A DNA stretch of 36,775 nucleotides from a virus: IMG/VR virus record IMGVR_UViG_3300023184_000302, positions 1-36,775 of that record; one strand, 5' to 3'. The notes under the pieces are model-generated. The model was not told the DNA's origin and ran no database searches. It saw only the letters and a list, made by a program, of their open reading frames with translations. This document shows positions 1 to 36,775 of this stretch, piece by piece. The position numbers and the translations under genes were made by a program. Positions within the stretch are counted from its first letter, which is position 1; each line of letters begins with the position of its first letter.

Positions 1-270
1 ATTACTACCGCTGTTTGGACTACTCCGACTACACGAACAGTAACGAATACCATTCCTACAGCGGCTGATATTAGTACCGCTGTAAGAACAAACTTAACTA
101 CTGAACTTGCCAATTTGGACGCTAAAGTGTCCTCACGTTTAGCGACTGGCACTGTCGCCTTAGATGTAACAGCAATCAAAACTAAAACGGACCTGCTTAT
201 CACAGATAGACTTAAAGAGGTAGCTACTACTGAGATCGTGGGGAAATTACTGGCACAAGCCAATAGCTAA
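1..270 (+). CDS. Tail fibre/collar-like protein, C-terminal part (5' truncated)
   Basis: An open frame runs from the first base of the window to a TAA at 268-270, giving 89 residues with no start codon in view. The residues have the loosely repetitive character of phage fibre C-termini: a segment reading ADISTAVRTNLTTELANLD, then VSSRLATG and a stretch similar to AIKTKTDLL. Alternating 'VSSRL' and 'IKTKTD' segments are common in phage tail-fibre and collar proteins and tend to form coiled or trimeric shafts. It lies directly upstream of the lysis genes, a usual place for the end of a fibre gene. The family assignment rests on these short motifs only. Confidence 0.6.
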   Translation: MTTAVWTTPTTRTVTNTIPTAADISTAVRTNLTTELANLDAKVSSRLATGTVALDVTAIKTKTDLLITDRLKEVATTEIVGKLLAQANS

Positions 271-274
271 ACTT

Positions 275-544
275 ATGAGCATGGACGCCCTAAATAAAAC
301 ACTCGACGCAGCTACTAAGCTAGCCGCCCCACTTGGAGTTGTGGCAATGCTATACTTGCAGTCTCAGTTTGTAACACGAGTCGAGTTTACTAAAGTATAC
401 GAGCGAACAGATGCTAGGCTGACTAAAATTGAAGAAGTACTTATACGTATGGAGGCTAGCGCTGACGTGGATCGCAGGCATGACATATCTTTAAATGATC
501 ACGAGTCGCGTATACGGACTTTAGAAAAAGGAGCCATTAAATGA
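275..544 (+). CDS. Membrane-anchored coiled-coil protein, i-spanin-like
   Basis: The 89-residue product has one hydrophobic segment at about residues 16-34 (AAPLGVVAMLYLQSQFV), followed by a charged, heptad-like helix to the end. An N-terminal membrane anchor with a periplasmic coiled coil is the architecture of inner-membrane spanins, which help break the outer membrane at the end of lysis. Its stop overlaps the start of a lipoprotein-like gene (ATGA at 541-544), which is how i-spanin/o-spanin pairs are often arranged. ATG at 275 is 4 nt after the preceding stop; ATG at 281 is an alternative. There is no sequence motif unique to spanins, so the call depends on topology and context. A second holin is possible. 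Confidence 0.5.
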   Translation: MSMDALNKTLDAATKLAAPLGVVAMLYLQSQFVTRVEFTKVYERTDARLTKIEEVLIRMEASADVDRRHDISLNDHESRIRTLEKGAIK

Positions 545-738
545 GGCGGGCCTTATTACTAGCGTGTTTTTTACCCTTCGGATGCGTTTCAGTCCCTATC
601 CCACCTACAGGAGACCACATAGGGGAATATGGAAACGTAAAAATCTCCCTCAAGTTACAATATATCCCCGCAGAACAACCTAACCTAAGCTGGTTTAACC
701 CAGTACTACCTCAACCCAGATTATATAAAGACAAATGA
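541..738 (+). CDS. Small lipoprotein, o-spanin-like
   Basis: The 65-residue product starts MRRALLLACFLPFGC, a short basic and hydrophobic signal peptide with cysteines at residues 9 and 15. Either LLAC or PFGC could serve as a lipobox, neither ideally. The mature part is short and proline-containing (VPIPPTG, LPQPRLYKDK), like outer-membrane spanin lipoproteins. The gene overlaps the coiled-coil membrane gene upstream and the holin-like gene downstream by 4 nt each, so the three are likely translated together. An o-spanin would span the periplasm with the upstream protein and implies a host with an outer membrane. It could instead be an unrelated small lipoprotein. Confidence 0.5.
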   Translation: MRRALLLACFLPFGCVSVPIPPTGDHIGEYGNVKISLKLQYIPAEQPNLSWFNPVLPQPRLYKDK

Positions 739-911
739 TTGTATTAAACTACGCCCTTGACCGTCTAGCTGAATCCTCAACTTGGAGGGGGTTGGTCTTT
801 GTACTATCCGCCGCAGGAATCACATTGGTCCCAGAACAAGCCAACGCCATTGCCGCAGCAGGCATGGCCGTTGCAGGAGCCATAAATGTGCTTCGTAAAG
901 AACGTAAATGA
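735..911 (+). CDS. Holin-like small membrane protein
   Basis: This 58-residue frame begins at an ATG that overlaps the upstream stop (ATGA at 735-738). It starts LNYALDRLAESSTWRGLVF, has a hydrophobic stretch (VFVLSAAGITLV), then a second Ala/Gly-rich helix (AIAAAGMAVAGAINVL) and a basic tail RKERK. Two short hydrophobic helices, a 'STWRGL' opening and a charged C-terminus are typical of small phage holins that release the endolysin. It sits two genes before the CHAP endolysin. The function rests on size, topology and place in the lysis cassette. Confidence 0.65.
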   Translation: MIVLNYALDRLAESSTWRGLVFVLSAAGITLVPEQANAIAAAGMAVAGAINVLRKERK

Positions 912-985
912 GTGCAAAACATATATCTGCAGCACTGATTGCCCTTTCATTCTTATTTTTAGGGCTCGCTCTGTACTTTAGGTAA
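908..985 (+). CDS. 25-residue single-pass membrane peptide
   Basis: A tiny frame starts at ATG 908, overlapping the stop of the holin-like gene (ATGA), and ends at TAA 983-985. The product is MSAKH followed by one hydrophobic helix ending in LALYFR. The overlap and membrane topology suggest a real accessory lysis peptide, for example an antiholin or second holin component, but its size makes the call uncertain. Confidence 0.4.
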   Translation: MSAKHISAALIALSFLFLGLALYFR

Positions 986-1005
986 TAATTTTTACTTTAC
1001 ATACA

Positions 1006-1518
1006 ATGCACCATAAACTTATTGCTATAGCTCAAGCCGAAATAGGAACTCGGGAAATCGGCGGTAATAATCGCGGACCCCGTATCATTGATTACCAAAA
1101 AGCCACCAACCTTGATCCGGCAGAGTGGCCTTGGTGTGCGGCTTTTGTGGCTTTTTGCATTAAGGAGTGGGTCAAAGACCCAGACGTAGCCACCTGGCTT
1201 AACCTAAAAGTTAGCACACCTGAGCAGTGGAGGCCCAAGACAGCCCTTGCCTACGGGCTAACTGAATGGGCTAAATTACGCCCTAAAACAACTCGGATAT
1301 ATACCGACAAAGATACGGCCCTCCCTGGAGACCTAGTCACCTTTGATTTTTCACACGTAGGAATTGTATTAGAAGATACGGGTTCCCATATAGTAACATG
1401 TGAAGGAAACACTAATGGGCGGGGAGACCGTGATAGTGAAAGCGGAGACGGAGTTTGGAGAAAAATCCGTGCTAAGTCGTTAGCTAGAGATTTCATTCGC
1501 ATCAGACCCGTAGCCTAA
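1006..1518 (+). CDS. CHAP-domain endolysin (peptidoglycan amidase/endopeptidase)
   Basis: The 170-residue protein is almost entirely one CHAP (NlpC/P60-superfamily) domain, which cleaves peptide or amide bonds in cell-wall peptidoglycan. The opening AEIGTREIGGNNRGPRI and the segment EWPWCAAFVAF with catalytic Cys44 are typical. His117 lies in FSHVGIVL, and Glu133/Asn135 in CEGNTN is the likely third catalytic position. The length is that of a single-domain endolysin with no separate wall-binding domain, usual for phages of diderm hosts. It has no signal peptide, so export would depend on the holin-like protein upstream. The leader before ATG 1006 is AT-rich with no Shine-Dalgarno sequence. 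Confidence 0.88.
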   Translation: MHHKLIAIAQAEIGTREIGGNNRGPRIIDYQKATNLDPAEWPWCAAFVAFCIKEWVKDPDVATWLNLKVSTPEQWRPKTALAYGLTEWAKLRPKTTRIYTDKDTALPGDLVTFDFSHVGIVLEDTGSHIVTCEGNTNGRGDRDSESGDGVWRKIRAKSLARDFIRIRPVA

Positions 1519-1522
1519 TTTT

Positions 1523-1711
1523 ATGAATATGGTAGTTGGACATTTTTCGCATACTCCTGCGGCCCCCCAAGTAGGAGCAACTGGAAACACAATTGAAATT
1601 TATGGACAAGCTCTCAGGCAAATCATTAAAGCAAGGCAAATTAGTCATGCAAAAGCCATTGCAAAAGAAGCTCTTAAAGGGGGTTCGGATACTATACCGA
1701 AAGTTAGGTAA
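1523..1711 (+). CDS. Small ORF overlapping the metallopeptidase gene
   Basis: This 62-residue frame starts 4 nt after the endolysin stop and fills a gap that would otherwise be about 80 nt. Its second half (QALRQIIKARQISHAKAIAKEAL) would form an amphipathic basic helix. It overlaps the following gene by 110 nt in another frame. The tight spacing favours a real gene; the long overlap and lack of any recognisable family argue against it. Confidence 0.25.
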   Translation: MNMVVGHFSHTPAAPQVGATGNTIEIYGQALRQIIKARQISHAKAIAKEALKGGSDTIPKVR

Positions 1712-1913
1712 GGAAAAAGCAAGAGGGCAGTACACGGCCTCGCTAAACCTCATTGAAATCGATGAACGTCTAGTGGGCGAAGAACACCTAGAGGTGTTGC
1801 TACACGAATCGTTACATGCTTTGCAGCCTCACCATGAAGAGGAAACTATTTGTAGAGACGCCTTAAACTTGAGCCTCATCTTATGGGCCGATGGATACCG
1901 TAAAAATGAGTAG
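1602..1913 (+). CDS. Small HExxH metallopeptidase-like protein
   Basis: From ATG 1602 the product is 103 residues; an in-frame TTG at 1593 is a weaker alternative. The N-terminus is very lysine-rich. The C-terminal half has LLHESLHAL, a zincin HExxH motif with His68, Glu69 and His72, followed by acidic residues (HHEEETICRD) that could supply the third zinc ligand. The segment before it (SLNLIEIDERLV) has the beta-strand look usual upstream of the active helix. It lies between the endolysin and an HNH gene. A role in processing a phage or host protein is possible; the substrate is unknown. Confidence 0.6.
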   Translation: MDKLSGKSLKQGKLVMQKPLQKKLLKGVRILYRKLGKEKARGQYTASLNLIEIDERLVGEEHLEVLLHESLHALQPHHEEETICRDALNLSLILWADGYRKNE

Positions 1914-2247
1914 CTTTTTAAGACTTGTATACAAGAGCGTATACCTTTGTCCGCGAAAATCGTCGACTACAAAGCTCACTGAGAGGCGCAAGCGTCACCG
2001 TGCTAAAATGGTCAGAGAAGTTAACTCATATAAAATGCAGCATGGGTGCTCGTCTTGCGGGGAGCGCTCTCTACCAGAAGTTCTCGATCTGCACCATCCT
2101 GACCCATCCATAAAGCTAGGCACAGTTAACGCTTTAATACGTTCTCATGGGCTTAAAGCCGTTTTAAACGAGCTAAAAAAATGTATTGTTTTGTGCGCTA
2201 ATTGCCATCGCAAACACCACTCAAGAGCAAGTAAAATTTCAGGTTGA
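1906..2247 (+). CDS. HNH endonuclease-like protein
   Basis: The C-terminal 75 residues carry the zinc-bound HNH layout: CSSCG, then VLDLHHPDPS, then CIVLCANCHRKHH. The paired CxxC motifs hold a structural zinc, and the HH of LDLHHPD with the downstream NCHRKH form the nuclease site that cuts DNA. A basic N-terminal region (ERRKRHRAKMVREVNSYK) precedes it and may bind DNA. Start is either ATG 1906, overlapping the upstream stop by 8 nt, or ATG 1891. In phages such proteins are free-standing homing nucleases or take part in packaging. Its place in a lysis cassette, away from the terminase, fits a homing-type nuclease better. Confidence 0.8.
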   Translation: MSSFLRLVYKSVYLCPRKSSTTKLTERRKRHRAKMVREVNSYKMQHGCSSCGERSLPEVLDLHHPDPSIKLGTVNALIRSHGLKAVLNELKKCIVLCANCHRKHHSRASKISG

Positions 2248-2288
2248 ATATCACGCTAACATAATGTAGTAATAGTTGTTATTATAAG
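2248..2288 (+). promoter_or_regulatory. AT-rich intergenic leader before the structural genes
   Basis: This 41-nt gap separates the HNH gene from the 737-residue structural gene. It is AT-rich (AATAGTTGTTATTATAAG just before the ATG) and has no Shine-Dalgarno sequence. It could hold a late promoter, but I see no matched -35/-10 pair. Confidence 0.2.
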
Positions 2289-4502
2289 ATGGCCTCATTT
2301 AACCCAACACCAACAAAGCCAATAGTAAGCTACCCAACAGCCTCCATAGAGGAGCTACAGCTTATAACGATCCATGATTCTAGGTTGGCTGGGTACACTC
2401 CTCTACCATATGGAAGCCCATACCCAGACCAAGATAAGTTTCCTGGGCTGCAGTTAGTATTTCAAGGGCCTATTGGGGAGGATGACAGGTTGGTGCGAAG
2501 GATATGGGCAGGGGATAGAGGCGACCAAGATATTTACAATGACTCTAGAAAATATAGCGGTGGCTCCACTGACCACCCTATAATTATTAGGAAGTACATT
2601 TTGCCTGAGGGCTCGTACACTCCGCTCCAAACTGGAACCCCCGACCACAACGAGATTGGGGCTTTCTTGGTGGATGAAGAGGTAACGCGTCCAGAAAACC
2701 TAAACGGGTACTTAGCTGTAACTAGAGTGTTTGAGTCTCTACCTGGACCAGCTTTAACTGGGTATGTCATAACGAACGATGGCCAGCTAGCTGTAACTAA
2801 ATCGCAGTCAGTGCTTCCAGGCGCTACTGTTACGCCAAGTGCGCTACTTATTAGCGGGAGCGTAAAGCCTGATAGTAAGGGCAAGAGCGTTTTGGAGACC
2901 ATCGAGGTGCCCATCGTGTTTGGTGCTAAATCCTATTCCATTGAAGCCCCAGACCCAGCGCCACCAAAATTTAGGGTGGCAGTTCCTGCAACTACTACTT
3001 GGGAGACCGTAGCAGGAACTGCGACGGCTCCAGTGCTAGCAACAGGGGAAATTGAGTCAAGTGAACAGCAAGCCACAGTTTTCACTAAGAAACTTCGCAA
3101 GACTTCTCGCGCCACTCCCCTATCTAAAACTCTTACTCAGACGGCCACAACTAACGATGGGATTAAGGCCACTATTACGGAGACGTATCAGACGGGAGAT
3201 GATACTCTCACGGCTAGATCAGCTTTAGTCTCCGTCGAGAGTGACGCTCTTGGGGACGGAACTTTTGTCGTTAAAAAGACGGAGTTAGCCTCTGTATTCG
3301 ACCAGCAGGCTAAGTCGGCTCAAAAGCCTGATGTGATACCCGAACGCTATAGAGCAAGTGCGTCTGCTAAAACGACTACTTCGATTTCACCTGATGCCAC
3401 TGCAGTTTCTGATATAACATTAGGGACAAACGAGTTAGAGAAATCTATTCAAAGAGTATCGGAATTCACTAAAAAAACCTCAGTAACCTCTAGAGACAAC
3501 GGGACACTCCCCACCCTAACAGGGCAAGATTATGACGCTTCCATTGGGGCGGTCGTTCCATACACAGAAAAAATAACTACTACTGGGGACACCTTAATAG
3601 GAGCGCTTAGCGATGTAAGTCCGCTATCTTCCGATTACAAGCTAGTCAGAACTATTGATACGACTAACCTTACTGCAGCTCTCTCAGCAATAAGCTTGCA
3701 GTTTCCATCTAGAGCTACGTTAAGCATACCTCCCGTACTAGAAAGTATTGAAGTGGTTTGGGATCAAACTACAGACAATGGAAGTTATGCCTCTGATTGG
3801 ACTGGGTATGCTTACGGCACATCAACGTCTTTATCTGGGTCTGAAAGGGCTGAGGCTAAGGGGGCGTCCTCTTTAACGCCATCCTTTGTCATAAAGATGA
3901 AAGATACTTGGGCCACAAATATACCAACTTCTACACATGTTTTTTTCTTGCCGACTCCGTGTACTGAGGCGCATATATTAACAGCCTTGGGGAAAAAGTA
4001 CTCTTCTGGCACGGTAATTAACCGATGGCCCGTTTTTAAACCGAAGTCTGATACGGTTGTTGCGTTTGGCACGAAAGTAAGTGTTACCGTAGAGGGGAAT
4101 GCTTCCGCAAGCCACTCAGTGAGCAATTCTAATAATAGTTGGGATAGTACGCAAGGTACTGGTTCAAGTACATATTCATCTACAACTACAGTAGTAGCTA
4201 ACATACCTTCATGTATACACCCTACCATTACAATAACTGGGGCCGCTATCCCAACAGTTAAGGCAGCTACTGCCAAGATTGATGCGGGGTGGGTATCGGC
4301 TTATAATTTTCCAGTAGTCAATGTTTCTAAGTCTGAAACCGCTTCGGCTACTGGAAAGGTAAGCCCTACCACTTTGCCAGCAACAGCTCAGACTGCTGTT
4401 CCAAGCACTGGATACTACCTAATAGACTCCAGGGTAGAACTGTATCAACACGGATATGTTAAAGTTTACGCAGAGGTCTTGGATGCCTCTGTGCTCGCAT
4501 AA
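2289..4502 (+). CDS. Large virion structural protein, likely tail-associated
   Basis: The 737-residue product has no signal peptide or membrane segment. The N-terminal 130 residues are the most ordered part (LQLVFQGPIGEDDRLVRRIWAG, then HPIIIRKYILPEG); the rest is Thr/Ser/Ala-rich and beta-prone, as in long phage fibres and spikes. The repeated 'TTT' and 'SVTVEGNASAS' type segments fit a beta-solenoid or Ig-like shaft. It is the first of three genes in a row that look like surface or tail proteins. I do not recognise a named family. A tail fibre or adhesin is the best guess. Confidence 0.55.
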   Translation: MASFNPTPTKPIVSYPTASIEELQLITIHDSRLAGYTPLPYGSPYPDQDKFPGLQLVFQGPIGEDDRLVRRIWAGDRGDQDIYNDSRKYSGGSTDHPIIIRKYILPEGSYTPLQTGTPDHNEIGAFLVDEEVTRPENLNGYLAVTRVFESLPGPALTGYVITNDGQLAVTKSQSVLPGATVTPSALLISGSVKPDSKGKSVLETIEVPIVFGAKSYSIEAPDPAPPKFRVAVPATTTWETVAGTATAPVLATGEIESSEQQATVFTKKLRKTSRATPLSKTLTQTATTNDGIKATITETYQTGDDTLTARSALVSVESDALGDGTFVVKKTELASVFDQQAKSAQKPDVIPERYRASASAKTTTSISPDATAVSDITLGTNELEKSIQRVSEFTKKTSVTSRDNGTLPTLTGQDYDASIGAVVPYTEKITTTGDTLIGALSDVSPLSSDYKLVRTIDTTNLTAALSAISLQFPSRATLSIPPVLESIEVVWDQTTDNGSYASDWTGYAYGTSTSLSGSERAEAKGASSLTPSFVIKMKDTWATNIPTSTHVFFLPTPCTEAHILTALGKKYSSGTVINRWPVFKPKSDTVVAFGTKVSVTVEGNASASHSVSNSNNSWDSTQGTGSSTYSSTTTVVANIPSCIHPTITITGAAIPTVKAATAKIDAGWVSAYNFPVVNVSKSETASATGKVSPTTLPATAQTAVPSTGYYLIDSRVELYQHGYVKVYAEVLDASVLA

Positions 4503-4516
4503 AAATCTAAGCTTGT

Positions 4517-6136
4517 ATGACGCCAAAAACTCAAATTGATGCCGAGTCCGCCAGTAAGGAGCTTCGTTACAAAGCTATGGAGCGAGCTGGGGATATACTA
4601 AGGGATTGGGTATCTGGAATACAGGCGAACAAAGCATCGAGTTCACTTGCGGTTAATTCTTCAGTTTACATTTCCAAATCTAGCGGGCCTACAGTATCGG
4701 TGCTACAGGGTCCCAGGGATGATGTCAGGACAGCTAGACCTGCCCCAGCTCAAATTAATAGACCCAGTTTTGCAGATGACACAAGCACAGTTTGTGCTGA
4801 CCTAAAAGATTTATACGGCAAAGACATATTTGGAAATTACATTTCTACCCCTGCATCTTGCAACTATGACTCAGATAGTTATTTCGATTTAAAAAATTCA
4901 AAGCTTTTTGTTAAGGGGCTTGCTTATAATAGTGCTACTATAGAACCGACTAAGGTAGCCTTGCTCTCAAGTTCTAATAGCATGACGGTGGATGCGGCGA
5001 ATATTTGGGCCGTAGCTGGCACAAAAAAAGCCCAATTTTCAGTAGGCACTATAGGTTTATGGGATGGGACTAATAGCAATATCCTAACCCCCACAGCATC
5101 GACTATTGTAACAGGTAATACTAATAGCATGACGGTGGATGCGGCGAATATTTGGGCTAGGGAGGGCGCAAAAAGCTCCCAATTCTCTGTTGGAACGATT
5201 GGACTAACTAATGGGACAAGTTCAGTTACGATTGCAAATACAGGAAGTGTAAAAATTCAAACGTCAGGGGCACTCACTACAATAGAAACTCCTACTGGTA
5301 AACCATGTGCTTTTAAACAAGTTATGGATGGAACTGGGTCTACGCGGTGGGTACTTTGCTCGGATGTGATTACTGGGGGCACTGCTCTTACATGTGCTCA
5401 AAAGCCTGACGCTACTTACAAGGATGTCTATTTAAGGAATGTTTATAATGATGCGGGTTGTAGCACATCCAAGTCGTATTTGTCATTAGAGAATTCTAAA
5501 CTGGAGTTAAAGACAAGCAGCAGCGCTACTTTATGGACAACAGTTGACGCGCTTGGCGTTTACGTAAAAAACGGGGCCGATTCTACGTCTATATCTGCAA
5601 GTGAATTAAAAACTCAAAATGGAACCGCCAACACTGCGATGGACGCCCTTGGGCTTTCTATTGAAAATGGAACCAATTCTACTTATGTATCCGCCATTAA
5701 GTACTTATCTACAGATAGTACAGGGTCATCGACACTAATGCCTGGCAGCTTAGATCTAAAAGGGGTTAATGCGGGACAATACATTTCACTTGGCTCAACG
5801 GATGCGTCCCAAGAGATAACTATAAACGATAGTACTAGACACATTTTTCTAAGGACTGGCGATATCACCGGAGCGGCAACAGTCCAATTTCGTAAAATAT
5901 TTGACGCAACTGGGGAGGAGAGATGGGTGCTTTGTTCGGATAAGGTTACTGGCACAACTAAAGGTGGCGCTACTTATACTACACAGCTCAAGGCAGCGGT
6001 GAAAGCCGAGATTAAAACTATAGTGTCCGCACTAAACATAACTGCAACTTGTAATTCTGACGGCACGGTAACAGTTACTTTAAATGGCAAACCCGTTGCA
6101 GAAACGCCGACATGGCCAACAAGTTTCATACCCTAG
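4517..6136 (+). CDS. Modular repeat-bearing fibre-like protein
   Basis: The 539-residue product begins with a helical head (SASKELRYKAMERAGDILRDWV) that may attach it to the virion and continues as beta-rich repeats. The unit NSMTVDAANIWA occurs twice. A larger module, opening with a Cys-containing segment and ending in RWVLCSD-x-(I/V)TG, also occurs twice, at about residues 270-295 and 470-490. This is the look of a trimeric tail fibre or beta-helix spike built from duplicated modules. The C-terminal 60 residues (AAVKAEIKTIVSALNITATC) are a separate small domain, possibly a cap or chaperone-like end. No catalytic motif is visible. Confidence 0.6.
   Translation: MTPKTQIDAESASKELRYKAMERAGDILRDWVSGIQANKASSSLAVNSSVYISKSSGPTVSVLQGPRDDVRTARPAPAQINRPSFADDTSTVCADLKDLYGKDIFGNYISTPASCNYDSDSYFDLKNSKLFVKGLAYNSATIEPTKVALLSSSNSMTVDAANIWAVAGTKKAQFSVGTIGLWDGTNSNILTPTASTIVTGNTNSMTVDAANIWAREGAKSSQFSVGTIGLTNGTSSVTIANTGSVKIQTSGALTTIETPTGKPCAFKQVMDGTGSTRWVLCSDVITGGTALTCAQKPDATYKDVYLRNVYNDAGCSTSKSYLSLENSKLELKTSSSATLWTTVDALGVYVKNGADSTSISASELKTQNGTANTAMDALGLSIENGTNSTYVSAIKYLSTDSTGSSTLMPGSLDLKGVNAGQYISLGSTDASQEITINDSTRHIFLRTGDITGAATVQFRKIFDATGEERWVLCSDKVTGTTKGGATYTTQLKAAVKAEIKTIVSALNITATCNSDGTVTVTLNGKPVAETPTWPTSFIP
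4974..5157 (+). repeat. Exact 37-nt direct repeat within the fibre-like gene
   Basis: Positions 4974-5010 and 5121-5157 are identical, 147 nt (49 codons) apart and in frame. The flanking codons have diverged although the encoded module is still recognisably similar. Exact DNA identity inside diverged protein repeats suggests recent recombination or gene conversion between modules. Confidence 0.85.
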
Positions 6137-6142
6137 AATGCT

Positions 6143-6730
6143 ATGGCTGACACAGTAACAATACCCTGTGCCTGTTGCAACACAGAGAGGTGTGAAGACT
6201 TAGGCTCGTATTACACAGCCCAACCAACTTGTCCGACTGGCATGACTGCCTCTCAAATTACCGTTACTTCAGCGGCTACAAATAAAAGGTATACATGTTG
6301 GCAGTGCATGTTTACAACCTTCCCTGCTACGTGTGCGGATTTTGGACTTCACCTATTTGATACTAGCAACCCTGCTTACCAGGTTGGGGGAGAGTGCTTC
6401 TATTACGCAGAACTGAGATGGCCAGGCGATGTGGCTCCAAATGGTAATGTCGTTGAAACAAACCTAATATGCTCCAGCTGTGTACCAAGCGGTAATACCT
6501 ACGCTACTTGCGAGTGTTTTCCTGGGTATTCTACAGATAAGCCAAGTTGCTACCCTTGGTATTACCAACCCACTTCGTTTGGTCTCGCCGCAGGGTCAAG
6601 TGGGGCCAATTGCCCTGGAAAATATGTAAAACCAGGGGGGATTACTTGTTGGGAGTGCCCAACAGATTGCTCTTCACCCTATGGGTTTGCCAGTGTAGGC
6701 GTTGGTGGGCAAAGTGTTTATATAGGATAA
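6143..6730 (+). CDS. Cysteine-rich protein (18 Cys in 195 residues)
   Basis: The product opens with PCACCNTERCEDLG and continues with spaced Cys pairs (TCWQC, ICSSC, TCECFPGYS, TCWECPTDC). CECFPGYS resembles the end of an EGF-like module, and many aromatic and Gly/Pro residues surround the cysteines. Such a pattern suggests either a disulfide-stabilised extracellular domain or a multi-zinc protein. There is no signal peptide, so disulfides would have to form after release. It lies 6 nt after the fibre-like gene and 4 nt before a zinc-ribbon gene, so a virion surface or tail-tip role is likely. I do not recognise a family. Confidence 0.5.
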   Translation: MADTVTIPCACCNTERCEDLGSYYTAQPTCPTGMTASQITVTSAATNKRYTCWQCMFTTFPATCADFGLHLFDTSNPAYQVGGECFYYAELRWPGDVAPNGNVVETNLICSSCVPSGNTYATCECFPGYSTDKPSCYPWYYQPTSFGLAAGSSGANCPGKYVKPGGITCWECPTDCSSPYGFASVGVGGQSVYIG

Positions 6731-6734
6731 TAAA

Positions 6735-7217
6735 ATGAAAACAGATCACCTAAGCGAAATAATGTACGCACTAACGATAGCCGACAGACCTAACAACCGC
6801 CATAAATGGCTTGCTCGGGGGTTTTCTAGAATAAATACTAAGCCTGGGGCGTTATTTTCATATTGGGAAAAACGCCTTGGAACCGCAACTCCAGAAGATG
6901 AAGCGCTTTATAATAGCGTACTTTTTAAGTATAAAAAAGATTTGGAAACAAGAAAAGAAACGGCGGAATCCCCAGGCTTGGCTACTATGTTAAAAACATC
7001 GGCAAATGCTGCCGCTAAATGGATACGATCTGGAATGGAGGTGGCTTCTGAAAGTATTATTAAGGAGCGTTTGGAGACATGTAAAGGATGCGAGTTATGG
7101 GACTCCGAAGCCCTCAACGGAACTGGTAGGTGCAAACAATGTGGATGCAGTACCTGGGCTAAGCTAAGGCTACCAACCGAAAAATGCCCAATAGACAAAT
7201 GGGGAGTGGCTACTTAA
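6735..7217 (+). CDS. Zinc-ribbon protein, conserved phage type
   Basis: The 160-residue protein has a helical N-terminal part and a C-terminal treble-clef or ribbon-like segment: RLETCKGCELWD, then GTGRCKQCGCSTWAKLRLP and EKCPIDKWG. The spacing CxxC...CxxCxC...C followed by W-G is seen in small phage zinc proteins that often neighbour glycosyltransferases or structural genes; no activity is established. GGATAATAAA before ATG 6735 is one of the few Shine-Dalgarno-like leaders here. Its stop abuts the GTG start of the glycan enzyme at 7218, so the two are probably translated together. A second protein with a similar Cys-rich end is encoded at 22865-23554. Confidence 0.55.
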   Translation: MKTDHLSEIMYALTIADRPNNRHKWLARGFSRINTKPGALFSYWEKRLGTATPEDEALYNSVLFKYKKDLETRKETAESPGLATMLKTSANAAAKWIRSGMEVASESIIKERLETCKGCELWDSEALNGTGRCKQCGCSTWAKLRLPTEKCPIDKWGVAT

Positions 7218-9584
7218 GTGTTAATCGTTGTCCCAGTATCTAGTCACGATGCTGATTTAGTAGAGGATTTCTGTGGGGTATTGCAATTTTTGGGCCCCTA
7301 CCCTACTAGAGAAGTGTTGGTTGTGGCTCGCCCATCGGATAAAGATCATGCCTTGAAAGTAGCGGAGGGGTTATCAAGCTCGTTTGCAAAAGTATCAGTA
7401 CATATTTTTAGGGATAACGGGCCGCATGGATGGCCGCAGGGCCCCAATTTTTATTGGCATAGTACGATCAGTTATCTTGATAGCATAAGTAATACCTCCC
7501 CTTGGTTTTGGATGGAACTTGATACTACCCCAGTGGATGTAGGGTGGATAGACAAACTAGCTGACGAGTATTTATATTCGGGGAAACCGTTTTTAGGGAT
7601 GTTCCAAAATAGCCCCCCAAGAAAAACGGAAGTAGGTGGGGGCACAAAAATGGAGTATATCACACACTTAGTGGGAGTAGCTGTATATCCTCCTGATATG
7701 GCTAAATATAAAACGTGGAAATCCTGCATAGACATTCCACTAGCGTTTGATGTACTATGTGGGGGAGAAATACTACCAAAAAGCAAGCCATCTAAAATAA
7801 TGCAGCACTGCTTTAGGACATGGTTTTATAAATGCACAGATATGGGGCTGTGTGGGATAGACACTACATTTAAAAAAGAGGGCGAAAAATTTGGCAACCC
7901 CATTAGACAAGGGGTTTATTTAGTACACGGATGCACGGATGGCTCGTTAGCAAGGTTGATAATGAATAAGCCGTGGTATGGAACTTCTGTATCTTTAGGC
8001 CACCAGTTTGTTCCCTGCTATCTACACGTACCAAAGTGCGGTGGAACGTATACTCGGGAAGCTCTACAGCTGGCCTTTTCGATTTATTGCTATTCCAATG
8101 GAGCGCTAGACTACAAGATATTCTCGGTTTTTATGGATAACCAAAAGTCGCCGCATCTTATTGTATTTGCCATGTCTTTACGTAGCATGTTACATGAAAG
8201 TAGAAAAGCGTATGTGGATGTCACAATGCCTGAGCTTGAAATGGCACTTAAAACTGAGGGCGTTGATATATTTGCCGTTATTGTTACTAGCGCATCCATG
8301 CTTGGTAATAGCCATTTAAATTTACGAACTGTAGAGTCGTTATCAGATAAGCCGTTTAAATATTTAATGTCTTATAGGGAACCATTACATAGGTGCGTAT
8401 CTATGTATTTTGAGATTAAAAAACAGGAGTTACAGCTTCCGGTATTTGTAGATGGAAATGAATTATCGGTACGTGACTTTGTTGCATATTTTAATAGTGA
8501 CTTTTGTGAATATAACTGGACTGCCTTATTTATATCTAAAATATTTGATATACCTATTGAAGACGTTGAAAATTATGCAAAAGCACACATAACTATGTAT
8601 GACACCTCATTAGCTGCAGCGGGGTTGCACCACACACTAGACCGCATTTATAGCAACAAGTACATATCCAGCTATTTATTGGAGGGCGGGTATATTGAAA
8701 ACATACTACATAGGAATTCATCGTCGGAAAATAAAACCAAGTATTTATCGGCTATATCAAACGAGGAGATGGATACATTTATGTCTAAAAACTCGTACGA
8801 TCAGATATTGTATGATAACTGCGTTAGGAAAGCTAATGACGAACTACCCAAACCTAAGGGATATAACCATAACGTAATTTGTTATTATGAACAATTCGAC
8901 AATAAGTTTTCTAGAGATAGTGAACAGTTTCTTGAAATTTGGAAAAGGAGCTGGGAAAACAGAGGATGGAACCCTATTATACTAGGTGAAAAAGATGCAA
9001 AACAGAACCCGCTTTACGCACGAATAGATATTGATTATCCTGATTCTAATTTTTACAAAACAGATAATCGGAATTGGAGGTACCACAGGAGTTGTTACCG
9101 TAGGCTTTTAGCCTACTGTCAATATGTTCGCATAAATGGAGCTACATTATATGCGGATTACGATGTTATAAATTATAGTTTTACCCCTGATATTTTGAAT
9201 TATATGCAAGAGGATTCAGTTCTCAAAAGCGAACGATGTGCTGTTTATTTAGGTCAACGCGGATTAAATGATATAGAACAAGCTATCAATCGGTTCGATA
9301 AAGACCCAGGAGAAATTTCTAATTGTTGGTCAGATAGAAATTCGAGCAGCGATATGCATGTAATTGCAAGATTTACTACTGTCTTTAAAACGATTACATG
9401 TAATTTAATTACTAAAGAATGTTCGGAAAAAAATAGAACATACTACTGCCAGAATGCTGCACAAGATGGGTATATGGATTCACCGTTAGTGCATTATGAT
9501 GGAGGAACGCGAGGTAGAAATATACCAGAAGAGTACAAAGAGTTACCTAGAGCTGAATTAGTTCAAAAGTTAAGACCTACTTAA
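7218..9584 (+). CDS. Three-domain glycosyltransferase-sulfotransferase-glycosyltransferase
   Basis: The 788-residue protein starts at GTG 7218, directly after the upstream stop; no nearby ATG fits. Residues about 1-245 look like a GT-A glycosyltransferase: LIVVPVSSHDADLV opening, NGPHGWPQGPN, and ELDTTPVD with Asp102. Residues about 265-500 resemble a sulfotransferase. HVPKCGGTYT (270-279) matches the 5'-phosphosulfate loop that binds PAPS, and SYREPLHRCVSMYF (385-398) matches the 3'-phosphate site with Arg387 and Ser395. Residues about 550-788 form a second glycosyltransferase-like domain with YADYDVIN (Asp647, Asp649). The likely role is to build and sulfate a glycan on a virion or host surface. 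The substrate is unknown. The DNA is AT-richer than the flanking virion genes. Confidence 0.72.
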   Translation: MLIVVPVSSHDADLVEDFCGVLQFLGPYPTREVLVVARPSDKDHALKVAEGLSSSFAKVSVHIFRDNGPHGWPQGPNFYWHSTISYLDSISNTSPWFWMELDTTPVDVGWIDKLADEYLYSGKPFLGMFQNSPPRKTEVGGGTKMEYITHLVGVAVYPPDMAKYKTWKSCIDIPLAFDVLCGGEILPKSKPSKIMQHCFRTWFYKCTDMGLCGIDTTFKKEGEKFGNPIRQGVYLVHGCTDGSLARLIMNKPWYGTSVSLGHQFVPCYLHVPKCGGTYTREALQLAFSIYCYSNGALDYKIFSVFMDNQKSPHLIVFAMSLRSMLHESRKAYVDVTMPELEMALKTEGVDIFAVIVTSASMLGNSHLNLRTVESLSDKPFKYLMSYREPLHRCVSMYFEIKKQELQLPVFVDGNELSVRDFVAYFNSDFCEYNWTALFISKIFDIPIEDVENYAKAHITMYDTSLAAAGLHHTLDRIYSNKYISSYLLEGGYIENILHRNSSSENKTKYLSAISNEEMDTFMSKNSYDQILYDNCVRKANDELPKPKGYNHNVICYYEQFDNKFSRDSEQFLEIWKRSWENRGWNPIILGEKDAKQNPLYARIDIDYPDSNFYKTDNRNWRYHRSCYRRLLAYCQYVRINGATLYADYDVINYSFTPDILNYMQEDSVLKSERCAVYLGQRGLNDIEQAINRFDKDPGEISNCWSDRNSSSDMHVIARFTTVFKTITCNLITKECSEKNRTYYCQNAAQDGYMDSPLVHYDGGTRGRNIPEEYKELPRAELVQKLRPT

Positions 9585-9586
9585 AT

Positions 9587-10870
9587 ATGCTAAATACCAC
9601 ACCCAAGATACATCATCCAAATTCAGACATGCAAAAACTCTTTGATGATTATGCCGTAAGAGTTTCCGAATGGAAAGATATTGGTATAGATAGAGATTTG
9701 CCTACTATTCATTGTATAAAAAATGGGAACTATGTGATATGGTCAAACTTGCATTCGTCTCCGTGTAATCAAAGTGCATGGAACGAAAGTAGAGTAATAC
9801 AGGGCAGCGGGTGGTCAGACCCTTTTAAAATTAACTCAGAGGATAGAGAGAATTGTTTATATTATAATGAGATTATGTGGAATGATTATAATATAAAAAA
9901 TTTAAAAAAAAATCCTAAGACAAGAGTATTGGAGGGAAACTATGTCGGATTTCATTCTTGGTGGCCAAACAACTATGGTCATACGCTGCAGGAGAATTTA
10001 CCTTTGCTTGCGTACTTAAAGGCAACTGTAAATGATTCGTTTAGGTTTTTAATGCTCGATACGTCCGCTATCAAAAACATAATTAAAACCTTTGATGAAA
10101 ACTTCTATAATAGGATAGAGTGGATTGCCTCTGGGGAAATTATACGGGTTGCTGGAAATCTAATCGTGCCAACGCCTGATCATTATCCGTGCATAATGGC
10201 AAAAAATTTAATGTCGTATTTGATAGATTGGGTTTCGTCTTCATTACCAAAACCAGTTGAAAGAAATAATATTATTTTTTATACTAGGAATAACGCCACT
10301 ATTTATCGTGTTTTGAATTTGGAAAATGAAAGAGATGTTATTGAATGTTTAAAAAAATTCTTAATAGATAACAAAATAGATGGCAACCTCGTAATTTTTT
10401 CTGGCAAAGACGAAAATGGAAATGTATTGCCTGTCGATGAACAAATCTCAATATTTAGATCGGCACATACAATTATCGGTCCGCACGGCACGGGAACAAC
10501 TAATATGGTGTGGTGCGATTTTAGTAGTGATTCGCGCATTAAATTATTAGAGTTTTGTCCTGGGCCTATTGGGTATTCACATCAAGTTCAGCAGGAATTC
10601 AACGGGCATCATACGGTATTTAGGGGGCTTCCTTTGGATTACAATATTATTTTGTACGAACCACAATCAACACAAAGGGAAACTTTTGTTGATCTAGGTG
10701 ATTTTAATACAGCGCTTGCCGCTTTGTTCTCCAAAAGCATGACTGGCCCAGAACACAAAGAAGAGCAAAAGGCAATTGAATTGGAGGAAGGGCGGCACCC
10801 TATGTGGAAAAATGATTATAATCCTATGCTAGAAAAAGAAACCATAGATAACATGGTAATCGATGGGTAA
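9587..10870 (+). CDS. GT61-family-like glycosyltransferase
   Basis: The 427-residue protein has the two signatures of the GT61 (DUF563) family: NNYGHTLQENLPLL near residue 130 (His132, Glu136) and EQISIFRSAHTIIGPHGTGTTNMVW around residues 285-307 (His300). GT61 enzymes transfer sugars such as xylose or GlcNAc from nucleotide sugars, in bacteria mostly for capsule-like polysaccharides. It begins 2 nt after the trimodular enzyme and shares its AT-rich composition, so the two form a cassette. There is no membrane segment. It probably adds a sugar to the same glycan; whether that is on a phage fibre or the host envelope cannot be told from sequence. Confidence 0.8.
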   Translation: MLNTTPKIHHPNSDMQKLFDDYAVRVSEWKDIGIDRDLPTIHCIKNGNYVIWSNLHSSPCNQSAWNESRVIQGSGWSDPFKINSEDRENCLYYNEIMWNDYNIKNLKKNPKTRVLEGNYVGFHSWWPNNYGHTLQENLPLLAYLKATVNDSFRFLMLDTSAIKNIIKTFDENFYNRIEWIASGEIIRVAGNLIVPTPDHYPCIMAKNLMSYLIDWVSSSLPKPVERNNIIFYTRNNATIYRVLNLENERDVIECLKKFLIDNKIDGNLVIFSGKDENGNVLPVDEQISIFRSAHTIIGPHGTGTTNMVWCDFSSDSRIKLLEFCPGPIGYSHQVQQEFNGHHTVFRGLPLDYNIILYEPQSTQRETFVDLGDFNTALAALFSKSMTGPEHKEEQKAIELEEGRHPMWKNDYNPMLEKETIDNMVIDG

Positions 10871-10937
10871 CTCATGCGTTGTTAAAATAACCCCTTGATA
10901 TTTTTCTTCGGGTGTATTATTAGCGTATCATCCCATA
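10871..10937 (+). promoter_or_regulatory. Intergenic region between the glycan cassette and connector genes
   Basis: This 67-nt gap is AT-rich and holds TTGATA, then TTCTTCGGGTG, then TATTAT. The hexamers resemble -35 and -10 boxes, but the spacing of about 14 nt is short. It is the longest non-coding gap in the + strand structural block and a plausible promoter for the downstream virion genes. Confidence 0.3.
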
Positions 10938-11117
10938 ATGAAACTAAACAACCTAAAACTAACAGATGCACAATTAGCCAACTTGAGGACGTTCATTGAT
11001 CGCTCGGAACTTAAAGTTTCTGAGGTGCCCGTATTGCTGGACTTAGTTAATGCTATCTCTTTGGCTACGCCAATTGAAGAAGAGGAAGTTTCCTCAAAAT
11101 TGGAAGAAACTGTATAG
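10938..11117 (+). CDS. Small acidic protein of unknown function
   Basis: This 59-residue frame runs from ATG 10938 to TAG 11115-11117 and fills the gap between the GT61 gene and the connector-like gene. It is helical, opens MKLNNLKLTDAQLANLRTFI and ends with a run of Glu (PIEEEEVSSKLEETV). The position, just before a head-tail gene, suggests a virion-assembly accessory, but I do not recognise it. Confidence 0.5.
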   Translation: MKLNNLKLTDAQLANLRTFIDRSELKVSEVPVLLDLVNAISLATPIEEEEVSSKLEETV

Positions 11118-11135
11118 GAGGCCAAGCAAACTGAT

Positions 11136-11774
11136 ATGCTCGTATCCGACGCTAGATCACTCCTATTAAAGTATGTCGGACCTCTCGGGGCCACCCCCTA
11201 CCCCGAATTCTTGAGCACTTTAAACCAGTTGAGAAAGAGATTTTTCGACTCTGGTAAGTGGAATGGGCTGGTAATTGAGCGTGTTTTAACTACCACCTCA
11301 CATGTATTTACTTTGCCTACTGACTGCGAGTCTATTTTAGGGGCCCAAATTGAGGGTCGCCCAGTAGTCGTTTATTCCAGGTACCATGAGTATCTTCCTG
11401 GCGGACCAGGAGAAGTTACGGCCACTAGCGGGGCTTCTATTTTGGCTATAATTGACCAAGGGGATCGGGAGTACAAAATAATGGGCAAAGCCGATAGCAA
11501 ACCGACTGAGTTGCGCTTGACGTGTAAACTTCGTTACAAAGACTTGCAAATAGATAGCGACGTTGTGAATCCTGATAACGTGGGGGCTTTGAAACTCGGT
11601 CTGATGTCTCTCGCTTATGAAGACCAGAATGACCTTGAGAGGGCTGAGCAGTATTTCTCAAAAGCGCTAATGCTACTCAATGGTGAGGTAAAAGAAGCTC
11701 GCGGGGCATCGCAGTCCGTGCTGCAACAAAGCCCACATGGTTTCCATACAGGTAGACTTCGTTCCCTTTTTTAG
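11136..11774 (+). CDS. Head-tail connector / tail tubular-like protein
   Basis: The 212-residue protein resembles head-completion or tail tubular adaptor proteins. It has an N-terminal helix with RKRFFDSGKWNGL, a beta-rich middle (FTLPTDCESILGAQIEGRPV) and a long C-terminal helix, DNVGALKLGLMSLAYEDQN followed by LERAEQYFSKAL. The 'ALKLGLMALAYEDxND' helix is common in gp4-like adaptors, which bind under the portal and join head to tail. AGGAGG occurs 14 nt upstream of the ATG, too far for an ordinary Shine-Dalgarno site, and no other in-frame start lies between. Its place before internal-virion-like genes fits a podovirus-type order. Confidence 0.6.
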   Translation: MLVSDARSLLLKYVGPLGATPYPEFLSTLNQLRKRFFDSGKWNGLVIERVLTTTSHVFTLPTDCESILGAQIEGRPVVVYSRYHEYLPGGPGEVTATSGASILAIIDQGDREYKIMGKADSKPTELRLTCKLRYKDLQIDSDVVNPDNVGALKLGLMSLAYEDQNDLERAEQYFSKALMLLNGEVKEARGASQSVLQQSPHGFHTGRLRSLF

Positions 11775-11788
11775 AACATTAAAACACT

Positions 11789-12772
11789 ATGGCTATTATA
11801 TCTCAAGAGCAAGCGGCTGAAGAAAACAGAAAACGACTTGAAGAAGAAGCCCAAAAAAATTCATCGGCATCACTCATCAATAATTTTAAAGATGATGTGC
11901 AGCTGAAGTCATTTCCTCAGGTGTCTCCAGAAGAACGTACTAGAGTAATGAATGAGCAAGCCGCAAAGATAAGCGGTTTGAGAGATAGCCTTCCAAGCCC
12001 AATACAAATGAACCAAGCAGGAGCTATTACGCCAGTAAGTGCTCCTATTGACCCATTTGTTAGCACTACTAAAGCTGAGCAGTACCTAAGCGGGTTGTCG
12101 ATACCTACAGTACCAATAGGTAACGGGGCATTCGCTAACCAATCTACTGCAGATAACATGGCGGCATTTAAGCAGACGCAGCGAGAAGGTGACCTTAAGG
12201 CAAAAAATGACTACGGTACAGCTTTAGCAAAAATTTACGAAAATGCTCCAGCTAGGCAAGCTGCAGCCAAAGCTGCTAACATGACTGATGAGGCTGGGCA
12301 AAAAGCTGGTATTGCTAGGTATGACAACTTTAGGCAAGGGATCGCTGACCGCGAACAAGACGAAAGGGATGTGCAGCAAGAGATGCGGCTCTCCAAAGAC
12401 CAGCTAGCAATGGCAAAGGCCAATATACAAAATATTAAAAGAGCCCAGCTTAGGGGCGAGGTAGTTAACCCTGCGCATATCGCGGCAGCACACGACTATC
12501 TAAGCAGAGCAGACCGTAGAACTGGGGGTGCCGTACACATTGATGAGCAGAAAAGACGGGCTGGTAGCAATGTTAAACTTTATCGGGATGACTCCATAGC
12601 TTTTAATAAAAAATATGGCATTTCAAATGAGGACTACTCTAGACCTAAGAATGATATGGCCCCCGTTGCAGCTCCCGCTCCCGCTCCCGCTGCCGCATCA
12701 ATAAAAAAACCTGAGGAGCGGGGCAGATATAGTAGGTCAAGTCCTTTTGATTCTATGATTGGTTACGTGTAA
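11789..12772 (+). CDS. Internal-virion-like helical protein
   Basis: The 327-residue product is rich in Ala, Gln, Lys and Glu and mostly predicted coil or helix: EQAAEENRKRLEEEAQKN at the start and REQDERDVQQEMRLSKDQLA in the middle. Near the end a tandem hexamer (GCTCCC repeats, about 12666-12690) encodes an APAPAPA tract. It lacks membrane segments and catalytic motifs. It lies between the connector-like gene and the giant gene, where podoviruses keep internal core proteins that are ejected with DNA. The assignment depends on composition and location. Confidence 0.45.
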   Translation: MAIISQEQAAEENRKRLEEEAQKNSSASLINNFKDDVQLKSFPQVSPEERTRVMNEQAAKISGLRDSLPSPIQMNQAGAITPVSAPIDPFVSTTKAEQYLSGLSIPTVPIGNGAFANQSTADNMAAFKQTQREGDLKAKNDYGTALAKIYENAPARQAAAKAANMTDEAGQKAGIARYDNFRQGIADREQDERDVQQEMRLSKDQLAMAKANIQNIKRAQLRGEVVNPAHIAAAHDYLSRADRRTGGAVHIDEQKRRAGSNVKLYRDDSIAFNKKYGISNEDYSRPKNDMAPVAAPAPAPAAASIKKPEERGRYSRSSPFDSMIGYV

Positions 12773-12786
12773 GGGTTTATTAAAGT

Positions 12787-13914
12787 ATGGATGCTCAATC
12801 AACACAACCTTTTCAATCTGCTGCAGACTCTTACGGGCTAGCACCAAGATCAGAGTCTTCCAGCTTGCCTGGAGCCCCAACGCCTTCATCAACAACTAAG
12901 AGGTTAACTAACCGAGAGTTGGCTGATTTATCCGCATACCGAAACACGGATTTGCATGATAGTATTAGGGAGAGCGAGCGGCAAGAGGCGATACTCTACA
13001 AGCAGGATATGGATATCCGTAAAGAATCCGCAGCGTGGCAAGATACTCAAGAGATCAGAAGCCAGGCCAGGCCAGCTTTGAGCGAACTTTCTAAATTAAA
13101 CCCAAGTTCCCCTACCTACAAGGAAGATCGGGATTCTATTTTCAATAGGTACCCTATGGCGGCTCTCGATGATGCCGTTAAATCTGTAGATACGGGCAAG
13201 AATGGGATGTTTGATGTGTTAAACGCCGATAAAATTCGCCAGCAAGCGCAGGAATTTACCCGTGAAACACAGCAGATTGGGCATGGGTACCAACTTGATG
13301 AGACCAAATATAGCCGTGAGTTGCAACGTGAAGATGCTAGCGATAATCTCAAAACACAGATGACAGGGTTGCTAATGAAGCTGTCTCCGCAAGCCAGAGA
13401 GCAACATCAGCAGCTAGTTAGAGAGGGCGTAGACCCAAGGGACGCTCTATTAAAAGTAGAGGCCGACAATAAAGACTATATCGCAAGTTCCGATGCTAAA
13501 GAAGCTAGAGCTGGCATGAATAAGTCCCAAGCTCAAGTTGCTAAAGCTAACGCTGAAATAGCCAAAATCAAAGCTGATCCTATGCTTTCGTCGTCGGACC
13601 AGGCTACAATGACGACTCTATTGCAACCGCACTTAGACGCTATAGCGGAAGCCAGAGATTCCTATGACTTTGATAAGCATATTTTGGATACTTATATGGC
13701 GCAGCGAGGTATCGCTAAACCCAAGAAGGAGGAGACTCAAACGCGTAGTATTTCGGGAACTACTGAGTCTAAAAATGCAGCTACAACGGTAGCTCCTGTA
13801 AAGTCATTACTCCCAAAAAATAGGGACTGGGGTGAAATGCCTGCGGAAGACACCATCTACAGAGATAAAGACGGACAAGTTTACAAAGGTAAACCGCAAC
13901 TACCTTCTTTATAA
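12787..13914 (+). CDS. Internal-virion-like helical protein
   Basis: The 375-residue product has a disordered Ser/Pro-rich start (SSLPGAPTPSSTTKR) and then long charged helices (ESERQEAILYKQDMDIRKES; KSQAQVAKANAEIAKIKAD) typical of coiled coils. The C-terminus, EMPAEDTIYRDKDGQVYKG, looks like a small beta hairpin. It follows a similar coiled protein with a 14-nt gap and precedes the 2972-residue gene by 20 nt. All three are probably packaged together as internal or ejection proteins. I do not recognise a named family. Confidence 0.45.
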   Translation: MDAQSTQPFQSAADSYGLAPRSESSSLPGAPTPSSTTKRLTNRELADLSAYRNTDLHDSIRESERQEAILYKQDMDIRKESAAWQDTQEIRSQARPALSELSKLNPSSPTYKEDRDSIFNRYPMAALDDAVKSVDTGKNGMFDVLNADKIRQQAQEFTRETQQIGHGYQLDETKYSRELQREDASDNLKTQMTGLLMKLSPQAREQHQQLVREGVDPRDALLKVEADNKDYIASSDAKEARAGMNKSQAQVAKANAEIAKIKADPMLSSSDQATMTTLLQPHLDAIAEARDSYDFDKHILDTYMAQRGIAKPKKEETQTRSISGTTESKNAATTVAPVKSLLPKNRDWGEMPAEDTIYRDKDGQVYKGKPQLPSL

Positions 13915-13934
13915 AAATTACGCTATAACATTAC

Positions 13935-16900
13935 ATGCTTACCCTTGACGACCCACTTGAGAAAGAGAGTTCTGAAGACGATAAACCGACTGCCTTGATC
14001 CCCCCTTCTTGGGATGATGTTGAGGCTGATGAAGAATACCAATCTTTAGATAATAGATACAAGCGGGAGACGTTGTCTAATTGGGCGAAGCTAACGCGAG
14101 ATTATGCCGCTAATACTGGGCAAGTGGATTCCCTTAAAGATGTGGAAGAGTTTGTCAAGTTTAAGGATTCGGAGTTAGCCCCAAGTACCATGGAGGGAAT
14201 TGTGAACTCTGGTAAAAATGCTTGGGACTCTTCCACTCAGGCGCTGCTTGCTACAACTCGTGTAGATGACGCTGCTGCTCAACGGATATCCGAACTTGAG
14301 CGTGATAAGAAGGCACGGCAAATATCCCCAGATTACGAAGCGTACCAAAAAGCAGAGGGGTGGAACGCTGTTGGAGAATTTTTATCTAATCCTATTGAGA
14401 TAACCACAAACATAGTGGGAGAAGGGCTTGCAGGTAGTGTGCCTGCATTAGCGGCGGGAGCTGGAACTGGTCTTGCGGCGGGAGCTGTTGGGTCAATTGC
14501 GGGTCCTGCTGGTTCGGCTGTAGGCTATACAGCTGGACAAGTTGCAGGAACTTTTGCTGGGTCGCTCGCTACGGAATATGGAAGCAAAGTTTTAGATGAG
14601 CTGCAAAAAGCTGGGATGGATATGTCTAACCCAGATAGCATTAAGAGTTATTTTTCAGATGAGGAGAAACTATCTCCGATACGCAAAAAAGCATTGATTC
14701 GAGGGGTCCCCGTTGCTGCTTTTGATGCAATTTCCGCTGGCATAGCAGGAAAACTTGGGAGGGTATTTGGTAGCGGAATATTAAAAGAGGGCGAAAAAGT
14801 TATTGGCAAAAAATTTGCCACCAAAACAGGAGAAGCCTTAACTGAAATGGGAGCCCAAGGGCTTGCTGGCGGATTAGGTGAAATTGCTGGTACTGTAGCT
14901 GCTGGTGATGACATATCTTGGAAAGATGTATTTGCTGAAGTAGTAGGTGAGTTTGGGCCTGGCTCGCTTAAAGTAGCTCAAAGCAAACTTCGTGATAGCT
15001 TTGCTGGTAGGGCTGTTAAACGTGCAGCTACTAACGCTGAAAACAATAATGCGCCTGCCACGGCAAATGCTTTACGAGAGAAATTTGACAGAGACGTAGC
15101 CCAATTTGCCAGAGACGTAGCTCAATCGCAATCTGATGCGTCCACAAATGCAAACGATATTTTGGATGACATGGAGGGTAATGATACCGACACTGACGAA
15201 TCTGGAAAGTCGGGTGTAATATCTGAAGCACAAGCCAACAAGCCCACAAATGTTGAAAACCCTGTAACCCTGCAACCCCTTAACGGAAAAGCCCCAGTAC
15301 AAAATGAACTCACGTTAAATGGTAAGCCATTAGCAGATACTTCGGATACCGAGCTGCAAGCATTCGGAGAAGGCCTTAAAACTAACTACGACAAGCTTAG
15401 CCCTGAGGATAAAACGGCAACCGATAATACACTTAAACAAGTTGCCGACGAACAGGCTCGCAGGGTTGCAGGGTTGCAGCCCCAGCCTAAAACGGTGGCT
15501 CAGATCCCTCCCCCACCAGACCCCATTTTCACAAAGGATACCACTATTGAAGAGGTATCTAGGGAACTTGAGTCCCGTAAATCACTACTTCAAACAACTG
15601 ACTTTGGTGAAGCTGGCAATGCTAAGCTGCAAGATTCAGTTAATAAACTTGAAGTATTACAGGGGGCATTGGGGACTCCTGCAGTCGCAGAAGCTGCAAC
15701 ACCCTCCCCCACTATTTTACCGCAGGATGGACAAGTGGCTAAGTCGGGAGGCTCATATCCTCCAGTCGCGGGTTCGACTCCCGCTCCTGCAACCACTGTC
15801 GAAGATAATGCGGCTGGTCTAGTTACTCCAGAGGTTGTGCCTGTAGCCGAGACTCCCGCTCCTGCAACCACTGTCGAAGATAGTGCTACCGGTCCAGTTA
15901 CTCCAGCGATTCCTGAGACCCCTACCCCAGTTACCCCAGCGGTTCCTGAGAACCCTACCCCAGTTATCCCAGCGGTAGAACCAGCTCCTGCGGTAGCCGC
16001 CACAGCGGTATCTACTGAAAATACTATCGAAACACCACCTGATATTGCTGTGCCGCAAGACGCCACACCTATCGGACCTGAAGCAACAGGACCCCTGGAC
16101 ATGATCAGCCAGGAGGTGGTTTCCTCTTCCAATGAAGCAAACGACGCCATTGCAAAGTTGCGTCAAATGCCAGCGGAGGAAGTTGAATCAGCAGACCCAG
16201 AATCTCTGCTAGCCGATAAGCCAGCCTCGTCGGTGCTTGCCTTGTTTAAGGGGCTCGGTAGCACCGTTGAGGCCCAGCCAGTAGAACAAAATGAATCATT
16301 CGGTGATTACCTTGAGCGCACTGGAACTTCGATCTACGATTTTGATACTCGCCCCACAGTTTATGACGAAGCTAGTAGGGTGTACGTGCCGCAGGGTGCG
16401 GACCCTTTTGAGTCTATTAAAGAACTCGCTACTGGGAAAAAAGAACTTGCTGATATTGCTGCACCTCCCGCGCAGGAATCCGTTCCGACGATTACAAAAG
16501 AGGAGGCCGCACGTCAGCAAAAGGCTAAAGAGACAGAAGATTTTTACGCTGACAATAAAAAAGATGCTGCTGTAGATACTGAGCCTACTAATACACAAGC
16601 CCCTATAGAAACCGAGAATCTGGAGGTTAAATTTGCGGGGGCAAAGGGGGTAATTAGCAAGAAAGCGTTGCCAGTTGTTGAGGCCCCTACGGGCGAGCTG
16701 GATTCTGACGGTAAGCCGATTACTAAAGTGGCCCCAGGGTTTGTAAATGACGCTGATGTTTTAGCTGAGGTACTTAATACCACTAAGGGCGCTGATCGAG
16801 TATACATACCGAAAAGCGAGTTAGAGAACATCGACCATGATAATATCGGTGTTGCGTATGAAAAAGATACTGGCAGAGCGTACGTTACCTTTGCCCGACA

Positions 16901-19900
16901 CAGTAGATATACTGGGGCCCCCATTCTGGCTAGCGGGTTGACAGAGGATGGAGCTTCGCTTGCTGATTTATACCAGAATGATGATGGGCGCAAGCGTAAC
17001 AGCGAGGCGCAAACAAAGGGTAAGAAAGCAAAAAACAAAGCGAAGAAGGCAGGTGTTTCTGTCGATGAAGTAGTAATTCCCGCGATGCAGCCTGCATATG
17101 CTGAAAAAGTATATGAGGCTCCAGAGTCTAAGTTTGAAATTGAAAACCCAGAGCGAGTCAAAAAAGACATTGCGAAGATCAATGAAAAGGCAAAGCTGCT
17201 AGCTTCTGAGACGGTCACTACAGAAGACGGGCAGCTTATTACAATAGGTGCTGAACTAGCTGACAGGATAGCTGGAGCAGCTGTTGTTACTTACTTTGCT
17301 AGGCACCGAGGGCTGGATAAAGGAAAGTTTAAAGACCCGACGGGTGTAATATCAGACATTAAAAAGAAGGTCATACCTTACTTAAAGAAGCGCCCTGGGA
17401 CTGGCGCTGGTTTTTCTTTGGATCAGACAGTGGCGGATACGGGAACTACAATGGGGGATCTTGTTGCAGATTCTAATGCTGTCGACCCTACCGCTGAAGC
17501 TAATGAAACAGAGCAGGCCGACACACAGGCTTCTTTGGACTCTGAAGAAACTCCAACACCTGAAAATAGCGTACAGCCTGAGGTCAACAAGGAGACAGGG
17601 AAACAGGGCGACATGCTTGAAACGGCCATGTCTGAGGTTGAGGCTGAACTTCTAGAGTTTAACGCAGCTGATTACAATATTTGGAAGAGCACTGAGCAGA
17701 TGATCCGTGAAGGCAAAGATGTAAAATCTCTTACGCCGTCGAGAAAACGAGTCGTTGATTTTGTTAAGACCCGACTTCGTGAAAAGTTGCAGCAGTCTGT
17801 GGCTACGGAACGTTGGGTAAAAACGGAAGAAGCTACTTCTAGTCTGAGTGCAGATTCCACGCAAGCGAGGGATTTCGATAAGGAGGCTTTGGAAGCTACA
17901 GTTACGCGCAATCTTGATAAAATTATCGAGCTTAATGGTGGGCCAAAGACTGGCGGGTTTAACGTGAGGGATATGCTCAGGAACATTGCAGCAGACCTTA
18001 AAACTCCGCAGCTAGTCAGGGTGTTTGCCAATTACCTAGCAAACTCAAAGCACGATTTTTCGGGAGTTAAATTTGAGGTAAACCGAGACTCTAAAAACAA
18101 TAAAAACTGGGCTGGGTTATACACGGCAGGAACTAAATCCAACGAGGGTAAGATACAGATAAATGCAGCAAGTCTGCATAGGGGCGGTGTTGGGACTACG
18201 ATTGTCCATGAGGCTCTACACCACATTGTATTGTATAAGCTTCGCCCAGGATATGCCAGGGAGGGAGTTGAGGTAACTGCTTTTAGAGACCTTAACAAGA
18301 TTCTCACTCATATCCGCAAGCAAGTTCTTGCTCCACAAAAAGGTGAATCACTAAGTACGGCAGCGCGGAAGCAAATATCTAACGATGACACGTTTTATGG
18401 TCTGTCGAACGTGGATGAATTATTTACCGAGACGCTTACTAATACAAGGTTTGCGGCGTGGCTTCAGTCTCAGGAAGCAATTCCAGGGCTTACTCCTAAA
18501 AATACGGGTGTATTCAGGTCACTTTACGAGCAGGTAAAACAAATATTTAAAAATCTCATCGGGGCTACCAATGTAAGGCCTGATAGCATCTTGAGCCAAG
18601 CTATGGATAATATCATGGCGTTGGCAGAGACTCCGCAAAGCGATGCTAAAATCGGAGAATGGCGAGATGGCAGAGCAAATGGGCGGAACTTGTCTGCGGA
18701 GGCTAAGGCTAAAATGGTAGAACCAGACTTTGACGGGTTCCCAAATGGCATGGTAGACCCTGATATTGGGGATCTAAATCTTCCAGAGGGGCCTGGGTGG
18801 TTAAGCTCAACAAATGATTTTATACCAGTAGAGGAGTCTACATCTGTTGGAGAACGGGGGCTTACTATAGGGGGGCACGATCAAGCTGCTTTAGAATGGC
18901 TAGAAAAAAACAAGCCAGCTACATTTAAAAAACTATATAAGCAGAGTCAGGGCGATTTAAAGTCTTTAAACGGAGACGATATTAGTAACGCTATGGAGGG
19001 CCACGGTTTTCTTAGACTTACAGGAGACTCGTCTAAACTCTACTTTACTGGTAAGCCGTCTTCAAAGCAAATTGGGTATCTAAAAGATATGGGTATGCTT
19101 TTGGATATTGAAGTAGTGCATGATATGGGAACCCGCTCTAGGACTATATTTAATCCTTCAGCCCTTATGTCAGCTAGCGCTGGGGTAGACACACAAGTTT
19201 TTGCAGAGCAAGTGTCACGTGCGGATGCGCTAGTTAGAGACTCTTTTTCTTCGCCAAATATAGAGCTACGCCAGGAAGTGGATACTGCTGGCCATCCAGC
19301 TTGGGCTATGATCGATGGAGGGAATCTTGTAATAGGATATGACCCTAACTGGGTTGCAGCAGAGATCGATGGGCTAAACGACGCCGACGCTAAGGCTCTT
19401 ATCACTAAGATGCTTAAACATGAGGAGCTTCATATTGCGGCTCTTGCAAATGATTTGGCTGACCCCGATAGTGAAGGCCGAGTTGGTGAGGAGAAGGCTA
19501 TTGCCTTTCACGATGAGGTTATGACACCTCAGCAAAGGCGCGAGACAGCTGAACGTTATGTGCGCGTATTTGAGGGCCAAACCGAAGAGCAGTACCAGCA
19601 AACTATAGATGACTTCCTTGAGAAGAAGTATAATGTTGTGGGCGAGTTTAAGCGTATGTTTGCGGAGCGGTATTTGACTGGTAAAACATATGAGGATTTG
19701 CACATTGAGCTATCCACTAAGAGCGATAACAAGCTAGTTAGAGTTTTGCAGGAAGTCTCGAACTACATTCAGGCTAAGGTGCGTTTGATTAACGCACGGC
19801 TTCAGGTAGCATTTGATCCTAAATTAGCAGCAGAGCTTAGCGAGAATCTAGCTTACATGGATATTTTGTCTAGGGTCCCAGGGATTGCTCCTAGCGCTGC

Positions 19901-22853
19901 GGAAAGTATGGGAGCGGACGCTAATTCAGCTACAGCATTGTACGCTAGCCGAGCCCAGCGTCGTAAGATGATTGAAGAATCTGCTGGCTGGAAGGTCAGT
20001 GGACCGTTTGGGCAAGGGCTGATGGATATGAGGGTTCATAACCAGATTGCCCGAAAGGACGCTCAGATACGTGGAGCGGCATTTAGGGTGTCTGAAACTG
20101 CTAAGAAATTTGAGCGACTTGTTTCTAAGCATAAACCCGCCCAACAAAATTTACAGGATGCGCTTGGCACAACTGACAACACGTTGACCGAAGCTCAAGA
20201 CAAACAAGTAAAAGCCTTACAAAGAAAAGTGCGAGCAGAGACCGACCCAGTACTTCGTCAAGTGGCTATTGCTAATACTGACGCTTATAGGTTGAAGGAG
20301 ATAAAGGCTAACAATAAAACGCGTGAGGCCGTTAGACGGGCAGCGTTAGCAAGCCTTCCCCAAGAACTAGCGGATGTAGTAACGGATATGCGCTCACAAA
20401 TTGACGCGCTATCTAACGAGCTAGTATCTAAAGGCATGGTGAGCGATAACCTTAAGGCTACAATAGGGGCCAACTTGGGCCTTTATTTGAATAGGTCGTA
20501 TGAAATCTTTGATAACCGCGAGTGGGCTGATCATATCTCTAAGGATACGTCAGCGGAGTCAGTAAAAATTAGGAATGATGCGCTTAAGATATTCAGGGCT
20601 CAACTGGAAGCTACTGAAGCGGCTAGGATTCGCAGGGCGGCAAAAGAGGCTGGCCTTCCAGTGCCGTCTAAGTCAGATGCGCTGCTAACTGCAAAATCTA
20701 CCGTCACTCAAAATGACGTAGATATTTTGATGAACGATTACCTTCGTGTTGGGGATGACAAATCGGTAGCTATGCTTGGTGGAGTTCTGCCAGGTAAAAA
20801 AGACGTATCTATCTTGAAGGTCAGGGGTCAAATACCAACGGAGATTCGGGCGCTTTGGGGGGAGTATAAAGCTCCTGAAGTTAGCTATGCTAAGACATAC
20901 ATAAACTTAGCTTCGTTTATTGCTAACCACTCTTTTCAACAGGAATTGCTGGATACTGGGCTTAACGGGGCTCAACCTTTCTTGTGGAAAGATGGGGTAA
21001 GCTCGGGTGCTCGTCCTGCTCACTGGGTTCCAGTTTTTCCAGAAGGAGCCAGCTCAAGCCCTAACCCTATGGGTGGGGTGTATGGGCCTGAAATTATTAA
21101 AGAGGCTTTCACTGAGCTATCTAAGACTTACAAGAAAAATATAGTACAGGAAGCGTTGTCTACTTTGACGGGCTTATCTATGGCCTCAAAGACGGTTTAC
21201 AATATGCCGCAATCTAACGTCAGGAACTTCCTGGGTAACGGACTGATAATTGCTGGAAATGGATACCTTACTACTGATTTGGTCAAGCTGGGGTTCTTTA
21301 AACGGCTGTCTGGTGCGGCTAATAATGTCGGACCTAACCTTGTGGGGCTGGCCCCAGAGCGGTCTGTTGCAGTTACAAGTTACGTTGAGCGTCTTATTAA
21401 GAACGGAGTTGTCAACGACAACGTCAAGGCGAACGTAGTTAAGGAATTGACGGCAGTTATTTTTGATAGGAACCCAAGCAAAGCTTTTGGGGGTGTAATA
21501 TCTAAAGCTAAGGATGTGGCCAAAGGTGTGAACGAGCGACTTGTAGGGGCCTACAGTGCTGGCGATGACTTTTGGAAGATAGTAGCGTTTGAGAGCGAGA
21601 GGTCTACAATGCAGAAAGCATTTCCGAGTGCAACTGAGGAATCGCTAGACCGGATGGCGGCTGAGAGAGTCAGGAAAGTGCTACCAACATATAGTCAGAT
21701 ACCTAAGGTTGTAAACGATCTATTCAAATCCCACCCATACTTTGCTCCATTTATCTCTTGGACGAGTGAGATCATCCGTACAAGCGCAAACACGGTTAAA
21801 GTTGGGTGGGCAGATGCTAGAAGCGGTAATCCTGCACTTCAGAAAAGCGGTATAATCAGGCTTGCATCTTTTGCTGCAGCGCAAGCGGCACTACCAGCCC
21901 TTGCTCTTGTTGCTAGAAACGCTATCGGTCTTGATGACGATGACGAAGAGGCGCTTCGTCGTTTTCTACCTTCGTGGCAAGTTGATGGGCTGCTTCTTAT
22001 GACGGGTAAGTTAGAGGATGGTAAGGCGAGCTTTTGGGACTTGAGCTACTTGAACCCATACAGCTCAATTCAAAATCCGTTTATTGTAGCGAAGCAGGAA
22101 CTTGACAACGGTGGCGGGGTTGGGGCTGCGGCTTGGGAGTTTGCTAAAAAGGTAGTAGAGCCTTGGACGGCAGAGCAGTTATTAGCGGGAGCAGTTATTA
22201 GCGCAATAAGAGGCGTAGATAAAAATGGGCGACCTGTATTTAACGAGGCTGACACTACATGGAACAAAACATTAGCGAGGGCTAGCTTGGTTGCTGATTC
22301 ACTATCCCCAGGAAGCTTTAACATTGGTTCCCGTATTTATAAAGCGGCTACAGGGCAGATGCGAGGAGATGGTAAGGTTTACGAGCTGCAAAACGAGGTT
22401 GTGGGGCCTTTAATTGGGCAGCGTATGTCTGAGATAGACTCACTGCAAAATTTTCAGCAGGGTAAAGTCCCACAGTATAAACACATGGCTTCGCAAGCTG
22501 CCTTACTGGCTACACAAGCGTACCGGTTTAGGGGCACTCCTGATTTACAGAAGATTAAAGATAACTACACGCAGTCTAATAATGCTCGCATGGAGGCAAT
22601 CAAATCTTTGCGGAAAGATTACCTGGCTTTGAAGACTCTTGGCGTACCTGAAGATAAGATTGTCCGAGCTTTAGCTGCAGCAAAAGTAGAAAAAGACGAT
22701 ATTGGGCAGGTGAAATCTGGTGTCTTTATAAAGAGCATCCCTAGTAAAGTAACTTTTGAAAATGCAGTTGGGCTACCTGAGTTTCCTAAAAGACTTCAAG
22801 CTTTGAAGGATGCAATAAATGAATACCCGAGTAGGCAATCGTTGGATGACTAG
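13935..22853 (+). CDS. 2972-residue polyvalent/internal virion protein with two zincin motifs
   Basis: Domains in order: a Gly/Ala-rich, membrane-compatible stretch at about 163-215; a Pro/Thr/Ala-rich linker at about 590-690; a basic segment near 1030-1160 ending GFSLDQTVADTG; a zincin-like domain with VHEALHH (His1425, Glu1426, His1429) and downstream NVDELFTET (Glu1495 or Glu1499 as possible third ligand); a second HExxH, KHEELH (His1829, Glu1830, His1833); long helices; and a C-terminal region, about 2400-2700, with SNVRNFLGN, FAPFISWTSEIIRT and a hydrophobic helix near 2645. This matches the 'polyvalent' proteins of phages and conjugative elements, which carry several effector domains and enter the cell with DNA; the C-terminus recalls the LPD38 domain. 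The peptidases could cleave host defence proteins. A complete tRNA-like sequence lies inside the reading frame at 15721-15795. Confidence 0.7.
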   Translation: MLTLDDPLEKESSEDDKPTALIPPSWDDVEADEEYQSLDNRYKRETLSNWAKLTRDYAANTGQVDSLKDVEEFVKFKDSELAPSTMEGIVNSGKNAWDSSTQALLATTRVDDAAAQRISELERDKKARQISPDYEAYQKAEGWNAVGEFLSNPIEITTNIVGEGLAGSVPALAAGAGTGLAAGAVGSIAGPAGSAVGYTAGQVAGTFAGSLATEYGSKVLDELQKAGMDMSNPDSIKSYFSDEEKLSPIRKKALIRGVPVAAFDAISAGIAGKLGRVFGSGILKEGEKVIGKKFATKTGEALTEMGAQGLAGGLGEIAGTVAAGDDISWKDVFAEVVGEFGPGSLKVAQSKLRDSFAGRAVKRAATNAENNNAPATANALREKFDRDVAQFARDVAQSQSDASTNANDILDDMEGNDTDTDESGKSGVISEAQANKPTNVENPVTLQPLNGKAPVQNELTLNGKPLADTSDTELQAFGEGLKTNYDKLSPEDKTATDNTLKQVADEQARRVAGLQPQPKTVAQIPPPPDPIFTKDTTIEEVSRELESRKSLLQTTDFGEAGNAKLQDSVNKLEVLQGALGTPAVAEAATPSPTILPQDGQVAKSGGSYPPVAGSTPAPATTVEDNAAGLVTPEVVPVAETPAPATTVEDSATGPVTPAIPETPTPVTPAVPENPTPVIPAVEPAPAVAATAVSTENTIETPPDIAVPQDATPIGPEATGPLDMISQEVVSSSNEANDAIAKLRQMPAEEVESADPESLLADKPASSVLALFKGLGSTVEAQPVEQNESFGDYLERTGTSIYDFDTRPTVYDEASRVYVPQGADPFESIKELATGKKELADIAAPPAQESVPTITKEEAARQQKAKETEDFYADNKKDAAVDTEPTNTQAPIETENLEVKFAGAKGVISKKALPVVEAPTGELDSDGKPITKVAPGFVNDADVLAEVLNTTKGADRVYIPKSELENIDHDNIGVAYEKDTGRAYVTFARHSRYTGAPILASGLTEDGASLADLYQNDDGRKRNSEAQTKGKKAKNKAKKAGVSVDEVVIPAMQPAYAEKVYEAPESKFEIENPERVKKDIAKINEKAKLLASETVTTEDGQLITIGAELADRIAGAAVVTYFARHRGLDKGKFKDPTGVISDIKKKVIPYLKKRPGTGAGFSLDQTVADTGTTMGDLVADSNAVDPTAEANETEQADTQASLDSEETPTPENSVQPEVNKETGKQGDMLETAMSEVEAELLEFNAADYNIWKSTEQMIREGKDVKSLTPSRKRVVDFVKTRLREKLQQSVATERWVKTEEATSSLSADSTQARDFDKEALEATVTRNLDKIIELNGGPKTGGFNVRDMLRNIAADLKTPQLVRVFANYLANSKHDFSGVKFEVNRDSKNNKNWAGLYTAGTKSNEGKIQINAASLHRGGVGTTIVHEALHHIVLYKLRPGYAREGVEVTAFRDLNKILTHIRKQVLAPQKGESLSTAARKQISNDDTFYGLSNVDELFTETLTNTRFAAWLQSQEAIPGLTPKNTGVFRSLYEQVKQIFKNLIGATNVRPDSILSQAMDNIMALAETPQSDAKIGEWRDGRANGRNLSAEAKAKMVEPDFDGFPNGMVDPDIGDLNLPEGPGWLSSTNDFIPVEESTSVGERGLTIGGHDQAALEWLEKNKPATFKKLYKQSQGDLKSLNGDDISNAMEGHGFLRLTGDSSKLYFTGKPSSKQIGYLKDMGMLLDIEVVHDMGTRSRTIFNPSALMSASAGVDTQVFAEQVSRADALVRDSFSSPNIELRQEVDTAGHPAWAMIDGGNLVIGYDPNWVAAEIDGLNDADAKALITKMLKHEELHIAALANDLADPDSEGRVGEEKAIAFHDEVMTPQQRRETAERYVRVFEGQTEEQYQQTIDDFLEKKYNVVGEFKRMFAERYLTGKTYEDLHIELSTKSDNKLVRVLQEVSNYIQAKVRLINARLQVAFDPKLAAELSENLAYMDILSRVPGIAPSAAESMGADANSATALYASRAQRRKMIEESAGWKVSGPFGQGLMDMRVHNQIARKDAQIRGAAFRVSETAKKFERLVSKHKPAQQNLQDALGTTDNTLTEAQDKQVKALQRKVRAETDPVLRQVAIANTDAYRLKEIKANNKTREAVRRAALASLPQELADVVTDMRSQIDALSNELVSKGMVSDNLKATIGANLGLYLNRSYEIFDNREWADHISKDTSAESVKIRNDALKIFRAQLEATEAARIRRAAKEAGLPVPSKSDALLTAKSTVTQNDVDILMNDYLRVGDDKSVAMLGGVLPGKKDVSILKVRGQIPTEIRALWGEYKAPEVSYAKTYINLASFIANHSFQQELLDTGLNGAQPFLWKDGVSSGARPAHWVPVFPEGASSSPNPMGGVYGPEIIKEAFTELSKTYKKNIVQEALSTLTGLSMASKTVYNMPQSNVRNFLGNGLIIAGNGYLTTDLVKLGFFKRLSGAANNVGPNLVGLAPERSVAVTSYVERLIKNGVVNDNVKANVVKELTAVIFDRNPSKAFGGVISKAKDVAKGVNERLVGAYSAGDDFWKIVAFESERSTMQKAFPSATEESLDRMAAERVRKVLPTYSQIPKVVNDLFKSHPYFAPFISWTSEIIRTSANTVKVGWADARSGNPALQKSGIIRLASFAAAQAALPALALVARNAIGLDDDDEEALRRFLPSWQVDGLLLMTGKLEDGKASFWDLSYLNPYSSIQNPFIVAKQELDNGGGVGAAAWEFAKKVVEPWTAEQLLAGAVISAIRGVDKNGRPVFNEADTTWNKTLARASLVADSLSPGSFNIGSRIYKAATGQMRGDGKVYELQNEVVGPLIGQRMSEIDSLQNFQQGKVPQYKHMASQAALLATQAYRFRGTPDLQKIKDNYTQSNNARMEAIKSLRKDYLALKTLGVPEDKIVRALAAAKVEKDDIGQVKSGVFIKSIPSKVTFENAVGLPEFPKRLQALKDAINEYPSRQSLDD
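15721..15795 (+). tRNA. Initiator-type tRNA-Met (CAT) nested in the giant gene
   Basis: The 75-nt sequence folds as a full cloverleaf. The acceptor is CGCAGGA/TCCTGCA, with six pairs and a C1-A72 mismatch. T8 is followed by a D-stem GAC/GTC with a loop containing GG. The anticodon stem is GGAGG/CCTCC and the loop CTCATAT, anticodon CAT at 15754-15756. The variable loop is 4 nt, the T-arm is GCGGG-TTCGACT-CCCGC, then discriminator A and encoded CCA. The C1-A72 mismatch, G2-C71, C3-G70 and A11-U24 pairs and G30-C40, G31-C39 are initiator tRNA hallmarks; the third anticodon-stem pair is A29-U41 rather than G-C. It is on the sense strand of the giant gene, which reads through it as about residues 596-621. 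Processing from that mRNA, or from an unseen promoter, would be needed. Confidence 0.85.
15776..15925 (+). repeat. Two 75-nt tandem units copying the tRNA 3' end
   Basis: A segment starting GACTCCCGCTCCTGCAACCA at 15776 recurs at 15851, exactly 75 nt (25 codons) later. About 32 nt are identical, followed by diverged but related sequence. Both encode TPAPATTVED. The first copy contains the tRNA T-loop end, acceptor strand and CCA; the second copy carries those bases without a tRNA body upstream. Further degenerate Pro/Thr units continue to about 15980. Confidence 0.8.
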
Positions 22854-22864
22854 CTTTTTGTTTT

Positions 22865-23554
22865 GTGCATCTTTGGAGAAGTAGGGCTAGCGCTAACCCT
22901 ACTAAGAATAATGCACCAAATGTAATAACAACTTCAAAAATAGCGCAGATAAAAGACTTAATGAAAGTTTTCATAGATAAAAATTCAGTTCCTCGTGGTG
23001 GGTTTACTTATACTGAGAAAACGACTGGGGCCAGGTTCAGTCATTTTACTCTTGATTCTGTATTGCGGGATGTATTGATGCATAGAATTGCTAACGGGAT
23101 TAACGTGCCTCCTGGTTGGGAGGCTATTGTTGAAGATGAAATGTGTCAGAATTACGTGGAAGGGACATGTGCTGAGGTAGCTAATACTGAATCTGACGCC
23201 CTTCGTTCAATTAAAATATCAGATGTTAAGAATTTTTTAACAGTAGCTTCTAGCTGGGTAATGTCTGGCATTAAGCTTGTAGACCCAGAAGAAGCTGAGA
23301 AGCGAGCTGGCATTTGTGCGGCTTGCCCACAAAACCAAACTATTGCTGGGTGTCTGGGTTGCAATAATCTAGTCGGTGTGACCAAAAAAGTACTGGGTAA
23401 CAGGGGTACCACACACGATGGGGATCTTAAAGGTTGCGCGGTTTGTAGTTGTTTTAATGCTGTACAGGTTCACTTGCCCCTTGAGATTTTAGCTAAGGGT
23501 GTTACAACAGATATGCACTTCCCAAGTAATTGCTGGAAATCTAAATCGGTATGA
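22865..23554 (+). CDS. Zinc-binding protein with C-terminal Cys cluster
   Basis: The frame is open from GTG 22865, 11 nt after the giant gene (229 residues). ATG 22961 is a more conservative start (197 residues) because the first 96 nt overlap a strong palindrome. The C-terminal half has EKRAGICAACPQNQ, AGCLGCNNLVG, GCAVCSCFN and FPSNCWKS, a multi-Cys pattern able to hold two zinc ions and similar in style to the protein at 6735-7217. A middle segment, RFSHFTLDSVLRDVLMHRIANG, is helical. The function is unknown; comparable small zinc proteins occur near phage structural genes. Its stop overlaps the next start (ATGA). Confidence 0.6.
   Translation: MHLWRSRASANPTKNNAPNVITTSKIAQIKDLMKVFIDKNSVPRGGFTYTEKTTGARFSHFTLDSVLRDVLMHRIANGINVPPGWEAIVEDEMCQNYVEGTCAEVANTESDALRSIKISDVKNFLTVASSWVMSGIKLVDPEEAEKRAGICAACPQNQTIAGCLGCNNLVGVTKKVLGNRGTTHDGDLKGCAVCSCFNAVQVHLPLEILAKGVTTDMHFPSNCWKSKSV
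22880..22903. promoter_or_regulatory. 24-nt near-perfect palindrome after the giant gene
   Basis: AGTAGGG, TAGCGCTA and CCCTACT form one dyad with a single mismatched pair, C-A in the + strand. In the opposite strand that pair is U-G, so the - strand RNA would fold without a break. There is no T-run on either side, so it is not a standard terminator. It may be a protein-binding dyad or a processing or regulatory hairpin. Confidence 0.5.
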
Positions 23555-23769
23555 GAGACTACAAAAAGGAATATAAAGAGTACCAAGGAACCCCGCAGCA
23601 ATTAAAGCGTAGGGCTTCTAGGAACGCAGCTCGCCGTAGGTTACTAGCGCAGGGAAGAGTTAACAAAGGCGACGGTAAAGACGTTGATCACAAAGACAGT
23701 AACCCGATGAACAATAGCAAGGGAAACTTGCATGTAATGAGCGCATCGGCAAATAGGTCAAAGAAGTAG
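23551..23769 (+). CDS. Small HNH-like DNA-binding protein
   Basis: The 72-residue product reads DYKKEYKEYQGTPQQ, RRASRNAARRRLLAQGRV and then GDGKDVDHKDSNPMNNSKGNL. This is a conserved phage type: a basic helix followed by an HNH-like segment (DVDHKD...NxxNL) that lacks the zinc-binding CxxC pairs. Some relatives are annotated as HNH nucleases, others as hypothetical. It is the last + strand gene before the switch to the - strand, and its TAG directly abuts the stop of the convergent neighbour. Confidence 0.65.
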   Translation: MRDYKKEYKEYQGTPQQLKRRASRNAARRRLLAQGRVNKGDGKDVDHKDSNPMNNSKGNLHVMSASANRSKK

Positions 23770-23798
23770 CTATAGCTTTAGGGCTAGGTTTTTTAGCC
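23768..23798. terminator. Convergent gene junction with dyad and hairpin
   Basis: The 10-nt palindrome AGCTATAGCT (23768-23777) spans the point where a + strand and a - strand stop codon meet. It is followed by GGCTA-7 nt-TAGCC (23782-23798), a 5-bp hairpin with a T-rich loop in the + strand. The hairpin is weak and has no T-run after it, so it is only a candidate bidirectional terminator. Confidence 0.3.
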
Positions 23799-24048
23799 AT
23801 TCAGGGCTATCTTTAGTTACGTTTAGGCCCCACTTTTCTACGGATAAACTGAAAGGTACTGCTTCAGTTGGATTGGTTCTTTTCTTGTAGATACGTTTTC
23901 GTTTGGAGTGGTAAGGCCAATTGTCTATGAGGTCTTCTTTAGTGAACGTGACGATGCCGCACTCACATGCGCGTCTCCTGTACGTTACTCCATCTAACCT
24001 TCGGCTATCTGTTACTGAGGTTTTTTGTTGGCAACTGGTGCAAATCAT
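23770..24048 (-). CDS. NrdR-like zinc-ribbon protein lacking the ATP-cone
   Basis: The 92-residue product opens MICTSCQQKTSVTDSRR, then RRRACECGIVTFTKEDL. The pattern CxxC...D-S-R...RRR-x-CxCG...F is that of the N-terminal zinc ribbon of the NrdR repressor, which binds DNA upstream of ribonucleotide reductase genes. Real NrdR continues with an ATP-cone domain; here a short basic tail (YHSKRKRIYKKRTNP) and about 35 further residues follow instead. It could bind similar DNA sites without nucleotide control. It is the most downstream gene of the - strand block. Confidence 0.6.
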   Translation of the reverse strand: MICTSCQQKTSVTDSRRLDGVTYRRRACECGIVTFTKEDLIDNWPYHSKRKRIYKKRTNPTEAVPFSLSVEKWGLNVTKDSPEWLKNLALKL

Positions 24049-24049
24049 A

Positions 24050-24262
24050 TTAATGCATGCCTAAGATTTTTTTTAAGTGCTCTAACCCGCTTTTGTCGGA
24101 GTTTGCTGGGTCTTCTTCAAGTTCGCCATCGTAGAAAGCGGTATCCCATGTTACATCAAACAGTTTTCTAAGACCCCTCGCGGTCATAGTTACGTTACCT
24201 TCTTTACTGTCGAATGAAGGGTTGCGTTTTGAGTAAATTTTCCATAGCTCTTGTTTTGTCAT
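24050..24262 (-). CDS. Small conserved phage protein, unknown function
   Basis: The 70-residue product (MTKQELWKIYSKRNPSF, then NVTMTARGLRKLFDVTWDTA) resembles short proteins seen in many phage early regions, but I know no function for them. It is soluble, with a helix at each end. It ends 1 nt before the NrdR-like gene starts, so the two are in one operon. The 84-nt gap upstream holds a long hairpin. Confidence 0.5.
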   Translation of the reverse strand: MTKQELWKIYSKRNPSFDSKEGNVTMTARGLRKLFDVTWDTAFYDGELEEDPANSDKSGLEHLKKILGMH

Positions 24263-24283
24263 AAATCTGTATACAAATTGGGG

Positions 24284-24330
24284 ACTGCCACAGCCTACTA
24301 TTTGGGATGATGATAGTAAGCTGCGGCAGT
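24284..24330 (-). promoter_or_regulatory. Long hairpin in the leader of the 24262 gene
   Basis: Arms ACTGCC, CAGC and TACTAT pair with ATAGTA, GCTG and GGCAGT around an 11-nt loop. Two positions between the blocks are A-C in the + strand but G-U and U-G in the - strand RNA, so only the - strand transcript forms an unbroken 18-bp stem. It lies between two - strand genes. It has no following T-run on that strand, so it looks more like an RNA processing, stability or attenuation element than an intrinsic terminator. Confidence 0.65.
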
Positions 24331-24346
24331 TTTGCGGGGAATGGGT

Positions 24347-24685
24347 TTAAACTGGTTTCAAGGTTTCTTCGTTAAACCCAAAAGAGTTAACGACTTTCTT
24401 CATAGCTTTAAGCTCAAGTTCTTCGAGGTTAAGTATGAGGGCCATTTTTTCTTTAGGCTTGACCAGGACAATTAGAATATCTTCATTTTCGTCGCTGTTA
24501 AATATATGGGAAGAGGGCGTCTCATTCATTGAGGCCGACACGGTTTCCATAATTCTGTTGATGTCATCTGAGTCTCCAGGGTCCCCACTTAGGGCCCTGT
24601 TGACTATATCGCTTATCAAGCCTAAGTCGGATTTAGCTCGAACCATTGGGGTGAGCCCCAGTTCGTAGTTGCTTTCTGTGTCCAT
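24347..24685 (-). CDS. Acidic protein of unknown function
   Basis: The 112-residue product is acidic in its first half (SGDPGDSDDINRIMETVSA) and has a beta-helix end (DILIVLVKPKEKMALILNLEELELKAMKKV). No membrane segment or motif is visible. It is preceded by a 54-nt gap with a TATAAT-like box 44 nt before its ATG and followed by the long hairpin, so it may be a short transcription unit of its own. Confidence 0.5.
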   Translation of the reverse strand: MDTESNYELGLTPMVRAKSDLGLISDIVNRALSGDPGDSDDINRIMETVSASMNETPSSHIFNSDENEDILIVLVKPKEKMALILNLEELELKAMKKVVNSFGFNEETLKPV

Positions 24686-24728
24686 TTTGATGTGTTAAAT
24701 AACGAGCATAATATTTGTAACGTCAACT

Positions 24729-24740
24729 GATATTATACCC
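24729..24740 (-). promoter_or_regulatory. GGGTATAATATC element (candidate -10) before the 24685 gene
   Basis: The - strand reads GGGTATAATATC, a perfect TATAAT hexamer in a context repeated at four other gene boundaries. No -35 consensus is evident 17 nt upstream. It begins at the stop codon of the upstream small gene. Confidence 0.45.
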
Positions 24741-24877
24741 TAAAAGGATATAGATTTTTTGGTTGAGGTTAGGTGAATGGTATCTGGTAGCACGTACTCT
24801 ACATAACATTTCTTTTTCTGATAGGTTATGTAGACATATAGTGCTGTTGCTACTGCAACTGATATTAGTACTTTCAT
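24740..24877 (-). CDS. 45-residue membrane protein
   Basis: Start ATG is at 24877-24875, overlapping the upstream stop (ATGA); the TAG is at 24742-24740. The product begins with a membrane helix (VLISVAVATALYVYITY) and continues QKKKCYVEYVLPDTIHL. This is a single-pass protein with a short basic cytoplasmic-like tail. The overlap with the preceding gene supports that it is translated. I cannot assign a function. Confidence 0.5.
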   Translation of the reverse strand: MKVLISVAVATALYVYITYQKKKCYVEYVLPDTIHLTSTKKSISF

Positions 24878-25053
24878 TGTAATGTTTTACCTTTTGATGG
24901 GTGTTGTTTAATTTCAGCTGCTACGGCACGACGCACCGCAGCATCGATACGCAATATAAAGTCAGCTCCAACGCGTTCAAACGCATGGAAAGGACGCAGG
25001 GATTTGGCCATTTGTAGTGTGTATTCCTTGACTGCTTTTTTGTTTAGTAACAT
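24874..25053 (-). CDS. Small basic helical protein, histone-like in style
   Basis: The 59-residue product is LNKKAVKEYTLQMAKSL, then FERVGADFILRIDAAVRRAV and a conserved-looking end, EIKQHPSKGKTL. A strand or helix followed by 'V(S/G)xxFxxRxxAAVRxxxxxEIxxHPSxGKT' is a pattern I associate with small phage and bacterial proteins of histone-fold appearance, but without a search this is a guess. It is not a long-enough protein for enzymatic function and is probably nucleic-acid binding. Confidence 0.5.
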   Translation of the reverse strand: MLLNKKAVKEYTLQMAKSLRPFHAFERVGADFILRIDAAVRRAVAAEIKQHPSKGKTLQ

Positions 25054-25067
25054 TTTAGTAGTTTAGG

Positions 25068-25211
25068 TTAAGTGTGGTTTGAACTATCGTTCATATAATT
25101 ATGCGTTTCCAATAAGTCCCATACTTTGTCTAAACATTCTCCATCGGTTTCTATTTCTCCATCTCTCTCGATGATACGAATGATTTCCTGAATGATTTCT
25201 TTGTCGTTCAT
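25068..25211 (-). CDS. 47-residue acidic protein
   Basis: It runs from ATG 25211-25209 to TAA 25070-25068, 1 nt after the upstream gene stops. The product (MNDKEIIQEIIRIIERDGEI, then CLDKVWDLLETHNYMN) is helical and acidic. Its place in a chain of near-touching genes supports it. Unrecognised. Confidence 0.45.
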   Translation of the reverse strand: MNDKEIIQEIIRIIERDGEIETDGECLDKVWDLLETHNYMNDSSNHT

Positions 25212-25212
25212 A

Positions 25213-25506
25213 TTATTCTAATTCTTTTGTTGTTAGGATTGTGATTTGAATCGCATCTTCTTCTGAATCGGTATCAAGAAGGAACATGGAGGAACCAGAA
25301 ATCTTTACCTCTTGGTTGTCTCCCTCTGCAAAGTGGAGATCATATTCCTGTCCATCTTCGTCGCTCCATGTAATATACATGAACTCATTCTCATCGGAGA
25401 ACTCCAAATCTGCTAATGCAGGATAAACTAGAACTCCATCGTCAATGATGATTGCACTTGCATCTTCTAGGATTTTGTGGGCATCTTGTAGTGGTATTGT
25501 TTTCAT
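25213..25506 (-). CDS. Acidic beta-rich protein, conserved in phages
   Basis: The 97-residue product has a helix start (QDAHKILEDASAIIIDDGVL), a YPALADLEF turn, and beta segments (FMYITWSDEDGQEYDLHF, then EVKISGSSMFLLDTD). The protein is strongly acidic, and the 'DG-x(3)-YP-x-L-x-DLE...ITWxDExG' pattern recurs among phage early proteins of unknown role. DNA mimicry is imaginable from the charge, but nothing specific supports it. The start overlaps the upstream stop (ATGA). Confidence 0.5.
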   Translation of the reverse strand: MKTIPLQDAHKILEDASAIIIDDGVLVYPALADLEFSDENEFMYITWSDEDGQEYDLHFAEGDNQEVKISGSSMFLLDTDSEEDAIQITILTTKELE

Positions 25507-25679
25507 TTGTTTAGCTTTAATATCTTGAACACAAACCGTAACAAGGTTGTCATGCTGCTAGGTTTCGGGGCTGCAGGGTTGCAGCGTTTCTTTTCTAGCC
25601 GAATCATAAGCTCGGCCATTGCTAAGGGGTCAATGCAGGGCAATGATCCGTTGTAGTCTTTTCCAATGTATTTTGTCAT
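25503..25679 (-). CDS. 58-residue protein carrying an in-frame GGGTTGCA repeat
   Basis: It starts at ATG 25679-25677, overlapping the upstream stop, and ends overlapping the next start, both ATGA. The product is MTKYIGKDYNGSLPCIDPL, then LMIRLEKKRCNPAAPKPSS and a hydrophobic basic tail. The NPAAPKPS stretch is encoded by a copy of the dispersed GGGTTGCA-type repeat. The function is unknown. Confidence 0.45.
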   Translation of the reverse strand: MTKYIGKDYNGSLPCIDPLAMAELMIRLEKKRCNPAAPKPSSMTTLLRFVFKILKLNK

Positions 25680-25978
25680 GGGATGATGATGTTTGGTTTT
25701 GGTTTTCCTGTTAGTGCGTCCATTGCGTCATTAACTACGGTACACTCTTCCCACTTGAGGGTAGAGTTTGGGTGGGCTAGCGGGTACATCTTGCGGTGAT
25801 CCTCAAGAAGTTCATTCATGGCGGGGACCATGAGCTTCATGCGGTCTGCTAGCTGAGACATACGCCGTAGTTCTACCATGGCGTTCTTAGCGGCTTCGTC
25901 ATTATCTCCGTTTATGATTTCGATAATTGCGGGGGTTATTTCTTCCCAAGTGGGTGTTGCGTCTATGTATTCTGACAT
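25676..25978 (-). CDS. Conserved helical phage protein, unknown function
   Basis: The 100-residue product opens YIDATPTWEEITPAIIEIIN and continues AKNAMVELRRMSQLADRM, a 'PTWxEIxPxxxxxIxxG...EL-RMAxxAD' pattern shared by phage and plasmid early proteins without known function. It is all-helical. The leader has ATAGAAAACAAATAAC before the ATG, a variant of the ACAGAAA leader motif described here. Confidence 0.55.
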   Translation of the reverse strand: MSEYIDATPTWEEITPAIIEIINGDNDEAAKNAMVELRRMSQLADRMKLMVPAMNELLEDHRKMYPLAHPNSTLKWEECTVVNDAMDALTGKPKPNIIIP

Positions 25979-25990
25979 GTTATTTGTTTT

Positions 25991-26296
25991 CTATTTGGTT
26001 GTTGTGGTTTGCTTGTGTTGTTTGATTGCCGCTTTTACTGCGGGGGAGCAGTCCTTTAAACATCTTGCTATGTCTTCTTTAGAGAGGAGGTCTGTCGGGT
26101 GAGTCTCTTCCCATCCAGAGGCGTAGTCCTCGGTGAGATACGCCAGCACGTCGTCTAGTATTTCTTCCAAAGCCTCGTCCGTAAGGTCGAGGTCGTCTCC
26201 GATAAGTGTGAGGGTGCGTTTGTCTCGTAGTGCTACGCTCACGGCTTCAAGGATGACGATTATGTTGGCTTCGATTTTTTCTGGTAGTTTTTTCAT
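25991..26296 (-). CDS. Helical acidic protein, unknown function
   Basis: The 101-residue product is mainly helical: PEKIEANIIVILEAVSVALR, then LTDEALEEILDDVLAYLTED, ending in a Thr/Lys tail (KQHKQTTTTK). No motif is recognised. It ends 12 nt before the next gene and starts 2 nt after the upstream stop, in the same operon. Confidence 0.45.
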   Translation of the reverse strand: MKKLPEKIEANIIVILEAVSVALRDKRTLTLIGDDLDLTDEALEEILDDVLAYLTEDYASGWEETHPTDLLSKEDIARCLKDCSPAVKAAIKQHKQTTTTK

Positions 26297-26298
26297 AT

Positions 26299-26616
26299 TT
26301 ATTCTAGTTGGTTGGTGTTTTCGTAATAGGCGTTTTCTTCTTCAGCTTCCTCGGCGGTCCGCCAACATTCTTCGTAATAGGTGTTGTTGTCGTGCCGCTC
26401 TAGGGTTGCAATATGACCTATGTGGTTGACGAAGTGGTGCGGCGGGCCAGTAATGATCCATTCTGATCCGTCATCACCTTCCGCTTCGGTGACTGACCAT
26501 ATTTGGTTGTCGTTGAAGCCAGCGTTTTTGGCTGCTTGCCAGTCTGTAAAGTAGTTTCCATCGGGCTGTCGGATTTCTTCGTAAGGGAAATCGCCTTTAA
26601 TTATAGTTGCTTCCAT
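26299..26616 (-). CDS. Acidic protein, unknown function
   Basis: I place the start at ATG 26616-26614 (105 residues), 4 nt after the upstream gene's stop; a start at 26667 would overlap that gene by 47 nt. The product (IIKGDFPYEEIRQPDGNYFT, then NQIWSVTEAEGDDGSEWIIT) is beta-rich and acidic, with a tail of Glu residues. It resembles its upstream neighbour in style: both have a 'DGNYFTDWQAAKNAG'-like or 'DGEIYN...EEARKHGA' segment with a predicted helix after it. The two may be distant duplicates. Confidence 0.45.
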   Translation of the reverse strand: MEATIIKGDFPYEEIRQPDGNYFTDWQAAKNAGFNDNQIWSVTEAEGDDGSEWIITGPPHHFVNHIGHIATLERHDNNTYYEECWRTAEEAEEENAYYENTNQLE

Positions 26617-26620
26617 TGGT

Positions 26621-26983
26621 TTAGCTGTTGAATCGGTTTGGTTTGATGAGTGAGGACAGGGCTTCATCGACTCTTCTTAATGAAATGTCGGTGAATCTCC
26701 TGCGTTTGTTGACGAGGAGGTCGCCTCCGAGGTCATTGATGTCGGCTCCCACACAATGGAGAGCGGCTTTCACGGCATCCATCCCGTCGAGGATGGCGGA
26801 GTAGCCTGCGTCTATTGTTCCGAATTTATGGGTTGCCCCGTGCTTACGGGCTTCCTCAATGGTCGCGTAGTTGCCCCTGTTGTAAATCTCCCCGTCCAGT
26901 TGGTAGATATCCGTGAAGTGGTCATAGGGGCGAGGTTCGATGGGCCGGTTTATGTCGTGGTCGATAATGTCTGGTGTGTTCAT
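26621..26983 (-). CDS. Conserved early-type protein, unknown function
   Basis: The 120-residue product opens MNTPDIIDHDINRPIEPRPY and has FTDIYQLDGEIYNRGNYATI followed by EEARKHGATHKFGT. Its C-terminal part, FTDISLRRVDEALSSLI, is helical and basic. It overlaps the upstream gene by 4 nt. It may be a distant paralogue of the following gene. No function can be assigned. Confidence 0.45.
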   Translation of the reverse strand: MNTPDIIDHDINRPIEPRPYDHFTDIYQLDGEIYNRGNYATIEEARKHGATHKFGTIDAGYSAILDGMDAVKAALHCVGADINDLGGDLLVNKRRRFTDISLRRVDEALSSLIKPNRFNS

Positions 26984-27162
26984 AGGTGATCGTATTCGTG
27001 TGAGTCTTCGTATGGTATAATTTGCCAGCCGCCCGCTTTGATTTTGCGGGAAGTTTTTACAAACTCTTCGGCGTCCTTCTGGTTTTCAAAAGTCTCTATG
27101 ACTTTCCAGCGCGCTATGTTGCTGTCGTATACAAGGAGCGTCTGTTTTATATTGTCACTCAT
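26980..27162 (-). CDS. 60-residue protein, unknown function
   Basis: The product is MSDNIKQTLLVYDSNIARWK, then ETFENQKDAEEFVKTSRK and GGWQIIPYEDSHEYD. This is an alpha/beta pattern of strand-helix-strand seen in many short phage proteins that carry a 'xDAExFVxxxR' helix. It overlaps the next gene by 4 nt. Confidence 0.45.
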   Translation of the reverse strand: MSDNIKQTLLVYDSNIARWKVIETFENQKDAEEFVKTSRKIKAGGWQIIPYEDSHEYDHL

Positions 27163-27181
27163 AGTTAGGTGTTCATTTGGT

Positions 27182-27418
27182 TTAGCTGTGTATTATTGCG
27201 GTTTCGTTTACTATCTGGATATTGGTGGCCCTACCTGCCATAACGCATCTCGGTTGGGCTTTCCTATTACGGGTTTTGATGGGCACTCGGCAGTCTAACC
27301 CCTCTACGAAGTGGCAAGCTCCGTTGAAGTGGATTGTAAGTATGTTTTTCTTTCTCTGAAGCGACAGAGGCTTATTGTAGTGGAACCAAAAGGCTTTTAG
27401 TTTTGGTGGTGTGTTCAT
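27182..27418 (-). CDS. 78-residue basic protein, unknown function
   Basis: The product (PPKLKAFWFHYNKPLSLQR, then ILTIHFNGACHFVEGLDC, ending KTRNRKAQPRCVMAGRATNI) is basic, with two strands followed by an Arg-rich loop. 'FWFHYNKPxSxxxxxxxLTIHFxGxCHxVxxLxC' suggests a small beta fold with structural cysteines. No known function. Confidence 0.45.
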   Translation of the reverse strand: MNTPPKLKAFWFHYNKPLSLQRKKNILTIHFNGACHFVEGLDCRVPIKTRNRKAQPRCVMAGRATNIQIVNETAIIHS

Positions 27419-27422
27419 ATCT

Positions 27423-28094
27423 TCAGTTCCCAGTTGCGAATCGCAGGGCTACAAGGTCACCTACTAGAGCTGAGGTATCGATGGTCTTTAATACGTCCTC
27501 TGGGTTACTTGACTTTGCGGCTTTTTCTTTCTGCTTGGTTTCAATTGAGCGCGTCATCGTTTCGATAATGTCCTTTGGAATAAAGGATTTTACCTCGGGC
27601 CATACGGTTACTGCGTGGTTTAAGCTGCGACAGGATTTAAGGAATGTTATAACTTTTTCTTTTGTAGCGTCCCATTTCTCAGCTAATTTTGTGCGCAGTT
27701 TAAACTCTGCGATCATTTCGTCTATTTTAGGGTGCCTACCAGACACAAGCATATATGTAGTAAACTCACGCATGTCAGGTGGGAGAGTATAGTTTTTTAT
27801 AGTGCTTGTTGGATGTAGCCTAAAAGTTAACCCACCTTTAGCAATGCTAACTTCTATTCCTTTTCTGTATCTATCTGGGCCTACGTCAAACCCATTGCGC
27901 CATTCAGCAGGGGTTGTAGCTTTTAACGGCAGGTACTTACCCCACAATATATTGTCTACAAACGCCATGTCGCTAAAATCTACAGGAATTTCGCAATTGG
28001 GGGATCCAAACTCAGCTTTAATTGCCGAGCTACACTTTTGTTTAATGTTGGTTTCTACTTCGTTCAAAAAGTTTTCGGTGATTCTTACGGTCAT
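27423..28094 (-). CDS. Early protein, possibly nucleotide-modification-associated (Nmad5-like)
   Basis: The 223-residue product has an N-terminal helix (ENFLNEVETNIKQKCSSAIK), a middle segment with KYLPLKATTPAEWRNGFDVG and LTFRLHPTS, and a C-terminal helix block, FLKSCRSLNHAVTVWPEVK followed by FIPKDI. The 'LxSCxxLxxAxxxWPExxxFIP' end resembles phage proteins assigned to the Nmad5 family, which is associated with DNA-base modification gene sets. There is no catalytic motif I can name, and no other modification genes are seen in the window. The leader has ACAGAAA 8 nt before the ATG. Confidence 0.4.
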   Translation of the reverse strand: MTVRITENFLNEVETNIKQKCSSAIKAEFGSPNCEIPVDFSDMAFVDNILWGKYLPLKATTPAEWRNGFDVGPDRYRKGIEVSIAKGGLTFRLHPTSTIKNYTLPPDMREFTTYMLVSGRHPKIDEMIAEFKLRTKLAEKWDATKEKVITFLKSCRSLNHAVTVWPEVKSFIPKDIIETMTRSIETKQKEKAAKSSNPEDVLKTIDTSALVGDLVALRFATGN

Positions 28095-28109
28095 ATATTT
28101 ATTTTCTGT

Positions 28110-28517
28110 TTATAATGTTACGTTTGTTACTTTGGTCTTTTGTGTCTTGAGTGGGAGTGGGGATTTAACTTCTGCTAATGTGTCTTTGTCTACGTGTTGC
28201 GGGGTTCGGTGCATCCACGGCTGTGTTTGAATTGAGGCGCACCAATCTTGTAGGGATGGGATGAACCCCATATCTTCCTTGACATGTTGCTCCCCTATAT
28301 ACCTGACAGGAATTGTCTTTCCGTAGCTGTTAGTCATGGTTACCCCAAACTTATCTTCACAAGCAAAGATGCCTTCTGCGTGATGCCTTAGGACTCTGTG
28401 CCTGAAGTCTGCGTAGTAACGCTTGCTTTCATCGAACCAGGAGTGGATAGCCAGGTAATCTTCTGGCGTTCCACCGAACTTTTTAGCTGATGATAGTGAG
28501 TGGTGGTAGGGGTGCAT
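28110..28517 (-). CDS. DUF6915-like protein
   Basis: From ATG 28517 the product starts MHPYHHSLSSAKKFGGTPED and continues IHSWFDESKRYYADFRHRVL and RHHAEGIFACEDKFG. 'HPxxHxxSSAKKFGGxPEDYxxIHxWFDxSK...ADFRHRxLRHHAEGIF' is the pattern of the DUF6915 family, whose role is unknown. I choose 28517 over 28580 because it begins 1 nt after the upstream stop and matches the usual family start. His-rich positions might bind metal. The C-terminal 30 residues are a basic Thr/Lys tail. Confidence 0.7.
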   Translation of the reverse strand: MHPYHHSLSSAKKFGGTPEDYLAIHSWFDESKRYYADFRHRVLRHHAEGIFACEDKFGVTMTNSYGKTIPVRYIGEQHVKEDMGFIPSLQDWCASIQTQPWMHRTPQHVDKDTLAEVKSPLPLKTQKTKVTNVTL

Positions 28518-28518
28518 A

Positions 28519-28956
28519 TTATTCTTTCCCTTCCAATAGCGAGACGGTACTTGCATCGCAGTCAGTTTCAGTTCGCTCATAATAATATGAAGTCACCTCC
28601 ATATTTAGAGTAGTTAAGTCTATTTTAAGCACCCCTCCCCCGCCCTCATTGTTGACCCAATCGCACGTTACATGCGCCTGAATTAACTTAAACACCACTT
28701 CGTCGCCAGAATCCCAATCGCTAGCACGAAGGGCATCGTTTTCTTCTGCTGTCGAGGGTTCAATATCTACGTCATCGATATCACCGCTATCTCCAGAGCC
28801 CGAAAAAGAGATCTCTACATCTGTCGCATTGGGGCAATGGGTTACTATTTTAGTAAGCCACTCTGCAAGTTTTGGGTTGGTTCCCATTATCTTAAGTTCA
28901 ATTAACTTTGCGACTGCTTTGTTGGCTTTGGTTGGTTTTTTGGTTTTGGCTTTCAT
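28519..28956 (-). CDS. DUF6878-like acidic protein
   Basis: The 145-residue product has a basic start (MKAKTKKPTKANKAVAKL), then VEISFSGSGDSGDIDDVDIE and, later, CDWVNNEGGGGVLKIDL. The 'FxGSGDSGxI' and 'WxNNxGGxG' elements are those of the DUF6878-type family in phages and plasmids; no activity is known. The leader carries ACAGAAA 8 nt before the ATG. It overlaps the preceding gene by 4 nt. In this block it lies near the ATPase/VWA module, as related families often do. Confidence 0.6.
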   Translation of the reverse strand: MKAKTKKPTKANKAVAKLIELKIMGTNPKLAEWLTKIVTHCPNATDVEISFSGSGDSGDIDDVDIEPSTAEENDALRASDWDSGDEVVFKLIQAHVTCDWVNNEGGGGVLKIDLTTLNMEVTSYYYERTETDCDASTVSLLEGKE

Positions 28957-29147
28957 GGTTGTATTTTCTGTATTGCTGCTTTTAGGGATTTAATTACCTG
29001 CATGGTTGGCTTGATGGTCAACTCATGCCCGTATGTCAGGCATGAGTGATCCACGTTTTCTAATTCTAGCTCTAACAAAGCTTGCTTTGAGGACTTTAGT
29101 AAGGTTTCAAAGGCTTTGCGGTTTACAGTTATTGAGTTGGCTTTCAT
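28953..29147 (-). CDS. 64-residue helical protein, unknown function
   Basis: The product reads MKANSITVNRKAFETLLKSS, then ALLELELENVDHSCLTYGHE and IKPTMQVIKSLKAAIQKIQP. It has two amphipathic helices around a short loop. ACAGAAA lies 5 nt before the ATG, and a GGGTATAATATT element starts 19 nt before it. A 9-bp inverted repeat occurs within the coding region at 29021-29047. No family recognised. Confidence 0.45.
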   Translation of the reverse strand: MKANSITVNRKAFETLLKSSKQALLELELENVDHSCLTYGHELTIKPTMQVIKSLKAAIQKIQP

Positions 29148-30022
29148 GCTGCTTTCTGTTGCGGGAATATTATACCCATTGAGGATAGAATATCGCCTGC
29201 TGTCTTGTGGGCCGTCTTGCGAACCGTATCGTCTGCACGAATCTGATCGGGCTCAAGATCAGCAACTTTCTCAGCTTCCCCTACTAGACGGAGCAGGGTC
29301 TCATCCCCCGTAACATTGAGCTTTGGAATCTGTTTGCACAGATCACGAAGGTTAGTGATAAGGGTGTTACGGAAGATTTTATCCCCGTCATCAAGTCGCT
29401 CGGTCACGCGGGTTAGGGCGTCCCCTAGCCTTTCATATAGGGAGTCGTTAGCAACTTTCATGGATTCCGACAGGCTGGTGTCAATATCGTTCCCGATTTG
29501 GGAACGCACATCTTCTGGCAAGTCAACTCGGAAGTCGGCGCTATCTGGTAGCGGGAACCACGAGACACGCACTGCGAACTTAGAGCGAACCACTTCGACT
29601 GGTGGGTAGTCGCTCTCGTTAAACAGCCCGTTGAGAGCTGTTTTAGCTTTTACTCGGTGCGCGTCGTAGTTCACTAGGAACTCACCTACTGCGGTATCGA
29701 ACTCGGATCGGCCAGCACGTTCATCCTTTGCAAAGTCCTCCCATGAAGCGGAAGGGAGGATACGAATCCCATCATCCCGCCACGGTAAGGTGTGCCTGTA
29801 GAATATCGCTCTGAGCACCCCTTCTGCTTTCTTTACTCTGTCGATTGATCCATCTGGCAGAAGGTTTTTTACGAATGCTCCAGCGTCCTTGCTGGCCCCA
29901 TGTTTGATGAGGGTTTCAAGGGTAGCGATGCGGTCTGTCTTCTTAGGATTCCACACGCTGATGTTGAGTGTGGCTAGCATTGCGCATGAGCGCAGGTCTT
30001 TTGTTTGTGTTAGTGTTGTCAT
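29144..30022 (-). CDS. DUF3150-like protein of the MoxR/VWA module
   Basis: The 292-residue product contains LATLNISVWNPKKTDRIATLE, SWEDFAKDERAGRSEFDTAV and a long helical C-terminal half with SESMKVANDSLYERLGDAL. 'L..L.I..W...K.D......' followed by a region rich in helices and 'FVxNYxxxRxxA' is typical of DUF3150 proteins. In phages these recur beside a MoxR-type AAA+ ATPase and a VWA protein, both found just upstream here. Its role is unknown; a substrate adaptor for the ATPase is a reasonable inference. The AC-rich leader (ACACACAACAAACCAA) has no Shine-Dalgarno sequence. It overlaps the next gene by 4 nt. Confidence 0.6.
   Translation of the reverse strand: MTTLTQTKDLRSCAMLATLNISVWNPKKTDRIATLETLIKHGASKDAGAFVKNLLPDGSIDRVKKAEGVLRAIFYRHTLPWRDDGIRILPSASWEDFAKDERAGRSEFDTAVGEFLVNYDAHRVKAKTALNGLFNESDYPPVEVVRSKFAVRVSWFPLPDSADFRVDLPEDVRSQIGNDIDTSLSESMKVANDSLYERLGDALTRVTERLDDGDKIFRNTLITNLRDLCKQIPKLNVTGDETLLRLVGEAEKVADLEPDQIRADDTVRKTAHKTAGDILSSMGIIFPQQKAA
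29166..29177 (-). promoter_or_regulatory. GGGTATAATATT element (candidate -10) before the 29147 gene
   Basis: The - strand reads GGGTATAATATT inside the last codons of the 292-residue gene, 19 nt before the next ATG. It matches the element at 24729 in 11 of 12 positions. No -35 box is evident. Confidence 0.35.
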
Positions 30023-30318
30023 TTGGTTTGTTGTGTGTGGTTTAGCTTATTTATTACTTTTAGTGTGGTGATCAGTTTGTTGAAGTATTTCTCTTCTAGT
30101 CCGAGCGCTGCATTAAACTCCGCAGACACTCGTGGGCTAGATATTTTGTACATCTTGTTATATGTGTACACGTACCAACTATGTGATTCGTGACACGCAT
30201 CCTTGAGTTTTCTACAACGGCTTAGTCGCATATCTGGACTGTGCCTGACTGCTGGCAGGCATGTTCGTTTAGTTGACAAACCTTCTACAAGCTCTTGTAG
30301 TTGCTGTTTCTTTCCCAT
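30019..30318 (-). CDS. Basic 99-residue protein, unknown function
   Basis: The product (KKQQLQELVEGLSTKRTCLP, then MRLSRCRKLKDACHESHSWY, ending KLITTLKVINKLNHTQQTK) is basic and mostly helical with three cysteines and two histidines in the middle. It could be a small zinc- or nucleic-acid-binding protein. It overlaps the DUF3150-like gene by 4 nt, in the same operon as the ATPase and VWA genes. Unrecognised. Confidence 0.45.
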   Translation of the reverse strand: MGKKQQLQELVEGLSTKRTCLPAVRHSPDMRLSRCRKLKDACHESHSWYVYTYNKMYKISSPRVSAEFNAALGLEEKYFNKLITTLKVINKLNHTQQTK

Positions 30319-30319
30319 A

Positions 30320-30985
30320 TTATATTAGGTTGCCGCATTCATCATACTTGTAATCGTTGCAGAGGCTTGACTCCCTAGCGCTCTCTTCCGATGTCTGGTA
30401 TTCATACTCTTCCTTTAAATCCGAGTAGATTTCTTGAGCCAGCCCCCTAGCGTATTCAAGTATGTTCTTCTCTATGGCATCTCTATCTAGGACGCTGTTA
30501 AAATCCGATAGCCTATCCTCTAGTTTTTCGGAACCATTTCCATTGCCCCAGCCATCTCCGAGTCCGTAGTCGGAGACCTCTAACTGCATGGTGTTTTCGT
30601 GGCTGTATCTCCCCGAAGTAGTGATGTTGCCCTCTACATGGAAGTCTGTGACTCGATGCCCATCTAATCGAAGTTCAGTCCAGAACACCAACGCTTTTGT
30701 TTTGTCGACTTCTGAAAGGAACTGCTTTGCGTTGTCTCCTACAAGGTGGAAACTGCAACTAAAAGAAGCCCCGTCTCCCTGACTCCAGAAGCCTGACCAC
30801 TGGATTTCTGGGTTGGAAAACCCTTTCTCGACTAGCTTGCCTTGCCACTCTTCTACAGTATCGGAATGCCAATCGTCCCATAGGCTGGAAACAAAGTCTT
30901 CCACAGCTTTTCCCCTAGCCTCGGGACTGAGTTCATCGAATGTAAACTCTGTTTTACATTCTAGTACATCTTGGTCTAACGTCAT
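30320..30985 (-). CDS. Conserved phage early protein with SGFWSQGDGASF motif
   Basis: The 221-residue product has FTFDELSPEARGKAVEDFVS near the start, EIQWSGFWSQGDGASFSCSF around residue 60, and a C-terminal helix (LEYARGLAQEIYSDLKEEYE). 'F-x-ELSxxAxxxAxxxF...GFWSQGDGASF' is found in many phage proteins of unknown function. The fold looks alpha/beta. The leader ATAGAAAGGATACTT is the closest to an ordinary Shine-Dalgarno site among - strand genes. It lies between the VWA gene and the DUF3150 gene and is probably co-transcribed with them. Confidence 0.55.
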   Translation of the reverse strand: MTLDQDVLECKTEFTFDELSPEARGKAVEDFVSSLWDDWHSDTVEEWQGKLVEKGFSNPEIQWSGFWSQGDGASFSCSFHLVGDNAKQFLSEVDKTKALVFWTELRLDGHRVTDFHVEGNITTSGRYSHENTMQLEVSDYGLGDGWGNGNGSEKLEDRLSDFNSVLDRDAIEKNILEYARGLAQEIYSDLKEEYEYQTSEESARESSLCNDYKYDECGNLI

Positions 30986-30996
30986 AAGTATCCTTT

Positions 30997-32199
30997 CTAT
31001 TTAACGGGTAGCACTTCTCCCCATGGGACTTTCGTTTCGGAACTCCAGCAGGCCCACATCACAGGGTATTCTGGAGTGTTATTCCAATGTGAGCCGTAGA
31101 GATCGGTGAGATACACCAATGCCTTTGGGGCAATCCCCTGTGCTTCGACCCAATCAAAGACTGGGGCAAAGCTTGTGCCGCCGCCGCCTTGTGGAGAGAA
31201 GATGATAGTATCGTCTGGCTCGAAGGTAGCGTGGTTGTGAACCTTCGCATCACAAGCAACTACGTGGACTTTCTTAGGCTGTAAGTCCCTGTGGATAGCG
31301 TTGAGTTCGGTAAAGAATGCATCTAGCATTGGGCCGTCGATTGAACCCGATGTATCAATCGCTACCACAATCTCACCGCAGGCTTCCTCATCTCCGATGT
31401 CGGGGATGTAGATGTCATCTTGCAGGAAGCGACGATCTGGCTTCATCCAGTCGTAGTCAGCTTTGACCGTCTCCGTAAGGAATCGGCGCAAGACATCCTG
31501 CCAAGGTATCTTGGGGTCAACCAAGTTACCTACTGCACGATCAATACACCCAGGCAAGTTACCCTGCATCTTGGCAGACTGAGCGGCTTGCACTGCCTTA
31601 CCCTTCCATTCAGCGGCCATGTCATCGTTGGACTTGGCTTTGCCAGTCACAGGGTCGATGGGGTTAGCGCCTTTGAGGACTTCGCCCATGCCGCCTTTGC
31701 TTTTGCTTTTGCTTTTGCCGCTGCCACTACCGCCACCACTACCGCCACCTTTCGGTGGCTTAGGTAGCTTCTCATATATCTGTTCCCAAGACATATCGGC
31801 ATACTGGGGATCAAGCAACCCCATCGCAGGCATCTTGATGCTGTCGCCTGTAATCTTGCCGTATTCGTCAAGAATCAGGTTGATTGCGTAATCCATTGCC
31901 ATATTTGCAATTTGTGGATCACGCTCACCGAGTCGCCAAGGGTGACCCATAGCGCAGTGCATAGCCTCGTGAGCTAGCACGAACCTAACCTCGGCGTCTA
32001 TGGGCAGGTCTTTGACGAACTCAGGGTTAATGAGTAGACGTTCCCCATCGGTAGCCATAGTCTCAACCTCATCCGTGTAAGAACGCTTGAGGCTGAGGGT
32101 TAGGTTGGCAAAGAACGTGTGCGAGAGCACCAGTTCAATGATTTGTTTCTCGCACCGCTTAACTAATTCGGAGCGCTGTTGTGCAGTTAATGTTGCCAT
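30997..32199 (-). CDS. Metallopeptidase-VWA fusion (DUF2201-like)
   Basis: The N-terminal domain has the zincin motif FVLAHEAMHCAMGHP (His77, Glu78, His81), as in the DUF2201 N-terminal putative metallopeptidase. A Gly/Ser/Lys linker (about 150-170) follows, then a VWA-like domain with an intact metal-ion-dependent adhesion site: DTSGS (Asp282, Ser284, Ser286), Thr342 in GGGGTSF and Asp366 in YLTDLYG. Proteins of this type pair with MoxR-type AAA+ ATPases, where the VWA domain binds the ATPase ring through Mg2+ and the pair remodels or processes targets. The ATPase is the adjacent upstream gene. Length (400 residues) is normal. The target is unknown. Confidence 0.85.
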   Translation of the reverse strand: MATLTAQQRSELVKRCEKQIIELVLSHTFFANLTLSLKRSYTDEVETMATDGERLLINPEFVKDLPIDAEVRFVLAHEAMHCAMGHPWRLGERDPQIANMAMDYAINLILDEYGKITGDSIKMPAMGLLDPQYADMSWEQIYEKLPKPPKGGGSGGGSGSGKSKSKSKGGMGEVLKGANPIDPVTGKAKSNDDMAAEWKGKAVQAAQSAKMQGNLPGCIDRAVGNLVDPKIPWQDVLRRFLTETVKADYDWMKPDRRFLQDDIYIPDIGDEEACGEIVVAIDTSGSIDGPMLDAFFTELNAIHRDLQPKKVHVVACDAKVHNHATFEPDDTIIFSPQGGGGTSFAPVFDWVEAQGIAPKALVYLTDLYGSHWNNTPEYPVMWACWSSETKVPWGEVLPVK

Positions 32200-32247
32200 A
32201 ATGTTGTGTAGTTTTGAAGGAAATACAGGGTAGTTTTTCTTTCTAAA

Positions 32248-33276
32248 TCAGAGTAGAACTTCCTTGTTGTCCGTGGCCCAGTTGATGAACTCAGCGGTTT
32301 TTGCGATCTCCTTGTTCATCTTGTAGACAAGACGAACTCCGAATACCTCGAACTCCTTGGGGAGTCGGGATACGTATTGAGCGATGCGGCCAAAGTTACC
32401 TTTGGTAGTACGATTAGCGAGAGCGGCACACACCGCATACCGAGCCGATGGGTCTTTGGGCACTGGTGAACCCTTGGGGTCAAGCAGTATGCCATCAATG
32501 CTAGGCAGTGCTTCGTAGATGGAGAGGAACCCGTTAAGCTCAGCGGCAGCGCCAGCACCTAACAGGCCTTCCAGCAGGGCAAGTCGCAGGGATGCAGGGG
32601 GCTCCTGCTCAATGAGACGAGCGGCACTTGCCCAGCTACGAGGAGAAGCGAAACCACTTTCGCCGTCCCACTTCTTAGCGTCGAAGTTATGCAAGAGGTC
32701 AGGACGGAAGCGTAGGAACGCTACCATGCGGACATCAATACCGTTTTCGATAGCCCAGTTGGACCAATCATCAAGGTCAGGGGCTAGGTAAACGAACATG
32801 AGTCGGTTGCATACTGCACTGCTCAACTTCTCAACGTGAACCCGATCAGCCTGTGAGTTACCAGCCAGCATGATGAGTGTGTCATCAGGCACAACGTAGT
32901 CACCAACACGCTTGTCAAGGGTGAGTTGGAGTGAACCATTCTGCACTTGCTTGGCGGCACATGGGAACTCGTCAAGAATCCACACGTTCCTAGGTTTAGT
33001 GGGATACTCTGCTGGGGTAGCAAACTCCATCTTGTTAGTCTCACGATTGATCATAGGGAAACCCTTGATGTCAGTCGGAGCAGCGTAAGCTAAGCGGGTG
33101 TCGATGAAGTTGTACCCGATGCTGTCGGCGTATTGCTTGGCGAGTGAGGACTTCCCGATTCCTGGGGAGGAGAGGACGATAGGCACGAGGTTTGCCTTGT
33201 GGCAGAGTGCCAAGATGCTAGGGAGTTGGCTGGGCTTGATGGTGGTTTTGTTAGTTACGGTGTTTGTAGTGCTCAT
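32248..33276 (-). CDS. MoxR/CobS-type AAA+ ATPase
   Basis: The 342-residue protein has a Walker A loop SSPGIGKSS (36-44, Lys42), Walker B VWILDEF (Asp102, Glu103), sensor-1 LAGN (Asn140) and an arginine at NRLM (Arg158). Residues about 200-342 form the helical lid and C-terminal part. MoxR-type ATPases act as hexameric chaperones together with VWA partners. It lies immediately upstream of the metallopeptidase-VWA gene (48 nt), with the DUF3150-like gene further down, the triad known from other phages and plasmids. ACAGAAA lies 9 nt before its ATG, and a GGGTATCATATC element lies 45 nt before it, so the module may be transcribed from there. Confidence 0.88.
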   Translation of the reverse strand: MSTTNTVTNKTTIKPSQLPSILALCHKANLVPIVLSSPGIGKSSLAKQYADSIGYNFIDTRLAYAAPTDIKGFPMINRETNKMEFATPAEYPTKPRNVWILDEFPCAAKQVQNGSLQLTLDKRVGDYVVPDDTLIMLAGNSQADRVHVEKLSSAVCNRLMFVYLAPDLDDWSNWAIENGIDVRMVAFLRFRPDLLHNFDAKKWDGESGFASPRSWASAARLIEQEPPASLRLALLEGLLGAGAAAELNGFLSIYEALPSIDGILLDPKGSPVPKDPSARYAVCAALANRTTKGNFGRIAQYVSRLPKEFEVFGVRLVYKMNKEIAKTAEFINWATDNKEVLL

Positions 33277-33320
33277 TTTTGTGTATTTCTGTGTTGTATA
33301 TGTTACTGGTTTGTCGCTCT

Positions 33321-33332
33321 GATATGATACCC
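33321..33332 (-). promoter_or_regulatory. GGGTATCATATC element (candidate -10) before the ATPase gene
   Basis: The - strand reads GGGTATCATATC, directly after the stop of the upstream gene and 45 nt before the ATPase start. It differs from the element at 24729 by one base. No -35 consensus is visible. Confidence 0.4.
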
Positions 33333-33333
33333 G

Positions 33334-34023
33334 TTAAGCCGCGACAGCTTGATCGGGTAGATTGTTTGCTAGGTAGCAGGGGTGCAGGGTATCATAGCTG
33401 GGGACTTCGTAGGCGTTGCACTTAGCTTTGAACACCTCAACTACAAAAGTTTTGGCGATTTTATCGGACAACTGCGATTGGGTTGGTAGCGGGAGGTCGA
33501 ACTTCTGGGATAGTAAAACAATCCGATTGAGGGCGTCGACTGCTTGGTTTAGTCGAAGGGGTTTGTGTTCCCTAGCCCTCTCGGCTTTCTTAAGAAAGTT
33601 AGCGGCCTCTACTTCCAATTGGGAAATCCAGTCAACAGGAGTGGGGTTGTCGTCCAAAGAAGGGACTCTGATAACTTCAAACTTAGTTTTGTTTGCTATG
33701 GGCCCCCATTTGCAGCCCCTAAACCAACCCCCACCATTTTGTTGCTCTCCTTTGTGGTCCACATACCCGCAAGGACCTAGTTCGTTATGTACTAGGCTAA
33801 CGTGTCTGACTGTGCTATGGGAGTAGAACTTGTCGGTCAATAATACCGTTGTCGGTGTCAGCTTGTAGGCTATGCAGAAATGCTTGCCGTATGAATATAT
33901 GCGCTCATGGGTTGCGACCATGTGAGTTGATCGGAACTCCGACCCGTGGGGTGAGAGTAGTCCGTATACCCATGCGTGTACTATTTTTGGATGGGTGTTG
34001 TAGTAGGATTTGAAGCGTGGCAT
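33334..34023 (-). CDS. Conserved phage early-type protein, unknown function
   Basis: The 229-residue product starts MPRFKSYYNTHPKIVHAWVY and carries HERIYSYGKHFCIAYKLTPT, TVLLTDKFYSHSTVRHVSLV and a helical C-terminal half (PLRLNQAVDALNRIVLLSQK). The segment 'R-x-YSYG-x-HFxIA...V-L-x-D-x-x-YSxxTxxH' recurs in phage proteins near ATPase/VWA genes; their role is unknown. It has no membrane segment. ACAGAAA lies 7 nt before the ATG, in a leader rich in AACAAAC. A GGGTATAACATC element lies 64 nt upstream of the start. Confidence 0.5.
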   Translation of the reverse strand: MPRFKSYYNTHPKIVHAWVYGLLSPHGSEFRSTHMVATHERIYSYGKHFCIAYKLTPTTVLLTDKFYSHSTVRHVSLVHNELGPCGYVDHKGEQQNGGGWFRGCKWGPIANKTKFEVIRVPSLDDNPTPVDWISQLEVEAANFLKKAERAREHKPLRLNQAVDALNRIVLLSQKFDLPLPTQSQLSDKIAKTFVVEVFKAKCNAYEVPSYDTLHPCYLANNLPDQAVAA

Positions 34024-34086
34024 AATTAGTTTTCTGTTTGTTGTTTTGTTTACTTACGGTTGACTTACTTTGTTTGTTGTTACTGC

Positions 34087-34098
34087 GATGTTATACCC
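34087..34098 (-). promoter_or_regulatory. GGGTATAACATC element (candidate -10) before the 34023 gene
   Basis: The - strand reads GGGTATAACATC in an 81-nt intergenic gap, a one-base variant of the GGGTATAATATC element. The gap downstream is rich in AACAAAC repeats and has no other structure. Confidence 0.4.
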
Positions 34099-34104
34099 AG
34101 CGAC

Positions 34105-34362
34105 CTAGCGATGGGCGGTGTCTCTCAATCTCTGGGCGGCTTGCCATGAACAGCGGAGCTTCTTGCTCAGCTTGTTGGTGTTGCCCTCCCACCCTTTAGC
34201 CAAGTCGAGTTGTCGCTTGGTTAGGCGGTAGGCTAGCGGCTTACGACCACGGCGACTACAACTGGCGAGGATGCCGCGAACACGGGCGAGTTGTTGTTGG
34301 GCTTTGCTGGGTTGCGGGGCTGCAGGGCTGAATAGGGCGTATAGTTTTTGGATTATGTTCAC
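34105..34362 (-). CDS. Basic helix-turn-helix-like protein
   Basis: The most plausible start is GTG 34362-34360 (85 residues), preceded by an AC-rich leader of the kind seen before other - strand genes. ATG 34434 (109 residues) would overlap the upstream gene by 47 nt. The C-terminal 45 residues (RLTKRQLDLAKGWEGNTNKL, then KKLRCSWQAAQRLRD) look like a helix-turn-helix with a basic approach. The stretch SPAAPQPSKAQQQ is encoded partly by a GGGTTGCA-type repeat. A DNA-binding role is likely but no family is recognised. Confidence 0.5.
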   Translation of the reverse strand: MNIIQKLYALFSPAAPQPSKAQQQLARVRGILASCSRRGRKPLAYRLTKRQLDLAKGWEGNTNKLSKKLRCSWQAAQRLRDTAHR

Positions 34363-34387
34363 AGGTTTGGTTGGTTGGTTGTTAGGG

Positions 34388-34615
34388 TTAGGCTGCTGAC
34401 ATGTAGCGGGGGAATAGGGAGCAGACAGGGTCATGCTCTATGACTCGGACATTGCGTGTGCCGTCGAACTTGAGTTTGTCGGCTGAATAGTTAGCGCATC
34501 TATTGCAACACAGATCGTCGTAAATCTCTACGACTTGAGTTCCATGGGCGACCATGTATAGAGCGTCAGCGTCAGCGTAGCAGTCGTATTTGCTGAGACA
34601 GGTGTGTTTGGGCAT
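34388..34615 (-). CDS. Small cysteine-containing protein, unknown function
   Basis: The 75-residue product has cysteines in TCLSKYDCYADAD and DLCCNRCANYSADKL, plus one near the end (DPVCSLFPRYM). CCxxC and CxxxxxC could form a small zinc site. The leader has CTAGAAAACTAAT, a variant of the ACAGAAA motif. Its stop is followed by a 25-nt AC-rich spacer and then the GTG of the next gene. Confidence 0.45.
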   Translation of the reverse strand: MPKHTCLSKYDCYADADALYMVAHGTQVVEIYDDLCCNRCANYSADKLKFDGTRNVRVIEHDPVCSLFPRYMSAA

Positions 34616-34624
34616 ATTAGTTTT

Positions 34625-34774
34625 CTAGTTTTGGTTGTTTGGTTCGGGGTTATGTTCGGGGAAAGGTTCGGGGAAAGCGTCTTCTAAGCTGTCGTGGACG
34701 GTGAGGGATGTTCCGTCCTCGTATACTAATAGCAACGCTCCCCCTGCATTCTCGAAGTGGGTTGGTCTGGTCAC
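34625..34774 (-). CDS. 49-residue protein with FPEP repeats
   Basis: It starts at GTG 34774-34772, overlapping the upstream stop (GTGA), and ends at TAG 34627-34625. The product is VTRPTHFENAGGALLLVYED, then GTSLTVHDSLEDAFPEPFPE and a short Asn/Pro tail. The DNA has a local repeat GGTTCGGGGAAA that encodes the FPEP units. The overlap supports a real gene. The beta hairpin at the start (ALLLVYEDGTSLTV) is the only structured part. Confidence 0.45.
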   Translation of the reverse strand: MTRPTHFENAGGALLLVYEDGTSLTVHDSLEDAFPEPFPEHNPEPNNQN

Positions 34775-35406
34775 AAGCTTAGGCTGGCGTTGTGTGCTTT
34801 GTGGTCGAAGTTAGGGTTAAGCATATGCTCCAAGGCGATAGGCTTTGGGCCAGCTTCGTGGCTTTTGCGAATAGGCTTGCCATTCATTAGCCAAGCTGCA
34901 AACGAGGCGTCAGAGTAGGAACGCATACGATCCCATAAGTCTTTCAGGGCTTCGTCGTGGTCTCTAGCTAACGTGGAGATGATATTGTGATCAGTCTCCT
35001 TGTCGTAGGCGCTGTATCGGAAGTAAGTGGCGGGTAGCACTGCCGCAGTATGGACAAGTTTGCTTATCCTGATGTCGTATACGCCTTCCATAATCTTAGC
35101 TTTTTCGAGTCTTGCTATGACTCCTTGCGGGCTATCGTTGTAGACTCGTTGTCCTTTTACTATTCCGTATATCTTCTTGAGATACTTATCGGCAATCTTG
35201 TGCTTGGTGTAGGTCTCTGCTTTTACGCTAGTGGATAGGGCATACCAATCTGCGAAAACCCCGTTTTCGTAGTGGCTTTGCCACTTGGCTTTGATGGTTG
35301 GTGGGCTGTAATCGGGAGGTATTACCTCCAGATGCAGGTGTTTGTAGTTCCTAAAGTTTGAACTGCTAGGGACTACCGACACCCGATAGAATGTTGGTTC
35401 GGGCAT
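34771..35406 (-). CDS. Early-type protein, unknown function
   Basis: I place the start at ATG 35406-35404 (211 residues), which has ACAGAAA 10 nt upstream; 35439 is further into the AC-rich leader. The product has FYRVSVVPSSSNFRNYKHLHL near the start, a Trp/Tyr-rich middle (ENGVFADWYALSTSVKAETY), and FAAWLMNGKPIRKS near the end. A segment IARLEKAKIMEGVYDIRISKL is helical. I do not recognise a family or a catalytic motif. Confidence 0.45.
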   Translation of the reverse strand: MPEPTFYRVSVVPSSSNFRNYKHLHLEVIPPDYSPPTIKAKWQSHYENGVFADWYALSTSVKAETYTKHKIADKYLKKIYGIVKGQRVYNDSPQGVIARLEKAKIMEGVYDIRISKLVHTAAVLPATYFRYSAYDKETDHNIISTLARDHDEALKDLWDRMRSYSDASFAAWLMNGKPIRKSHEAGPKPIALEHMLNPNFDHKAHNASLSL

Positions 35407-35459
35407 TTGATTTGGCTTTCTGTGTGGGTTAATTTGCAATCATGTGCAAAAGATGTCAA

Positions 35460-35654
35460 TCAGATATTATACCTTTTGTTTAATTCTCTGGGTTGTTCTA
35501 CTAACTGGATATCGAGTCCGAGGTTACGCAGGGCTTTCAGGTGTCTGGGTAACAGGGTTGTAGTTCCTGTGAGTAGTTTTAGGTCTGCGATATTGTCGAG
35601 GGGATATAGTTTTTCCTCTCCGTAGACGTTTTTCATGTGGCAACGTATTTTCAT
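35460..35654 (-). CDS. Small conserved phage protein, unknown function
   Basis: From ATG 35654 the product is MKIRCHMKNVYGEEKLYPLD, then NIADLKLLTGTTTLLPRHLK and ALRNLGLDIQLVEQP. 'YPxxxxAxxxxxLTGTxTLxxxxLxxLxxLGxxIxxV' is a compact helical pattern common in phage genomes, without known function. GGGGGAG lies 9 nt before this ATG, the best Shine-Dalgarno match in the - strand block. TTG 35672 is an in-frame but unlikely alternative. Confidence 0.55.
   Translation of the reverse strand: MKIRCHMKNVYGEEKLYPLDNIADLKLLTGTTTLLPRHLKALRNLGLDIQLVEQPRELNKRYNI
35463..35474 (-). promoter_or_regulatory. AGGTATAATATC element (candidate -10) before the 35406 gene
   Basis: The - strand reads AGGTATAATATC, overlapping the last codons of the upstream small gene and 57 nt before the next ATG. 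It shares 11 of 12 bases with the element at 24729 and contains a perfect TATAAT. Confidence 0.4.
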
Positions 35655-35672
35655 TTCGATTTTCTCCCCCAA

Positions 35673-35757
35673 AAATGGAGAGCCCTTATGTAAGTGTCGG
35701 TGTCAGTTTTATGCATAATTTGATGATAGTTAATGTTTTCTTGATGTTCTTACTTGC
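35673..35757 (-). other. 85-nt intergenic gap
   Basis: The gap between the 117-residue and 64-residue - strand genes is AT-rich on the side of the upstream gene (TTAACTATCATCAAATTATG on the - strand). It could hold a promoter, but I see no clear -35/-10 pair and no hairpin. Confidence 0.3.
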
Positions 35758-36111
35758 TCAGACCCAAAACTCAATTACGTCTTTGTCTTCGAGCTTGTGT
35801 TTGAAGTTGAAGGTTGTGCAGGCTTTTAGCACCTGACGAAACATACGAGCTTCGCTGCGGTCGCAGAACTTAGCTTTGACCCAGTGAATCTTATCGTCGA
35901 TTTCAACCTCGCTGTCCGACCCGATAGCGAGCAGTGCCATGTGCTCGAATGTTGGGACGTAGTTTGCAGGTTTCCCTTCGGATGAGTGCTCGGGTTCGCT
36001 ACCTACCATTTCGTTGAAGACATCGAGGTGGTGGGTTGCTGTTGTTGCAGGGCAGGCGTTGTTGGCGTCTTCGATCCATTTATCGGGATCTTCTATGTGT
36101 GTGTCGCTCAT
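35758..36111 (-). CDS. Acidic protein, unknown function; first gene of the - strand block
   Basis: The 117-residue product opens MSDTHIEDPDKWIEDANNAC, has VPTFEHMALLAIGSDSEVEI in the middle and ends FNFKHKLEDKDVIEFWV. The C-terminal half looks alpha/beta (KIHWVKAKFCDRSEARMFRQ). It is the most upstream gene of the - strand block, divergent from the terminase gene. Being next to the control region suggests it is among the first expressed. ACAGAAA lies 12 nt before the ATG. No family is recognised. Confidence 0.5.
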   Translation of the reverse strand: MSDTHIEDPDKWIEDANNACPATTATHHLDVFNEMVGSEPEHSSEGKPANYVPTFEHMALLAIGSDSEVEIDDKIHWVKAKFCDRSEARMFRQVLKACTTFNFKHKLEDKDVIEFWV

Positions 36112-36226
36112 GTGTTTGTGGTCTTTCTGTTTGTTGTGTAACCCGATGTCTGTATCGGTTACAGGTTTGTTGTAACCATTTTGTGGTGGTTACAGAAAAG
36201 GGTTGCAGGGTTGCAGGGTGTGTGTT
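36112..36226. promoter_or_regulatory. Divergent control region with alternating GTAACC/GGTTAC array
   Basis: Between the - strand gene at 36111 and the + strand gene at 36227 lie four copies of one hexamer in alternating orientation: GTAACC 36138, GGTTAC 36157, GTAACC 36172, GGTTAC 36188. Their centres are 15-19 nt apart. Neighbouring copies can pair in any combination, and the first pair extends to a 9-bp stem with one bulged base (CGAT/ATCG). The + strand side then has GGGTTGCA repeats. The layout fits an operator array or alternative RNA hairpins controlling both directions. No standard promoter boxes are apparent. Confidence 0.55.
36200..36218 (+). repeat. Tandem GGGTTGCA octamer repeat
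   Basis: GGGTTGCAGGGTTGCAGGG lies 8 nt before the terminase-like ATG. The same tandem form occurs at 15460-15480. Related copies are at 15267-15280 (other strand), 25567-25584, 33376-33390, 34309-34330 and 36591-36609. Confidence 0.7.
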
Positions 36227-36727
36227 ATGGATGAAGGCCTTATGCCTAAAGCCCTCAAACTCAACTACGACGTAATCCGAGGCGAATTTGCCCTTGGAAT
36301 GACAATTAAAGAACTTGCCAAGAAACATAATTGCGGGGAAAATGTTCTTAAGCAACGATCTAGGAGGGAGAAATGGATGGAGTTTCGACCTGAAACACAC
36401 TTGGTAAAAAGTGACAACAAGGTGGCACCGCATTTGGTCGATGCGGCTAAGAATGTGGCTCAAACATGGCTTGAGAAGGGAGAAAACTACCGAAAACTTG
36501 TTTTTGAGAAGGCTTCTTTCGCTGTTGAGAATGCAAACCTCTCTCCTCCAAAGAATTGGAAAGATACAGAGATTGCCGATAAGATAGCTCGCAGGGCTGC
36601 AGGGTTGGACAACCTTGAAACCCAGATCAACACAATTATAGGCGTAGGAAACCTTGAAGATGCTCCGATCCGAGCTGACTTTGAGGCTGAGTTTGTCAAT
36701 AATGTGTCAATAGAATCCTCTTTATAG
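36227..36727 (+). CDS. Terminase small subunit-like protein
   Basis: From ATG 36227 the product is 166 residues; ATG 36242 is an alternative. The N-terminal part has a helix-turn-helix: DVIRGEFALGMTIKELAKKH, then NVLKQRSRREKW. This is typical of terminase small subunits, which recognise the packaging site and recruit the large subunit. The remaining helices (VAQTWLEKGENYRKLVFEKA) would form the oligomerisation region. It is followed after 2 nt by another open frame that could be the large subunit. The HTH 'ALGMTIKELAKKHNC...KQRSRREKW' is also found in other phage DNA-binding proteins, so the name rests on the combination. Confidence 0.6.
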   Translation: MDEGLMPKALKLNYDVIRGEFALGMTIKELAKKHNCGENVLKQRSRREKWMEFRPETHLVKSDNKVAPHLVDAAKNVAQTWLEKGENYRKLVFEKASFAVENANLSPPKNWKDTEIADKIARRAAGLDNLETQINTIIGVGNLEDAPIRADFEAEFVNNVSIESSL

Positions 36728-36729
36728 AG

Positions 36730-36775
36730 GTGAAGGTTGTGGGTATCACACCCGAAGCTTGGCGATTTGGGCTTT
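36730..36775 (+). CDS. Start of a downstream gene, possibly terminase large subunit (3' truncated)
   Basis: A frame opens at GTG 36730 (or GTG 36739), 2 nt after the terminase-small-like stop, and reads VKVVGITPEAWRFGL to the window end. The position is right for the large subunit, and 'TPEAWRFGL' is compatible with a terminase start, but fifteen residues are too few to be sure. Confidence 0.35.
   Translation, partial: MKVVGITPEAWRFGL

Follow-up and report, generated by a model that had tools for sequence, protein, structure and literature searches.

Locus and Gene Block

The window examined in this study (the whole stretch of viral DNA that was analysed, 36,775 bases) contains a block of minus-strand genes running from 34434 to 23770, in which one intergenic gap is mostly occupied by a hairpin. 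The features at this locus are given below in the order in which the minus strand is read, with the plus-strand form of the stem beside the minus-strand one.

24729..24740, minus strand: GGGTATAATATC, a promoter-like motif that precedes the 112-aa gene; candidate transcript source
24347..24685, minus strand: upstream gene, 112 aa; 32% identical homologue in contigs L044/L051
24263..24346, minus strand: intergenic gap, 84 nt, which holds the hairpin; longest of the 24 junctions in the minus-strand block
24284..24330, minus strand: stem-loop of 18 bp with two interior G-U pairs and an 11-nt loop, from pairing and fold
24313..24330, minus strand: 5' arm of the RNA stem
24302..24312, minus strand: 11-nt loop
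24284..24301, minus strand: 3' arm of the RNA stem
24281..24333, plus strand: extended stem, with three extra G-U pairs (24281-24283 with 24331-24333) absent from minus-strand RNA
24050..24262, minus strand: downstream gene, 70 aa; homologues in 42 viral contigs
23770..24048, minus strand: 92-aa gene that ends the block; weak match to an NrdR-type zinc ribbon, under the Pfam cut-off

The minus-strand block is compact, with 19 of its 24 junctions at 19 nt or less and only five at 48 nt or more; the other long gaps include one of 54 nt and one of 48 nt. As homologues fix the ends of both flanking genes, the 84-nt gap is truly intergenic, and the hairpin lies between co-directional genes, inside the gap between those at 24685-24347 and 24262-24050, where the preliminary description had placed it. 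A single frame runs from the stop codon of the 112-aa gene through the gap and along the 70-aa gene, and apart from that TAA it is open as far as the 70-aa gene's own stop (24050-24347, minus strand). Read-through of this TAA into the 70-aa gene was considered and rejected, since a shared frame would arise in about 9% of cases by chance (our own estimate) and in none of the 41 relatives that could be tested is the 70-aa gene fused to the frame before it, which it overlaps in every case.

The motif GGGTATMAYATC is present in three of the five long gaps, one copy overlapping the preceding stop codon, a count that is partly circular as the motif was derived from these same gaps. It was found neither in the 48-nt gap nor in the hairpin gap, where the best match is mismatched at 5 of 12 positions. 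Minus-strand sites lie at 24729-24740, 33321-33332 and 34087-34098, and also at 29166-29177 and 35463-35474, before minus-strand genes. With up to 2 mismatches allowed, the two strands of the window together have 20 matches, compared with 7.3 expected, and a related phage (contig L051) has 5 matches to a shortened motif at up to 1 mismatch, compared with 0.74 expected. With no candidate promoter between them, the hairpin and the 112-aa gene are probably carried on one transcript. Judged by eye, few of the 22 minus-strand starts inspected have a Shine-Dalgarno-like sequence and none was seen at the start of the 70-aa gene, the region of which is about half unpaired.

Some apparent gaps of the minus strand contain small reading frames, at 24740-24877 (45 aa), 25068-25211 (47 aa) and 28953-29147 (64 aa), and by eye the 45-aa and 64-aa frames look like small frames similarly placed in contigs L044/L051. 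A family of hairpins in the minus-strand block was rejected, as the candidate members at 24798-24834 and 29019-29049 fall inside the 45-aa and 64-aa frames, respectively.

Structure and Stability of the Hairpin

The minus-strand RNA from 24330 to 24284 forms 18 contiguous pairs closing an 11-nt loop, with a minimum free energy (MFE) of -29.1 kcal/mol; relative to shuffled versions of the 66 nt folded, z is -8.7. The pairing probability of the 5' arm is 0.98, and the fold is very stable and isolated. Pairing and energy thus both bear out the 18-bp hairpin first reported from inspection of the letters. The plus-strand RNA folds at -26.3 kcal/mol, nearly matching the minus strand, so that a stable stem-loop of the kind seen in intrinsic terminators is present on both strands. 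In a survey of stems with at least 10 pairs, at most 1 mismatch and a loop of 3-14, this was the most stable short hairpin of the 36,775-base window (-28.4 vs. -23.5 for the runner-up). It is also the only uninterrupted 18-pair stem in the window, the plus-strand maximum being 13 pairs.

None of 2000 dinucleotide shuffles of the 84-nt gap gave a stem of more than 12 pairs, and the real gap (MFE -30.7) beat 2000 of 2000 shuffles, the lowest of which reached -21.8; the hairpin is therefore unexpected at its site. When stem length alone is considered across the window, the hairpin is less extreme than in this local test. Stems of 18 pairs occurred at a mean of 0.025 per shuffled strand (40 shuffles, both strands), giving a whole-window expectation of about 0.05, or about one in every twenty windows of this size.

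Strand Asymmetry of the Stem

The preliminary description held that G-U pairs occur only in the minus-strand RNA, the direction of the local genes, and that this asymmetry suggests selection on the RNA. At the two interior positions the pattern is as claimed, with G24324-U24290 and U24319-G24295 pairing in the minus strand and A·C mismatches in the plus strand. The restriction to one strand does not hold, however, as GGG at 24281-24283 faces TTT at 24331-24333, giving three G-U pairs in the plus strand only. Whenever a perfect palindrome acquires a transition, one strand gains a G-U pair and the other an A·C mismatch, and the probability that two wobble-type changes both favour the named strand is 0.25. 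When two random substitutions were placed in a perfect palindrome, both gave minus-strand G-U pairs in 3-11% of the simulated cases, according to how frequent transitions were made. The asymmetry is two-way and weak, because a 25% chance outcome is combined with three outer G-U pairs specific to plus-strand RNA, and the case for RNA-level selection is weaker than was previously held.

Relatives of the Flanking Genes

Only one phage was found with a homologue of the 112-aa gene, represented by the near-identical contigs L044/L050/L051. A single-sequence search with this gene returned no relatives, and a profile search returned only two contigs, which count as one phage because the 20,855 bases compared between them agree at 99.99%. 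The homologous protein in L044/L051 shares 32% identity over 106 aa. In the related phage this gene overlaps the next frame by four bases, leaving no gap, and the next gene is a different one; no comparable hairpin was found at that junction in L044/L050/L051.

Relatives of the 70-aa protein are more numerous, 42 viral contigs having one with an identity of 51-63%, but they are not independent, several having identical upstream sequence. Upstream sequence could be examined in 41 of them, L043 being left out with 2 bases upstream, and for L042, which matches from residue 5 only, the distance is approximate. In 41 of 41 the 70-aa gene shares 2-8 bases with the frame before it, and the best stem within 200 nt before it has 6-8 pairs in 38 relatives, 10 in one and 12 in two, so that none of the 41 has a comparable stem. 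Of the loci retrieved, just one has a match to a second protein among the 24 from the window that were compared, and there too the gene overlaps the upstream frame. The 70-aa protein had no Pfam and no PHROG match. For the 92-aa gene no relative was found in viral contigs; a weak match in the related phage lies far from the homologous place. The A1 protein had no relative in genome contigs. At the DNA level, phage records gave no match to 23700-25100, and the gap itself gave only short matches with E values of 3 or more.

As the relatives of both flanking genes have neither gap nor hairpin, the junction has so far been met in this phage alone, and the hairpin accompanies neither flanking gene elsewhere. 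Covariation would be a mark of an RNA under selection, and a homologous hairpin was found in no relative.

Further copies were also sought beyond these loci. A REP-like element would be expected in several copies, but with up to 3 mismatches allowed the window holds a single one. In viral contigs the arm pattern turned up three times, in no case with a comparable hairpin, and these hits were taken as chance. A 15-base match to the 5' arm in L050 was likewise attributed to chance, as it lies in a coding gene without an unusual fold (z -0.41) or a convincing homologue in the window. Three Rfam matches near the hairpin were all far below gathering scores.

Possible Function

The hairpin is real, well placed and of an ordinary kind. 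We tentatively favour reading it as an intercistronic stem-loop of the minus-strand mRNA, without a U-tract, that may stabilise or define mRNA ends at a gene-cassette boundary. From the comparison of relatives, this boundary would lie between a gene common to the related phage and a two-gene segment that is not found at that place there. Transcripts would start upstream, possibly at the motif at 24740, and extend through the 112-aa gene and on to those of 70 and 92 aa. The hairpin could then block 3'-to-5' exonucleases arriving from downstream, and/or it may be cut by a double-strand ribonuclease or adjoin an endonuclease cut. The messages upstream and downstream of it would, as a result, differ in stability.

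This role in decay or processing is preferred because of the stable and isolated fold, the position in the longest gap between genes whose ends homologues fix, the lack of a minus-strand U-tract, the promoter-like motif that lies before the 112-aa gene and not in the gap, and the likeness to known hairpins. The earlier proposal of an RNA element between two genes, other than a terminator, accordingly fits in position, strength and lack of a U-tract, whilst the strand asymmetry does not suffice as an argument for selection at the RNA level. Against this reading, no relative has the hairpin, and the plus-strand RNA folds almost as well. It also counts against it that many RNase III sites of phage T7 have irregular stems, unlike the perfect 18-bp stem seen here.

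Where genes share a transcript, strong hairpins between them are described as halting 3'-to-5' decay or adjoining endonuclease cuts, leading to unequal stability, and intercistronic stem-loops that terminate mRNA decay in puf, papBA and other operons are described or cited in the same account (PMC5927463). The present hairpin resembles the puf and papBA stem-loops in being strong, lacking a U-tract and lying between two co-directional genes, but differential decay or cleavage was measured in those systems, according to that account (PMC5927463), whereas here either would be a prediction. Phage T7 is reported to have ten RNase III sites, six of them in the same gap as a promoter (PMC9135205). 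Those sites, as presented there (PMC9135205), are likewise intergenic double-stranded stems between co-directional phage genes, but the hairpin here is a single copy in a gap without the promoter motif, and its cleavage is putative. Bacterial 3' ends with a stabilising hairpin and no U-tract are also described as arising by Rho-dependent termination and trimming (PMC13289151). What the present element has in common with the ends in that description (PMC13289151) is a hairpin that lacks a U-tract and follows a gene, and the difference is that it comes from the letters of the genome and not from a mapped transcript end.

A transcription stop or pause site ranks next after the decay or processing role, and is possible but unlikely. 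On the plus strand it would limit late transcripts running past 23769, and on the minus strand it would be a hairpin-only stop. The plus- and minus-strand blocks abut without a spacer (23769/23770), so a terminator must sit inside the opposite block, and the plus-strand RNA folds strongly with TTT after the stem (tail score 2.45). This T-run, however, is just three to four bases long and is consumed by the three extra G-U pairs, which brings the tail score to 0.02, and the hairpin lies about 515 bases past the end of the late gene. On the minus strand the tail is CCCCAATTTG, with a score of 0.14, in agreement with the earlier remark that no T-run follows the hairpin; with no U-tract next to the stem, the hairpin does not qualify as an intrinsic terminator on this strand. 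The terminator scan, which has a loop limit of 8, did not list the hairpin, the loop of which is 11. The strong GC-containing stem after a stop codon is like that of intrinsic terminators; the missing minus-strand U-tract, and plus-strand U residues (three to four) able to pair back, are not. Attenuation, which the preliminary description had also raised, is unsupported in the strict sense, as the hairpin lacks a U-tract and no alternative structure came to notice incidentally.

It is rather unlikely that the hairpin has no present function, being either a neutral relic or a small palindrome that came in as the segment of the 70-aa and 92-aa genes was acquired. The lineage-specific junction would suit such an origin, with the hairpin absent from L044/L050/L051 and from 41 of 41 testable relatives of the 70-aa gene, as would the two mismatches that one strand already carries. 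In so compact a block, though, an 84-nt spacer would be unlikely to persist if it were neutral and to keep all 18 RNA pairs of the coding strand intact, and the window holds neither a second copy nor, by eye, a flanking duplication.

A DNA-level inverted repeat, such as a protein-bound operator or a recombination or replication site whose RNA fold is incidental, is improbable. Near-perfect 18-bp arms about an 11-bp centre and a strong fold on both strands are what it would look like, but there is one copy in the window, the arm matches in viral contigs are without a comparable hairpin, and the gap has no promoter-like motif.

Quite improbable is that the hairpin is an insulating element, gained with or arising at a newly joined gene segment, which gives an independent, separately stabilised message in place of the tight overlap with an upstream gene that other phages have; if it were so, one added hairpin without a U-tract would be enough for phages to rewire operons. 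If confirmed, the favoured decay or processing role would add one to the known cases of punctuation by hairpins, here in a phage group about which little is known, and would illustrate on a small scale how an acquired gene is fitted into an existing operon, but even then it would open no new class of element.

Other Observations in the Window

At the gathering score, Rfam gave only a tRNA, elsewhere in the window. This full-length tRNA-Met-like sequence (15721-15795, plus strand) has a CAT anticodon, scores 55.8 bits and was also called by ARAGORN. It sits on the same strand within a 2972-aa reading frame (13935-22853), in a Pro/Ala-rich stretch; part of it gave 0 exact matches in genome contigs. 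One window protein has a 28.5% match to cyanobacterial phages, which offers a lead only as to the host.
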